Shown here piece by piece: positions 1 to 64,000 of a stretch of 64,000 bases of DNA. The notes below the pieces were generated by a model. It was not told where the DNA came from. It saw nothing but the letters and a program-made list of their open reading frames with translations, and searched no databases. The number at the start of each line of letters is the position of its first letter. The first letter of the stretch is position 1. Source of the DNA: Rhodocyclaceae bacterium (GTDB lineage Bacteria > Pseudomonadota > Gammaproteobacteria > Burkholderiales > Rhodocyclaceae); contig JAHDYG010000011.1 in assembly GCA_023383815.1 (NCBI GenBank), forward strand, positions 51,881 through 115,880. Direction: 5' to 3'. The position numbers were made by a program, and so were the translations under genes.

Positions 1-554
1 AGGGCCTGGGGGTCGATGCCGATCGCCACGACTCCAGCGAATCCGCCGTCGGGGCTTCGCACCCGGCGCGCCAGCACGACGATCTTCCTCTTGCTGATGC
101 GGCCGGCAATCGGGCCGGAGATGTCGAGCCGATCTTCGCCGTCGCCCAGTCGTGTGAAGTAGTCCCGGTCGGACACCGAGACATGCGACTGCGGGGGTCT
201 GCCGCCCGAGAGCAGCACGGTGCCGTTCCGGTCGGCGACGAGGTTCGCGGTCGCGATATCCAGCTGGCCGCTGTTCGCCAGGCTGGCAAGCATCCGCTTG
301 AACTCGTCGAGGCCTCGCGCTTCGAGGCTCTCGCGCAGAAACAGGATCGCCGTGTCGATCTTGCGTACCCGCTCCATCACGGCCGCTTCGGCGAGGTGGG
401 CCTGAGCCTCCAGTTCGCGTTGCAGGCGGGTCTCCGCCTCCGCGCGCTCGTGCCCGACCTGTGCCTGGATCAGGATGCAAAGACCGATGACCAGGGCCGT
501 TCCGAGTGCGACCAGCGCGAGCGCAAGACGCATCTGTTCACGAGGTGTCTTCAT
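1..554 (-). CDS. Sensor protein N-terminus (TM helix plus Cache-like periplasmic domain), truncated by window edge
   Basis: Reverse-strand reading MKTPREQMRLALALVALGTALVIGLCILIQAQVGHERAEAETRLQRELEAQ...VSVSDRDYFTRLGDGEDRLDISGPIAGRISKRKIVVLARRVRSPDGGFAGVVAIGIDPQAL; the RDYF...SGPI...ARRV pattern is typical of dCache_1 sensors; open at window edge. Confidence 0.7.
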   Translation of the reverse strand, partial: MKTPREQMRLALALVALGTALVIGLCILIQAQVGHERAEAETRLQRELEAQAHLAEAAVMERVRKIDTAILFLRESLEARGLDEFKRMLASLANSGQLDIATANLVADRNGTVLLSGGRPPQSHVSVSDRDYFTRLGDGEDRLDISGPIAGRISKRKIVVLARRVRSPDGGFAGVVAIGIDPQA

Positions 555-621
555 GCCGGGAAGCCGGTGACGGATCCGGAATGCGGACTCTCGCCCACCG
601 CGAACAGCGCATGCAGGTCGC

Positions 622-2256
622 TCATCCCGAGGCTCCGGTTCCAGCAGCGCGCGCACGCAGTACGTACTTCTGGATCTTGCCGGTTGCGGTCTTCGGCAGT
701 TCACCGAAGACGATCGTCTTGGGGGCCTTGAACCCCGCCAAGTGTTCGCGGCAGAAGGTGATGAGCTCGGCCGCGCTGGCGTGCTGGCCATCCCTGAGTT
801 CGACGAAGGCGCACGGGACTTCGCCCCATTTGTCGTCGGGTTGTGCAACGACTGCGGCGGCGGCGACGGCCGGGTGCTTGTAGAGCGCATCCTCGACCTC
901 GACCGAAGAGACGTTCTCGCCGCCCGAGATGATCACATCCTTGAGGCGGTCGCGGATCTGCATGTAGCCGTGCTCGTGCCACACGGCCGCATCGCCGGTG
1001 CGCAGCCAGCCGTCCGTGAAGGCTTGCGCGGTGGCTTCGGGGTCCTTGTAGTAGCCCTTCATCATGGTGTTGCCGCGCAGCTCGATCTCGCCTTGCGTGA
1101 TGCCGTCGCGCGGGACCGGTTGGCGGGTTTCGAGGTCGACGATGCGGACCTCCTCGTTCATCGGAAACGTCACTCCCTGCCAGCTCTGGATCTCGGCCTG
1201 GCGTTCGAAGGGCAGGGCATCCCATTCCTCGCGCCACAGGCATTGTGTGACGTGCCCGAAGGTTTCGGTCAGGCCGTACACCTGCATCACGTCGAAGCCG
1301 AGCGCCTTCATGCGTTCGAGGATTGCGGCCGGCGGGGGGGCACCGGCGGTCAGGACGCGCACCGGATGGTCGAAGCTGCGCCGATCGGATTCGGACGCGT
1401 TCACCAGCATGCCGAGCACGATCGGGGCGCCGCCAAAGTGCGTGACGCGGTGCTCGGCGATCGCCTCGAAGATCGCCCTGGCTGTGACGGTCCGGCAGCA
1501 GACCACGGTTCCGGCCATGAGCGTCATCGTCCAGGCGTGCCCCCAGCCGTTGCAGTGGAACATCGGCACTGTGTATAGATAGGTCGGATGCAGCGGCAGG
1601 TTCCAGGCAGCGACCGTGCCCATGCTCATCAGGTAGCCGCCGCGGTGATGATAGACGACGCCCTTCGGGCGGCCGGAGGTGCCCGACGTGTAGTTGAGTG
1701 CCAGCGCCTGCCACTCGTCCTCGGGCAGGCGCCAGGGTGACAGCGGATCGCCCTCGGCGAGCAGTCCCTCGTAGTCGACGTCGCCAAGCCGCTCGCCGGG
1801 TGGTTCGTTGTCGTCAATGATGTCGACCACCGGGAGCTTGCGTCCGAGCTGGCGCAGCGCCTCCCTGACCGTCGGCGCGAAGCGGGTGTCGGTGATCAGC
1901 ATCCGCGCGTCCGAGTGTTCGAGGATGTAGGCGATCGTTCCCGGATCGAGGCGGACGTTGATCGTGTTGAGGACGGCGCCCGCCATCGGGATGCCAAAGT
2001 GCGCCTCGAACATCTCCGGTGTGTTGGCCGCCAGGATCGACACAGTGTCGCCGGTGCCGATGCCCCGCTGCCCGAGCGCCGCCGCCAGCCGCCGTGCACG
2101 CGCCCCGGTTTCTGCCCAGCTCTGGCGGCGTGCGCCGTGGATCAGTGCGGTGCGCGACGGAAAGAGATCCACCGTGCGCCGCAGGAAGGATAGTGGCGAG
2201 AGCGGTACGTGGTTGGCCGGGTTGCGGGCGAGCGCTTCGTACTGTTCGCGGGACAT
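622..2256 (-). CDS. AMP-dependent acyl-CoA synthetase/ligase
   Basis: ANL motifs YTSGTSGRPKGV, GEIELRGNTMMKGYY, DGWLRTGDAA, KDVIISGGENVSSVEVE, PKTATGKIQKY; start placed at MSREQYEALARN. Confidence 0.9.
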   Translation of the reverse strand: MSREQYEALARNPANHVPLSPLSFLRRTVDLFPSRTALIHGARRQSWAETGARARRLAAALGQRGIGTGDTVSILAANTPEMFEAHFGIPMAGAVLNTINVRLDPGTIAYILEHSDARMLITDTRFAPTVREALRQLGRKLPVVDIIDDNEPPGERLGDVDYEGLLAEGDPLSPWRLPEDEWQALALNYTSGTSGRPKGVVYHHRGGYLMSMGTVAAWNLPLHPTYLYTVPMFHCNGWGHAWTMTLMAGTVVCCRTVTARAIFEAIAEHRVTHFGGAPIVLGMLVNASESDRRSFDHPVRVLTAGAPPPAAILERMKALGFDVMQVYGLTETFGHVTQCLWREEWDALPFERQAEIQSWQGVTFPMNEEVRIVDLETRQPVPRDGITQGEIELRGNTMMKGYYKDPEATAQAFTDGWLRTGDAAVWHEHGYMQIRDRLKDVIISGGENVSSVEVEDALYKHPAVAAAAVVAQPDDKWGEVPCAFVELRDGQHASAAELITFCREHLAGFKAPKTIVFGELPKTATGKIQKYVLRARAAGTGASG

Positions 2257-2269
2257 CGGCTCGGGGTCC

Positions 2270-2812
2270 TCAGGGCTGGTCGGTTGCGGTTGGGGGTGGT
2301 GAGGCTGCGAGCAGCCGCTCGTAGAGTGCGGCGTCGGCACCCGAATGACAGCAGAAGATCACCTCCGTGAGGCCCGGGAGTCGTTCGAGGCTGGCGCGCA
2401 CGCTGGCGATCGCGATGCGTGCGGCGGGCTCCACAGGGTAGCCATATACGCCGGTCGAGATGCACGGAAACGCGATGCTGCGCGCTCCGGCCACGGCGGC
2501 CTCTTCGAGCGCGCGCCGGTAGCATGAGGCGAGCGCTTCGGACTCGCCGTGCTGGCCCCCATGCCACACTGGGCCGACCGTGTGGATCACGAAGCGGGCG
2601 GGCAGTTCGTAGCCTGCGGTGCGCTTTGCCTCACCCGTGGCGCAGCCGCCAAGCCCGCGGCATTCTTCGAGCAGGCGCGGACCGGCGGCGCGATGAATCG
2701 CGCCGTCCACCCCGCCTCCGCCCAGCAACGAGTGGTTGGCGGCGTTGACGATCGCGTCCACCGCGAGCTTCGTGATGTCCCCCTGAACGACGCGCAGCGC
2801 GGCGGCGGTCAT
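2270..2812 (-). CDS. Macro domain O-acetyl-ADP-ribose deacetylase-like protein
   Basis: [44 protein letters not shown]...ISTGVYGYP; the longer 476-aa ORF upstream of this start is not coherent. Confidence 0.92.
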
Positions 2813-2829
2813 CGTGAGGCGCTCCCCGT

Positions 2830-5019
2830 TCAGCGCGGGGGCTCGGTCGCCACGGTCGGCGCGCCGATCCCTGTCGTGAAGTACCCCTGGTGCCACAACC
2901 AGGCGAGCAGCGCGGTGGTCAGGAGGGCCAGGAGCCAGCCACGCCACGGAGTGCGCTTCTCGGCATAGGGGTCGTCCAGGCTGCGTGAGGCGCCTGGTGG
3001 CAGGGCTGCGACGCCGGTGAGTGCGCCGCCGAACGGCAGGTTGATGCGGGCGCGGGTATTGACCGCCCAGCCGTTGGCATCGAGAAGCGGCCCGAGGTTT
3101 CGCTGACGCAGCTTGAGCCAGGCGAGCAGCATCGACGGCCCGGAGATCAGCAGCATCACGGCCACGACCACCAGCGGCAACTGCCAAGGGGGCATCGACA
3201 ACAGGCCGGTGACGATCGCGGCCAGGGCCGTGCCGAGTGCGCCCAGCGCCAGCCCGATCGCGGCGAAGATGCCGGCGAAGCGGGCGATGTCGAATCCTGC
3301 CGGGGCAGGCGCCGCGCTTCCCTTTTCCGCTCCAGCGGCGGTGTCGGCGAGGTTTGCCGCAGCCTTGTCGTCGACCGCCTGGTCGCGTGAGGCCGCGAAT
3401 TTGCGGATCTGCTCGCCGATCATGCGGCCGATGCGCCGGTACGGCGACCAGAACGCCTGGCGCACACTGATGGGGTTCTCGACGACCTTGACGATGCTCG
3501 CGTTCCAGTCGCGTCCCTGGCGGTCGTAGAAGATTCCGTTGCGTCCGGGTACGAGCATCTCGTCGGCATCGCCTCCGGTGAGTGCGGCGACGATCGTGAT
3601 CGGCCCGGCATCGGCGCGCGTGCACTGACAGTAGACGAGGTAGGTTCCGCTCAGCGGCGCGAGCGCTGCATGACGCGCCATGTCGTCGACGCGCAGGCAC
3701 AGATCACAGCTGCGCTGGTCCAGGTACAGCGTTCCGGCCTGGAAGATGGCCTTTTCGCGCTGGCTGTAGAACGCGCTCAGGTTCACGTAGTTCTTCAGCA
3801 GGGTGACGAGATCGCGCCGGTAACGCAGCAGCCGTTCGAGCTGGTCGAAGGCTTCGGCAGCGGTGTCGGCCGTGCGGTCCCGCTCGATCAGCGATGACAG
3901 GGTGGTGCGAAGGGTGCCGTCGAGCAGTTGCGCGAGGCGTTCCGGCCCGAGGCCCTCCAGTTCGTCGCCCGGCTTCTCCCGCATCCACGCGTGCCAGGCA
4001 TCGAAGCGTGCCGACAGCCCGGACCACTCCTCGGCGCCGAGGTGCTCGCGCGGGCCGAGCAGCGGCCCCACGATTTCGTCGCGCAGACGGGCGATCGCTT
4101 CGCTCCAGGCAGGGTTCAGCCCGGTGGCGAGCGGCAGTTTGGCGCCGGCGCTGACCCTTGCGAGCGGCAAGGTCGCGAGTTCGCAGCCCTGCGCGCTCAG
4201 GAGCTGCTGGGCGATTTCGCGGTAGGCCGTTTCGGGCGGGTTCAGGGCTTCGGCGGCGCGGGCATCGAAGGCCGCGAGCCGGCAGCGGGTGAAAAAGTCG
4301 TCGATGCGCGGGCGCAGGGTGTCGAAGAGCGTTGCCGCATCTGCGGTCGCATCACCCAGCGGCAGCACGGCAGCGTCTTCGCGCCCGTGCGCAAGCCAGC
4401 GCGCACGGGCTTCGGCGAGTTCGAAGAAGCGTTCCAGCGTGGCCTGATCGATTCCGGGCTGCCCGCTGCGATCGGTCAGAGGGGCGCAGCAGGCGAGGAT
4501 GTCGGCGATTGCCTGACGCTGGGCATCGTCTTCGGCCAGTTCGGCAGGCACGATCCCGTCGCCGTTGAAGCGCTCGGGGGCAAAGAAGCGGGTGGGTTCG
4601 GCCAGATCCACGAGACGGATCGCACTGGCCTCGCTGCGCCCGAGGACGGCGAGCAACTGGCGGGCGGTCGCCGCCATCCTCGCGCCCTCCGGATGCGTGG
4701 TGTCGATCGCGTCGAGCGGCAGCGCATCGCCGGCTTCGAACAGGATTCCCGGATCCTTGAGATGGGCACAGGCCCATCGCACCGCAGCGAGGATCTCGGG
4801 GCTGCGGATGCGGCCGTCGCCGTCGGTGTCGATCCGTTCCAGCGTCTGGCGGTCGAACTCCAGTCCCGAGGTCGGGCAGCCGAGCACGGCCCAGAGCTTC
4901 TGGTCGAGCTGATCGAGATGGCGCAGGTCTTCGGCCGTCTCGATTCGGACCTGGTCGAATCCGCCGCTACGGAAGAAGCGCCAGGGGTGGTTGGGTTCGG
5001 TGCCTGCGCGCTCGGTCAT
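2830..5019 (-). CDS. Large EF-hand-containing protein with C-terminal TM segments
   Basis: Canonical 12-residue EF loop [12 protein letters not shown], second degenerate loop around [10 protein letters not shown], hydrophobic C-terminal helices; start at [15 protein letters not shown]. Confidence 0.75.
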
Positions 5020-5163
5020 TGCCGTTCTCCCCTGCGGTTCGGAAACGCCAGGGCCGGCCTGCGGTGCGCGTTGCACGGCAGGCCGGCCGTGCTCGCGATC
5101 ATTCTAGATCAAGCCCGGATGCGGTAGGGAAGTCCCACCCGTCGAATGTCCGGAAGGGCGCGG

Positions 5164-6360
5164 TCAGGGCAGTCCGTCGATGCGGGCGCGGACCAGCCAG
5201 GGCGCGAAGCGCCACGCAAAGAGCAGGAAACCGGCGGCAAAACACACGCCGCTCGCGATCAGTGCATAAGGCGCGAGCGCCGTGGGCAGGGCCGAGAACA
5301 GGCGCAGCGCGGTGGCTGCGAGTACCAGCCAGAACGCAACTCCCATCGGTGGAGGAAGTTCCAGCGTGCGCCCGGTATGCCCAAGCGCGGTGCGGGTCAT
5401 CATGCCCAGGGTCAGCAGGCCGATGCCGCCGACCGCGATGCTGTGCAGCGCCGCGCTGGTGGCAAGCGGCCAGAAGAGCGTCGCAAGGCCGTAGAGGGCG
5501 ACCCCGAAGGCCGTACAGGCATAGCCGGCGAAGAGCACCCAGAGCAGGGGTTGGGACGCGACGCGGGGGTGCCACCAGCGTGCGAGTTGAACGAGATTCA
5601 CGGCCCCGCCCGCAGCGCCGAGCGAAGCGATCAGTACGGGCGGTGCGTCGATGGCGACGGCGGTGGCCATGGCCAGCGGAGCGCTGACCGCGATCGCGTT
5701 GGCTGTGATCGAGTTCATGAACTGCGGAATCTGCAGTGCGCGGCTGGTGAAGAAGGCGATCACGCGCATGCCCATGAAGAAGATCACGGTCGCCACCAGC
5801 AGCAGCCCGACGTGCAGCATGCGCCGGGGGTCGAGGGCCAGTTCGCCGGCGATCGCGAGGTGGAAGGCGAGGTTGGCCGCACCGAGCCCGAGCAGGAGCA
5901 CCGGCACGATGTAGTTTCTCCTGTTGCGCGTGCGCAGCACCGGAACTGCCATGAAGCCGGCTGCAGCGACGAAGAACAGCACGGAGAGCAGTCCGCCGGC
6001 AAGATTCGTGTCCGGCACCGCGAGCAAGGTGATCCGTGCGCCCAGCCACAGCGCGGCCAGTCCTGCAAGCGCACGACCACGCACCGGGGGTTGCCCGGTC
6101 CAGGTCGCCACCGCGGTCAGCACGAAGCCCACGATCACGGCTCCGGCATAGCCCCAGATCATTTCGTGCGCATGCCACAGGAAACCCGGCAGGGCGGCGG
6201 TTCCGCCGATGCCGAGTGCCCAGGCGAAGACGAACAGCGCCCCTTGCACCGATGCCAGAAGGTAGAAGGGGCGGAAGGCCATTGACAGCGTGGCCTTCCA
6301 ACTCGGGCGTGGGTCGACCGCCCGGCGCCGGGGTTCGTCGATGCGAAACAGGGTGGCCAT
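5164..6360 (-). CDS. nnrS: NnrS family multi-TM haem/NO-stress protein
   Basis: MAFRPFYLLASVQGALFVFAWALG..PGFLWHAHEMIWGYAGAVIVGFVLTAVATWTGQPP is NnrS-like. Confidence 0.9.
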   Translation of the reverse strand: MATLFRIDEPRRRAVDPRPSWKATLSMAFRPFYLLASVQGALFVFAWALGIGGTAALPGFLWHAHEMIWGYAGAVIVGFVLTAVATWTGQPPVRGRALAGLAALWLGARITLLAVPDTNLAGGLLSVLFFVAAAGFMAVPVLRTRNRRNYIVPVLLLGLGAANLAFHLAIAGELALDPRRMLHVGLLLVATVIFFMGMRVIAFFTSRALQIPQFMNSITANAIAVSAPLAMATAVAIDAPPVLIASLGAAGGAVNLVQLARWWHPRVASQPLLWVLFAGYACTAFGVALYGLATLFWPLATSAALHSIAVGGIGLLTLGMMTRTALGHTGRTLELPPPMGVAFWLVLAATALRLFSALPTALAPYALIASGVCFAAGFLLFAWRFAPWLVRARIDGLP

Positions 6361-6376
6361 GCCGGAGGTTCCGGGG

Positions 6377-6637
6377 TCAGCCGGCGATGACGAAGTCGAT
6401 CACGACGCCATCGGGCTCGCGCGACACGTAATTCACCTGGACGGCGTTGCCATAGCGGCTGGCGATCTGCTGCAGCAGCGGGATCGGGTCGTGGTCATTG
6501 CGAAAGCGCATCGTCTCTCCCGGTCCCAGCGCCTCGAGGGCGCCGAAAATGGCAGCATGACGGAACCGCTTGGCGATGCGGGTGGCGTCGAATGGATACG
6601 GGGGGTTTCCAGCGAGCGGCGAGCTACAGTTGTGCAT
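6377..6637 (-). CDS. DUF2249 family protein
   Basis: MHNCSSPLAG..FGALEALGPGETMRFRNDHDPIPLLQQI, typical DUF2249. Confidence 0.8.
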   Translation of the reverse strand: MHNCSSPLAGNPPYPFDATRIAKRFRHAAIFGALEALGPGETMRFRNDHDPIPLLQQIASRYGNAVQVNYVSREPDGVVIDFVIAG

Positions 6638-6710
6638 GGTGATCTCTCCAGCGGTCGGTGAGGAAGAAGTGGATTTGAAACACAAAGATGAATCTAATCG
6701 GCTTCTTAAA

Positions 6711-6733
6711 AAGAGTCAACTTGAATGTATCTT
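6711..6733. promoter_or_regulatory. Candidate NsrR operator
   Basis: AAGAGTCAACTTGAATGTATCTT matches 16 of 22 defined positions of the AAGATGCATTTNAAATGCATCTT consensus as I recall it; lies between nnrS/DUF2249 and nsrR. Confidence 0.5.
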
Positions 6734-6794
6734 TTGGCTGAAAACACTATAATCGGTTGCGGTCGCACTTCGGCGGCCACGAGTGGAGCGTCCG

Positions 6795-7256
6795 ATGCAT
6801 ATCACCCAACACACCGACTATGCCCTGCGCGTCCTGATCCATCTCGGGGCCAATGCCGGTCGGCTGGTGACGATCGCCGAGATCGCGGAGCGCTACGAGA
6901 TCTCGCGCAGCCACCTCATGAAGGTCGTCAATCAGCTCGTCCGCGAAGGTTTCGTCGACGGTCTGCGCGGCAAGGGCGGCGGACTGCGCCTGGCGCGCGA
7001 TGCAGCGCAGATTCGCGTCGGGGAGGTGGTGCGGCGCATGGAGCGCGCGATGGATCTGGTGGAGTGCTTCAATGCCGACAGCCGCTGCCTGCTCGATCCG
7101 GCGTGCCGGCTCAAGGGGGCGCTGGCAAATGCGTTGAGCGCATTCCTTGGTGCGCTGGACGATGTGACGCTTGCTGATCTGCTGGGGCCCGCCGAAGCGC
7201 GCCTGCTGAAGTCCGAGCGTCCGCTGGTGCCCCATCCCGCCGGATCGAAGGGCTGA
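6795..7256 (+). CDS. nsrR: Rrf2-family nitric-oxide-sensing repressor NsrR
   Basis: MHITQHTDYALRVLIHLG.. with Cys cluster VECFNADSRCLLDPACRLKGAL; divergent from nnrS. Confidence 0.88.
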   Translation: MHITQHTDYALRVLIHLGANAGRLVTIAEIAERYEISRSHLMKVVNQLVREGFVDGLRGKGGGLRLARDAAQIRVGEVVRRMERAMDLVECFNADSRCLLDPACRLKGALANALSAFLGALDDVTLADLLGPAEARLLKSERPLVPHPAGSKG

Positions 7257-7302
7257 CCGGCGGGAGTGAGAACGGTTTCGCACGGGCCCTCTCGGGACCC
7301 TT

Positions 7303-8451
7303 TCAGCGACTGGTGATCTTCAGTTCGATGCGGCGGTTGCGGGCGTGCGCCTCGGTGCTGTCGCCGGCCTGCAGCGGGTGGTACTCGCCGTACCCGGTAG
7401 CTGCGAGCCGTTGTGCAGGAACGCCCTGATCGCGCAGGAACTTCACGATCGCGAGTGCTCGCGCGGTCGACAGCTCCCAGTTCGACGGGAAGCGCGCGGT
7501 GGCGATCGGGCGCCGGTCGGTATGGCCATCGACCTGCAACACCCAGGGCAGGTCTTCCGGAATCTCCTTCGCGATGGTCTTGAGGGTTTCGGCCAGGCGC
7601 AGCAACTGCTTCAGGCCTTCCTCGCTGACTTCGTCCGACGCGCTCGGGAACAGCACCTCGCTGGAAAACACGAAGCGGTCGCCGACGACCTGGATGTCCG
7701 TCCGCTCTCCGAGCACGGCCCGCAGACGGCCGAAGAACTCGGAGCGGAAGCGCGTCAGCTCCTGAACCCGCGCTGCGAGTGCGAGATTGAGCTCGCGGCC
7801 GAGTTCGTCGATCTTCAGGTCGCGCGCCTGGATCGTGGCTTCGGCGGCCGCAAGGGCCTTGTTCAGTTCCTCGAGCTGGGTGCGGATCGCAGCGAGTTGC
7901 CGGTTCAGGAGTTCGATCTGGGCCAGCGCGCTTTCCGACACCGCGACCTGATCCTTGAGCGTGCGCTCGGAGGTGTCGAGCTCGCTTGCCAGTCGCGCCA
8001 CCTCGCTTTCGAGTTCGCGCTTGAGGCGCTCGAGTGCGGCGATGTCGGCAACCAGGCGGGCCGCCTGCTCGCGCTGACGCACGCTCTCCTCGCGTTGTTC
8101 GAGCAGTGCGCGTTCGGTGGTGGACAGCGTGCCGCGGGTCTCTTCGAGTGTTGCGGCGAGCGCGGCTTGCGCATCCCGTTCGCTCGCGAGGGTCGCGGAA
8201 AGCTCACCGATGTGCGCTTCCGCGCGTTCGCGGGCGGCGCTCTCGAGACTCAGCGTCTGAGCCAGTGCTGCGAGCTCTGCATTGAGGCGTGCGAGGGCGC
8301 GGTCGCGCCCGCTCACCGCGTCGGTGAGCACGAATTGCCCGATCACGAAGATCAGGATCACGAACACCATCACCATCAGGAGCGAGGCGAGGGCGTCGAC
8401 GAACCCGGGCCAGAAGTCCGGGCCGCGGCGGCGGCGCGAGAGCACGGCCAT
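7303..8451 (-). CDS. MotB/OmpA-like peptidoglycan-binding protein with long coiled coil
   Basis: N-terminal TM (FWPGFVDALASLLMVMVFVILIFVIGQFVL), long coiled coil, C-terminal OmpA motif QVDGHTDRRP..NWELSTARA. Confidence 0.85.
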   Translation of the reverse strand: MAVLSRRRRGPDFWPGFVDALASLLMVMVFVILIFVIGQFVLTDAVSGRDRALARLNAELAALAQTLSLESAARERAEAHIGELSATLASERDAQAALAATLEETRGTLSTTERALLEQREESVRQREQAARLVADIAALERLKRELESEVARLASELDTSERTLKDQVAVSESALAQIELLNRQLAAIRTQLEELNKALAAAEATIQARDLKIDELGRELNLALAARVQELTRFRSEFFGRLRAVLGERTDIQVVGDRFVFSSEVLFPSASDEVSEEGLKQLLRLAETLKTIAKEIPEDLPWVLQVDGHTDRRPIATARFPSNWELSTARALAIVKFLRDQGVPAQRLAATGYGEYHPLQAGDSTEAHARNRRIELKITSR

Positions 8452-8455
8452 CTGC

Positions 8456-9523
8456 TCAGTCCGCCTTGTGTCCGCCCAGCGCGGCAGCGATCGTTCGCGA
8501 CATCAGGCGCAGTTCGGAGCGCAGATCCTCGGAGAACTGGGCGGCCTCGTTCGGGCGTTGGGCGAGCTGGCGCACGAGTGTACGCAGATCGTCCTGCGTT
8601 TCGGCGACCGTCGACAGCCCGCGCGATTCTCGGCCGATCAGTTCCGACAGACGGTTCAGCTGGTGGCTCAGTTCGCTCAGCTGGTCGACGGTCGCGCGGC
8701 GCTCGCGCTCCGATTCGCCGACTGCGCGCTGCATCCGGTCCAGACTCTCGGCCGTCTGTTCGAGCAGGGCCTGGACGTAGGCTGGCACCGAACCGTCGCC
8801 ATCCCCGGGCATGCCGGACGGAATCCGGGTCACGTTCGAGAGCCACTCTTCGAGTTCGTTGTAGAAGCGGTTCTGGGCATGGCCTGACTGCAGGTCGAGA
8901 AAACCGACGACGAGCGAGCCGGCCAGGCCGAAGAGCGAGGTCGAGAAGCTTGTCGCCATGCCTCCCAGCGGTTCGTCGAGCTTGGTCTTGAGCGCTTCGA
9001 ACATCGCGACCGCATCGGTGCCGACACTCATGCCGCCGATGATGTCGCCGACCGAGCGGATCGTCGTCAGCAGGCCCCAGAACGTGCCGAGCAGGCCGAG
9101 GAAGATCAGGAGGCCGATCAGGTAGCGTGACAGGTCGCGCTGCTCTTCGAGGCGGATCTGGACACTGTCGAGCAGCGAGCGCATCGAGGCGGGTGACAGG
9201 TTCAGGCGCCCTCGCTCGCGCGTTGCGAGCATCTTGGCCATTGGTGCAAGCAGCACCGGGCGGACCAGCGGTGGCCCTTGAAGATCGGTGCGACCGAAGC
9301 TTTCGATCCACAGCACCTCACGCTGCAGGCGCCACACCTGGCGCAGATTGACAGCGATTCCGACTGCCAGCACGAACAGGATCACGCCGTTGAAGGCCGC
9401 ATTCGCCAGGAAGGCGTGCTTGAGCTGGGGGACGAGAAACGCCGCGAGCATCGCGACGAGGGCCAGAAAGACGCCCATCCAGGTGGTGACGTGGATGGGT
9501 TTGGTGAACTCCTTGCTTTCCAT
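8456..9523 (-). CDS. MotA/TolQ/ExbB-like proton-channel family protein
   Basis: LIGLLIFLGLLGTFWGLLTTIRSVGDII..GGMATSFSTSLFGLAGSLVVGFLDLQ; adjacent to the OmpA-domain partner. Confidence 0.85.
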   Translation of the reverse strand: MESKEFTKPIHVTTWMGVFLALVAMLAAFLVPQLKHAFLANAAFNGVILFVLAVGIAVNLRQVWRLQREVLWIESFGRTDLQGPPLVRPVLLAPMAKMLATRERGRLNLSPASMRSLLDSVQIRLEEQRDLSRYLIGLLIFLGLLGTFWGLLTTIRSVGDIIGGMSVGTDAVAMFEALKTKLDEPLGGMATSFSTSLFGLAGSLVVGFLDLQSGHAQNRFYNELEEWLSNVTRIPSGMPGDGDGSVPAYVQALLEQTAESLDRMQRAVGESERERRATVDQLSELSHQLNRLSELIGRESRGLSTVAETQDDLRTLVRQLAQRPNEAAQFSEDLRSELRLMSRTIAAALGGHKAD

Positions 9524-9657
9524 CGGCTCCGGTCCTCATCGGGGGTCGCTGAAATCAGGAACCGGGTCGGGGAGGGCGGTACGTGGCATGTCGCGCGGCA
9601 CGCGCGGCGTGGCGACAGCCCGCTTCTCCCTGATGGCCGGCTGAACTGCTGCAGAGT

Positions 9658-10047
9658 CTAACCCAAATGGTCGTTCGCGCCGAATCGGTGCGGGTGCCTG
9701 CGCACGAGCCAGAACGCGCGCACGGCGAGCGCCGTGGCCACGCCCAGCGCGTCGGCGATCCAGTCGAGCGATTCGGCGTGCCGGTAGCCCGTCGCTGCCT
9801 GGCCGGCCTCGATCAGGGCGCCATAGGCGAGCAGCGCGAGCGCGACGCTCGGCGTGCGGCCCGGCCAGGCGGCGAAGCCGAGCAGGTTCAGCCCGAAGAA
9901 GGTCGCCAGATGGCCGAGCTTGTCCTGCGAGGGTACGAGATCGGGAACCGGGCCCAGGGGCATCAGCGCGAGTGCGAAGATCATCAGGAGTGCGCCCAGA
10001 AAGGCGGCGCGAAGCAAGACGGTGCCGGAGCGGTTGCGTAGGGGCAT
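9658..10047 (-). CDS. VanZ-like membrane protein
   Basis: MPLRNRSGTVLLRAAFLGALLMIFALALMPLGPVPDLVPSQDKLGHLATFFGL. Confidence 0.7.
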   Translation of the reverse strand: MPLRNRSGTVLLRAAFLGALLMIFALALMPLGPVPDLVPSQDKLGHLATFFGLNLLGFAAWPGRTPSVALALLAYGALIEAGQAATGYRHAESLDWIADALGVATALAVRAFWLVRRHPHRFGANDHLG

Positions 10048-10262
10048 CGGGTTTCCTGGTTTGCCGGGTCGGCAGCGTGGATGCATGGGGAAGGGCGTCA
10101 TTGTGCCGCAGTCCGGGCCTGCGCCCGGGGTCACCGGAGTGCGAACTGCCAGGACCGTTTCATGGTCCTCCGTGGGAAGGCGGACTGCGGTCGAACCGAC
10201 GGCACTGACGGGTCAAGGTTCAATGGAATGGACGGGCCGGAGCGGCTCGAAAGGAGGAGGCG

Positions 10263-11432
10263 ATGGTTTCGACATGGCTTGGCGAGCGGAGATTTCTGGT
10301 GGTGGCGGTCACGATGATGGGGTCGGTGTACGCGTCGGCCGCCATTGCGGCAACCGAGATCGTCCGAATCGAGTCCGCGGCCGGTCCGCTCAAGGTCGTG
10401 GCGGTTGCGGAGGGACTGGAAACGCCCTGGGCGCTTGCCTTTCTGCCCGATGGCCGGATGCTTGTGAGCGAGCGCGCCGGGCGTCTGCGCATCGTCTCGC
10501 CCGACGGGGTGCTGTCGGCGCCGCTTGCGGGGGTTCCGGACGTGCATGCAGAGGGGCAGGGCGGGCTTCTCGATGTGGTCCTCGGCCCGGAATTCGACCA
10601 CGATCGACGCATCTACTTCTCGTTCGCGCAGCCCACCGGGCGTGGTGCGCGCACTGCGGTGGCAAGCGCCGTGCTCGACGCCGAACGCCTCCAGCTCACG
10701 GACGTCCGGGTGCTCTTCGCGCAGCGGGAGGACCCACCCGGACGGCACCACTTCGGCTCGCGGCTCGCATTCGCGCGGGACGGAACCCTCTATGCGACGC
10801 TGGGCGATCGCTTCGGTCATCGCGACGATGCGCAGAGGCCTGACAGCCATCTCGGCAAGATCATCCGCATCCACGCCGACGGCCGGGTGCCTGCCGACAA
10901 TCCGTTCGTCGGCCAGGAAGGTGCGTACCCTGAGATCTGGTCCTGGGGGCATCGCAACGTCCAGGGCGCGGCGCTCCATCCGCTGACCGGCGTGCTGTGG
11001 ACGCACGAACATGGACCGCAGGGCGGTGACGAGGTGAACCGCGGGGTCGCGGGTGCGAACTATGGCTGGCCGGTCATTACCAACGGGCGCGAGTATGTGA
11101 CGGGCGGGCGAATCGGGGAGGGAACCGAGCGGGCCGACGTGGTGCCTCCGGTGCACCAATGGACCCCTTCGATCGCACCTTCGGGCATGGCCTTTTACGA
11201 TGGCGAGGCGTTTCCCGTCTGGCGTGGAAGCCTCTTTGCCGGCGCCTTGCGCGGGCAGATGCTGGTGCGCCTCGAACTCGACGGTGAGCGGGTCGTGCGC
11301 GAGGAACGCCTGCTCACCGGGCTGGGCAGCCGCATCCGCGACGTGCGCCAGGGGCCGGATGGCCTGCTCTATCTGCTTGACGAAAGCCACGGCCGCATCC
11401 TGCGGCTCGAACCGCTGCCGGATGGGCGCTAG
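10263..11432 (+). CDS. PQQ-dependent sugar (aldose) dehydrogenase-like secreted protein
   Basis: Signal peptide, VAEGLETPWALAFLPDGRMLVSERAGRLR, HFGSRLAFARDGTLYATLGDR, WSWGHRNVQG, HEHGPQGGDEVN; SD AAAGGAGG upstream. Confidence 0.92.
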   Translation: MVSTWLGERRFLVVAVTMMGSVYASAAIAATEIVRIESAAGPLKVVAVAEGLETPWALAFLPDGRMLVSERAGRLRIVSPDGVLSAPLAGVPDVHAEGQGGLLDVVLGPEFDHDRRIYFSFAQPTGRGARTAVASAVLDAERLQLTDVRVLFAQREDPPGRHHFGSRLAFARDGTLYATLGDRFGHRDDAQRPDSHLGKIIRIHADGRVPADNPFVGQEGAYPEIWSWGHRNVQGAALHPLTGVLWTHEHGPQGGDEVNRGVAGANYGWPVITNGREYVTGGRIGEGTERADVVPPVHQWTPSIAPSGMAFYDGEAFPVWRGSLFAGALRGQMLVRLELDGERVVREERLLTGLGSRIRDVRQGPDGLLYLLDESHGRILRLEPLPDGR

Positions 11433-11863
11433 GAGTCGGCAAACGCGTTGATGTACTCGGCCATCACGACATGCGTCTTGATGCGCGCCACGCCGGGTAC
11501 CGCACCGATGCGGTCGCGGATCGCGTGGATGCGGGCCATGCTGTCGGCACGCACGTAGAGAAGCATGTCGGTCTCGCCGCTGATTCCGTGGCACAGCTTG
11601 ACTTCGGGAATGGTGCGCAGGATGCGCGCCATGTCCTTGCACTGGATGTCGTTGTAGCACAGCTCGAGATAGGCGCAGACCTCGCCCGCGCCAGGTTCGC
11701 GCAGCAGAACCTGGTAGCCGCGGATGACGCCGTGGTCCTCCAGCTTGCGGATGCGGTCGGCGACGGCAGAGCGTGACAGATTCACGCGTTCGGCGATTGC
11801 GGCGACCGGTTGACGGGCGTCTTCCCGCAGCGCGTCGAGGATTCCCTGGTCGAACTTGTCCAC
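11429..11863 (-). CDS. Lrp/AsnC family transcriptional regulator
   Basis: MDKFDQGILDALREDARQPVAAIAERVNLSRSAVADRIRKLEDHGVIRGY. Confidence 0.9.
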   Translation of the reverse strand: MDKFDQGILDALREDARQPVAAIAERVNLSRSAVADRIRKLEDHGVIRGYQVLLREPGAGEVCAYLELCYNDIQCKDMARILRTIPEVKLCHGISGETDMLLYVRADSMARIHAIRDRIGAVPGVARIKTHVVMAEYINAFADS

Positions 11864-12003
11864 GGTGCATGCTCCCCACGCGTTTCGACGGCCAAAAGCG
11901 CCATTTTGAAGCCTCGAACCGGAAAAGTGAAAGCCGCCGTGCGACTAAGCTCTTCGTGTGCCGGGCCGGGGTGTCCGGCGATTCGAAGCGAAGGGCTCAC
12001 ATC

Positions 12004-13272
12004 ATGGCGACACTCAGAAAGGCGCTCGGATTCTCGCAAGGTCTCGGGCTCCTGGTTTCGGCCTTGCTCGGCACCGGGGTCTTCATCGTGCCCGAACTCA
12101 CGGTCCGGCAGGCCGGTGCCAGCGCCTTGTGGGGCTGGGCTGTGCTGGTGCTGGCGATCCTGCCGGTTGCGTTCGCGTTCGCGCAGCTCGGCCGCCGTTT
12201 CCCGCACGCAGGGGGCGCATCGTATTACGTCGAGCGGGCGTTCGGGCAGCGTCAGGGACGGATCGTCGGCTGGATCCTGATCGCTCTGATGAGCGTCGGC
12301 CTGCCGGCGGCGATGGAGATGGCGCTTTGGTTCCTGCAGTCACTCGTCAGACTCGATGCGGCGGGCGTGCTCGTGACGAAGCTTGGCCTGCTCGCGGTGA
12401 TGGTCGCCATCAACGTGCGCGGGATCCGGGTCTCCGGGGCACTGCAGGGCCTCATTGCCTGGGGCGTCGCGGCGGTCGTCCTGGGGCTCGCGGCGTGGGC
12501 GTGGCTTGCGCATGGCAGCGGGCGTACGCACGCGGGTTCGACACCTGACTTCGGATTGATCGGCGCGACGGCTGCGCTTGCGTTCTGGAGTTTCATCGGG
12601 ATCGAGACGCTGGCGCATCTGTCTGCCGAGTTTCGCCGCCCTGAGCGCGATTTTCCGCTCGCGTTGCTGGTCGGGGTGCTCTGTGCGGGTCTCGTTTACG
12701 GGCTCGGAAGCTGGGCCATCCTGCATCACGTCGAACTCGCCGACGCTTCGGTGCCGGCGATGGTCCTGCTGTTCGACCGGCTGGTGGGCGGACAGGGGGC
12801 GGCCTTCATCGGGGTGTTCGGCTTCCTGTCGTGCTTTGCGACCATGAACATCTATCTCGCCAGTGTCGCGCGCATGCTGTGGAGCCTGGCCAATGACGGA
12901 GCGGTGTCTGTGCGTCTGGCCGAGCTCAATCGTGTCGGTGTGCCGGCGCGGGCGGTGCTTGCAGTGTCGCTGGGGTCGTTGCTGAGCGTCGTGCTCACGA
13001 CGGCGCTGGATCTCTCGCTCAAGCAGCTCATCCTGATGGCCAACGGCATGATCGTGCTGGTCTATCTGCTGACCCTGGGTGCGGCCATCCGGCTGCTGCC
13101 GCGGCGAACCTGGCCGCTCTCGATGCTGGGCGGCGCGGTGTGCCTGTGGCTCGCGTGGTCGGTGGGCTGGGCAATGTTCTATGCCCTCGCCGTGTATGTT
13201 GTGCTGGCGATCCTGATGCGCCATGCCGACCTGCGTGCGCCGCGTGAGCAGCCCTGCGCCCAGGTTTCCTGA
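12004..13272 (+). CDS. APC-family amino acid transporter (YjeH-like)
   Basis: LGFSQGLGLLVSALLGTGVFIVPELTVRQAG..GGASYYVERAFG; multi-TM; divergent from the Lrp gene. Confidence 0.85.
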   Translation: MATLRKALGFSQGLGLLVSALLGTGVFIVPELTVRQAGASALWGWAVLVLAILPVAFAFAQLGRRFPHAGGASYYVERAFGQRQGRIVGWILIALMSVGLPAAMEMALWFLQSLVRLDAAGVLVTKLGLLAVMVAINVRGIRVSGALQGLIAWGVAAVVLGLAAWAWLAHGSGRTHAGSTPDFGLIGATAALAFWSFIGIETLAHLSAEFRRPERDFPLALLVGVLCAGLVYGLGSWAILHHVELADASVPAMVLLFDRLVGGQGAAFIGVFGFLSCFATMNIYLASVARMLWSLANDGAVSVRLAELNRVGVPARAVLAVSLGSLLSVVLTTALDLSLKQLILMANGMIVLVYLLTLGAAIRLLPRRTWPLSMLGGAVCLWLAWSVGWAMFYALAVYVVLAILMRHADLRAPREQPCAQVS

Positions 13273-13479
13273 TCGGGAACTCCCGAAACGAAGACGGGCC
13301 GGTGCTCGGCCGAGTGTTCAAGGCATGCCAAAGACATTCTTGATATGACATGAGCAGAGTTTTTTCCTGACCTGTCAGGGAGTTTTGCCATTTCTCAGCT
13401 CTTCCGGATCGAAGGGAGAGGTTCTCCAGAACACGCCTTTGGCGCTAGAATGAGCGCGAAGGGCGTCGTTCGGGAGGCG

Positions 13480-15474
13480 ATGATGATGGCGTACGAACCG
13501 GTTGCGCGGGCGCGGATCAGGGGGCTTCGACATGCGGTGCTGTGTCTCGGGATGGCGGCATTCCTCCTGCTCCTCGTTGATCCCGGAATCGGTGCGACCG
13601 ATGAAAGCGGGATTCGCCTCGATCTCGATCCGGCCGTCACGGCGATCGATCTGGCCCCCTACGCGACGGTGCTGGTCGATCCGGACCAGGCATGGACGAT
13701 CGGCGACATCGAACCGCAGGCGTTCCGGTCTGCCGCGACCGCGTCCGGAGATCTGAATTTCGGCTATTCCACGGCGGCGCACTGGCTGCAGCTACGCGTC
13801 TTCGTTCCGGGCGAGCCCGGTGCGCCGCCGGTGGAGCGGATCCTGGAACTCGGCTACCCGTCCCTCGACGGTGTCGAGCTCTACGTCGCGGGGCGGGATG
13901 CACCGATGCGTGCGGGCGACCGTCTGCCGTTTTCCGAGCGTGTGATCCCGCACCGCAACTTCGTGTTTCCCGTCGCGCTGCACCCCGGTGAAGTCAACAC
14001 GCTGACCTTGCGGATCGTTTCCGAAGGCTCGTTGACCGTGCCACTGACCCTGTGGGCACCGGAAGCGTTCGAGCACCACAACCAGACGCTCTATATCGTG
14101 CTGGGCGTGTATTTTGGCTCGCTCCTCGCGATGCTGCTCTACAACCTCCTGCTGTACGGCTCGATCCGTCAGCGCAGTTACCTCGAGTACGCAGGGATGC
14201 TGGGCGGGATGATCGTCGGACAGCTCTCGCTCTACGGTTTCGGAAACCAGTTCCTGTGGTCCGGGGGCGGATTGTGGGGGCACATCGCGATCGTCGTCGG
14301 GTTTGCGCTGTCGGGCATGTTCTCGGCGATGTTCGCCCGCAGCTTCCTCGATACACGCCGCCACAGTCCGCGGATGGATCGCATCCTGCTCGGGTTCGCC
14401 GGACTCTTCGGGGTGCTCGCGGCGGGTGTGCTCGTGGCGCCGTACAGCTACTTCGCGATTGCGCTCACGGCCTCCGGGATCGTCTTCGCGGGGGTCGCGA
14501 TCGCGAGCGGGCTCGTGTGCGCGCACGGACGGGCGCCAGGCGCGAGGCTGTACCTGCTCGCCTGGTCTGCGGTCCTGCTTGGAACGGCCATCCTCGGTTT
14601 GCGGCATCACGCCCTGATCCCGACCAACCTCTTCACCAGCTATGCGATGCTCGTCGGCTCGGCGCTCGAGATGCTTCTGCTGTCGTTCGCGCTGGCTGAC
14701 CGGATCAACACGATGCGGCGTGAGCGGACGCAGGCGCAGGAGGCAGCCTTGCTCGCCAACGAGAAGCTCGTCGATGCGCTGCACCGCTCCGAGCAGATGC
14801 TCGAGAAGAAGGTGGCCGAACGCACGCAGGAACTCGAGGCGGCGAACCGCATGCTCGAAGAGAACGAGCGCCGCCTGCGCCACGCGGCCCACCATGACGC
14901 GCTGACCGGCCTGGCAAACCGGCTGCTGCTCGACGACAGGATCCGCCAGGGGATCGTTCGTGCGCGCCGGCATCACAGCCGCATGGCCGTGCTGCTGGCG
15001 GACCTCAACGGCTTCAAGCCGGTCAACGACCGGTATGGTCACGCGGCCGGCGATGAGCTGCTGGTCGAGGTGGGACGGCGGCTGCAGCACATCGTCCGGG
15101 CAGGGGATACCGTTGCACGGCTCGGTGGCGACGAGTTCGTGATCCTGCTCGAGGATCTGTATGACGACGTCCATATCCGGCGCGTGATCGCGGCGATCGT
15201 CGACTGTTTCGCGCAACCGTTTCCGGTCGGCGAGGATTGGTTGAGCCTCCATGCAGCGATCGGCTGTGCGGTGTTCCCGCGGGACGGCGATTCCCCTGCG
15301 GCCTTGCTGAAGGAGGCCGATGCCGCGATGTACCGGATCAAGGCGCTGCACCGCGTGCGCACGGACGCAGGGGCGATCGATCCGGCGTCCGAAGTGGACA
15401 CGATCATGAAGTACCTGGAAGAGGCGCGTGCGAAGGAAGACGTCCCGGATCTCAAGGCTGCCGCGCGCGCCTGA
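13480..15474 (+). CDS. 7TMR-DISM sensor diguanylate cyclase
   Basis: 7TMR-DISM extracellular and 7TM regions, coiled coil, GGDEF motif RLGGDEFVILLEDL with I-site RAGD five residues upstream. ORF-track start 13450 overlaps a TAGAAT -10-like element; start 13480 follows GGGAGG. Confidence 0.85.
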   Translation: MMMAYEPVARARIRGLRHAVLCLGMAAFLLLLVDPGIGATDESGIRLDLDPAVTAIDLAPYATVLVDPDQAWTIGDIEPQAFRSAATASGDLNFGYSTAAHWLQLRVFVPGEPGAPPVERILELGYPSLDGVELYVAGRDAPMRAGDRLPFSERVIPHRNFVFPVALHPGEVNTLTLRIVSEGSLTVPLTLWAPEAFEHHNQTLYIVLGVYFGSLLAMLLYNLLLYGSIRQRSYLEYAGMLGGMIVGQLSLYGFGNQFLWSGGGLWGHIAIVVGFALSGMFSAMFARSFLDTRRHSPRMDRILLGFAGLFGVLAAGVLVAPYSYFAIALTASGIVFAGVAIASGLVCAHGRAPGARLYLLAWSAVLLGTAILGLRHHALIPTNLFTSYAMLVGSALEMLLLSFALADRINTMRRERTQAQEAALLANEKLVDALHRSEQMLEKKVAERTQELEAANRMLEENERRLRHAAHHDALTGLANRLLLDDRIRQGIVRARRHHSRMAVLLADLNGFKPVNDRYGHAAGDELLVEVGRRLQHIVRAGDTVARLGGDEFVILLEDLYDDVHIRRVIAAIVDCFAQPFPVGEDWLSLHAAIGCAVFPRDGDSPAALLKEADAAMYRIKALHRVRTDAGAIDPASEVDTIMKYLEEARAKEDVPDLKAAARA

Positions 15475-15522
15475 CCCGGGCCGCCGGCGCGCAGCCTCGT
15501 CAGCCTCTTTCGCCGGGCGGAA

Positions 15523-16455
15523 TCAGGTACTTGAATCCCGCCATTGCTCGAGCGCGGTCAGAACGTCCGCAAGATCGCTGATCACCCGCACACCAGGGAG
15601 CTTGCCTGTCCTGCCCTGTACGGCGGACCCACCGACCCAGAGGGCGATGTCGGCCGGAAGCCCGCTCTTCAGTTCGAGGATTCCTTCGATCGCCTGACGG
15701 GATGGGTAGGCGGCGCTGAAGGACAGGCCGACGACGTCGAAGCGCCCCGCCGCTGCGGCCGTCCGGATGTCTGCGAGCGGGGTCTGGGTGCCCAGTGAGA
15801 CGCAGCTCACCCCTTCGGGCACGAGGGTCGCTTCCACCATCAGCAGGCCGAGCCCGTGCAGCTCCTCCGGCAAGGTCGTCAGCAGCACGCGCGGGCGACC
15901 GTGTGCCGTTGCGCTGGCTCCGATCGCACCGCGCAGCAGATTCTGAACCTGCTCGGTATAGAGATGCTCCCCGGTCACGTCGATCTCGCCGCGCAGCCAG
16001 GCCTGCCCGACCGTTTCATTGAGCGGGGCGAGGGTGTCGGCGACGAAGCGCTGCAAACCCTGTTTGAGCAGCAATTGCTGCAAGGCCGAGTACAGCTCAG
16101 CGCTGCGCTGGAGCCGGACCAGGTTCAGCAGTGCTGTTTCGTGAGTGGTCTCGCGGGACGAGTCATGCGCGCAGGGTGTGTGGGCGTCGAGCAATTCCTG
16201 CAGTTGCGCAACGGTCAGACCGACGAGCTGTGACGGACGCCTGCCCTGGTCCATGAGCCGACGCATCCGTCGCAGCTTTTCGAGCTGCTCGGCGGAGTAG
16301 ATGCGTTCGCCTCCCGCATCGCGTTGCGGATTCGGGAAACCATACCTGCGTTCCCAGACCCTCAGCGTGTCCTTCGACAGTCCGGTGTCGCGCTCCACGG
16401 CGGCAATCGACAGCGCACCGTTTGCGGAATCCAGTTTTGGAGTGGTTGGGTTCAT
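15523..16455 (-). CDS. MerR-family regulator with B12-binding domain (CarH/LitR-type photoreceptor candidate)
   Basis: MerR HTH (IAAVERDTGLSKDTLRVWERRYGFPNPQRDAGGERIYS), W-x9-EH motif (WLRGEIDVTGEH), ExHxxG B12 motif (ELHGLG), VGGSAV. Confidence 0.88.
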   Translation of the reverse strand: MNPTTPKLDSANGALSIAAVERDTGLSKDTLRVWERRYGFPNPQRDAGGERIYSAEQLEKLRRMRRLMDQGRRPSQLVGLTVAQLQELLDAHTPCAHDSSRETTHETALLNLVRLQRSAELYSALQQLLLKQGLQRFVADTLAPLNETVGQAWLRGEIDVTGEHLYTEQVQNLLRGAIGASATAHGRPRVLLTTLPEELHGLGLLMVEATLVPEGVSCVSLGTQTPLADIRTAAAAGRFDVVGLSFSAAYPSRQAIEGILELKSGLPADIALWVGGSAVQGRTGKLPGVRVISDLADVLTALEQWRDSST

Positions 16456-16470
16456 TTTGTCCTGGACAAA
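16456..16470. promoter_or_regulatory. Operator-like palindrome copy 1, TTTGTCC-T-GGACAAA
   Basis: Perfect 7+1+7 palindrome directly upstream of the MerR-B12 regulator start codon. Confidence 0.7.
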
Positions 16471-16473
16471 TCG

Positions 16474-16502
16474 TTGACAAAGGATTGTGTTGAATCTATC
16501 TT
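16474..16502 (+). promoter_or_regulatory. Sigma70-like promoter TTGACA-N17-TATCTT
   Basis: -35 TTGACA 16474-16479 and -10 TATCTT 16497-16502 with 17-bp spacer, between palindrome copies 1 and 2. Confidence 0.7.
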
Positions 16503-16518
16503 AGGGTTGTGACTTACA

Positions 16519-16533
16519 TTTGTCCAGGACAGA
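16519..16533. promoter_or_regulatory. Operator-like palindrome copy 2, TTTGTCC-A-GGACAGA
   Basis: One mismatched pair; overlaps predicted transcript start and SD of the divergent operon. Confidence 0.7.
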
Positions 16534-16535
16534 AT

Positions 16536-16829
16536 ATGAACCTGAGAAAGATTGCCTTGCCGCATCCCCACTTGGCAGCTGCCCGCCTGCTGCTGTTCTG
16601 TGTGGTTTCGATCGCGGCCCTGTGGAGCGTTCGGGCCATGTCCGATCGTCCGCCCGAGCCTCATTCGAGGATCTACATTGTCCAGGACAACTCGATGGTC
16701 GACCGAGCCGATCTGATGCGCTTTCTCCACCGGCCGGAGACGTTCGCCCCTGCGCCGGAATCAGGCCAGGTGGGCCGCCACGCGACCGAGCGCGTCGGTG
16801 CGAGGCCCGGACCCGGAGCCGGATCATGA
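16536..16829 (+). CDS. Small 97-aa protein with one predicted TM helix, first gene of light-associated operon
   Basis: MNLRKIALPHPHLAAARLLLFCVVSIAALWSVRAMSDRPP...; stop overlaps next start as ATGA (16826-16829). Confidence 0.55.
   Translation: MNLRKIALPHPHLAAARLLLFCVVSIAALWSVRAMSDRPPEPHSRIYIVQDNSMVDRADLMRFLHRPETFAPAPESGQVGRHATERVGARPGPGAGS
16678..16690. promoter_or_regulatory. Operator-like palindrome copy 3, TTGTCCAGGACAA, inside small ORF
   Basis: Perfect 6+1+6 palindrome with same core as copies 1 and 2. Confidence 0.6.
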
Positions 16830-18154
16830 ATCTCCCGAAGAAGCTGGATGGGGGGCGTCGGCGGGTGGCCGTCATCGGTTCGGGAATCTCGGGGCTCGCG
16901 TGCGCCTGGCTGCTCTCGCGCGAGCACTCGGTGACGCTGTTCGAGGCGGCCGAGCGGCTGGGCGGTCACAGCCATACCGTCGAGGTTGAACTCGCGGGAG
17001 CGCGCCATCCGGTCGATACCGGTTTTCTCGTCTTCAACCGGCGGACCTACCCGAATCTGTGCGCGATGTTCGATCTGCTCGGAGTGGGGGCGGTCGAGAG
17101 CCGCATGTCGTTCGCGGTAAGCCTGTCCGAACCGGACCTGGAGTGGGCGGGATCCGACCTCGGCACACTGTTTGCGCAGCGGCGCAACCTGCTCCGCCCG
17201 GCTTTTTTCGGCATGTTGCGCGATCTCCTGCGCTTCAACCGGGAAACGACCCGGATCGCCATGGCGGCCTCCGAGGGGAAGGCGCCGCTCGTTACCTTGG
17301 GCGAGTACCTCGAACGGGAACGGTACGGGGCACCGTTTCGCGATTGGTATCTGCTGCCGATGGCGGCGTCGATCTGGTCGTGTCCGACGCGCACCATGCT
17401 TGACTATCCGCTCGCGACCTTCCTGCGCTTCTGCCACAACCATGGCCTGCTGCAGATCTTCGACCGGCCGCAGTGGCTGACCGTGCGGGGTGGTTCGCGC
17501 GAGTATGTGCGACGCATCGCCGAGCGGCTGGACGACGTGCGCACAGGAGCGCCGGTCTTGCGCGTGCGGCGAAGCGCGGGCGGAGTCTGGGTGAACACGG
17601 CCCGTGAGACTGAATCCTTCGATGCGGTCATCTTTGCCTGCCACAGCAACCAGGCACTGGAGATCCTCGGTGAGGAGGCGAGCGCAGCAGAGCGCGCGAT
17701 CCTCGGTGCCGTACGCTACCAGGACAATCTTGCCGTCCTGCACACGGATCCGGCCCTGCTTCCGCGCCGCCGGGAGACCTGGTCGGCCTGGAACTATCTC
17801 GCCGGCGCCGGCCGCGCCGATTCGCGGCCCGTCTCGGTGAGCTACCTCATCAACCACTTGCAGCCGCTGCCCTCGGGGACGCCGGTGGTGGTGTCGCTCA
17901 ACCCCTTTCTTGAGCCGGATCCGGCCCGCGTGCTGCAGACCCTGCACTATGCCCACCCGGTGTTCGATCAGGGGGCGATCGATGCCCAGGCGCGACTGCA
18001 CGAGGTTCAGGGTGTCGACCGGTGCTGGTATGCCGGCGCCTGGACGGGCTACGGCTTTCACGAGGACGGGCTGCGTTCGGCGCTCGCAGTGGTCGAGGCG
18101 CTCGGGGTCCGGGTGCCGTGGCTCAGTTCACCGATCGAGACGCTGGCGGCATGA
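16826..18154 (+). CDS. FAD/NAD(P)-binding amine-oxidase-like protein (COG2907-type)
   Basis: RRVAVIGSGISGLACAWLLSREHSVTLFEAAERLGGHSHTV..DTGFLVFNRRTYPNL. Confidence 0.9.
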   Translation: MNLPKKLDGGRRRVAVIGSGISGLACAWLLSREHSVTLFEAAERLGGHSHTVEVELAGARHPVDTGFLVFNRRTYPNLCAMFDLLGVGAVESRMSFAVSLSEPDLEWAGSDLGTLFAQRRNLLRPAFFGMLRDLLRFNRETTRIAMAASEGKAPLVTLGEYLERERYGAPFRDWYLLPMAASIWSCPTRTMLDYPLATFLRFCHNHGLLQIFDRPQWLTVRGGSREYVRRIAERLDDVRTGAPVLRVRRSAGGVWVNTARETESFDAVIFACHSNQALEILGEEASAAERAILGAVRYQDNLAVLHTDPALLPRRRETWSAWNYLAGAGRADSRPVSVSYLINHLQPLPSGTPVVVSLNPFLEPDPARVLQTLHYAHPVFDQGAIDAQARLHEVQGVDRCWYAGAWTGYGFHEDGLRSALAVVEALGVRVPWLSSPIETLAA

Positions 18155-18939
18155 CCATGGACTCCAGCCCTCACGATCTGGCGCCGGTGGTGTGCTTCGG
18201 CGCTGTGCTGCACGAGCGGCGGACGGTGGCGCGCCATCGCTTCGTCTACCCGCTCGCCTTCCTGCGACTGCCGCTGTCGGATCTGCAGGCGCTCCGGGTT
18301 CCGCTGCTTGGCATCGACCGTGCAGCCGTGTTCAGCGTGCACGCCGAAGACCATGGTCCGCGGGATGGCCGGCCCCTGCTGCCCTGGATCCGGGACTTGC
18401 TCGCACGGCATGGGCTTGCGACGGCCTGTGACGGTGAGATCGTGCTGCAGACCTTGCCGCGTCTGTTCGGCTACGTGTTCAACCCCGTGAGCTTCTGGTT
18501 CTGCCACGATCGTGCGGGCCATCTGCGTGCGGTGCTCGCCGAGGTGAACAACACTTTTGGCGAACATCACAGCTACCTGATCCATCACCCCGACCTGCGG
18601 CCCATCGTCCCCGACGACGAACTGCGGGCGCGCAAGGTATTCCATGTGTCGCCCTTCTTTCCGGTCGAAGGGGAGTATCGGTTCCGCTTTGTCGAGCGCA
18701 GGGCGGTGCACGCCGTTCAGCTCGAGTACTGGAACCATGGGCACTGCGACCTCGTGACGCGCCTGAGCGGGCGTGCCGTACCCCTCGATCGCCCCGCCAT
18801 GATCCGCTGGCTGCTTCGGTTCCCGTTCATGACCCTGGGCGTGATCGCGCGCATCCACTGGCAGGCCTTGCGGCTGTGGTCGAAGAAGGTCCCGTTCTTT
18901 CGCAAGCCCGAGCCGCCCCTCAAGGAGACGACCCCATGA
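18151..18939 (+). CDS. DUF1365 family protein
   Basis: GAVLHERRTVARHRFVYPLAFLRLPL..LPRLFGYVFNPVSFWFCHD..EVNNTFGEHHSYL; ATGA overlap with previous gene. Confidence 0.92.
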   Translation: MTMDSSPHDLAPVVCFGAVLHERRTVARHRFVYPLAFLRLPLSDLQALRVPLLGIDRAAVFSVHAEDHGPRDGRPLLPWIRDLLARHGLATACDGEIVLQTLPRLFGYVFNPVSFWFCHDRAGHLRAVLAEVNNTFGEHHSYLIHHPDLRPIVPDDELRARKVFHVSPFFPVEGEYRFRFVERRAVHAVQLEYWNHGHCDLVTRLSGRAVPLDRPAMIRWLLRFPFMTLGVIARIHWQALRLWSKKVPFFRKPEPPLKETTP

Positions 18940-20180
18940 ATCCGATGGAACAAACGCTGACGCATGAGCTGGCGTGCCTGCCTGATCGCGCGATGGCCGC
19001 GTTGCCGCGTGCGACCCGGATGGCGCTTGAAATCCTGCAGTCGTTGCAGGGAGGGGGCATTTCGGTGGAGTTGCCCGATGGCACCATGGCATGTGCGGGT
19101 CAGGGCCAGGTGCTGGCACATTGGCGCATTCACGATCCGGGTGTGTTCGACGAGATTCTCGCGCGCGGCGACATCGGCCTGTCCGAGACCTGGATGGACG
19201 GACGGTGGGAAACCGACGATCTGACGGGCTTTCTGAGGATGCTGGCGACCAACCGTGCGCAACTCGGGCAGGCGCTCTACGGCCGGCGCTGGCGGCTCAT
19301 CGGTCACCGCCTCGCGCATCTTCTGAGGGCCAACACGCGCATCGGCGCGCGCCGCAACATCGAGGCCCACTACGACCTCGGCAATGCGTTCTACGCGCTC
19401 TGGCTCGACCCGACCATGACCTATTCGGCCGCAGTCTTTGGTGCCGAGGATGAGGATCTCGAAACGGCACAGCGAAGAAAGTACCGGAGGATCCTCGATC
19501 GTCTGGGGGCCGCTCCGGGGCAGACGATCCTGGAAGTCGGATGCGGCTGGGGCGGCTTTGCAGAGGTGGCCGCGACCGAGTATGGCTGCCACGTACTGGG
19601 ACTCACCCTCTCTCCGGCCCAGCTCGAATGGGCACGTGCGCGTGCGCAGCAAGGCGGATGGGGCGACCGGGCCGAGTTTGCCCTGTGCGACTACCGCGAC
19701 GCCCGCGGACAGTACGACCACGTTGTTTCGATCGAGATGATCGAAGCGGTCGGCGAGGCCTGGTGGCCCACCTACTTCAGCCGCCTTGCCGCCTTGCTGC
19801 GTCCGGGCGGCCGCTGCGTACTGCAGGCGATCACGATCTCGGATGCGCTCTTCGGACGCTATCGCCGCGGCACCGATTTCATCCAGCAGTATGTGTTCCC
19901 GGGGGGCATGCTGCCTTCTCCGCGGACGCTCCAGGAGCAGGCAGGGCGGGCGGGGCTGGCACTGTGCGGCGAATTCTCGTTCGGACAGGACTACGCCAGG
20001 ACCTTGCGCCAATGGCACGCGCGTTTCAATGAACGCCGCGATGCGGTGCAGGCCCTCGGCTTCGACGAGCGGTTCCACCGCATGTGGCGCTTCTACCTTG
20101 CCTATTGCGAGGCGGGCTTCGCGGCCGGCAGCATCGACGTGCACCACGTCGAGCTGCGCCATCATGAAGTAGCACCATGA
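18936..20180 (+). CDS. Cyclopropane-fatty-acyl-phospholipid synthase family methyltransferase
   Basis: IEAHYDLGNAFYALWLDPTMTYSAAVF..ILEVGCGWGGFAEVAA..SIEMIEAVGEAWWPTYF. Confidence 0.93.
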   Translation: MNPMEQTLTHELACLPDRAMAALPRATRMALEILQSLQGGGISVELPDGTMACAGQGQVLAHWRIHDPGVFDEILARGDIGLSETWMDGRWETDDLTGFLRMLATNRAQLGQALYGRRWRLIGHRLAHLLRANTRIGARRNIEAHYDLGNAFYALWLDPTMTYSAAVFGAEDEDLETAQRRKYRRILDRLGAAPGQTILEVGCGWGGFAEVAATEYGCHVLGLTLSPAQLEWARARAQQGGWGDRAEFALCDYRDARGQYDHVVSIEMIEAVGEAWWPTYFSRLAALLRPGGRCVLQAITISDALFGRYRRGTDFIQQYVFPGGMLPSPRTLQEQAGRAGLALCGEFSFGQDYARTLRQWHARFNERRDAVQALGFDERFHRMWRFYLAYCEAGFAAGSIDVHHVELRHHEVAP

Positions 20181-20749
20181 GCGTGCCGCGCATGGCCTGG
20201 CGGGCCGCGCTCCGGGGGGCGCTGTGCGCGCTCGCCCTGGGCATCGTGCTTGCCGTCCAGCCTGTGCGCGCGAATGCTCCCCCGTTGCCGCCGGAGATCC
20301 TGCAACGATACCCGGAACTGCGTCCGCTCGGCGCCGGAGAGATGCGCTGGTTCGGTCTCCGTCTCTACGAAGCCCGCCTCTGGGTGAGTGGCGACCGGTT
20401 CGACCCGGAGGCGCCGTTCGCACTCTTGCTTACCTACCATCGGGCGATTCCGGCCGACCGGCTGGTCGACTCGAGCATCTCGGAGATGCGCCAGCTCGGC
20501 ACCGGGGATGAAGCGCTGCTTGCGCACTGGCGCGCCGAGCTCGAGCGCGCGTTTCCGTCGGTGTCTTCGGGCGAGTCCATCGTCGGCGTCCATCATCCCG
20601 GCGCTGGAGCCGAGTTCTGGCATCAGGGGCGGCGAACTGCGAGCATCGCGGATGCCCGCTTCGCGCGTGCCTTCTTCGCCATCTGGCTCGATGTGCGCAC
20701 GCGCGAGCCGGGCCTGCGCGCGCAACTGGTGGGCGGTCAGGCGCCGTGA
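20177..20749 (+). CDS. Chalcone isomerase-like periplasmic protein
   Basis: Signal peptide; LGAGEMRWFGLRLYEARLWV..LLTYHRAIPADRLVDSSISEMRQLG; ATGA overlap with upstream gene. Confidence 0.75.
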   Translation: MSVPRMAWRAALRGALCALALGIVLAVQPVRANAPPLPPEILQRYPELRPLGAGEMRWFGLRLYEARLWVSGDRFDPEAPFALLLTYHRAIPADRLVDSSISEMRQLGTGDEALLAHWRAELERAFPSVSSGESIVGVHHPGAGAEFWHQGRRTASIADARFARAFFAIWLDVRTREPGLRAQLVGGQAP

Positions 20750-22044
20750 GCCGTCAACTGCCCTTCATCGACCCGCAACCGGACCGGGCGATCCTTGCCT
20801 ACGGCGCGCTGGGCTTGCCGCTCGCCTTCGCTGCCCTGCCGATCTATGTGCACGTCCCGAAGCTCTACGTCGACCATCTCGGACTTTCGATCACGGCAGT
20901 CGGCGCCACGCTGCTGGTGGTCCGGGTCCTCGACGGCGTCACCGATCCCCTGATCGGCTGGGCCAACGACCGATGGCTGGCACGCAAGCGCTGGGTGGGA
21001 TTCGCGCTGCCATGGCTCGCAATCGGAATGCTCGCGCTGCTCGCACCGCCCGCGTCGGCGGGGCTGGGCTGGCTGGCCGGCGCGCTGGCGCTCGTGACGT
21101 TCGCGTGGTCGGCCGCATCGATCGCCTATCACGCATGGGGCGCGGAGCTTGCCGTCGAGACCCACGTGCGTACCCGGGTTTCGGCAAGTCGCGAAGGGTT
21201 TGCACTCGTCGGTGTGATGCTCGCGGCCGCCTTGCCCGGGATGCTGGCCGACGACGAGCCGGCGGGTTTGCGCGCACTCGCCTGGAGCTTCGTTCCCGTG
21301 CTCGTGCTGTGTGCGCTCTGCACGCTCTCCTTCGGGCTGCGATCGCCGGCGTGCGCTCCATCCGGCCCGGCAGCGGGCGTTTTCACCGGGCTGCGTGCCG
21401 CGCTCGCTGTGCGCGCTTTCCGGCGCCTTCTGCTGGTGTTCGCGGCAAACGGCATTGCCGCGGCGATCCCTTCGGTCACCGTTCTCTTTTACGTGTCCGA
21501 TGTGCTGCGCGCACCCGCCCAGTCCGGACTCTTCCTCGTGCTGTACTTCGCGGCCGCAGCCGCCAGCCTGCCGTTGTGGGTCGCGATCGCGCGCCGCTGC
21601 GGCAAGCGGCGCGCCTGGGCGGCGGCGATGGTGCTGGCGATGACGGCCTTCCTGTGGGCCGCAACCCTGGGTGCGGGCGATCTGGTGGCGTTTGCCCTGA
21701 TCTGCATCGTTTCGGGTGCGGCACTCGGAGCCGATCTCGCCGTGCCTCCCGCCATGCTTGCCGATCTGCTGGCACGCGATCGGGCCGCGGACGGGCAGGT
21801 TTCCGCAGGTGCCAGCGCCGGAGCCTGCTTCGGGTGGTGGGCCTTCGTAACCAAGGCCAATCTCGCGCTTGCGGCAGGGCTTGCCTTGCCGCTCCTGGGC
21901 TGGCTGGGTTACACCCCCGGGACCGATGCAGCCGGGCCGCTCGCTGCCCTGGCGATGGTCTACGCGGTGCTGCCAGTCGTCCTCAAGGCCGGTGCGCTCG
22001 CACTGCTGCTGCGCGCGCATGATCTGGAACCCGAAGGAGGTTAG
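20746..22044 (+). CDS. MFS transporter, GPH/MelB-like
   Basis: LAYGALGLPLAFAALPIYVHVPKLYVDHLGLSITAVGATLLVVRVLDGVTDPLIGWANDR. Confidence 0.85.
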   Translation: MSRQLPFIDPQPDRAILAYGALGLPLAFAALPIYVHVPKLYVDHLGLSITAVGATLLVVRVLDGVTDPLIGWANDRWLARKRWVGFALPWLAIGMLALLAPPASAGLGWLAGALALVTFAWSAASIAYHAWGAELAVETHVRTRVSASREGFALVGVMLAAALPGMLADDEPAGLRALAWSFVPVLVLCALCTLSFGLRSPACAPSGPAAGVFTGLRAALAVRAFRRLLLVFAANGIAAAIPSVTVLFYVSDVLRAPAQSGLFLVLYFAAAAASLPLWVAIARRCGKRRAWAAAMVLAMTAFLWAATLGAGDLVAFALICIVSGAALGADLAVPPAMLADLLARDRAADGQVSAGASAGACFGWWAFVTKANLALAAGLALPLLGWLGYTPGTDAAGPLAALAMVYAVLPVVLKAGALALLLRAHDLEPEGG

Positions 22045-22084
22045 TCATGCAGGGCTGGGTGAGCGTTCGAAGGGGGCTGGGTCG

Positions 22085-22891
22085 ATGAGTCTGAATGCGC
22101 CGATCGATCGCTGGCAGGGGCGGCGGGTCTGGCTGGTGGGGGGCTCTTCCGGAATTGGGGCGGCGCTCGCTTGCGCGCTGGCGCAGCGCGGGGCGCGCCT
22201 CGCGCTGTCGGCGCGTAGCGGGCAGGGCCTGGAGCACTGTGCCGAGCGCTGCCGGCAACGCGGTGCCACGGATGTTTCGGTCCACCCGATGGATGTCACT
22301 CGCGAGCGGGATTTCTTCGCGGTGCTCGGTTCCCTCCTTGGCCGCTGGGGCGGGGTCGATCTGGTGGTGTTCAATGCCGGAACCTATCGTCCACAACGCG
22401 CCTGGGAGCTGACGCCGGAGTCGGTGCGCGAAACCCTCGACGTGAACCTGGTCGGCGTTTTCGATGGGGTTGCAACTGTACTGCCGATGCTGCTCGCTCA
22501 GGCTGAGCGAGGCGAACCGGCTGCGCTGGCCATCGTCGGCAGTGTCGCCGGGTATCGAGGCCTGCCGCGCGCCGCGGTATACGGGCCCTCGAAGGCGGCA
22601 CTGATCAATCTGGCGGAATGCCTGTATCTCGATCTTGCGCCTCGGGGTGTCTCGGTGTTTCTGATCAACCCGGGCTTTGTCGCGACCGGACTGACCGCCC
22701 GGAACGGCTTTCACATGCCTGCGCTGCGGACACCGGAGCAGGCGGCCGAAGCGATCGTGCACGGATTTGCCCGCGGGCGTTTCGAGATCCACTTCCCGCG
22801 CCGCTTCACCTGGGCAATGAAAGTGCTGCGCCTGCTGCCCGATCGCATCGCGTTCTGGCTCCTGCGCAAGCTGACCGGAGCAGAGCGATGA
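22085..22891 (+). CDS. Short-chain dehydrogenase/reductase
   Basis: VWLVGGSSGIGAALA, VFNAGTYR, YGPSKAALINLAE. Confidence 0.9.
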   Translation: MSLNAPIDRWQGRRVWLVGGSSGIGAALACALAQRGARLALSARSGQGLEHCAERCRQRGATDVSVHPMDVTRERDFFAVLGSLLGRWGGVDLVVFNAGTYRPQRAWELTPESVRETLDVNLVGVFDGVATVLPMLLAQAERGEPAALAIVGSVAGYRGLPRAAVYGPSKAALINLAECLYLDLAPRGVSVFLINPGFVATGLTARNGFHMPALRTPEQAAEAIVHGFARGRFEIHFPRRFTWAMKVLRLLPDRIAFWLLRKLTGAER

Positions 22892-23334
22892 ACGGGGCTG
22901 CCGCGCGCGATCCACGCGATGAAGGCCTCGGCCGCCTGGTCGCCTTCTACGAATCGCTCACCGTCCAGAGCGTGCCGCAGATCGCCCAACTCTACGCTCC
23001 GCAGGCCTTCTTCCGCGACCCCTTCAACGAAGTCAACGGCGTGGCCGCGATCGAGCGCATCTTCCGCCACCTCTTCCAGCAGGTCGAGACACCGCGGTTC
23101 ACGGTGACCAACCGGCTGCGCGAGGGCAATCAGGCCATGCTCGGATGGGTTTTCCGCTTTGGTTCCGGCGCGCGGACGATCGAGATTCCAGGGGTCAGTC
23201 ACCTGATCCTCGATGCGCAGGGACGGGTCACGAGCCACGTCGACTACTGGGATGCAGCCAGTGGGTTGTACGCGAGGCTGCCGCTCGTGGGGCCACTGAT
23301 GCGTTGGCTGCGCCGCCGACTGTCGGCGCCCTGA
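22888..23334 (+). CDS. SnoaL/NTF2-like fold protein
   Basis: LVAFYESLTVQSVPQIAQLYAPQAFFRDPFNEVNGVAAIERIFRHLF; ATGA overlap with SDR gene. Confidence 0.8.
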   Translation: MNGAAARDPRDEGLGRLVAFYESLTVQSVPQIAQLYAPQAFFRDPFNEVNGVAAIERIFRHLFQQVETPRFTVTNRLREGNQAMLGWVFRFGSGARTIEIPGVSHLILDAQGRVTSHVDYWDAASGLYARLPLVGPLMRWLRRRLSAP

Positions 23335-23404
23335 ATCACGGACGGTCGCCGTACCGGAGTTCGGCCCGGATCGGGCTACGGAGAAGTACCCTCCGGCAAA
23401 ATTC

Positions 23405-23418
23405 ATGATCTGGATCAA
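23405..23418. promoter_or_regulatory. Candidate FNR/ANR-type box
   Basis: ATGATCTGGATCAA matches TTGAT-N4-ATCAA at 9/10 positions; TTTAAT at 23441-23446 gives class-II-like spacing. Confidence 0.65.
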
Positions 23419-23502
23419 TAAACCATGACTGAAAGATGGGTTTAATTGGTACAACAGTTAGACCATGTCTAAAGCCGCTTTCTTTCACTCATGGAGTTCA
23501 AC

Positions 23503-24495
23503 ATGAAAATCAGGGCAATCAGTCTCGCATTGATGTTCGCAGCGACCGCCGCATGGGGCGCCAAGGCACGGGAAGAGCCGATCGAACCGATCGCTCCCGC
23601 GGTCGTGACCAACCCGGCGAAGGTCGAGCTGGGCAAGAAGCTGTTTTTCGAGCCGCGCCTGTCGATGTCCGGGATCATCTCCTGCAACACCTGCCACAAC
23701 CTGTCGCGCGGGGGCACCGACAATCTGAAGACCTCGATCGGCCACCGCTGGCAGGCCGGGCCGGTGAACGCGCCGACGGTGCTCAACTCCAGCCTCGCGA
23801 TCGCCCAGTTCTGGGATGGCCGTGCCGCCGACCTCAAGGAGCAGGCCGCCGGCCCGATTCAGGCCGGAGTCGAGATGGCCATGCCGCACACCCTTGCCCT
23901 GGACGTTCTGCAGTCGATTCCGGGCTACGTGAACGAGTTCGAAAAGGTGTTCGGCTCGGCTGGCATCGACATGGACCGCGTGACCAGTGCAATCGCTGCC
24001 TTCGAAGAGACCCTTGTCACGCCGAACTCCCGTTTCGACAAGTGGCTGCTCGGTGACGACAAGGCGCTGACGGCCGATGAACTCGCCGGCTACAAGATCT
24101 TCAAGGACAGTGGCTGCGTGGCCTGCCACAACGGTGCGGCGGCGGGCGGCACCTCCTACCAGCGCATGGGGGTCGTGCGGCCCTACGTCAGCACTTCGCC
24201 GGTCGAGGGGCGCTATGCGGTGACCGGCAATGACGCAGATCGCTTCAACTTCAAGGTGCCGACCCTGCGCAACGTCGAGATGACCTATCCGTACTTCCAT
24301 GACGGGGAGGCCAGGACGCTCGAAGAGGCGACGGACATCATGGGGCAGCTGCAACTGGGGCGCTACTACAAGGAAGACGAGATCGCGAAGATCGTGGCCT
24401 TCCTGAAGACGCTCACGGGCGAGCAGCCGCAGATCACGGTGCCGATCCTGCCGCCGTCGAGCAACGCGACCCCGCGACCGGATCCGTTCAAGTAA
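23503..24495 (+). CDS. Di-haem cytochrome c peroxidase
   Basis: Signal peptide; two CxxCH motifs (CNTCH, CVACH); NPAKVELGKKLFFEPRLSMSGIISCNTCHNLSRGGTD. Confidence 0.93.
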   Translation: MKIRAISLALMFAATAAWGAKAREEPIEPIAPAVVTNPAKVELGKKLFFEPRLSMSGIISCNTCHNLSRGGTDNLKTSIGHRWQAGPVNAPTVLNSSLAIAQFWDGRAADLKEQAAGPIQAGVEMAMPHTLALDVLQSIPGYVNEFEKVFGSAGIDMDRVTSAIAAFEETLVTPNSRFDKWLLGDDKALTADELAGYKIFKDSGCVACHNGAAAGGTSYQRMGVVRPYVSTSPVEGRYAVTGNDADRFNFKVPTLRNVEMTYPYFHDGEARTLEEATDIMGQLQLGRYYKEDEIAKIVAFLKTLTGEQPQITVPILPPSSNATPRPDPFK

Positions 24496-24509
24496 GCTCT
24501 GTCGTGCAG

Positions 24510-24539
24510 TCCGGCTCGCCCGATGTTGTGCGAGCCGGA
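24510..24539. other. 10-bp-stem inverted repeat between convergent genes
   Basis: TCCGGCTCGC - CCGATGTTGT - GCGAGCCGGA; no T-tract. Confidence 0.6.
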
Positions 24540-24630
24540 TGTCCGGGTCGGCGACCTCGCTTCTCGCGAGCGCGGTGCTGGCCCGCATTGCTTGCGCATC
24601 GGGGATGCGCCGACACGTTCCGGCCCCGGA

Positions 24631-27420
24631 TCACCGCGTCCGTGCGAGCACGCCGATCGTCGGCGCCCATTCCTCACCCGGCTTCTTCTTGCGCGTGACC
24701 AGTGTCAGTTGCGAGGGTTCGAAGACATTGGCGTTGTGGGTGACCGGGGTGGTGATGAGGTACTGCGCGCGGGTTGCGCGCAGGAAGCTGCCGACGCGGT
24801 CGATGTTGGCGACGTCCAGATGGGCGAAGGGTTCGTCGATGAAGACGAAGCCGCCCGGGCGGGCTTCGTCCATCAAGAGGGCGATGAGCAGGATCACTGA
24901 CTTCATGACCTGCTGGCCGCCGGAGGCTTCGCCATCGTTGAGGCCGACGGCACCCTTGCGGTCAAAGTCGAAGCGCACTTCGAGGCCAGCCTGGGAAAGC
25001 GAAAGATCATCGCTTCCAAGCGCGGGCGACGGGCAGTCGACACCGACTCCGGCCAGTTCGCCGAGCGCCTTCAGGTTCTTTCCATACTGGCGTACCGTCG
25101 CCCGCAGCTTGGCGATGTAGGCCTCGCGTGCCTCTTCGGTGAGCCGACGCACGGTGGCGCAGTAGCCGAGGCGTTCGCGGTAGTCCTGCTCGCGCCGGGC
25201 GACGTCGGCCTTGAGACGCTCGGACAGGGTCAGGACGGAGGCATCCTTGACCCAGTCGCCCTCGTCGAGCCGCCTGCGCAGGCGCTCGCGTTCGCGCCGC
25301 GCGCCCGCAGCGGATTCGTACCTTTCGCCCAGCAAGGCAATCTCGGCCGGATCCCGCCAGTGCGCGGGCATTCCCCGGACCAGGCTGCGCAGGCGCTTGA
25401 GCCGCTGGGCCTGCGCGTGGCGAAGCGGGCCGGCGTCGCGCTCGAGTTCGGCCAGGCGCTGGTCGAGGGCCGAGCACTCTCGGATCCGCCGCTCGATCTC
25501 GACCTGGATGCCGGCCAGCTGGCTGCCGATCCTTTCATGCTGCGACTCGAATGCTACGCGCGCGTCGGTTGCGACGCAGAGCGCCTCGCGCGCCCGGGGC
25601 AACTCGGCGACTGCGGCGGCGTAGGTTTCCGCACGTGCGGCGAGCAACTGGGCGGACTGCAGGCCGAGCAGGCGGGAGCGCAGTCCGGCCAGGCGATCCG
25701 CGGCCTCCTGAACCTGCGGGCGCAGAGCCGCGAGTTCGCGATCCAGCGTCTGGATCTCGCCTTCCAGTTGAGCGATGCGGGCCTTGCGGGCGAGTTCACC
25801 GAAATGAAAGTCGGCCGGACGTCCCAGGTGACGTGCGCCGCGGCGCTCGCGGTGGTAGCCGTCGCGGGTGATCCACTCCGTGTCTCGCGCAAGCGCGCGT
25901 GCGGACTCGACGTCCTCGACGCGGTGGATGCGATTGAGCAGATCGGTGAGCCAGCGCGGTACCGGGGCGGAGAAACTGACCACTTCAGCGAGGGTGTTCG
26001 GACGCGGAGGCGGGGCGGTTTCACGCTCGGGTACGATGAAATGGCGGAAGCGTTCACGCTCGCCCAAGGCCCATGCGGTGTGGCGGTCGGACTCGCGTTC
26101 GAGCAGGAGGACATGGCGGTAGGGGCGGAGAATCGCTTCCAGCGCCCCCTGCCACGCGGCGTCGCTGACTTCGATCACTTCGGCAAGGCTGCGGTGGCCG
26201 ATCCCATGATCGTCGAGCAGCGTGCGAAAGCGTGCGATTTCCGGATCGGCTGGCGGACCTCTGCGGCTTCGGGCTGAACGCAGTCTTTCGGAAAGCGCCT
26301 CGAAATCGGCCACGCGCTGGCGTTCCCGTGCGCGCAGATCCGCCAGCGCAGCTTCGGCCTGTTCGTGTTCGTGCTCCAGCGCAACGGCATCGGCGCCATG
26401 CTCGGCTTCGAGTCGCGCACGCAGTGCGTCCCGTTCGGAGAGGAGCTTTTCCAGGTCGCGCAGACGGTCGTGTGCGGCGAGATAGGCGTTCTCGATGCCG
26501 TGATGGTCGAGCTTCAGCCGTGCCCGTTCGGCCTCCGCCGCGCTTTGCTCGGTGCGCACTTCTTCCAGACGCAGCAGGGCCTTGCGCCGTTCGGCGAGGC
26601 GCGCGCTCCGTTCGGCCTTCGCGCTGGCCAGTTGTTCGCGCACGATGGCCGCCTCGCGGCCGAGTTCGGCCGCTTCGAGGCGCGGCACGATCTCGGCGTC
26701 GAGCGCCTGTGCCTCATCGGCGATCTGCTTCCACAGCAGGTAGTTGTCAGCTTCGAGGCGGCGTGCTTCGGCCTGGGCGCGCAGGCGATCGAGATCGAGA
26801 CCGAGGTCTTCGAGTTCGCGCTCGGCGTTCTTCTGCTCTTCGCGGGCGGCCTGGTAATTGTCCATGACCTCCTTGTCACCGAAGACGTCGAACACGAGTT
26901 CCAGGAGAGCCCTCGGCGAGTATTCGCACAGCTTGTCGGTATCGCCCTGCTCGAGCGCGAGCACCTTCGTGATCGCGGGGGTCAGCCCGCCCCAGGCCAG
27001 CCGGTTCTGGTAGTCGCGCAGCCCGACCCAGTCCTCGGTCTGTTCCAGGGCTTCGATCGGCACGTCGCCGTCGACGATGGCGTAATCGCGGGTCCACTCG
27101 CCGCCCGCGCGACGGATGCGGCAGGCGAGCGTGACCTGATCCGCGAGGCACGGGAAGAACGGGCGGCGTCCACTGCTTCCGGGCAGGTTGGCGACCAGCG
27201 CCCGGATCCACGCGAAGCTGCGGTCGGCGCGGCGCACATAGCGCCGGAAATCGCGCTTGCCCGAGCAGCGCAGCGCAAACAGCGTGCGCAGCGCATCGAG
27301 CAGCGTCGTCTTGCCCGAGCCGTTGGGGCCTACGATGGTGATGATCTGGGCGTCGAGCGGCAGCGAGAAGCGGCGCCAGTAGTCCCAGTGGACGAGTTCG
27401 AGTTGCTTGATGTGGAACAT
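24631..27420 (-). CDS. mksB: SMC-like ATPase, MksB/JetC-type
   Basis: Walker A GPNGSGKTTLLD at N-terminus, long coiled coil, signature SGGQQ, Walker B GGFVFIDEPFAHLD; 929 aa; linked to kleisin- and KITE-like genes. Confidence 0.75.
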   Translation of the reverse strand: MFHIKQLELVHWDYWRRFSLPLDAQIITIVGPNGSGKTTLLDALRTLFALRCSGKRDFRRYVRRADRSFAWIRALVANLPGSSGRRPFFPCLADQVTLACRIRRAGGEWTRDYAIVDGDVPIEALEQTEDWVGLRDYQNRLAWGGLTPAITKVLALEQGDTDKLCEYSPRALLELVFDVFGDKEVMDNYQAAREEQKNAERELEDLGLDLDRLRAQAEARRLEADNYLLWKQIADEAQALDAEIVPRLEAAELGREAAIVREQLASAKAERSARLAERRKALLRLEEVRTEQSAAEAERARLKLDHHGIENAYLAAHDRLRDLEKLLSERDALRARLEAEHGADAVALEHEHEQAEAALADLRARERQRVADFEALSERLRSARSRRGPPADPEIARFRTLLDDHGIGHRSLAEVIEVSDAAWQGALEAILRPYRHVLLLERESDRHTAWALGERERFRHFIVPERETAPPPRPNTLAEVVSFSAPVPRWLTDLLNRIHRVEDVESARALARDTEWITRDGYHRERRGARHLGRPADFHFGELARKARIAQLEGEIQTLDRELAALRPQVQEAADRLAGLRSRLLGLQSAQLLAARAETYAAAVAELPRAREALCVATDARVAFESQHERIGSQLAGIQVEIERRIRECSALDQRLAELERDAGPLRHAQAQRLKRLRSLVRGMPAHWRDPAEIALLGERYESAAGARRERERLRRRLDEGDWVKDASVLTLSERLKADVARREQDYRERLGYCATVRRLTEEAREAYIAKLRATVRQYGKNLKALGELAGVGVDCPSPALGSDDLSLSQAGLEVRFDFDRKGAVGLNDGEASGGQQVMKSVILLIALLMDEARPGGFVFIDEPFAHLDVANIDRVGSFLRATRAQYLITTPVTHNANVFEPSQLTLVTRKKKPGEEWAPTIGVLARTR

Positions 27421-27426
27421 TGGGAT

Positions 27427-27678
27427 TCAGTCGTCGGCCGGAAGGAGTGCGTCCAGATACCTGGGAAATACCGAATCGGCGCTCATCAGGGTCAGTTGCT
27501 CGTCGAGGGCCTGGGCGATGAGCAAGCGGTCGAAAGGGTCGCTGTGGTGCCACGGAAGCCGGCCGGTGGAATCAGGGCGCGAGGCGGTCCATGAGTTCGA
27601 GCGGCGTCAGGATCTGGCTACTGCGCCCACCCGGCGCGCGGCAGGCCGCAGATGCTGACGAAACGGGCTGTCATGGGT
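27427..27678 (-). pseudogene. C-terminal remnants of PIN-domain (VapC-like) toxin gene(s)
   Basis: Reverse-strand frames give RLPWHHSDPFDRLLIAQALDEQLTLMSADSVFPRYLDALLPADD* (VapC-like C-terminus) and, upstream with a frameshift, THDSPFRQHLRP...ILTPLELMDRLAP*; no intact N-terminus. Confidence 0.6.
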
Positions 27679-27979
27679 GCAAGGCCGGCTGATCGTAGCG
27701 CGGGATATGGGATAGCACATCACCCAAACGCTCGCGCACGACTTCCGTATCGTAGTGTGCCTGCAGGGCCAGCCAGCCTTCGGCTTCGACACCAAAGAAG
27801 GCGCCCAGCCGAGCGGCGGTATCGGCGGTGATCGCCCTGTGGCCCTGCACGATCTCGTTGATCCGCCGACGCGGCACATTAATCGCCTTGGCCAGCGCAT
27901 ACTGGCTGATGCCCAAGGGCTCCAGCCAGTCCTTGAGCAGGATTTCACCGGGGTGGATGAGGGGGACTTCGCGTGTCAT
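27671..27979 (-). CDS. higA: HigA-type XRE antitoxin
   Basis: MTREVPLIHPGEILLKDWLEPLGISQYALAKAINVPRRRINEIVQGHRAITADTAARLGAFFG. Confidence 0.92.
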   Translation of the reverse strand: MTREVPLIHPGEILLKDWLEPLGISQYALAKAINVPRRRINEIVQGHRAITADTAARLGAFFGVEAEGWLALQAHYDTEVVRERLGDVLSHIPRYDQPALHP

Positions 27980-27992
27980 GGTGTGACCTCCA

Positions 27993-28271
27993 TCAATGGT
28001 AATCCACGATCTCGACCTGCTGGGCATGGCCTGCTTCCCAAACGAAGCACACCCGCCACTGGTCGTTGATGCGGATACTGTGTCGCCCGGCACGATCTCC
28101 AGAAAGCGCTTCCAGGCGGTTGCCCGGCGGAACACGCAGGAAGTCGAGATTCGGTGCCGCGTGCAACTGCTGCAGCTTGCGCATCGCCGTCGTCTCAAAC
28201 GCCACGAAGCGGGGAATGCGCTTTCCTGCAAAGAACACTTCTGTATCGCGGCAGGCAAACGACTTGATCAT
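27993..28271 (-). CDS. higB: HigB/RelE-type toxin
   Basis: MIKSFACRDTEVFFAGKRIPRF..AMRKLQQLHAAPNLDFLRVPPGNRLEALSGDRAGRHSIRINDQWRVCFVW; toxin-first order. Confidence 0.93.
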   Translation of the reverse strand: MIKSFACRDTEVFFAGKRIPRFVAFETTAMRKLQQLHAAPNLDFLRVPPGNRLEALSGDRAGRHSIRINDQWRVCFVWEAGHAQQVEIVDYH

Positions 28272-28280
28272 GGCTGAATG

Positions 28281-28297
28281 GTAACGCAAAAGGTTAC
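28281..28297. promoter_or_regulatory. Candidate HigA operator GTAAC-N7-GTTAC
   Basis: GTAACGCAAAAGGTTAC inverted repeat 9 bp upstream of the higB start codon. Confidence 0.55.
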
Positions 28298-28519
28298 GCT
28301 CGACAAACCGCAAGCGAAACGGTGTTGTGAGCTTTCGTTCATCTGTTGGTGTCGCTTGAGCCGGAGGCGAAATCGAGAGTTGCCACGCCTCCTGGCCGCC
28401 TCGGGCGGGCGCGGACTTTGGTGGAAGCTGTGCCGCTGGGCACATCACGGCGTAGTGCTGTGACAATCTACGACCCTGACCCTTCGCTCTCTTCGATTTT
28501 TTGGTTAGCCAATACAAGC

Positions 28520-29233
28520 TCAGTTGGTTTCATCCTCGTCTACGGCTTCTTCGGGAAGCTCGTCGGCGAGTTCGAAGGCATTGGCCTCGGGAACCGCATG
28601 ACCGGCGCGGGACAGCATGTCGGCCAGGGTGCCGTGGATGATGCGGTCGGCCATGACGCGGTAGTCGAGGGCGACGTCGAGCAAGGGGCCTTCGAGGATC
28701 ATGCCGCTTCGCCGCTCGATGAAGCCCAGCCGCGCGAGCTTGCCGAGCATGAAGTTCCTGACCCGGCTGCGCCCGCCGAGCGCCGGTCCGAAGTCGGCGA
28801 TCAGCGACGCTTCGGACAGGGCGGCCGAAACGGTGGCGTCGTGCGCCACGGGCTTTTCCGCGCCGAACAGATCGGTCTGCCCGTCGTCGGCGACTTCGCG
28901 GCGGGTGACCTGACGCTCGCGCTTGGGCAGCACGATGAGCGACCAGATCACCACGAGCAGCGCGATCTCATCGCGGTTGAGGCCGACGTTGCTGGCGGCA
29001 TACTCGCGCCGTGCACCGAACACGGGTTCCATCATGTCTGCCGCGAGTGCGACTGCGACATGGCCAGCGTAGGGGTTGTCCTGCAACTGCAGGCCGACAG
29101 CGGCGAGGCGGCTGTCGAGGTCGATGCGGAAGGCCTCATCGACCAGCGCACGGCGCACCAGGCGGTCGCTGCGCGGCAGCCAGCGGTGGGCGATCAGGCG
29201 CGCAGTGAGCGCCTTGACGTCGTGTTCGATCAT
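28520..29233 (-). CDS. mksE: KITE-like SMC accessory subunit, MksE/JetB-type
   Basis: 237 aa; LDSRLAAVGLQLQDNPYAGHVAVAL..LNRDEIALLVVIWSLIVLPKRER; 4-nt overlap with upstream kleisin-like gene. Confidence 0.65.
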   Translation of the reverse strand: MIEHDVKALTARLIAHRWLPRSDRLVRRALVDEAFRIDLDSRLAAVGLQLQDNPYAGHVAVALAADMMEPVFGARREYAASNVGLNRDEIALLVVIWSLIVLPKRERQVTRREVADDGQTDLFGAEKPVAHDATVSAALSEASLIADFGPALGGRSRVRNFMLGKLARLGFIERRSGMILEGPLLDVALDYRVMADRIIHGTLADMLSRAGHAVPEANAFELADELPEEAVDEDETN

Positions 29234-30513
29234 CGGGTGGGTTCCGTTGCTGGGGGCGCGGGCCGACGCGGGGCGACCACGCCGCGGCTGATGAGCGCGA
29301 TCCCGTCCTCGTGGACCGGAGTCAGTTCGTCCGTGAAGAAGACCTCGACCGGTAGCCGCATGAACTCGCCAACCGGACCTTCGGTCGGACCGTCCGCTTC
29401 GTCGGCAAAGAGCGCAAGCATGGACAGACGGTAGGACGAAGGTGCGAAACCGCCGCCGGAAACGATGGCGGCGAGCGGTGTCGCATCGGGCAGTGCGCCG
29501 ATGCGGCGGGTGAAGTGTTCGAGCAGGGCGAGGTCTTCGTGCTCCGGGCGGGTGTCGACCTCGGCACTGCCCGGAGGCGGCAGGGCCTGGTCGGTTTCGC
29601 GGGCGCGGACTTCTTCGCTGAGGACGACTTCGGCACGATCGAGCAATTCGTGGCCGCCGGCGACGAGGGGTAGATCGGGTACCAGCGAGATCGCGTCGTC
29701 CGCCATGCCGGCGAGTTGCCCGAGGTTTTGCCCACGCAGCCAGGCCGCGACATCCGACGACGAAATGCCGGAGGCGCCGAGGGTGACGCGCTGCGCCTCG
29801 ATCTTGTTCAGTGCGCGCTGGAAGCTTGCGTCGACGCGTGCCAGCCGCGATTGCGCGAGGCCGATGCGCTGGGCGATGCGGGCGATGTCAAAATCCACGT
29901 CCGGGTCGGCCAGCAAGCGGTTCATCACTTCCGTGCCCCGCGCGAGCCAGCGTTCGTTGGCCGAAAGGCGGCGGCGCGAGGTGACGATGTTGAATTCGGA
30001 ACCGGAAGCGATCGCCTCCTCGAAATGCCAGGTCAGGTCGTTGAGCTTGGACAGCAGGTGGCCGAGCGCTTCGGGCGTGACGCTGCCGATGGCCTGCAGG
30101 CCGGCAAGCTGCGCGGTCAGAAAACCGAGTTCGACGTCCTCTTCCTCGGAAAAGCGCAGCAGCATCGAGATCGCCGCCACTGCGTTGCGCCCCGGATCCG
30201 AAAGGTGGTAGTGGCCGTCCTCGGCGAAGGCGAGCAGTGCGTTGTCGCGCAGACGCTTGAGCACCGTTTCGAGCTTCACTGGATCGACATAGGTGAAGCG
30301 TGCGCGCAGCGCTTCGGGCGAGAAGCGCGGGCTTTCGGACTCGCGGCCGATTTCGCGCAGGACCAGAAGGCGCAGCAGAACCTCGGCTTCGGAGCCGCGA
30401 AACAGCGTGATGAAGGCGTCCAGAACCGGTCGCGCCGCAGCGAGCGAGGCCAGTTCCGGCACGTCTTCAGCGGCTACGCCGGGGGCAAGAAAGTCCGAAA
30501 GGTCCAGACTCAT
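29230..30513 (-). CDS. mksF: Kleisin-like SMC subunit, MksF/JetA-type
   Basis: 427 aa with N-terminal winged-helix-like and central helical regions; operon position before the KITE-like gene. Confidence 0.62.
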   Translation of the reverse strand: MSLDLSDFLAPGVAAEDVPELASLAAARPVLDAFITLFRGSEAEVLLRLLVLREIGRESESPRFSPEALRARFTYVDPVKLETVLKRLRDNALLAFAEDGHYHLSDPGRNAVAAISMLLRFSEEEDVELGFLTAQLAGLQAIGSVTPEALGHLLSKLNDLTWHFEEAIASGSEFNIVTSRRRLSANERWLARGTEVMNRLLADPDVDFDIARIAQRIGLAQSRLARVDASFQRALNKIEAQRVTLGASGISSSDVAAWLRGQNLGQLAGMADDAISLVPDLPLVAGGHELLDRAEVVLSEEVRARETDQALPPPGSAEVDTRPEHEDLALLEHFTRRIGALPDATPLAAIVSGGGFAPSSYRLSMLALFADEADGPTEGPVGEFMRLPVEVFFTDELTPVHEDGIALISRGVVAPRRPAPPATEPTR

Positions 30514-30540
30514 CGGTGAGCGAGTACGGCCCTCTTCGGA

Positions 30541-31645
30541 TCAAACGCCCTGCTTGAGGCTGGCGGCAATGAAATCGTCGAGGTCGCCATCGAGCACGGC
30601 CTGCGTATTGCCAACTTCGTGGTTGGTGCGCAGGTCCTTGATGCGCGACTGGTCGAGCACGTAGGAGCGGATCTGGTGGCCCCAGCCGATGTCGCTTTTC
30701 GAATCCTCCAGCGCCTGCTGCTCGCTCTGGCGCTTGCGCAGTTCCAGCTCGTACATGCGTGCCTTCAGCATCGACATCGCCTCGGCCTTGTTCTTGTGCT
30801 GCGAGCGGTCATTCTGGCACTGGACGACGATGCCGGTCGGCTCATGCGTGATGCGCACCGCAGAGTCGGTCTTGTTGATGTGCTGGCCGCCTGCGCCCGA
30901 AGCACGATAGGTGTCGATGCGAAGATCGGCCGGGTTGATCTCGATCTCGATCGAATCATCGACCTCCGGATACACGAACACCGAGCAGAAGCTCGTGTGG
31001 CGCCGTGCGTTCGAATCGAACGGACTCTTGCGCACGAGGCGGTGGATTCCGGTCTCGGTACGAAGATGGCCATAGGCGTAGTCGCCGTTGACCTTGATCG
31101 TCGCCCCCTTGATGCCTGCGACCTCGCCTTCGGACTCCTCCAGGATCTCGACCTCGAAGCCTTTGCGCTCGCAGTAGCGCAGGTACATGCGTTCGAGCAT
31201 GCCGGCCCAATCCTGCGCCTCGGTTCCGCCCGCGCCGGCCTGGATCTCGATGAAGCAGGGGCTCGGGTCCATCGGGTTCGAGAACATGCGCCGGAACTCG
31301 AGCTGATGTACCTTGGCCTCCAGCCCGCCGACATCCGCTTCGACCGCCTCGAGCGTGTCGGTGTCGTCCTCGGATTCGGCAAGATCGAAGAGATCCTTCA
31401 GGTCGGTCGACATCTGCTCGATCTCGTCGAGCACGAGCACGACGTTCTCGAGCTGGCGCTTCTCCTTGCCGATCTCCTGCGCGCGTTCGGCGTCGTTCCA
31501 GATCGCCGGGTCTTCGAGCGCGAGGTTCAGTTCCCTGAGTTTGCTGGCCTTTTCAGGGTAGTCAAAGATACCTCCGGAGTTCGCGACCGCGCGCGGCGAG
31601 GTCGGCGAGTTTCTCGGACAGGGTATTGAGGCGTTCGGCTTCCAT
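30541..31645 (-). CDS. prfB: Peptide chain release factor 2, programmed +1 frameshift
   Basis: Leader [27 protein letters not shown], then AGGTATCTTTGACTAC (in-frame UGA 31562-31564), continuing [14 protein letters not shown]...[18 protein letters not shown] (GGQ). join(31645..31565,31563..30541). Confidence 0.96.
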
Positions 31646-31679
31646 GGTGAGGCTCCGTGGGCAATTCGGAAAACCCGGC

Positions 31680-31685
31680 ATTATA
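31680..31685 (-). promoter_or_regulatory. -10 element TATAAT for prfB
   Basis: Reverse complement reads GGTATAATGCCGG 35 nt upstream of prfB ATG. Confidence 0.5.
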
Positions 31686-31755
31686 CCGGCGCGCGGGGGG
31701 GCTTCATGCGTGCAGCGCGAAACACGGGTTCATTCAGAAGTCCGGCGGATCTTCC

Positions 31756-33447
31756 TCAAGCCGGTTCGAAGTCTTCCAGGACCAGCTGCAGGCTGGTGAT
31801 GCCGTTGAACTCGTTGGCCGACAGGCGGTAGGCGGCGCGGATCTCGGCGGTGGCGCTGGCGGCGTGGTTGAAGCGGATGGCGTCGTAGCGGCAGCCGTGT
31901 TTCGTGAGCTGGAGCTTCAGGTGGCGGTCTTTCAGCAGCCGCTGGTTCTCGACGCGGAAACAGTCGTCGAACATCGGGGCCGGAAAGCCCTGGCCCCAGA
32001 TGTCCTGCTCGATCATGCGCGCGCTCGCCAGGCTCATCCAGCCTGATTCGAGGGCGCCGTCGGTTTCAAGGCGGTGCGTGAGGGAGGCGGGATCGATCGA
32101 TTCGCGCACGACTTCTTCGAAGACCTCGGCGAAGCGCATGTGGTCCGCCTCGCGCAGCGTCAGGCCGGCGGCCATCGCGTGTCCGCCAAAGCGCAGCAGC
32201 AGCTCGGGTTCGCGCTTGCTCACCAGATCGAGCGCATCGCGCAGGTGCAGTCCGGGGATCGAGCGGCCAGAACCCTTGAGCACGCCATCGTTGCCGCGGG
32301 CGAAGGCGAACACGGGTCGATGCAGCCGATCCTTGATGCGGCCGGCGACGATGCCGATCACGCCCTGGTGCCAGTCGGGTTCGAAGAGACTCACGCTTGC
32401 ACGGTTGCCAGGGTCGAAGTCGGTCAGTCGATCCAGGGCCTTTTCCTGCATGTCCTGCTCGACGCTGCGCCGCTCGCGGTTGAGTCGATCGAGATCCTGG
32501 GCGATGTTCAGCGCTCGCGCCGGATCATCGGTGATCAGGCATTCGATGCCGAGGCTCATGTCGGACATCCGCCCGGCGGCGTTCAGCCTCGGCCCGAGTG
32601 CAAAGCCCAGGTCGAAAGTCGTTGCACGCTCCGGTTCGCGTCCGGAAACGCCGAAAAGCGCCCGGATCCCCGCCTGCATGCGTCCGGCGCGAAGGCGTTT
32701 GAGCCCCTGGGCGATGAGGATGCGGTTGTTGTGATCGAGGCGGACGACATCGGCGACCGTGCCGAGCGCGACGAGATCGAGGAGGTCCGCAAGCCTGGGT
32801 TCCTCGCGTGCGGCAAAGGCACCCCGTTCGCGCAGTTCGGCGCGCAGTGCGAGCATGGTGTAGAAGATCACGCCGACGCCAGCGATCGACTTGCTCGGGA
32901 AGTCGCAGCCGGGCTGGTTCGGGTTGACGATCACGTCGGCTTCGGGCAACTCGGCGCCGGGCAGGTGGTGGTCCGTGATGAGGGTTGCGATGCCGCAGCT
33001 GCGCGCGGCTGCGACGCCCTCGACACTGGCAATTCCGTTGTCGACCGTGATCAGCACGTCGGGCTGCTGGCGTGCGGCCAGTTCGACGATTGCGGGCGTG
33101 AGGCCGTAGCCGTATTCGAAGCGGTTCGGGACGAGGTAGCCGACCTCGGCACCGAACGCGCGCAGCGCGCGCACCGCGACAGCGCAGGCGGTGGCGCCGT
33201 CGCAGTCGTAGTCGGCGACGATCAGCAGGCGCGCGCCGGCCTCGATCGCGTCGGCCAGCAGCTGGGCCGCCTCCTGGGTGCCGCGCAGGGCTTCCGGTGG
33301 CAGCAGGGACTTGAGTCCGTAGTCGAGTTCATCGCTGCGCGTGATGCCGCGGGCTGCATAGACGCGTGCGAGGAGCGGGTGGACGCCGCTGTCGATCAGG
33401 CGCTGGACCGTGCGCGCCGGGGCGGTGCGAGGCTGGATACGGGTCAT
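31756..33447 (-). CDS. recJ: Single-stranded-DNA-specific exonuclease RecJ
   Basis: LLIVADYDCDGATACAVAVRALRAFG, TVDNGIASVEGV, LITDHHLPG, ALGTVADVV, GPRLNAAGR, FGGHAMAAGLTL. Confidence 0.95.
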   Translation of the reverse strand: MTRIQPRTAPARTVQRLIDSGVHPLLARVYAARGITRSDELDYGLKSLLPPEALRGTQEAAQLLADAIEAGARLLIVADYDCDGATACAVAVRALRAFGAEVGYLVPNRFEYGYGLTPAIVELAARQQPDVLITVDNGIASVEGVAAARSCGIATLITDHHLPGAELPEADVIVNPNQPGCDFPSKSIAGVGVIFYTMLALRAELRERGAFAAREEPRLADLLDLVALGTVADVVRLDHNNRILIAQGLKRLRAGRMQAGIRALFGVSGREPERATTFDLGFALGPRLNAAGRMSDMSLGIECLITDDPARALNIAQDLDRLNRERRSVEQDMQEKALDRLTDFDPGNRASVSLFEPDWHQGVIGIVAGRIKDRLHRPVFAFARGNDGVLKGSGRSIPGLHLRDALDLVSKREPELLLRFGGHAMAAGLTLREADHMRFAEVFEEVVRESIDPASLTHRLETDGALESGWMSLASARMIEQDIWGQGFPAPMFDDCFRVENQRLLKDRHLKLQLTKHGCRYDAIRFNHAASATAEIRAAYRLSANEFNGITSLQLVLEDFEPA

Positions 33448-34478
33448 CAGGTCGGGTGCACGATCCGGTCGAGTGACAGCGGTCGGCGCCAGAATTTCCA
33501 CAGATCGATCGCGCGCACCTGCAGGTCGTACACCATCCGGTCGCCCGGCGCACTGACCCATAGTTCATCGAGCCGTCTCTTGCGCAGGGCTTCCAGTGCG
33601 GGCGCGAACCACTCTGCCTCGATGCGGGGCAGCTCCGCGCGCCAGGTGTCGAGGTCGAGGTAGAGGCTCGGGCGCAGCAGTGGATCGAGCACGACCATCG
33701 CGTCGAGCTGTGGCAGCCGTTTCGGATTGTCCGGCCGAATGCCTGAGGCGAGCGCCATGCCGCGCACGAGCCGGTTGCGCGTAAGCACCAGCGGGGCGGG
33801 CGCGACCGGCCGCGTGGTGAGCGCGCCCTGGCCCCAGAACCAGACACCGTTGATCATGCGCCGACCGGACGCCTCGCGCGCCTTGTTGACCGGGTGATTG
33901 TGAAGATAGACCTGGATCTCGTTGAGGATCTTCTGCCAGCGCTTGCCGTCCTGGCCGCTGGGGAGAAAGGAGGCCACGGGGCGCCCGACGACATCGTTGA
34001 GCGGCGCGAAACTCGCCTGTGGAGCGGATTTCAGGCGCAGATACCAGCGTCGCGGCGATTTTGCCTCGAACCGGATGAAGTCGATCTCCTCGGCCACGAG
34101 CAACTGATTCAGCCCTTCGAGCAGCGCCGTGGCCTCGCTGCGGGAGATGTCGAGATCCTCGGCATCCGACAGCAGCAAGCGTTCGCGCGCGAAATGCAGG
34201 TGCACCGGATCGGCGCACAGCCAGTGGCCGTCGTTGATCGGGGTGCCGCTCTCGCCCATGCGCCGCAGGGTCGCGTAGGGGAAGGCCGGTGGGTGGCCCG
34301 ATCCGGCCGTCAGGGAAAAATTGCGCGCGATCCAGGGTTCGAATCCCTGTCCCGGGGAGATCGCCGATCGACCGCTGCCGAGCAGGCGTTCGAAGGCGGG
34401 CAACTGCAGGCCGTTGAGAAGCCCGGAGGCGTTCGGGCTGGGCCAGATCAGCCCGGGCAGGACGAGATGAAGTTTCAT
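33447..34478 (-). CDS. Conserved hypothetical (phosphoglycerate-mutase-like regulatory protein family)
   Basis: MKLHLVLPGLIWPSPNASGLLNGLQLPAFERLLGSG..GMRMIN-type INGVWFWGQGAL; adjacent to recJ. Confidence 0.65.
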   Translation of the reverse strand: MKLHLVLPGLIWPSPNASGLLNGLQLPAFERLLGSGRSAISPGQGFEPWIARNFSLTAGSGHPPAFPYATLRRMGESGTPINDGHWLCADPVHLHFARERLLLSDAEDLDISRSEATALLEGLNQLLVAEEIDFIRFEAKSPRRWYLRLKSAPQASFAPLNDVVGRPVASFLPSGQDGKRWQKILNEIQVYLHNHPVNKAREASGRRMINGVWFWGQGALTTRPVAPAPLVLTRNRLVRGMALASGIRPDNPKRLPQLDAMVVLDPLLRPSLYLDLDTWRAELPRIEAEWFAPALEALRKRRLDELWVSAPGDRMVYDLQVRAIDLWKFWRRPLSLDRIVHPT

Positions 34479-34745
34479 GCGAAGGAGTGATGACTCCGCG
34501 GTGGATACGGCCGACCGCTGGGCTACCGGACCGGTTCGCATTCAGGGGGGAACCGGGTCGTTACGGGAAGATCGGGAATTCTAGCACATGGACATAGACT
34601 GGTTGGCAGGGCCGGAGAATCCGGCCGGAAGGGGCTCCGTGCGGAAGTTTCGCGATGCGGCTGCAGCCCGGACCGTCGCCCGCGACGATCGCACTGGCGC
34701 GTCGCTTGCGGCAGAATGACGCCTTTGCCGAGTTCCGGATCGTCG

Positions 34746-35999
34746 ATGCGCTACGAGATTCTCGTTGGCCTGCGCTACACCCGTTCGCGCAAGCGGGCAC
34801 AGGGGCGCAACCGCTTCATCTCCTTCATCTCGCTGGTGTCGATGCTGGGCACGGCACTGGGCGTGGCCGCGCTCATCGTCGTGCTGTCGGTGATGAATGG
34901 TTTTCAGGAGGAGCTGCGCACGCGCATCCTGGGGGTCGCATCGCACATTCAGGTGACCGGACACGGCGAGGATCTCGCCGCATGGCAGCAAGTCGCGGAC
35001 CAGACCCTGCGCCATCCGGCAGTGATCGCTGCGGCTCCATACGTGCAGGAGCAGGCGATGCTGACCTTCGACCAGACCGTGCGCGGGACCATCGTACGCG
35101 GCGTGCTGCCGGCCGATGAAGATCGTGTCGCCGATTTCTCGCGCTACATGCAGTCGGGCAGGCTCGATGCCCTCGAAGCCGGGCGCTTCGGTATCGTGCT
35201 GGGGCGCGATCTCGCCTACGCCTTGCGTGTGCGCCTTGGTGACAAGGTGGCGCTGATTGCGCCGCAGGGGCTCGTGACCCCAGCGGCGGTGCTGCCGAGG
35301 GTCAAGCAGTTCGAGGTGGTCGGTGTCTTCGAGGCGGGAATGCAGGAGTACGATACCGCCCTCGCGCTCGTCCACATGCAGGATGCGCAGGTGCTGTACC
35401 GCATGGAGGATCGGGTGAGCGGCGTGCGGCTCAAGGTTGCCGACCTCTTCGCGGCGCCGCGCATTGCGCGCGAACTGGCTGCCACGCTCGATGTGCCGGC
35501 GGCGCTGACCGACTGGACGCGCAGCCATGCGAACTTCTTCCGCGCCGTCGCGCTGGAAAAGACGATGATGACGATCATCCTCTCGCTGATCGTCGCGGTG
35601 GCGGCTTTCAACATCGTGTCGACGCTGGTGATGGCCGTACAGGAAAAGCACGCGGATATTGCGATCCTGCGCACGCTCGGTGCCCGACCCGGCTCGGTGA
35701 TGGCGATCTTCGTGCTGCAGGGGGCGATCATCGGCATCGTCGGCCTGATCGCCGGTGCGATCGGTGGCGTGGTGCTGGCGACGAACCTGGATGTGGTGAT
35801 CCCGGCGCTCGAAGCGCTGACCGGGGCCACGCTGTGGAACAAGGAGATCTACTACATCAAGGAGCTGCCTTCGAAGGTGCTGGCAGCGGACGTGGCCGGC
35901 ATCGTATCGCTGTCGTTCGTCCTGACGCTGATCGCCACGCTGTACCCGAGCTGGCGTGCCGCGCGGGTCAATCCGGCGGAGGCGCTGCGCTATGAGTGA
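34746..35999 (+). CDS. lolC: Lipoprotein-releasing ABC transporter permease LolC/LolE family
   Basis: [62 protein letters not shown]. Confidence 0.93.
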
Positions 36000-36684
36000 T
36001 CGGGAAAATGCACCGGTGCTCGCCTGCGAGGGGCTGTCGAAGTCCTTTCGCGAGGGCGTCGATGCCGTCACGGTGCTGCGCGAGGTGACGCTGCAGGTCG
36101 GGGCGGGCGAGCGGATTGCGATCATCGGCGCGTCCGGTTCGGGCAAGAGCACGCTGCTGCATCTGCTGGGCGGGCTCGATGTGCCGAGCGCCGGGACGGT
36201 GCGACTGCAAGGGGTCGAGTTCTCGCGCATGAGTGACGCACAACGCGGGCGCATGCGCAATGAGGCGCTCGGCTTCGTGTACCAGTTTCACCACCTGCTG
36301 TCCGAGTTCACAGCGCTGGAAAACGTCGCGATGCCGCTCTACATCCGGCGCATGGGCCGGGCGGAAGCGGATCGGCGTGCCGCTGCGATGCTCGGCGAGG
36401 TCGGCCTGGGGCATCGCCTCGACCATACGCCGGGCGAGCTCTCGGGCGGGGAACGCCAGCGCGCGGCGATTGCGCGGGCGCTCGTCACCGAGCCGGCCTG
36501 CGTGCTGGCCGACGAGCCGACCGGCAATCTCGACCGGCGCACCGCCGAGGGGGTGCTGGATCTGATGCTGAGCCTCAACGAGCGTCTGCGAACGAGCTTC
36601 ATCGTCGTCACGCACGATGACGGTCTGGCACGGCGGGCGCAGCGCGTGCTGCGGCTGGAGGATGGTGTCCTTACCGAAGCCTGA
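35992..36684 (+). CDS. lolD: Lipoprotein-releasing ABC transporter ATPase LolD
   Basis: [46 protein letters not shown]; overlaps lolC end. Confidence 0.94.
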
Positions 36685-37225
36685 TGCGCTTGCGGCGCTC
36701 GGCCCGCGTTCGCCAGGCGCGGATCAGCCACACCCGCCACGCCGCCTTGACGCCGAAATAGCCCAGGAGCGCCAGTCCGCCCGCGAGCAGGAAGAGGCCC
36801 ACCGCGAGCGGCTTGCCCAGTCCCGTGACCCAGGGCAGCAGGGACTGTGACCATTCCAGCAGACTCATGTCCTCGAGACCGGGCGGGCGCTCGAAGCCGC
36901 CCATGTCGGTGCCCGTGGCGAGCGCACCCATGAACCACGCGGTCATGTAGAGCGGAACGATGGTGAGCGGATTCGTATAAAGCGTCGTGATCAGTGCGAG
37001 CGGCAGATTGACGCGGAAGATCACGCACAGCAAGGCCGCGCCGAGCATCTGGAACGGACCCGGGATCAGCCCGCAGGCGAGCCCTGTCGCGACCGCACCG
37101 GCCGCCGAGTGACGGTTCAGATGCCACAACCTCGGGTGGAGCAAGGTGTTCGCGAACGGTTTGAGCCACCGGCTCGCGTGCACGGTTTCGTGGTCAGGGA
37201 GGAAGCGTTTCAGTCGTTTGCGCAT
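36671..37225 (-). CDS. DUF2062 membrane protein
   Basis: [67 protein letters not shown]. Confidence 0.88.
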
Positions 37226-37357
37226 CTTGGTGCGGGCCGGGCGGGTCGGTGCGGCGCGGTCGAATCCTGATTCGAGCATCACCGACGCCGTTCGGTTCGT
37301 CTGCAGGCACGGTTTCGTGCTTGTGCTCGGACCATGCATTCGGCATGATCCGGCTTT

Positions 37358-39826
37358 ATGCGAACGGCAATCATCGGCTTTGCGCTCGGAGTCCTGATCG
37401 TTCAGTGGTCGGCGGTTCTGCCCGGGATCGGCATCCGATGGGCCGGTGCCATTCTACTTGGGCTCCTCCTGGTGGGGAATCTCGCGTCGAGCGAGCGCCA
37501 GCGGCGTTCGACTGCCATCGCCGGCCCCCGGGGAAGCCTGGTGGTGCTCGCGCTGACCGGCCTGTTGTGCGGAGCGGGCTGGGCAACGCTGCGGGCGGAA
37601 TGGAGACTCGCCGACGCGCTGCCGATGGAGTGGGAGGGGCGGCCGATCCTCGTCACCGGGATCGTCGGTGCATTGCCCCAGGCGGCCGATCCGGGGGTGC
37701 GTTTCGTGCTCGACGTCGAGTCGGCCAGCGCGCCGGTTCCAGGCAGGATCGAACTGGCGTGGTATCCGCCGCGCAGCGGCGGGAGCGTGCCGGTGATCGC
37801 GCCAGGCGCGCGCTGGCAACTGGTCGTCCATCTTCGTCGCCCGCATGGGTTCGTGAATCCGGGAGGCTTCGACTACGAGGCCTGGCTGCTGGAGCGCAAC
37901 GTGCGCGCAACCGGATCGGTGCGCGACTGCCCGCAGGCGACGGCGCGCTGCATCGGCGCCAATCAGCAGATCGACCGCTTCGTGCCTGGCTTCATGAGTG
38001 CGATCCACCGGCTGCGCAGCGCGGTGCGCGAGCGCTTTTCGGCGCAGCTTGGCCAGGCGCCGTTCCGGGGGGTCCTGATTGCGCTTGCGGTCGGCGACCA
38101 GCGCGCGATCACGCAGGACCAGTGGCAGGTCTTCCGCCGGACCGGAACCGCGCATCTGGTCAGCATCTCGGGGCTGCATGTATCGCTGGTTGCGCTCGCG
38201 ACGGGGGCGCTGACCGGCTGGCTGTGGCGTCGCTCCACGGATCGGATCCTGCGCTGCCCGGTCCGGGTCGCGGCTGCGGTCGGAGGCCTGGCCGGGGCGG
38301 GGTGCTACGCGCTGCTCGCAGGGCTCGGGTTGCCGACGCAGCGAGCGTTCCTGATGCTCGCGGTCGCCGCGGCAGGGCTGGCCCTGAAGCGCGATGTCGC
38401 CGTCAGTCACACCCTTGCGCTCGCCTTGTTCGTCGTCCTGCTGTTCGATCCATGGGCAGTGCTCTCGGCAGGATTCTGGCTCTCGTTCGTGGCGGTCGGA
38501 GCGATCCTGCTCGTGCTCTGCGGCCGCAACGAACGTGGTCCGTCGGGCTCACCAGGCTGGCTGGCGCGGACCCTGCGGGGCATGGGATCCGCCGCTCGGG
38601 TGCAGGGCGCGATCACGCTTGCGACCGTGCCGCCGTTGGTCCTGCTCTTCAACGCGTTTCCGCTCGTCTCACCGCTCGCCAATGCGTTTGCGATTCCGCT
38701 CGTGAGCTTTGTCGTCACACCGCTTGCGCTGTCGGCGATCGTCCTTCCGCATCCACAGCTGCTTGCGCTCGCGCACGAAGCAACCGTCCTCCTGTTTTCC
38801 GCCCTCGATCGACTCGCGGCCTGGCCCCAGGCGCTCTGGGCCCAGGCGACGCCGCCGGCCGCTGGATCAGTCGTGGCCGCCGTGGCAGTAGTATGGTTGC
38901 TGCTGCCGCGGGGTACGCCGGGCCGGGCAGCCGCATTGCTCGCCTGCCTCGCGTTGCTGGGGTGGAAGCCCGGGCGGCCGTACGAAGGCGGGTTCCGGGT
39001 TACCGTGCTCGACGTCGGTCAGGGTACGGCCGTGCATGTGCAGACGGCGGCCCATGATCTGCTCTACGATGCCGGACCGCGCTATGGACGAAGCGGCAAT
39101 GCCGGCGAGCGCGTGCTGCGGCCGTACTTCGCGGCAGCCGGAGTCGAGCGGCTCGACTGGCTCGTCTTGTCCCATGGCGACGCTGATCACACCGGCGGGG
39201 CGCAGGCCGTTCTGGCGGCGATGCCGGTCAATGAGATCCTGAGCAGCCTCGGACCGGACCACGAACTGGTGGCCGGCGGCCGCGTTTTCACGGATTGTGT
39301 TGCCGGGCAGTCGTGGGAAAGCGATGCCGTGCGTTTCGAGTTCCTGCATCCTGCGCCCCCGGTCGACGTGCCGGCGCAAGCGCAACCGCAACCGCAACCG
39401 CCGGTCCGGGCAGCGCCGTCCGCGATGCGAGGCAACGATCGATCCTGCGTGCTGCGGATTTCTTCGATCCACGGGTCGGTCCTGCTCACCGGCGACATCG
39501 GAGCGCGTGCCGAGGCCAGCCTGATCGCATCGCACCCCCGGCACGCTCTCGCCAGCGATGTGGTGCTGGTTCCGCATCACGGGAGCCGCAGCTCTTCGTC
39601 GCCGGCCTTCGTCGAGGCCACCGCGGCTCACCACGCAGTGCACTCGGTTGGCAACCTCAACCCGTTCCGGCATCCACACCCGTCGGTGTGGGCGCGTTGG
39701 CAAGCGGCCGGTGCGCGGCAATGGCGGACCGATGCGCAAGGGGCCGTGCGGATCGAGGTCGGGGTCGAGGGAATAAGCGTCGAGGCCGAGCGACTGCGTT
39801 CGCCGCGCTACTGGCACGGGCGTTGA
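37358..39826 (+). CDS. comEC: ComEC/Rec2 competence DNA-uptake channel
   Basis: Competence domain (ISGLHVSLVAL) plus metallo-beta-lactamase domain (DVGQGTAVHVQ, SHGDADHTGG, HHGSRSSSSPAFV). Confidence 0.94.
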   Translation: MRTAIIGFALGVLIVQWSAVLPGIGIRWAGAILLGLLLVGNLASSERQRRSTAIAGPRGSLVVLALTGLLCGAGWATLRAEWRLADALPMEWEGRPILVTGIVGALPQAADPGVRFVLDVESASAPVPGRIELAWYPPRSGGSVPVIAPGARWQLVVHLRRPHGFVNPGGFDYEAWLLERNVRATGSVRDCPQATARCIGANQQIDRFVPGFMSAIHRLRSAVRERFSAQLGQAPFRGVLIALAVGDQRAITQDQWQVFRRTGTAHLVSISGLHVSLVALATGALTGWLWRRSTDRILRCPVRVAAAVGGLAGAGCYALLAGLGLPTQRAFLMLAVAAAGLALKRDVAVSHTLALALFVVLLFDPWAVLSAGFWLSFVAVGAILLVLCGRNERGPSGSPGWLARTLRGMGSAARVQGAITLATVPPLVLLFNAFPLVSPLANAFAIPLVSFVVTPLALSAIVLPHPQLLALAHEATVLLFSALDRLAAWPQALWAQATPPAAGSVVAAVAVVWLLLPRGTPGRAAALLACLALLGWKPGRPYEGGFRVTVLDVGQGTAVHVQTAAHDLLYDAGPRYGRSGNAGERVLRPYFAAAGVERLDWLVLSHGDADHTGGAQAVLAAMPVNEILSSLGPDHELVAGGRVFTDCVAGQSWESDAVRFEFLHPAPPVDVPAQAQPQPQPPVRAAPSAMRGNDRSCVLRISSIHGSVLLTGDIGARAEASLIASHPRHALASDVVLVPHHGSRSSSSPAFVEATAAHHAVHSVGNLNPFRHPHPSVWARWQAAGARQWRTDAQGAVRIEVGVEGISVEAERLRSPRYWHGR

Positions 39827-41100
39827 TCGAGATCCCGATCGGTGAGCAGGCGTTCCGGGTACTCACACATCGGCACCGGGTGGCCGATCAGGTAGCCCTG
39901 CGCCAGATCGCAACCCATCTCGCGCAGATGATCGCAGGTGACGGCGTCCTCGACACCTTCAGCGACCACCTGCAAGCCCATTCCATGGCCAAGTCCGATC
40001 ATCGAGGAAACGATCCTGTGGTGTGTGCTGGCGTGCGAGATCCCCCGGGTGAAGGACATGTCGACCTTCAGTTCGTCGAGCGGAAGGTCACGCAGCCGCG
40101 CCATCGATGAATAGCCGGTGCCGAAATCGTCCATCGACAGGCGCACGCCCATCTCCTTGAGGGCTTCCAGGGTTGCGAGGGATGCAGCCTGGCCCTGCAT
40201 GACGGCCGTCTCGGTCAGCTCGGCCATCACACACCCTGGAGGCAGCCCCCAGATCGCGAGAGACTGCTCGAACAGGGCCGCCAGGTCCGGATCGCGAAGG
40301 TTGTAGGCGGACAGGTTGACGCTGACACCGATCTCGATTCCGCGGCTTCGCGCTTCGGCGCACTCGCGCAGCGCCGTGTGAACCACCCAGCGGGTCAGGC
40401 GGAAGATCAGGTCGGTGCCTTCGGCCAGTCGGATCACCCGGTCCGGGGCAATGGGGCCGAGCCGAGGATGGGTCCAGCGCAGCAGGGCCTCCATGCTCAC
40501 GATCCGGCCGCTGCGCAGGCAAAGCTGCGGCTGGTAGGCCAGATGCACCTCGCTTTCTTCGATGGCATGGTCCAGTTCGGCCCAAAGATCGACTCCGGCC
40601 AGAAGCAGATCGCTGCGGTGCTCTTCGTCGATCGCGAGGGGGTCGAAGCGATTGCGCGCTTCATGCAGGGCGGCACTTGCCCGGCGCAGCAGTTCGTCCA
40701 TCTGCGCGGTCGACGCTTGCCGTGTGTCCGGGGTGCGGGTCGCAACACCGATCCGTGCGGCAACCATGACCCGGCGCCCGTCGCATGCATAGGGCGGTGC
40801 GAGTGCGCGCAGGATCCTGTGCGCGGCAAGGCGTGCGTGCGCGTCTGCGGACAATCCGGGGAGCAGACAGGCGATCTGGTAACGCCCGATCGGGCATGTC
40901 GCGGCAGCGCCCACCGCGCGGGTCACGCGCTGCAGGGCCTCGCCCGCGAGGGCATCCACGGCGGCATGGCCGAGCACGCCGTCGAGGGTCGGGAGATTCT
41001 CGAGTTCGACCAGTACCATGGCGACAACGGAGGATCCATCGTCGGGCGCGCGCTCGAGGAGGGCCGATGCGTGGTCAAGCAGGCGGTCACGGTCACTCAA
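39808..41100 (-). CDS. Degenerate GGDEF plus EAL c-di-GMP phosphodiesterase
   Basis: EAL residues conserved (EALLRW, VNLSAYNL, ELTETAVM, MDDFGTGYSS, ELKVDMSF, VAEGVED, LAQGYLIGHP); GGDEF replaced by IGRYQ. Confidence 0.88.
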   Translation of the reverse strand: MSDRDRLLDHASALLERAPDDGSSVVAMVLVELENLPTLDGVLGHAAVDALAGEALQRVTRAVGAAATCPIGRYQIACLLPGLSADAHARLAAHRILRALAPPYACDGRRVMVAARIGVATRTPDTRQASTAQMDELLRRASAALHEARNRFDPLAIDEEHRSDLLLAGVDLWAELDHAIEESEVHLAYQPQLCLRSGRIVSMEALLRWTHPRLGPIAPDRVIRLAEGTDLIFRLTRWVVHTALRECAEARSRGIEIGVSVNLSAYNLRDPDLAALFEQSLAIWGLPPGCVMAELTETAVMQGQAASLATLEALKEMGVRLSMDDFGTGYSSMARLRDLPLDELKVDMSFTRGISHASTHHRIVSSMIGLGHGMGLQVVAEGVEDAVTCDHLREMGCDLAQGYLIGHPVPMCEYPERLLTDRDLDQRPCQ

Positions 41101-41101
41101 C

Positions 41102-42349
41102 TCAGCTCGGCTCCTCGAGGAAATAGCGCGCAGGGTCGATCCCGTAGCTTCCCGGTGCGAGATCGCGGGCGATCTCCCGAGACTGCGTGTCGGAGGGTTC
41201 GCGTGCCTGTCTCAGATCGAGCAGGCGCGGTGGTTCGTACGCCCGCTTGTCCGGCCCCAGGATCAGCATCAGCTGCGGCCGGTAGCGCTGCGTGCGGCTA
41301 TGTGTGAGAACGATTCCCACCTCGCCGCTCGTCAGTTCTACCAGACTGCCGGCCGGAAACAGGCCGATGCACTGGGCGAACTGCTCGACCAGTGCCGCAT
41401 TCAGGCCTTGGCGCGCAAGCCTGCGCAGTTCGCTCATCGCTTCGGACGGCCTGCGCCGCGGCGTGTCCTGTGATTGGCCAAGCTGCTTGACATAGGCGTT
41501 GATCACCGCAGCCATCTTGCCGTACGGATCGATCTGATTCGCGTGGAGGCCTTGCGGGTAGCCGCTGCCGTCCTCGCGCTCGTGGTGCTGCAGGGCCATC
41601 AACGCAGCCTTCTCCGGCATTTCACGGGTTGCACGGAGGATCTCGTAACCGAACGCAGCATGATTTTTCAGCATGCGCCGTTCGGCCGGCGAACAGGCGA
41701 CGGCGCGATCGCGCAGGGGCGAGGGCATTCGCAGGTAACCGACATTCATCAGCAGGCCGCCCATGCCGAGCACCGAAAGGGCCTGCCTCGGCAGGCCGAG
41801 ATGGCGCCCGAGCGCAAGCAGATGGGCCGCGGCCGAGACTGCCATGTCATAGCTCCTGCCCCCTTGATCCCTGAGCTGGCTCATGAGCAGCATCGCATCC
41901 GGATTGCGGATGACGCTTTCACGCATGGCGTCGATCGCGTGCAGCACGGGCTCGGCGCTGAGCTTCAGTCCCTTCTCGATCCCGGCGCGCAGCTCGTCGA
42001 GCACGGTTGCGACCGTCTCGATCGTGCGGGCGGCGACGGCACGTTCCTGGGCGATGCTGCGGGTGTCGGCGTACTGGTTCGGGCCTCGGAAATCTTCTCC
42101 GGATTCACTCTCGGCGGACGGTCGTGCGGCGGCTTCGGTCGTGCGCGGGGTCTTGCGGATGGCCTCGGTACTGCGGTCATAGTCGACGAAGACGTGCCGG
42201 CAATGGCGGGCCAGCTCTTCGATGTCCTGTTCCGATTCGATGAGAAGGCCTTCGATCAGGAAGGGAGTCCCCAGCCAGGGCCGATCGAGTTGTGACACGA
42301 ACATCCCGGGTATCAGCTTCCCGACTTCGAGTTTCTCGGTGCTCTTCAT
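41102..42349 (-). CDS. DUF3391/HD-GYP-like protein with degenerate HD site
   Basis: MKSTEKLEVGKLIPGMFVSQLDRPWLGTPFLIEG; HHEREDGSGYPQGL retained, LLHDIGK position reads LLMNVGY. Confidence 0.85.
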   Translation of the reverse strand: MKSTEKLEVGKLIPGMFVSQLDRPWLGTPFLIEGLLIESEQDIEELARHCRHVFVDYDRSTEAIRKTPRTTEAAARPSAESESGEDFRGPNQYADTRSIAQERAVAARTIETVATVLDELRAGIEKGLKLSAEPVLHAIDAMRESVIRNPDAMLLMSQLRDQGGRSYDMAVSAAAHLLALGRHLGLPRQALSVLGMGGLLMNVGYLRMPSPLRDRAVACSPAERRMLKNHAAFGYEILRATREMPEKAALMALQHHEREDGSGYPQGLHANQIDPYGKMAAVINAYVKQLGQSQDTPRRRPSEAMSELRRLARQGLNAALVEQFAQCIGLFPAGSLVELTSGEVGIVLTHSRTQRYRPQLMLILGPDKRAYEPPRLLDLRQAREPSDTQSREIARDLAPGSYGIDPARYFLEEPS

Positions 42350-42572
42350 GTAGCGGACGTGTCCTCGCTGCGTCAGCGCCGGCCGTTTGGGGCGAAATGC
42401 ATCGCACCGGAGGTGGTGCGAAGGCGATCGGTCTGGAAAGTGATCGATCATAATCCCTTGCACGTCCCGGCTCCAGCCGGACCGCTCTTCGTGGGTCGAT
42501 CGGTGCGGGGCCGGGTGTCGAGTTCAGGTTACACTGGCTGCGGATCAGTCGCATGGATGAGAGGCTCCGACG

Positions 42573-43487
42573 ATGGGTTGGCTTGACGCGGTTCGAGATC
42601 TTCTGAAGCCCGCAGCTTCGCGGGTGCATCGGCAGCACGCCTTGCGCGAGCGCTGTGTCCAGTGCATCGGCCCGCACGGCCTGCATCGCATGGCCTATAC
42701 CGAATGGGGGGATCCCGAGAACCCGCGGGTGCTGATCTGTGCGCATGGCCTCACCCGCAACGGACGCGATTTCGACTTCCTCGCGCAGGCACTGGCCGAC
42801 GAGTACCGGGTGGTCTGCCCCGATGTGGTCGGGCGCGGGCGCAGTGACTGGCTGGGTGTGAAGGGCGACTACGGGTTTCCGCTCTACGTGTCCGACATGG
42901 TGACGCTGATCGCACGCCTCAACGTCAAGACCGTGGACTGGGTTGGAACCTCGATGGGCGGCCTGATCGGCATGTTCCTCGCTGGCCAGCCACGCACCCC
43001 CGTCGCACGCCTGATCCTGAACGACGTCGGGCCAGTGATCACGGCGGCTTCCTTGCGGCGGATCGGTGAATACGTCGGGCGGGCGCCGAAGTTCCCTACG
43101 ATGGAAGCGGCCGAGGCCTGGATCCGCGAGACCGGGGCGCCGTTCGGGAAGCTGACCGATGCCCAGTGGCAGCACCTGACCCGCTACTCGGTGCGTCCGG
43201 TCGAGGGGGGCTTCTCGATGGTCTACGATCCCGGGATCGGTGAAGTGTTCCGGGCCTCGCCGGTGGTCGCGGATGTGGAACTCTGGGAGGCGTGGGAAGC
43301 CGTGCGCTGTCCGACGCTTGCGATCCGCGGGGCGGAGTCCGATCTGCTCGAACGTCTGACCCTTGAAAGGATGGCCAGCACGGGACCGATGGCCCGGATC
43401 TGCGAAGTGCCCGGCGTCGGCCATGCGCCGATGTTCATGGACGAAGAGCAGGTCGCGCTCGTGACGGAGTTCCTGCTCCGCACCTGA
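42573..43487 (+). CDS. Alpha/beta hydrolase
   Basis: DWVGTSMGGLIGMFLAGQ nucleophile elbow; VLICAHGLTRNGRDFDFLAQAL; C-terminal VPGVGHAPMF. Confidence 0.9.
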   Translation: MGWLDAVRDLLKPAASRVHRQHALRERCVQCIGPHGLHRMAYTEWGDPENPRVLICAHGLTRNGRDFDFLAQALADEYRVVCPDVVGRGRSDWLGVKGDYGFPLYVSDMVTLIARLNVKTVDWVGTSMGGLIGMFLAGQPRTPVARLILNDVGPVITAASLRRIGEYVGRAPKFPTMEAAEAWIRETGAPFGKLTDAQWQHLTRYSVRPVEGGFSMVYDPGIGEVFRASPVVADVELWEAWEAVRCPTLAIRGAESDLLERLTLERMASTGPMARICEVPGVGHAPMFMDEEQVALVTEFLLRT

Positions 43488-43528
43488 GCGGCGCCGGGTG
43501 CGCCCGGCACCGCTCGAGCGTCAGCGTT

Positions 43529-44698
43529 TCAGTGCAGGTGCCGGGGCGGGTGCTCGCCGTGCCCCTCGGGCATTTCGGCGTGGACGATCTCGCCGTCCGC
43601 AGACGGATACAGCGGAGCGCCACAGTCGTCGCAGTATTCGAGCGGGAACGCGTGATCGAGTGCAACGATCTCCGTGACACCACTGTCGCGAAGGACCGCC
43701 TCGATTTCCGCGAGCGTTTCCGTATTCTCGTCCTCGGCTCCGAGCAGCGGCCAGACCACACCGTGGGCAATGTCGTCGCGGTCGAGCATTCCGAACCCGA
43801 TCCGGAATTCCTCGAGCTGCCGGTCGTGGAAGGGGGCGACCACGGCGCGCAGGCGGGAAGCAGGCACTTCCAGCTCTGCACCGAGAAAGGCGACTGAGGC
43901 GCGCACCGCGTAGGGCCGGCTGGCGCGGTCGGCCTGGCGATTGGCGGCAAAGTATGCCTCGGGCAGCACGACCTCGGTGGCGCACCCCGGAAGCAGCGGA
44001 GCGAGACACGCGCCGCCCTGATTGCGCCACTGGTGCAAGGCCCGCTCGCGCGTGCCGTCCGCCTCCTGCCAGGCGAAGATCGGCTGGCCGCGCGTGACCG
44101 CGACGGCTGCCAGCAGATAGCGCGTATCGGACAGGAAATGGGCAGTCTCGGGGAGCCCCTTGGTCTCGATGTGAAGGTCCTTCCCGTCCATCGCGGCGCG
44201 ACCGAGCACGGCGGTGAAGGCCGAGGTCGCGCAGTAGCCCTGCGGCAACTGGTCGGGGCTGAAGAGGAAATCGGCGAGTGCGATGCGCGTGTTCTCGGCA
44301 AAGACGTGCGCCTGCAGATGCACGCGCAGGTTCGCACGTACGGCTGCCGGGATCGTGCCCGCCGGAATGTTGTAGCGCGACCATGCGAGGATTGGCGCCG
44401 CGACCAGCAGGATCTCGTGGCCGGCCGAGACTGCCGGGGCGTTCTCGGCCCGGGATTCGATGAAATCGGCCAGTTCCTCGTAGGCCTCGATGTGCGCGCC
44501 GTAGAGGTGGTCGAGCGCGACGTTGAAGGACTCTTCGTCGTGGTTCGACAGCACTTCGTCGATCAGGGTCGACAGGCGGTCTTCCCAGTAGCGGTCCTCG
44601 GTACGGCTGCCGGATTCCGCCAGACCGGTCGCAAGCCTGAGCAACTGTTCGGTTTCCTGGCCCAGCGCGCCGCGGCGTTTCGGTCTTGGTCTTTTCAT
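43529..44698 (-). CDS. DUF2863 family protein
   Basis: RYWEDRLSTLIDEVLSNHDEESFNVALDHLY..; C-terminal YCDDCGAPLYPSADGE. Confidence 0.75.
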   Translation of the reverse strand: MKRPRPKRRGALGQETEQLLRLATGLAESGSRTEDRYWEDRLSTLIDEVLSNHDEESFNVALDHLYGAHIEAYEELADFIESRAENAPAVSAGHEILLVAAPILAWSRYNIPAGTIPAAVRANLRVHLQAHVFAENTRIALADFLFSPDQLPQGYCATSAFTAVLGRAAMDGKDLHIETKGLPETAHFLSDTRYLLAAVAVTRGQPIFAWQEADGTRERALHQWRNQGGACLAPLLPGCATEVVLPEAYFAANRQADRASRPYAVRASVAFLGAELEVPASRLRAVVAPFHDRQLEEFRIGFGMLDRDDIAHGVVWPLLGAEDENTETLAEIEAVLRDSGVTEIVALDHAFPLEYCDDCGAPLYPSADGEIVHAEMPEGHGEHPPRHLH

Positions 44699-44768
44699 CG
44701 GGTCAACCTTTGGTAACGGGGGGTTCGTTTCCGGTGCGGGATCGGTACCGTGGGTCCGCAGCCCGGAA

Positions 44769-45602
44769 TCAGTAGGCCGGCTTGTTGAGCCGGATGGCCT
44801 GCATGATGGTAGCCGAGATCTCCTCGATCGACTTGGCCGTGGAGTCGAGCCATGGGATGTTCTCGCGGCGCATCAGCTTCTGTGCGGCGTCGATCTCGTA
44901 GATGCAGTTCTCGTACGAAGCATAGTGGCTGTTGGCGCGGCGTTCCTGGCGGATCTGCGAAAGCCGCTCGGGTGCGATCGTCAGGCCGAAGAGCTTCTTG
45001 CGATGATGGTGCAGCTCGCCCGGGAGCTTGTTGCGTTCGAAATCTTCCGGGATCAACGGGTAGTTGGCCGCCTTCACGCCGAACTGCATCGCGAGATAGA
45101 GGCTGGTCGGGGTCTTGCCCGAGCGCGATACCCCGACGAGGATCACGTCCGCATCGGCGAGCTCGCCGTCGGACGAGACCCCGTCGTCGTGGGCCATCGC
45201 GTAGTTGATCGCCTCGATCCGCGCCTTGTAGTCGCTGCTCTCGGCGATGCCGTGAAAGCGTCCGACGGCGTGGTTCGAGCGGACTTCGAGTTCCGATTCC
45301 AGCGGCCCGATGAACTGCTCGAACAGATCGATGAAGAGCGCGTCGGCCTGGCGCAGGCCTGCGACGGTCTCGGGGTTCACGAGGGTGCTGAAGACGATCG
45401 GGCGCACGCCGTCGCGCTTGCCGGCCTCGCGGATCTGGCGCGCGCACTCGATCGCCTTGTCTAGATCATCGACGAAGGGAATTCGGGCCTGGCGGAATTT
45501 CACGTCGGGAAACTGCGTGAGCAGACTGTGTCCCAGCGTTTCGGCCGTGATGCCGGTGCCGTCGGAGATGAAGAAGGCGGTTCGGGTGCGGGGTGCGCTC
45601 AT
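44769..45602 (-). CDS. ppsR: PEP synthase regulatory protein (bifunctional kinase/pyrophosphorylase)
   Basis: [58 protein letters not shown]; divergent from ppsA. Confidence 0.95.
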
Positions 45603-45732
45603 GAGGGGATCGTCGGTCCTTGCACGTGGGTGGTCAGGAAGGCGTTCGGGTAAACACTGTCGTGCGGCAGAGCAGCAATTCTCGCTAGAATTCACATTCT
45701 GCGTTCTCCCCAACATTTTCGGAAGCCTATTC

Positions 45733-48099
<2,367 letters not shown>

Positions 48100-48188
48100 G
48101 ACCCGAATGGCCAGGCGGTGCCGGAGCGGTTTCCTGTGCCGCGCTGCTTCGGCCGCTCGTGCACGTGTGGCCGCGCGTGCCTGCGCGC

Positions 48189-48217
48189 TTGGTGAGACGC
48201 CGCCGAGCGGCTAGAAT
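48189..48217 (+). promoter_or_regulatory. Sigma70-like promoter for tRNA-Arg, TTGGTG-N17-TAGAAT
   Basis: 17-bp spacer; -10 ends 8 nt before mature tRNA 5' end. Confidence 0.55.
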
Positions 48218-48225
48218 TGCGCCCT

Positions 48226-48300
48226 CTCTCCGTAGTTCAATGGATAGAACGAGCGCCTCCTAAGCGCTAGATCTGGGTTCGATTCCCGGCGGGGGGACCA
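48226..48300 (+). tRNA. tRNA-Arg (anticodon CCU)
   Basis: Cloverleaf: acceptor CTCTCCG/CGGGGGG, D-arm GTTC..GAAC, anticodon arm AGCGC-CTCCTAA-GCGCT, T-arm CTGGG-TTCGATT-CCCGG, discriminator A, encoded CCA. Confidence 0.95.
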
Positions 48301-48370
48301 TGACTGCACGTCCGGTGGCAGGTCTTGCGGTGCCGGTTCGTGCTCCAGTCTGGCCCGAGCAGGCCAGGAG

Positions 48371-48895
48371 ATGCCGATGCGCTTCAATCCGGATGAATGG
48401 CGACACTGTCCACAGTGCGGTGAGGCCCTGATCGACGTCGAGATCGGTGGGCTTGCACGACGCGCCTGTGGCGATGCCGGGTGTGGATTCATCGTTTGGG
48501 GGAATCCGGTTCCGGTGGTCTGCGCGCTGATCGAGTGCCTCGACCGCGAAAGACACATTCTGCTCGCCCGGAACGCTGCCTGGCCTGAGGGAAAGTTCGC
48601 GCTCGTGACCGGATTCCTGGAGCGGGACGAGGCGCCCGAGGTGGCCGTGGCGCGCGAGGTCAGGGAAGAGACCGGTCTTGAGGCACAGGCGGTGCACTGG
48701 ATCGGCAACTACGCCTTTGCCGAAGCCAATCAGGTCCTGCTGGTGTATCACGTGCAGGCCACGGGCGAGATCGTGCTGAACGAGGAGCTGGCCGAGGTGA
48801 AACTGATTCCGCGCGAGAAACTCAAGGGTTGGGAGCGCGGAACCGGTCATGCCGTGCTCGACTGGCTCGCACGGCAGCCCGGCGCTGCGCGCTGA
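48371..48895 (+). CDS. NUDIX hydrolase with N-terminal zinc ribbon
   Basis: CPQCGEAL..CGDAGCGF; Nudix box GFLERDEAPEVAVAREVREETGLEA. Confidence 0.93.
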   Translation: MPMRFNPDEWRHCPQCGEALIDVEIGGLARRACGDAGCGFIVWGNPVPVVCALIECLDRERHILLARNAAWPEGKFALVTGFLERDEAPEVAVAREVREETGLEAQAVHWIGNYAFAEANQVLLVYHVQATGEIVLNEELAEVKLIPREKLKGWERGTGHAVLDWLARQPGAAR

Positions 48896-48909
48896 GCGCA
48901 GGCGCTTCC

Positions 48910-50907
48910 TCAAGGGAGATCCGGCGGGGCCCGGAACAAATCCATCGGTCGGGCTCGCAGCCGCGTCAGCACGAGCGCCACGAGATCCTTTCCCTGGTCG
49001 AAGGTGATGCGTCGGGCGCGCATCGCAACCGCGAGGCTGAGCGAGAAGCTCACGGCGAGATTGACCACCCCGATCAGGACGATGCCGCCCGCCGCGAGCA
49101 GACCGATCCGCCACGGCAGGGAAAAATCCAGGCCGACGATGGCATGGCCGACATACGCAGAAGAGAAGGCGATGTGGCGGATGTCGAGCGGCAGGCCGAA
49201 AAGGGTTCCGAGCGCGGTCACGCCGCCGAGCAGGAAGCCGAAGAAGAAGTTTCCCGCCAGCGCGCCGAGGTTGTTCTCGACGTAGTCTGCGATGCGCTGC
49301 ACGGGGCGCTCCCCGAGCATGCGCCGCGGCCAGCGCAACTGCAGCAGCCGCTGCGGGATGCGGCCGTAGGCGCAGAGATTGTCGTAGTAGCCGGCGATGA
49401 GTCCTGACAGGAACAGGCAGACGCCCGCCATTGCTGCAAAGATCAGGGTTGCGCCGAGCGGGTTGACCTCGTCGAGCAGGTATCGGGCGTCGTCAGGCGC
49501 GAGAAAGGGCTCGCCCGAGAGCAGGTGGACCGCGATCGAAACCAGCATCGCCATCGGGATCGCGACCCCGATGTTGCCGATGATCGCGGCGATCTGGCTG
49601 CGGATCGTACGCACGATGAGATCGGCCAGACTGCCGAGATCGCGGTTCCGACCCCGGGTTTCGCCAATCGATGCAGCGATGGCGTTGGCGGTCATGGCGG
49701 GCTGCTTGGTGGCGACCGTGCCGCCCAGGATATGGATCAGTGCGAAGCCGATTCCGTAGTTGAGGCAGAACATGAGTGCCTCGTTCAGCGGAGCGAATCC
49801 CTGCCAGTCAAGCACGATCTTCAGGCTCGCCATCAGCGCGATGATGAGGCCGCCCAATGCCGCCGAGCGCATGATGCCGAAGTACTCGGAACGTGTCGAG
49901 GTGATGTAGTGCTCGCCCGAGCGGCTTGCGCTTTCGGTCATGCGCAATGACAGCAGCTCGAGATTCTTGCCCCAGTAATCGGACAACGCGTTCTTGCGGC
50001 ATTCGGCGGTCGTCAGTTCGATGAACAGCCGGGTTGCGAGCGGTGCGACCGAGACGATGCGGTGGTCGCTGCGGATCTGGATCAGCAGTTCGAGCAGCGC
50101 GGCGATGCGCGTCAGGTGCTGGTGCAGGCGTTCGAGCTTGAAGGTGAGCGACAGGCTGGTGCCGATCTTCGCGGCCTTGCGGCGGATGCGCAGGACTACG
50201 TCCTCGCACTGGTCGAGCATCACCACGAGGTGCCGTTCATCCTCGACCGCCACCTCGGGATCGTTCCATGCGCTGCGGTAGTTGGCGAGATACGCGACGA
50301 GCTCGGCGTTCTGCGCCATGAACGGGGATTCATGCTCTTCCAGGGTCGGGTCGATGCGGACCAGTTCGGGATCGAGTCCGATCGAAGAGACGTGGTAAGA
50401 CAGAATGCGCAGCGCCTCGATGATTTCCAGCACCGGTCCGGGCAACTGTTCGCCGTTTGCAACCGGGCTCGGTCCGGCCTCATCGAAGAGCGTCGTGATG
50501 AACTCCGCCCAGAGGTCTTCCCCGATTCCGGCCACCCAGATTTCGTCTCCCGGATGATGGAAGAGCGTCGTGAGCAGCCCTCGCATGTAGGCGGGATCGA
50601 CGATCTCGGGGAGCAGCCGGTTCGAGATCCGGCGTGCCGTCTCGGTGAAGAAGCCCGAGGACGGCAGCAGGCCTGACGAGACATACAGGGAAACGAGCTT
50701 GCGCTCGCGAAACAGTCCGATCAGCGACTCGCGCAGCCGAATGCGCAGGTCCTGGCGCCGGCCGATGACCTCGATCAGCGCTCGCAACGAATCGGCAGCC
50801 CGGTCGGTATCGCTCGCGCGTGCCGGGCGCAGGGCGTCGACGAGCGCGGACCATCGCTCGGGCTCGCTCCATCCGTTGGTTCCGAATCTTCTGAGGAGTG
50901 CTTCCAT
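48910..50907 (-). CDS. COG4389-type protein (annotated in relatives as 'site-specific recombinase'), multi-TM
   Basis: N-terminal soluble helical half and multi-TM C-terminal half; family recognised from overall pattern. Confidence 0.75.
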   Translation of the reverse strand: MEALLRRFGTNGWSEPERWSALVDALRPARASDTDRAADSLRALIEVIGRRQDLRIRLRESLIGLFRERKLVSLYVSSGLLPSSGFFTETARRISNRLLPEIVDPAYMRGLLTTLFHHPGDEIWVAGIGEDLWAEFITTLFDEAGPSPVANGEQLPGPVLEIIEALRILSYHVSSIGLDPELVRIDPTLEEHESPFMAQNAELVAYLANYRSAWNDPEVAVEDERHLVVMLDQCEDVVLRIRRKAAKIGTSLSLTFKLERLHQHLTRIAALLELLIQIRSDHRIVSVAPLATRLFIELTTAECRKNALSDYWGKNLELLSLRMTESASRSGEHYITSTRSEYFGIMRSAALGGLIIALMASLKIVLDWQGFAPLNEALMFCLNYGIGFALIHILGGTVATKQPAMTANAIAASIGETRGRNRDLGSLADLIVRTIRSQIAAIIGNIGVAIPMAMLVSIAVHLLSGEPFLAPDDARYLLDEVNPLGATLIFAAMAGVCLFLSGLIAGYYDNLCAYGRIPQRLLQLRWPRRMLGERPVQRIADYVENNLGALAGNFFFGFLLGGVTALGTLFGLPLDIRHIAFSSAYVGHAIVGLDFSLPWRIGLLAAGGIVLIGVVNLAVSFSLSLAVAMRARRITFDQGKDLVALVLTRLRARPMDLFRAPPDLP

Positions 50908-51028
50908 CGAGCCGTGTGCCTCGGTTCCAGTTGCCCGCCCTGCCTTCTGGGGCGGTTTTCAATGCGCCGCTATGGTAGCAGGCCGGTAGAATCGTGCCTT
51001 TGTGACCTGTAGCGCCGGTTTTCCGCCC

Positions 51029-52945
51029 ATGCCCATCATCTCGATCCAGAATGCCTGTCTCGCCTTCGGCCATGTCGATCTGCTCGCAGGGCAGGATTTC
51101 CAGCTCGACGAGGGCGAGCGCGTTGCACTGATCGGACGCAACGGTTCCGGCAAGTCCAGCCTGTTGCGGGTGCTCGCCGGCCAGGTTGCGCTCGACGACG
51201 GCGAGCTCTGGATCCGCCCCGGGCTCAGGGTTGCCTGGGTTCCGCAGGAGAGCGATTTTCCGCCCGGCTGCGACGTTTTCTCGGCGGTCGCCGAGGGGTT
51301 GGGCGAGATGGCGAGGCTGCTCGTCGAGTACCACGACGCAATGCATGCGGTGGCCGACTGCGCGAGCACCCACGCAATGCAGCGCCTCGAAGCGGCACAG
51401 CATGCGGTCGATGCGGCGGATGCCTGGCGCCTGAACCAGCGGGTCGAGGAGGTGCTCCTGCGGCTTGGGCTGGCAGGGGAGGTGATGGTCAGTACCCTGT
51501 CCGGTGGAGGCGTAAAGCGTGTGGCGCTGGCGCGTGCGCTGGTGTCGGATCCCGAGTTGCTGCTGCTTGACGAGCCGACCAATCATCTCGATCTGGACGG
51601 CATCCTGTGGCTGGAAGGGTTGATCCGGGAGTTTCGCGGTGCGGTTGTCGTGATCACCCATGATCGCGTGTTTCTCGATCAGGTTGCGACACGCATCGTC
51701 GAGCTCGACCGGGGGCGGCTTGCGAGCTATCCGGGGCGCTATGGTGATTACCAGCAGCGCAAGGCCGAACAGCTGGATGCCGAGGCGAAGGCCAGCGCGC
51801 GCTTCGACAAGGTGCTGGCGCAGGAGGAAGTGTGGATTCGCAAGGGCGTCGAGGCGCGGCGAACCCGCAACGAGGGCCGCGTGCGCCGGCTGGAGGCGCT
51901 GCGCCGCGAGCGCGCGGTGCGTCGCGAGCGCCTCGGCAACGTGCGCCTGGCCGTCGATCGGGGCGAGCAGAGCGGGCGCATGGTCGCGGAACTCGAGGGG
52001 GTGGGCAAGCGTTTTGGCGACCGCTGGGTGGTGCGCGACTTCTCGACCCGGATCCTGCGTGGCGACCGGGTCGGCCTGATCGGTCCCAACGGTTCGGGCA
52101 AGACAACGCTTCTGAAGCTCATCCTCGGCGAACTCGAACCGGACGAGGGGGCCGTGCGGCGGGGTACGCGCCAGAGCGTGGCCTATTTCGATCAGCTCCG
52201 GACGCAGCTCGATCCGGAACTTCCACTGACTGAAGTGATCAGCCCGGGTTCCGATTTCATCGAGATCGGTGGCGAGCGCAAGCACGTGATCGGCTATCTG
52301 GGAGATTTCCTGTTCTCGCCGCAACGGGCGCGTTCGCCGGTGAGGTCACTGTCCGGAGGGGAGCGCAACCGCCTGCTGCTCGCACGACTTTTCGCGCGGC
52401 CAGCGAACGTGATGGTGCTCGACGAGCCCACCAACGATCTCGACATCGAAACCCTTGATCTGCTCGAAGAGCTGCTCGCCCAGTACGAGGGTACGCTGTT
52501 TCTGGTCAGCCACGACCGTGCCTTCCTCGACAACGTCGTCACGCAGGTGATCGCATCCGAAGGCGAGGGGCGCTGGGGTGAATACGTTGGCGGCTACGCC
52601 GACTGGGCGCGAGTCCGCGCCGATCGGACTGCATCGGAAGGTGTTGCACGCAGGCAGTCCGAGGCGCCGCGCACCCCCAAGGCCGACAAGCCGGTTGCCG
52701 CACCGCGACCGGGACGGCTGTCGTTCAACGAGAAGCGCGAACTCGAAGGGCTGCCGGACCGGATCACGGCGCTCGAAGCCGAGCAGGCCGCGCTGCACGC
52801 GCGCCTTGCCGATCCGGACAGCTACCGCGGGGATGGCCAGGAGGTCGGGCGGCTGAAGGTACGCCTGGAGACTCTGGAGCGGGAGATCGACGAGGCAATG
52901 AGCCGCTGGGAGGCCCTGGAGGCGCGTGCCGCGGACGCTTCCTGA
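51029..52945 (+). CDS. uup: ABC-F ATPase Uup-like
   Basis: Two ABC cassettes (GRNGSGKSSLLRVL; GPNGSGKTTLLKLIL), LSGGGVKRVALARAL, LSGGERNRLLLARLF, C-terminal coiled coil. Confidence 0.9.
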   Translation: MPIISIQNACLAFGHVDLLAGQDFQLDEGERVALIGRNGSGKSSLLRVLAGQVALDDGELWIRPGLRVAWVPQESDFPPGCDVFSAVAEGLGEMARLLVEYHDAMHAVADCASTHAMQRLEAAQHAVDAADAWRLNQRVEEVLLRLGLAGEVMVSTLSGGGVKRVALARALVSDPELLLLDEPTNHLDLDGILWLEGLIREFRGAVVVITHDRVFLDQVATRIVELDRGRLASYPGRYGDYQQRKAEQLDAEAKASARFDKVLAQEEVWIRKGVEARRTRNEGRVRRLEALRRERAVRRERLGNVRLAVDRGEQSGRMVAELEGVGKRFGDRWVVRDFSTRILRGDRVGLIGPNGSGKTTLLKLILGELEPDEGAVRRGTRQSVAYFDQLRTQLDPELPLTEVISPGSDFIEIGGERKHVIGYLGDFLFSPQRARSPVRSLSGGERNRLLLARLFARPANVMVLDEPTNDLDIETLDLLEELLAQYEGTLFLVSHDRAFLDNVVTQVIASEGEGRWGEYVGGYADWARVRADRTASEGVARRQSEAPRTPKADKPVAAPRPGRLSFNEKRELEGLPDRITALEAEQAALHARLADPDSYRGDGQEVGRLKVRLETLEREIDEAMSRWEALEARAADAS

Positions 52946-52971
52946 CCGATCCCGGGGGCTGCCGCAGCGGC

Positions 52972-53232
52972 TCAGCGAATGTTCTCGGACGTGAACAGGA
53001 CGACCTGGTCGGCGACGAAGTTGACCGTGATGTTGCGGCGGTCGTCGCCCCAGGTGCAGCTTCGAACCGTCAGGACGTCGCTGCATCGGGTCGGCTTGCC
53101 CAGAATTTGCTGGACGGTGGCGTAGGGCATGCCCGGTTCCAGCCGATTGTAGTTTTCGACGGTGACCTTGCTGCAGGCGGCAAGGCTCGCGGCTAAGAGC
53201 GCGCAGGCGAGAAGGTGGTGGATTCGGTGCAT
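52972..53232 (-). CDS. Small lipoprotein, SmpA/OmlA/DUF3862-like
   Basis: Lipobox LAAC; YNRLEPGMPYATVQQILGKPTRCSDV. Confidence 0.8.
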   Translation of the reverse strand: MHRIHHLLACALLAASLAACSKVTVENYNRLEPGMPYATVQQILGKPTRCSDVLTVRSCTWGDDRRNITVNFVADQVVLFTSENIR

Positions 53233-54158
53233 GGGGATCTCGGTCGGGGGGGTGGGGGCGCGCCGGTTCTGCAGGCTTGCGGCTCGTCTTCCGGGGGCAG
53301 GAAGCGGTGGGCCTGTTCGGCGGGAGTGCCAAGCCGTAACAGGAGCTGGTCGCGACCGATGCGCAAGAGTGATTCGATCTCGTCGATGTCGTCGGGCAGG
53401 GCGGGGTCGTCCCAGCCATGGGTGAGGTGCCGGACGAAATTGCTCGCGAGACGGACGTTGCGAACCCGCGGATTGTCGGTGCAGGATTCGTCGAGCAGGG
53501 TCACGAGCAGGCGCGGAAGGTTCCAGCGCAGGACCAGTCCCATTTCAAGAGCGTTGCGCTCGACCCCGAAGATCGATTCGAAGGCCGGCGCGCTTCGCGT
53601 TCCGGGCGTCGCGTCGAGGATCTGCTGCATGCGCATGGCCATCTGCGGCGCGAAGATCCAGCACAGGATTTCGGAGATGTCAGAAAGTAGCGCGGCAACA
53701 GTGATCTCGTCGACATCAAGATCGTGCCGGGCAATGGCCCAGTCGCGTGCGTAATGAGCGGCCTTGCGGGCCCGTCCGATGAGATGCAGCACCCCGACGA
53801 GCGCCCGGGGCTCGCCTGCGAGTGCCTTCTCCAGCGTGGGTGAGGACTCGAATGCCTTGAAGAAGGCTTCCACGCCCAGCATCATGATCGCCCGATCGAT
53901 CGTCGTGATGTCGTGGTTCTGGGCGTTCGGGCGATGCGATTGCAGGAACGCCAGAAGCTTGAGCGTCATCAGCGGATCACCGAGCACGACTGCGGCAATC
54001 CGCTTTGCGTTGACGGACTCGGCAGCGTCGCGCAGCGCCATCAGGTCATGTACGGTCCGCCGCAGTACGGGCAGGTCTTCTGCGGCAAGAAACGCGACGT
54101 AGGCATCTACGTCAGGAAGCGGCGCTTCGAGAGTCGCCATCGCGGTGTACTCCTCCAT
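53193..54158 (-). CDS. HDOD domain protein
   Basis: LPDVDAYVAFLAAEDLPVLRRTVHDLMAL..VLGDPLMTLKLLAFLQSHR..TTIDRAIMMLGVEAF; overlaps lipoprotein start by 40 bp. Confidence 0.85.
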   Translation of the reverse strand: MEEYTAMATLEAPLPDVDAYVAFLAAEDLPVLRRTVHDLMALRDAAESVNAKRIAAVVLGDPLMTLKLLAFLQSHRPNAQNHDITTIDRAIMMLGVEAFFKAFESSPTLEKALAGEPRALVGVLHLIGRARKAAHYARDWAIARHDLDVDEITVAALLSDISEILCWIFAPQMAMRMQQILDATPGTRSAPAFESIFGVERNALEMGLVLRWNLPRLLVTLLDESCTDNPRVRNVRLASNFVRHLTHGWDDPALPDDIDEIESLLRIGRDQLLLRLGTPAEQAHRFLPPEDEPQACRTGAPPPPRPRSPCTESTTFSPARS

Positions 54159-54301
54159 TGCTGCGATCTGGCCGCGGTGCATTCGCCCGCCGACCTGTTT
54201 TTTTTCATTATCGACGCAGGCAGGAAAAAAATGAAGCATGGATGCTTGCGCTCCCGCACACAGCGCTGCGCGCACGCCAGGGGCGTGCAGAGCGATTCCC
54301 G

Positions 54302-54321
54302 TATAATCGAAGTCACTTCGA
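54302..54321 (+). promoter_or_regulatory. TATAAT -10 element joined to palindrome TCGAAG-TCA-CTTCGA
   Basis: GTATAATCGAAGTCACTTCGA; perfect 6-3-6 inverted repeat sharing its first base with the -10. Confidence 0.55.
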
Positions 54322-54371
54322 CCCAAGGCCGGGGCACCGGCCCGATCCTCGACCAACAGGAGAGATGGCAG

Positions 54372-55370
54372 ATGGACGCACCCTTCAAGGCATTCGTGAT
54401 CCGGCAGGACGACAACAGGAAGGTCGCCAGTGCGATGGCGACGATGACGGCGAATGATCTGGATCCGGGCGAGGTGTTGATCCGGGTCCACTATTCGAGC
54501 ATCAACTACAAGGATGCCCTCGCGGCAACCGGCACCGGCAAGATCATTCGCCGCTTTCCCTGCGCAGGGGGCATCGATCTCTCCGGCGAAGTGGTGGAGA
54601 GTTCCGATCCTCGCTTCGTCCCGGGTGAGCCCGTCATCGCGACGAGTTTCGACATCGGTGTGGCCCATCACGGAGGTTATGCCGAGTATGCGCGCGTACC
54701 GGCGGCCTGGGTCGTCAAGCTTCCGTCCGGGCTTGATCTGTTCGAGGCGATGGCGCTCGGAACGGCTGGCTTCACGGCGGCGCTCGGTGTGGTCCGGATG
54801 GAGGTCAACGGTCTGGCACCGCAGAACGGGCCGGTCATCGTCACCGGTGCCACCGGTGGGGTCGGCGGACTCGCGATCGACATGCTGGCGCAGCTCGGTT
54901 ATCACGTCGTTGCGCTGACCGGAAAGCCGCAGGAGAGCGACTATCTGAAGATGCTGGGGGCGGCCGAGATCAAGCTGCGCTCGGAGATCGATTTCGAGAA
55001 GGTTCGCCCGCTCGAAGCGGCGCAGTGGGCGGGTGCGGTCGACAACGTCGGGGGGCAGATCCTGCACTGGGTGCTCGCGACGATGAAGCAGGCCGGTACG
55101 GTCGCGAGCATCGGCAATGCCGCAAGCTTCAATCTCAACACCACGGTGTTCCCGTTCATCCTGCGCGGCGTGAGCCTGCTCGGCATCGACTCGGGGTACA
55201 TGGAGTTCCCGGTCCGCCAGCAGGTCTGGGATCGTCTCGCAACAGACCTCAAGCCCAGGCATCTGGCAGCCGTTACGCGTACGATAGCGTTCGATGCGTT
55301 GCCGGGTGCCTTCGACGCCTTCATCCGCGGCGAGGTCAAGGGCCGGACCGTCGTGCGCATCGGCGCCTGA
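54372..55370 (+). CDS. acuI: YhdH/AcuI-type acrylyl-CoA reductase / quinone oxidoreductase
   Basis: VHYSSINYKDALAATGTGKIIRRFPCAGGIDLSGEV..VTGATGGVGGLAIDMLAQLGY. Confidence 0.9.
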   Translation: MDAPFKAFVIRQDDNRKVASAMATMTANDLDPGEVLIRVHYSSINYKDALAATGTGKIIRRFPCAGGIDLSGEVVESSDPRFVPGEPVIATSFDIGVAHHGGYAEYARVPAAWVVKLPSGLDLFEAMALGTAGFTAALGVVRMEVNGLAPQNGPVIVTGATGGVGGLAIDMLAQLGYHVVALTGKPQESDYLKMLGAAEIKLRSEIDFEKVRPLEAAQWAGAVDNVGGQILHWVLATMKQAGTVASIGNAASFNLNTTVFPFILRGVSLLGIDSGYMEFPVRQQVWDRLATDLKPRHLAAVTRTIAFDALPGAFDAFIRGEVKGRTVVRIGA

Positions 55371-55442
55371 GCGCGTCTAGGGGAGAGGGGTCGTGCCGCG
55401 TGCCCGGGGTGCGTTCGCTGACCTGTAACCGAGAAGAATCCG

Positions 55443-56624
55443 ATGAGTGAACAAGATCCGCAGTCCACGGGCAAGATCCTGGTCGTAGACGACTCGCGGA
55501 TGGTCCGCGCGTCGCTCATCAAGCATATCCGCGGCCGGTTCGAGTTTCGTGAGGAGTCCGACGGCGAGGCCGCGTGGCAGGCGCTCGTGGTGGATCCGTC
55601 GATCGACATCGTGCTGACCGACATCGGCATGCCTCAGCTCGATGGGTACGGTTTGCTCGACCGGATCCGCAAGTCCCGGCTCGCGCGCTTGCAGAACCTT
55701 CCGGTCATCATCATCTCCGGCGAGGAGGACGATCAGGCGCGCGAGAGGGCTCGTGAGCTCGGAGCGAACGACTTCGTCACCAAGGGGATTGGTACGACGG
55801 AGCTGGTCGCACGCCTCGATTCGCTGATCCGGCTCGGAAAGACCGGACGTCAGCTCGAGGAAAGCCGCGAGGCACTCGCCGCGCGCAGCGTCGTCGACCC
55901 GGTGTCCGGGCTCCCCACGCCTTCCTATTTCAAGCAGCACGCAGCCCAGGAACTGGCACTCGCACGTCGCCATCAGGGTGCCGTGAGTGTCATGGTGCTG
56001 GAGATCGACGGTTTCGAGTCATTCGCTGCGAAGTATGGTTCGAACGTCGCGGGTGCGCTGGCGCGCAAGCTCTCGGGCATGCTTGCGACCAAGGTCCGTC
56101 AGGAAGACACCGTTGCGGAGCTGGCACCCGGGCAGTTCTCGGTGCTGTCGCCGGTGACCGATGCGATCGGCTGCTGCGCGTTCGCGCTGCGGATGCAAAA
56201 GCTCATCGAGCAGCTCGTGATGACCTACCGTGGCGAAACGATCCGGATCAGCGTCACGGTGGGCATCTCCAGTTCCTCGATCGATGGCATGCACTCGGTG
56301 AGTCACCTCATCGGCATCGCCATCCAGCGGGTCGGGCAAGGCAGGCAGGCGGGCGGCAACTGCGTCTATTCCGATCGCGGCCGGGTCACGCAGGAGATGA
56401 TCGACCGGCTCGTGAGAAAGCCCGTCAACATCGACCAGATGCTGGGCCGTCTGCGCCAGGGCCAGGTCGAGGAGGTCGCCGGCCAGCTGCCGGACATCAT
56501 TGCGACACTGCTTCCGCTGCTCGAATTGGTAGAATCGCGTCTTCACTGCGGAATTCCGGTTCAGCAGCTGAAGCAGCATCAGGGTCCGCAAGAGACCACA
56601 GACGGCGCAACAAACCAAGACTGA
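55443..56624 (+). CDS. Response regulator with degenerate GGDEF domain
   Basis: REC motifs VVDDSRMVRASL, VLTDIGMPQLDGYGL, VTKG; GGDEF position APGQF; I-site RQED retained. Confidence 0.88.
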   Translation: MSEQDPQSTGKILVVDDSRMVRASLIKHIRGRFEFREESDGEAAWQALVVDPSIDIVLTDIGMPQLDGYGLLDRIRKSRLARLQNLPVIIISGEEDDQARERARELGANDFVTKGIGTTELVARLDSLIRLGKTGRQLEESREALAARSVVDPVSGLPTPSYFKQHAAQELALARRHQGAVSVMVLEIDGFESFAAKYGSNVAGALARKLSGMLATKVRQEDTVAELAPGQFSVLSPVTDAIGCCAFALRMQKLIEQLVMTYRGETIRISVTVGISSSSIDGMHSVSHLIGIAIQRVGQGRQAGGNCVYSDRGRVTQEMIDRLVRKPVNIDQMLGRLRQGQVEEVAGQLPDIIATLLPLLELVESRLHCGIPVQQLKQHQGPQETTDGATNQD

Positions 56625-56789
56625 CATGCGCGCGATCGACTGACTGAATCATGGGGGCAGCGACCATGGACCGGCCGGGATCCGGCAGACGGGAACGACG
56701 AACACCGAACAGGGTGTGCGTTGCGTCCTTTCGCCGCGAAGGTGCCGTCCGAACGACCATTCAGGGTATCTAGTAGGGAGAGGATCAAT

Positions 56790-58682
56790 ATGGGTACGTA
56801 CAGCGAGTTCTACCGCCGTTCCATCGAGGACCGCGACGGATTCTGGGCAGAACAGGCGGAACTCGTCGACTGGCACAAGCCGGCCGTGCAGATCTGCGAT
56901 TTTTCGCGACCGCCGTTCGTGAAGTGGTTCAAGGGGGGGGAAACCAACCTGTGCCACAACGCGGTTGATCGTCATGCAGCCAGACGGCCCGACGATCGAG
57001 CGCTGATCTACATCTCGACCGAGACGAACGAGGAGCGCGTGTATTCCTTCGCCGAGCTTCAGCGCGAAGTCGAGCGCATGGCGGCGATCTACCAGGATCT
57101 TGGTGTCCGCAAGGGAGACCGTGTCCTGATCTACATGCCGATGATCGCCGAGGCCGCATTCGCGATCCTGGCGTGCGCCCGGATCGGTGCGATCCACTCG
57201 GTGGTGTTCGGTGGCTTCGCGTCCGGCTCGCTCGCGACCCGGATCGATGATGCCAGGCCCGTGCTGATGGTCAGCGCCGATGCCGGCATGCGAAACGGCA
57301 AACCCGTCCCGTACAAGCATCTGGTTGACGAGGCGTGCCGGATCGCCGAGTTTCCGCCCCACAAGGTGCTGATCGTCGACCGCGGTCTCGACAAGGGCTT
57401 CGCGAAGACCGACGGGCGCGACGTCGACTATGCGAGCCTGCGCGCCAAGCACATGGACGCCAAGGTGCCTGTGACCTGGCTCGAGTCCTCGGAGCCGAGC
57501 TACATCCTCTACACCTCGGGCACGACTGGCAAGCCGAAGGGCGTGCAGCGCGACACCGGCGGATACTGCGTTGCGCTTGCGGCGTCGATGAAGCACATCT
57601 TCACCGGCGGAGAAGGCGAGACGATGTTCTCGACCTCCGACATCGGCTGGGTCGTCGGACACAGCTACATCATCTACGGCCCGCTGATCGCCGGCATGGC
57701 GACCGTCATGTACGAAGGCACTCCGCTGCGCCCGGATGCCGGCATCTGGTGGAAGATCGTCGAGACGCACAAGGTGAACGTGATGTTCTCGGCACCGACT
57801 GCGGTGCGGGTGCTGAAGAAGCAGGATCCGGCGTTCCTCAAGAAATACGATCTGTCCTCGCTCAAGCACCTCTTCCTCGCCGGCGAACCGCTCGACGAGA
57901 CGAGCCACAAGTGGATCATGGACGAGCTGGGGATTCCGGTCATCGACAACTACTGGCAGACCGAGACCGGCTGGCCGATGCTTGCGATCGCGCGCGGGGT
58001 CGAGCAGAGTCCGATCAAGCTCGGTTCGCCAGCGTTTCCGGTCTTTGGTTACGACCTGCACATCTACCGCGAGGACGGCACCGAGTGCGGAGCCAACGAA
58101 AAGGGCATCGTCGGCATCGTGCCGCCGCTGCCTCCGGGCTGCCTGTCCACCGTGTGGGGGCAGGATGAGCGCTACGTGTCGACCTATTTCTCGCTCTTCA
58201 AGAATCCGGTGGTGTACTCGTCGTCGGACTGGGGGATCAAGGACGAGAACGGTTATCACACGATCCTCGGTCGCATGGACGACGTCATCAATGTCGCCGG
58301 TCACCGGCTCGGTACGCGCGAGATCGAGGAGGCCGTTCAGACCCACGCGGCGGTTGCCGAAGTCGCGGTCGTCGGCGTTGCCGACGAGGTCAAGGGACAG
58401 ATGCCGATGGCATTCGCCGTGCTGAAGGACGCGTCCGTGGCCGATACGCCGGAAAAGCGTGCGGCGCTCGAGAAGGAGGTCATGAAGAAGGTGGACGAGC
58501 AGCTCGGTGCGATCGCGCGCCCGAGTCGCGTGCACTTCATCACGGGCCTGCCCAAAACCCGCTCGGGCAAGATGTTGCGCCGCTCGATCCAGGCGCTCGC
58601 CGAAGGGCGGGAAGCGGGTGACCTGACGACGATCGAGGATCCCTCCACGCTGGAGCAGATCAAGGCTGCGCTGGCGGGCTGA
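56790..58682 (+). CDS. prpE: Propionate/acetate--CoA ligase, PrpE-type
   Basis: YTSGTTGKPKGVQRDTGGYCVAL, YWQTETGWPM, KTRSGKMLRRSIQALAEG. Confidence 0.93.
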   Translation: MGTYSEFYRRSIEDRDGFWAEQAELVDWHKPAVQICDFSRPPFVKWFKGGETNLCHNAVDRHAARRPDDRALIYISTETNEERVYSFAELQREVERMAAIYQDLGVRKGDRVLIYMPMIAEAAFAILACARIGAIHSVVFGGFASGSLATRIDDARPVLMVSADAGMRNGKPVPYKHLVDEACRIAEFPPHKVLIVDRGLDKGFAKTDGRDVDYASLRAKHMDAKVPVTWLESSEPSYILYTSGTTGKPKGVQRDTGGYCVALAASMKHIFTGGEGETMFSTSDIGWVVGHSYIIYGPLIAGMATVMYEGTPLRPDAGIWWKIVETHKVNVMFSAPTAVRVLKKQDPAFLKKYDLSSLKHLFLAGEPLDETSHKWIMDELGIPVIDNYWQTETGWPMLAIARGVEQSPIKLGSPAFPVFGYDLHIYREDGTECGANEKGIVGIVPPLPPGCLSTVWGQDERYVSTYFSLFKNPVVYSSSDWGIKDENGYHTILGRMDDVINVAGHRLGTREIEEAVQTHAAVAEVAVVGVADEVKGQMPMAFAVLKDASVADTPEKRAALEKEVMKKVDEQLGAIARPSRVHFITGLPKTRSGKMLRRSIQALAEGREAGDLTTIEDPSTLEQIKAALAG

Positions 58683-58712
58683 AGGACCCGGCTTCAGGAC
58701 CAGAGGTGCAAA

Positions 58713-58736
58713 GGCCCGCGAATGCGGGCCTTTTTT
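58713..58736 (+). terminator. Rho-independent terminator after prpE
   Basis: GGCCCGC-GAAT-GCGGGCC followed by TTTTTT. Confidence 0.95.
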
Positions 58737-59375
58737 CTAAGCATAGGCGTCGATCCCGGCGGTGTGCGTAGGTCGGGTAGCCGCAAACCGGCCATAGGCG
58801 GTCTCGATTGCTGAGCGACGGTCCGATCCATCCGGTGTGGGCTGCGGCGAAGCCGTTCCCGTTGCGACCGCCCGATCCGTGGTACTTCCTTCCTCGCGTT
58901 CGCGCATCGTGATCTCGAGCGCCGCCTGCACCGCCATGCGATCGGCCATTGCGGCAACGCTTCGATCCTGGGGAGAGGGGTTGGCCGGTGCCAGCGCGGC
59001 GGCCTTGATCTGCCGAGCCTTCTCGATCGTCTCCTCGGGCGTGCCGCCCGGAGAGGTGTCGATGCTGACCTCGCCGGCGACCGCATAGCGCTGGCCGTCG
59101 GGGCCAGTCTCGTATGAATAGCTCGCGCCCTTGCTGACGAGCCCCGCGCCTGCCGCGACATGCGCCATCTCGTGCGCACGGACCTTGCGATCGGTCTGCT
59201 GCAGCTCGCGCAGCGCTCGCTGCTCGTCCGCGCTGAGATCGCTGTTGCCCCGGCTCGAGGACATCCCTGCCTGCGCGGTCGAGCGCGCGCTCGAATCCCG
59301 GGCGCCAAGTCCAGCGCCGGCGTTGCCGAGGCCGAAGGTGGCCGACGGGTCGAGGGCAGGCAGGTTGCCGATCAC
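58737..59375 (-). CDS. SprA-family putative metalloprotease (HExxH)
   Basis: RKVRAHEMAHVAAGAGLVSKGASYSYETGPDGQRYAVAGEVSIDTSPGGTPEETIEKARQI. Confidence 0.85.
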   Translation of the reverse strand: MIGNLPALDPSATFGLGNAGAGLGARDSSARSTAQAGMSSSRGNSDLSADEQRALRELQQTDRKVRAHEMAHVAAGAGLVSKGASYSYETGPDGQRYAVAGEVSIDTSPGGTPEETIEKARQIKAAALAPANPSPQDRSVAAMADRMAVQAALEITMREREEGSTTDRAVATGTASPQPTPDGSDRRSAIETAYGRFAATRPTHTAGIDAYA

Positions 59376-59487
59376 TTTTCTTCGAGCTTCCGGGATCGCT
59401 TACAATACCAGCTTAGCAAGCGAAGGGCGCACGCGCTCGGCGCGAATCCCATATTCTTGCGCAAGGATCGCGCAAGTCATTCATTCG

Positions 59488-59835
59488 ATGGAGAAATCAG
59501 TGAAGAAGATCCAGGTTTTCGATTCCGCTCAGCCCACCGGTTCGGGCGCTGACGCCGGCAATCTCGCCGTATTCGCGGACGACCTCGCATGGGTGGCACA
59601 GCAGGGGTACGTGGTCGAGCGGTTCAACCACGGGTTGCAGCCTCTGGCCTTTGCAGGGAACCCGATCGTCAAGCGTGAGCTCGACAGCGCCGGGGAAGCC
59701 GCACTGCCGCTGATCGTGCTCAATGGCGAGCTTGCCCTTTCGGGACGCTACCCGAACCGGGACGAACTGGCGCGCTGGATGAACGGTGCTCCGGTTCCGG
59801 CGAGCGAGTGCTGTAGCGGCGGGCGCTGCTGCTGA
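59488..59835 (+). CDS. ArsD-family protein, orphan
   Basis: ArsD-like fold sequence (FADDLAWVAQQGYVVERFNHGLQPLAFAGNPIVKREL..LPLIVLNGELALSGRYPNRDELARWM) with C-terminal ECCSGGRCC. Confidence 0.78.
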   Translation: MEKSVKKIQVFDSAQPTGSGADAGNLAVFADDLAWVAQQGYVVERFNHGLQPLAFAGNPIVKRELDSAGEAALPLIVLNGELALSGRYPNRDELARWMNGAPVPASECCSGGRCC

Positions 59836-59895
59836 AGTGTTTCGCTGCGCCCGGTGCCCTCTCCGGATGGGGAGGGGTACCGGGCGCAGCGTCGT

Positions 59896-61389
59896 TCAGC
59901 CGTTGCTCGGGAACGCGAACTGTGCCTTCTCGATCCCTTGCACCGCCCAGCGCTGGGTCAGCGTCTTGCGACGCGTGTAGAAGCGCACCGCGTCCGGCCC
60001 GTAGGCGTAGAGATCACCGAACAGCGAGCGCTTCCAGCCGCCGAAGCTCTGGCAAGCGACCGGGACCGGCAGCGGGACGTTGATGCCGACCATGCCGACC
60101 TGGACGCGATCGCTGAAGTGGCGGGCGACCGCACCGTCCCGGGTGAAGACGCAGGTGCCGTTTCCGAACTCATGGGCATTGACGAGTTCAACGGCCTGCG
60201 CAAGGTCCGGGACCCGGACGATGACGAGCACCGGGCCAAAGATCTCCTCGCGATAGATGCGCATCGCGGGTGTGGCGTGGTCGAACAGCGTGCCGCCGAG
60301 GAAGAAGCCGGTTTTGCTTCCCTGCACGGACGGCTTGCGGCCATCGACGACCAGCGTGGCACCCTCTGCCTCCCCCAGATCGATGTAGCTTCTGACCTTG
60401 TCACGATGGACGGCAGTGACGAGCGGGCCCATGTCGAGGCCACGCGTCGTGCCGTTGCCGATGCGCAGGGCCTCGACCTTGGGCTTGAGGCGACGAGCGA
60501 GTTCGTCGCCGGTCGCTTCACCAACTGCGACCACGACCGAGATCGCCATGCAGCGCTCGCCGCACGAGCCATAGGCGGCGCCCATCAGCGCGTTGACTGC
60601 GTTGTCCAGATCGGCGTCCGGCATCACCACGGCGTGGTTCTTTGCGCCGCCCAGTGCCTGCACGCGCTTGCCATGCGCGGTTCCGGTGGCGTAGATGGAC
60701 TCTGCGACGGGGGTCGAGCCGACGAAACTCACCGCCTTTACGCGAGGGTCGGTAAGCAAGGTGTCGACCGCCTCCTTGTCGCCGTTCACGACGTTGAACA
60801 CGCCTGGAGGCAGGCCAGCCTCGAGTGCGAGTTCGGCAAGGATCAGGGCCGCCGAGGGATCCTTCTCCGAAGGCTTGAGCACGAAGGTGTTGCCGCAGGC
60901 AATGGCCATCGGGAACATCCACATCGGAACCATCGCCGGGAAGTTGAACGGCGTGATGCCGGCCACCACACCCAGCGGCGGGAACTCGGACCAGGAGTCG
61001 ATCTCGGGACCGACGTCGCGGCTGTGCTCCCCCTTGAGGAACTCGGGGGCGCCGCAGGCGTACTCGACAACTTCGATCCCGCGCGCGAGCTCTCCCTGGG
61101 CGTCTTCCCAGACCTTGCCGTGTTCCTCCACGATTGCCGCGACGATCCGCTCGGCGTTCTGCTCCAGCAACGCCTTGTACTGGAACAGGATGCGCGCGCG
61201 CTTGAGCGGGGGCGTGCGGCTCCAGGCGGGGAATGCCCGGTCGGCAGCGGAGATCGCCTGTTCGACGGTAGTGCGCGAGGCCATTGCAACGCGGCGTACG
61301 GGTTCGCCGAGTGCGGGGTTGTAGACCGCCTGCACGCGGTGCTCGTCCGGGAAGGGCTGGCCGTCGATGAAGTGTCCGAGTGTCTGCAT
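59896..61389 (-). CDS. mmsA: CoA-acylating methylmalonate-semialdehyde dehydrogenase
   Basis: GVVAGITPFNFPAMVPMWMFPMAIACGNTFVLKPSEKDPS..GGAKNHAVVMPDADLD..GSCGERCMAISV. Confidence 0.94.
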   Translation of the reverse strand: MQTLGHFIDGQPFPDEHRVQAVYNPALGEPVRRVAMASRTTVEQAISAADRAFPAWSRTPPLKRARILFQYKALLEQNAERIVAAIVEEHGKVWEDAQGELARGIEVVEYACGAPEFLKGEHSRDVGPEIDSWSEFPPLGVVAGITPFNFPAMVPMWMFPMAIACGNTFVLKPSEKDPSAALILAELALEAGLPPGVFNVVNGDKEAVDTLLTDPRVKAVSFVGSTPVAESIYATGTAHGKRVQALGGAKNHAVVMPDADLDNAVNALMGAAYGSCGERCMAISVVVAVGEATGDELARRLKPKVEALRIGNGTTRGLDMGPLVTAVHRDKVRSYIDLGEAEGATLVVDGRKPSVQGSKTGFFLGGTLFDHATPAMRIYREEIFGPVLVIVRVPDLAQAVELVNAHEFGNGTCVFTRDGAVARHFSDRVQVGMVGINVPLPVPVACQSFGGWKRSLFGDLYAYGPDAVRFYTRRKTLTQRWAVQGIEKAQFAFPSNG

Positions 61390-61440
61390 GGGGTTCTCTC
61401 GTTGGAATCGGAAGGGGGAGGCGTTGTGGCGCCTTGAACG

Positions 61441-62748
61441 TCAGGCGAGTCCGCGCAGGGCCTGACGCACGGTGTCGATGATGCGGCCGAGCTCTTCGGG
61501 CGTCGAATCGAGGAAGGGCGAGAACTGCAGCACGTCGCCGCCGTTGCGGACGACGACCCCCGCTTCGAAACACTTCAGGAAGACCTCGAAACCGCGCGCA
61601 CCGGCTGCATCCGGGCGCGGCGCAAGCTCCACCGCACCCATCAGGCCGAAGTTGCGGATGTCGATCACGTGCGGCTCGCCGCGCAGGCTGTGAAGGACTT
61701 CCTCGAAGATCGGTTCGAGTGCAAGGGCGCGTGCGAAGCTGTCTTCCTCGCGATACGCGGCGAGTGTTGCCAGGCCTGCTGCGGCGGCCACCGGATGGCC
61801 CGAGTAGGTGTAGCCATGGAAGAGCTCGACCATGTTTTCGGGTCCCTGCATCAGGGCATCGTGGATCGCGTCGCGGACGATGACGGCACCCATCGGAATG
61901 ACGCCGTTGGTGAGCCCCTTTGCGGTCGTGATGAGATCGGGCACGACGCCGAAGCGTTCGGCTGCAAACGGTGCGCCGATCCGTCCGAAAGCCGTGATGA
62001 CCTCGTCGAAGATGAGCAGGATGCCGAACCGGTCGCACAGTTCGCGCAGTCGCTGCAGATATCCGATGGGTGGGACGAGGATGCCGGTCGAACCGGCAAC
62101 CGGCTCCACGATGACGGCAGCGATGTTCGACGCGTCGTGGAGTGCGGCGAGCCGCTCCAGGTCGTCCGCCAGATGCGCGCCCCAGGCGGGCTGGCCACGC
62201 GAAAAAGCCATGTCGGCCAGGCTGTGGGTGTGGCGCAGGTGGTCCACGCCCGGCAGCAGGGCCGCGCTGAAGACCTTGCGGTTGGCCGGAATTCCGCCGA
62301 CCGACATGCCTCCGAAGTTCACGCCGTGATAGCCGCGCTCGCGCCCGATCAGGCGGGTGCGTTGCCCTTCGCCGCGCGCGCGGTGGAATGCCAGGGCGAT
62401 CTTGAGCGCGGTATCGACCGACTCCGAGCCCGAGTTCGTGAAGAACACATGGTTCATGGAATCCGGGGCAAGCGCTGCGACTTCGTTCGCGAGTGCAAGC
62501 GCCTTGTCGTTGGCGACCTGGAATCCCATGCTGTAATCGAGCCTCGCGACCTGCTCCTGGACCGCAGCGACGATCTTCGGGTGGCAGTGGCCAAGCCCTG
62601 AGGTCCACAGGCCCGAGAAGCCGTCCAGCAGTTGTCGGCCGTCGTCGGCCGTATAGTAGTGGCCGCGTGCAGCGGTGAGGATGCGCGGTGCTTTCCAGAA
62701 CTTCCGGTTCGCGGTAAAGGGCATCCAGAAGGCGTGATCGGGTTGCAT
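61441..62748 (-). CDS. Omega-amino acid:pyruvate (class III) aminotransferase
   Basis: FFTNSGSESVDTALKIALAFHRARG, RERGYHGVNFGGMSVGG, LLIFDEVITAFGRIG, TTAKGLTNGVIPMGAVI; SD AAGGAG before MQPDHAFW. Confidence 0.92.
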   Translation of the reverse strand: MQPDHAFWMPFTANRKFWKAPRILTAARGHYYTADDGRQLLDGFSGLWTSGLGHCHPKIVAAVQEQVARLDYSMGFQVANDKALALANEVAALAPDSMNHVFFTNSGSESVDTALKIALAFHRARGEGQRTRLIGRERGYHGVNFGGMSVGGIPANRKVFSAALLPGVDHLRHTHSLADMAFSRGQPAWGAHLADDLERLAALHDASNIAAVIVEPVAGSTGILVPPIGYLQRLRELCDRFGILLIFDEVITAFGRIGAPFAAERFGVVPDLITTAKGLTNGVIPMGAVIVRDAIHDALMQGPENMVELFHGYTYSGHPVAAAAGLATLAAYREEDSFARALALEPIFEEVLHSLRGEPHVIDIRNFGLMGAVELAPRPDAAGARGFEVFLKCFEAGVVVRNGGDVLQFSPFLDSTPEELGRIIDTVRQALRGLA

Positions 62749-62850
62749 GAGCGGCTCCTTGTACGATGCGCTCATGGTAGAAGACGATTTGCGTGCAGAA
62801 AACGACAGAATCCGACTGTCCGGTTTCGTAATCGTGAAACAATTGGCGAG

Positions 62851-63777
62851 ATGAAGAAGACCCGTGCCGTTCTCGCGCAACTGGCTGATGCCGATCTGAG
62901 GTTGCTGCGCATCTTTCTCGCAATCGCCGAATCGGGAGGGCTCGCAGCGGCCGAACTGAGGCTGAACATCAGTCGCTCGGTGATCAGTCGCCATCTGAAG
63001 GATCTGGAGCTGCGGCTCGGAGTATCGCTTTGCCGTCGCGGTCGGGCCGGGTTCGGGCTGACCGAAGAGGGTGAGGTGGTGCTCGAAGCCACCCGCCGGC
63101 TGCTCGTGCAGATCGACACCTTCCGCGGCGAGATCGCGGAGCTGCACGCGGGTTTGCGCGGAGAACTGCATCTGGCGGTATTCGACAAGTTCGTGTCGAA
63201 CCCTGCCTGTCGCCTCGCCGAATGTCTTGCAATCTTCGGCGACGAAGCGCCGGGGGTCAGGCTCAACGTGCATGTCGCGGGATCGGGGGAAATCGAGAAA
63301 GGGCTGCTGGAGGGGCGGTTCCACGTCGGCGTCCATCCCTTTCATCGTGCGAGCGACAGCCTGGAATCCTTTGCGCTGTTCGAAGAGCGGATGCTCCTCT
63401 ATGCGGCGACCAGCCATCCGCTGGTACGCGCGGGGCTTCTCGCCGATGAGGACGCCTTGCGTCGGGCCGCGTTTGTCGGGCTTGGCTATCACTCACCCAA
63501 CATGGAGCACTTCTGGCGTCTGGGACTCAATCCCGAGGCCCGCGCATATGAACAGGAGGCGAGCGTGCTGCTGATCCTTTCCGGACGCTATCTCGGGTTT
63601 CTTCCTGATCACTACGCCCGGCCATTCGAGTCGGAGGGGCAACTCGTGCGCGTGCCCGTGGCAACGATGGAGTACGCCTGCGAGTGGCACGCTTCGGTCG
63701 GGCGCAACCCGGCGCCAGGAAGAGCAGCCCGAAGACTGCTCGTGATCCTGCAACAGCGTCATGGCAATCCGGGATAA
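62851..63777 (+). CDS. LysR family transcriptional regulator
   Basis: LRLLRIFLAIAESGGLAAAELRLNISRSVISRHLKDLELRLGVSLCRRGRAGFGLTEEG. Confidence 0.93.
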   Translation: MKKTRAVLAQLADADLRLLRIFLAIAESGGLAAAELRLNISRSVISRHLKDLELRLGVSLCRRGRAGFGLTEEGEVVLEATRRLLVQIDTFRGEIAELHAGLRGELHLAVFDKFVSNPACRLAECLAIFGDEAPGVRLNVHVAGSGEIEKGLLEGRFHVGVHPFHRASDSLESFALFEERMLLYAATSHPLVRAGLLADEDALRRAAFVGLGYHSPNMEHFWRLGLNPEARAYEQEASVLLILSGRYLGFLPDHYARPFESEGQLVRVPVATMEYACEWHASVGRNPAPGRAARRLLVILQQRHGNPG

Positions 63778-63886
63778 CCATTGCCAGGAATCCGGTTCAG
63801 GGTCGTGCGGAGGGCCATTGTCCAGGTCTTTCGGGCTGGCGCGAGGGTAAACCCTGATGCAGGGGGCGTGTTTCGGGGTTAACCAC

Positions 63887-63909
63887 CATTGTTGGCGGTG
63901 CCGACAATG
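63887..63909. promoter_or_regulatory. Inverted repeat CATTGTTGGC-GGT-GCCGACAATG upstream of last gene
   Basis: 10-bp arms, 9/10 complementary, 52 bp before next start codon. Confidence 0.45.
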
Positions 63910-63960
63910 TCTAAGTTTCACCGCTGGACTTCCTCCAAACCATTCCAAGGAGCATCGAGC

Positions 63961-64000
63961 ATGATTCGTTTGCCGTTGAAGAAGGTGTTGAGCGCGTCGC
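63961..64000 (+). CDS. Start of CDS truncated by window end, possibly exported
   Basis: SD AAGGAG then ATG ATT CGT TTG CCG TTG AAG AAG GTG (MIRLPLKKVLSAS). Confidence 0.5.
   Translation, partial: MIRLPLKKVLSAS

Follow-up and report, generated by a model that had tools for sequence, protein, structure and literature searches.

Conserved palindromes as the probable operator of a LitR/CarH-type B12 regulator at a furan fatty acid-type operon in Rhodocyclaceae

Which protein acts on the three palindromes that surround a B12-binding MerR regulator gene in a Rhodocyclaceae bacterium, and which promoters would it control? The window, the whole stretch of 64,000 nucleotides that was analysed, carries a litR/carH-type gene divergent from an operon of lipid-related genes, and the features of the locus are collected in Table 1. 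A sequence-only reading had proposed three copies of TTGTCC-N-GGACAA here, and all three are present, with centre distances of 63 and 158 bp as claimed. Site 1 lies directly before the ATG of the regulator, and the TTGACA-N17-TATCTT promoter proposed between sites 1 and 2 is found there. Sites 1 and 2 each contain an AGGA run, spaced as a Shine-Dalgarno sequence would be from the start codon of one of the two divergent genes. The run in site 1 is the ribosome-binding run of litR. The run in site 2 precedes the first ATG of the operon, which agrees with the earlier placement of this site at the operon start; we revise that placement in that site 2 also carries the predicted -35 element of litR's own promoter.

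Table 1. Features of the litR locus and the divergent operon, in positions of the window.
Feature	Position	Strand	Basis or remark
litR/carH-type regulator gene, 310 aa, MerR HTH and B12-binding domains	15523..16455	-	Pfam, alignment, B12 residues
Site 1 palindrome, TTTGTCCTGGACAAA	16456-16470, centre 16463		Abuts litR start codon; kept in relatives
Two CarH-type direct repeats, TGGACA-N5-TTGACA, 11-bp period	16463..16479	+	Second repeat is the operon -35 (16474-16479)
Operon -10, TATCTT	16497..16502	+	17 bp from the -35
Predicted litR promoter	16498..16526	-	-35 TGGACA (16526-16521) in site 2, N17, -10 TAAGAT (16503-16498)
Site 2 palindrome, TTTGTCCAGGACAGA	16519-16533, centre 16526		Over litR -35
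Small ORF of 97 aa with a hydrophobic N-terminal stretch; the operon's first gene	16536..16829	+	Counterparts in relatives
Site 3, ATTGTCCAGGACAAC	16677-16691, centre 16684		Within the small ORF; encodes ..I-V-Q-D-N..
FAD oxidoreductase, UfaD-like	16826..18154	+	Amino_oxidase, NAD_binding_8; domain content and order compared with PMC7380195
DUF1365 protein, UfaO-like	18151..18939	+	DUF1365, E 1.3e-78
CFA-type methyltransferase, UfaM-like	18876..20180	+	CMAS, E 2e-87
Chalcone_3, MFS_2, short-chain dehydrogenase and SnoaL-like genes, same operon	20177..23334	+	Pfam

Exact copies of TTGTCCNGGACAA occur only twice in the 3.8-Mb genome, both at the litR locus, and the third site differs by one mismatch. 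Genome-wide motif counts come from a pattern search. At ≤2 mismatches this search gave no excess over the reversed pattern (117 matches for the motif and 148 for its reverse), and in the window alone three matches at this tolerance are not unusual, a number reached by 21 of 100 shuffles. The significance of the three sites comes from their exactness, clustering and conservation and not from the count in the window; the same three properties rule out a chance palindrome. Since exact copies are confined to the litR locus and there is no genome-wide excess at ≤2 mismatches, the motif is specific to this locus, and the genome scan suggested earlier did not return a motif that is frequent throughout the genome. 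A wide regulon in this genome was also considered and rejected: there are eight other places with one mismatch, most of them within long open frames and none with a convincing light-related neighbour, and the region of the genome's one photolyase match holds no good box.

For the comparison across relatives, a scan with the LitR protein yielded 78 loci and a genome search added more; for 107 loci, the LitR protein was the only basis of selection. Nearly every one of the 78 loci has the motif upstream of litR. The pair formed by sites 1 and 2 is present in 76 of the 107 LitR-selected loci, with a spacing of 62-64 bp or one turn longer. When the loci were reduced to 59 non-redundant ones, this spacing was 62-64 bp in 50, 72-76 bp in 8 and 58 bp in 1.

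Known CarH operators consist of 11-bp direct repeats of the form nnnnTnnACAn, in three or more units, one of which often holds the -35 element (PMC9304148). From the TGGACA of site 1 it is exactly 11 bp, one CarH repeat, to the TTGACA that forms the operon -35. The operator here has these two TnnACA units at 11 bp and no third unit, and its core is a palindrome. In relatives, TnnACA was found at offset 0 in 36 of 44 loci and at offset 11 in 24 of 44. Judged from these positions, site 1 and the operon -35 appear to be placed by the 11-bp repeat rule known for CarH. The spacer of the operon promoter is 17 bp in 62 of the 64 scored relatives. On the other strand, 54 of 67 relatives have the TAnnnT of the predicted litR promoter at spacer 17; any other spacer in the range 13-21 occurs in four at most. 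Since the -10 elements of the two promoters occupy opposite strands of the same few bases, use of the two promoters should be mutually exclusive, and this arrangement at least partly sets the 63-bp spacing of sites 1 and 2.

It is possible, if somewhat doubtful, that the fixed 63-bp spacing reflects the two overlapping promoters only and carries no information on helical phase or cooperative binding. The distance from the operon -35 to site 2 (51-53 bp in 63 of 64 loci) is what shared -10 bases would demand. Site 1, however, lies in no promoter element and nevertheless shifts only by about one turn: among the 64 scored relatives its offset to the operon -35 is 11 bp in 44, 12 bp in 7 and 10 bp in 1, and the remaining offsets fall at 21-26 bp (22 bp in 6), with the range 13-20 bp empty. 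Spacing classes changed at least five times on the LitR tree, one of these changes leading to the 58-bp outlier, and the one-turn shifts amount to at least four separate changes. Across relatives, the helical phasing that the sequence-only reading had claimed is retained for sites 1 and 2, and site 1 also stays in register with the operon -35. Eleven loci, mostly from Thauera, gave no site pair; they have lost site 1 along with the operon promoter and keep the box at site 2 together with the litR promoter.

The regulator itself consists of a MerR HTH followed by two B12-binding domains (Pfam), and it aligns over its full length to Thermus CarH (5c8d, residues 11-299, E 2.6e-30). It scores 136.9 bits with the NCBI CarH equivalog model NF052513, well below the cut-off of 400, and is therefore a CarH homologue that does not belong to the same subfamily or equivalog. 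The equivalents of Trp131, Glu141, His142, Glu175, His177 and Gly180 are invariant in the regulator and its relatives (123 sequences in all). Thus the lower ligand His177 in E-x-H-x-x-G is kept, and so are Trp131 and Glu141/His142 around the adenosyl group. The position of His132 is occupied by Leu in the regulator, and in the aligned relatives it is Met, Leu, Val, Ile, Ala, Phe, Ser or Thr and never His among the 123 sequences. The residue is hydrophobic or small in the whole clade, though every other B12 residue tested is invariant.

The light state of Thermus CarH has His132 as its upper ligand, and the H132A protein remains for the most part tetrameric after light (PMC10442372); an earlier report, cited in the same paper, described disassembly of H132A in light. 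The position varies in the wider family (PMC11796333), so His132 is a Thermus-type feature and not a requirement of the family. Its absence is the main reason to doubt that release occurs exactly as in Thermus CarH. With this ligand absent, LitR could be a sensor of the B12 level or of redox state and not a light switch, as the Leu found here and the tetrameric state of most Thermus H132A after light would allow; we regard this as unlikely, since the Trp131, Glu141, His142 and His177 equivalents are invariant, H132A was seen to disassemble in the earlier report, the His132 position varies in the wider family, and boxes adjoin photolyase genes in relatives.

Site 3 lies within the first gene of the operon, for which no Pfam or NCBIfam family was matched. 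Using a score of ≥14 as the threshold, a site was counted 70-330 bp past site 2 in 29 of the 59 non-redundant LitR-selected loci and in 1 of 788 control stretches. These statistics use LitR-selected loci only, and the result was the same when some motif-fetched loci were included. About half of the non-redundant relatives with the site 1/site 2 pair have no site 3. Site 3 shows no 11-bp repeat and no fixed polarity. Its use as another promoter was rejected, as there is no -10 element at a usable spacing.

The codon frame at site 3 is identical in all 30 tabulated loci, and therefore coding constraint had to be considered. A reading in which site 3 is no operator and its sequence is preserved by the small peptide's need for a V-x-D motif would agree with this single frame, but is quite unlikely on the codon evidence. 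The codon before the Val ends in T in 29 of 30 loci (background 9%) although the encoded residue varies, GTC encodes the Val in 30 of 30 (41% expected), and all 30 have C as the last base of the codon at the Asp position. Mismatches mostly avoid the third positions of codons, although choosing sites at ≤2 mismatches biases the codon statistics somewhat. In six relatives that have lost the site, the peptide still has its C-terminus but V-x-D is gone. Because of the third-position bases, the GTC usage and the loss of V-x-D together with the site, selection at the DNA level is the better reading, and site 3 appears to be conserved at that level.

The distance from site 2 to site 3 in relatives is usually 160 bp, with groups near 150 and 170 bp and a full range of 84-261 bp. 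A Rayleigh test of helical phase on the distinct distances gave P of about 0.05, which makes a common phase of site 3 across relatives suggestive only. The exact 15.0 turns (an integer phase) earlier assigned to site 3 did not hold up, given that the distance varies and the site lies within coding sequence. The role of site 3 is the least certain part of the model proposed below. Matches at 234-238 bp in relatives whose first gene is a glutathione peroxidase were set aside; they encode the enzyme's conserved A-V-Y-D-K stretch. This glutathione peroxidase, with a predicted export signal, replaces the small ORF as the first gene behind the boxes in seven loci. In many relatives the lipid operon is preceded, as in the window, by a small ORF (about 66-97 aa) whose N-terminus is hydrophobic and whose C-terminal end resembles L-x-L-F-L-H-(R/Q).

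The assignment of the motif to the regulator was examined in 151 genomes of the family. litR is present in 39 of the 53 genomes that bear the exact motif and in 20 of the 98 others (P=2.3e-10), and the reversed motif, used as a control in the same genomes, shows no association with litR (odds ratio 0.97, P=1). Three genomes that keep the lipid operon and have no litR show no box near the operon, the best scores being 3.3, 4.3 and 11.3. In one genome where litR is far away, two boxes 74 bp apart, with scores of 23 and 26, stand before a glutathione peroxidase gene and ufa-like genes. Of the exact matches examined, about half belong to litR or operon loci; many of the others lie within long open frames, as chance would give. 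That another transcription factor binds the palindrome and controls litR and the operon is improbable: 14 of the 53 motif-bearing genomes have no litR match, but the reversed motif occurs at a comparable background rate, so these matches are mostly chance, the operon has no boxes in the three genomes that lack litR but does have them where litR is unlinked, and the half-site fits the CarH TnnACA rule. The motif is thus very probably the LitR/CarH operator, judging from its distribution. Its assignment to the B12-MerR regulator, offered in the sequence-only reading as inference, is strengthened by conservation in litR divergons, co-occurrence with litR and absence upstream of the operon in three litR-less relatives.

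UfaD, UfaO and UfaM form the furan fatty acid gene set, UfaO containing DUF1365 (PMC7380195). Genes of the UfaD, UfaO (DUF1365) and UfaM types stand together in the operon, as matched by domain content against the same paper. Judged by domain content, the operon looks like one for the synthesis of furan fatty acids, which are protective membrane lipids. The true start of the UfaM-like gene may lie further in, given its overlap with the DUF1365 gene. Of the 151 genomes, 55 have both litR and the DUF1365 gene, 4 have only litR, 4 only the DUF1365 gene, and 88 have neither (P=2.6e-31); the two are jointly present or absent in 143 of the 151. In Rhodobacter the ufa genes are under sigma-E/ChrR and respond to singlet oxygen (PMC6852236). 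Control of the operon by sigma-E/ChrR was rejected for this genome, in which ChrR was not found. Downstream of the operon, on the same strand, lies a gene for a CCP_MauG di-haem cytochrome c peroxidase (23491-24495).

We consider it likely that the LitR/CarH-type B12 regulator of this clade has TTTGTCC-W-GGACAAA as its operator, through which both promoters would be repressed in the dark and released in light. From the sites, the promoter geometry, the conservation, the co-occurrence with litR and the B12 residues, all read from sequence, we infer binding by LitR, dark repression and light release. In the dark, AdoCbl-LitR would sit on site 1, upstream of the operon -35 in the 11-bp register, and on site 2, over litR's own -35. 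Occupation of sites 1 and 2 would shut the two overlapping, face-to-face promoters, giving autorepression of litR and repression of the furan-fatty-acid-type operon. Light would break the Co-C bond, LitR would leave, and litR and the lipid operon would both be expressed. Site 3 would be an auxiliary operator that most likely strengthens repression, either by raising the local concentration of LitR or by looping to site 1 or 2. In the lac and gal systems, internal operators mediate repression by DNA loops. Site 3 resembles these in being an extra operator within the coding region, downstream of the promoter; unlike there, its distance from site 2 varies between species (84-261 bp), and the loop is a proposal.

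A more far-reaching version, that a B12 photoreceptor without His132 controls furan-lipid synthesis in the whole family through a light-breakable DNA loop, which joins a divergent double-promoter operator to the conserved intragenic operator, and replaces the sigma-E/ChrR singlet-oxygen route, is in our judgement rather doubtful. The protein belongs to a known photoreceptor family; the palindrome with one repeat on overlapping promoters, the intragenic copy and the lipid target appear to be new. No report of the motif or of a link between LitR and furan lipids was found in the open-access literature, outside which most subscription journals lie. If the model is true, it gives a sequence definition of the LitR/CarH operator in a Rhodocyclaceae group and links the furan fatty acid genes of a bacterium in which ChrR was not found directly to light and B12. 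It would also offer a test of how a CarH-type protein that lacks His132 is released from DNA, and with a conserved operator inside a gene, looping by such a repressor can be tested directly.

The locus shares features with several known systems. The CarH systems of Thermus thermophilus, Bacillus megaterium and Cystobacter (PMC9304148) are alike in protein architecture and B12 residues, in TnnACA units at an 11-bp period with a repeat holding the -35, and, in some species, in the divergent or autogenous layout. In contrast to their operators, the one described here has a palindrome core of 13-15 bp and only one further repeat. It also has three separated sites, one of them intragenic, and a lipid operon as its target in place of carotenoid genes, and Leu replaces the His132 of the Thermus protein. 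For Myxococcus xanthus CarA/CarH, two inverted repeats have been described for CarA, one of them at the -35 (PMC9304148), similar to the arrangement here; that operator differs in sequence, forms a single block of about 55 bp, and no intragenic site is described for it in that paper. Class II LitR of Pseudomonas (PplR1, PmlR2; PMC9758184) is likewise a LitR repressor with one site over the -35 and, as here, a second site between the transcript start and the start codon. Its consensus, T(G/A)TACA-N12-TGTA(C/T)A (PMC9758184), is not matched by the TTGTCC-N-GGACAA sites. Class II LitR is considered unable to bind AdoB12, and a LOV partner is required by PmlR2 (PMC9758184), whereas the protein described here has the B12 signature. 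With Rhodobacter ufaD/ufaO/ufaM (PMC7380195, PMC6852236) the operon shares the FAD oxidoreductase, the DUF1365 protein and the CFA-type methyltransferase; it differs in being divergent from litR, with a sigma-70-type promoter, in a genome where ChrR was not found, and its furan chemistry is predicted.

Exact boxes also occur next to other genes in other genomes. They adjoin photolyase and DUF3429 genes in two loci, and over five loci, these two included, their neighbours are photolyase plus DUF3429, lipocalin and amine-oxidase-like genes. These genes are possible further targets of LitR.
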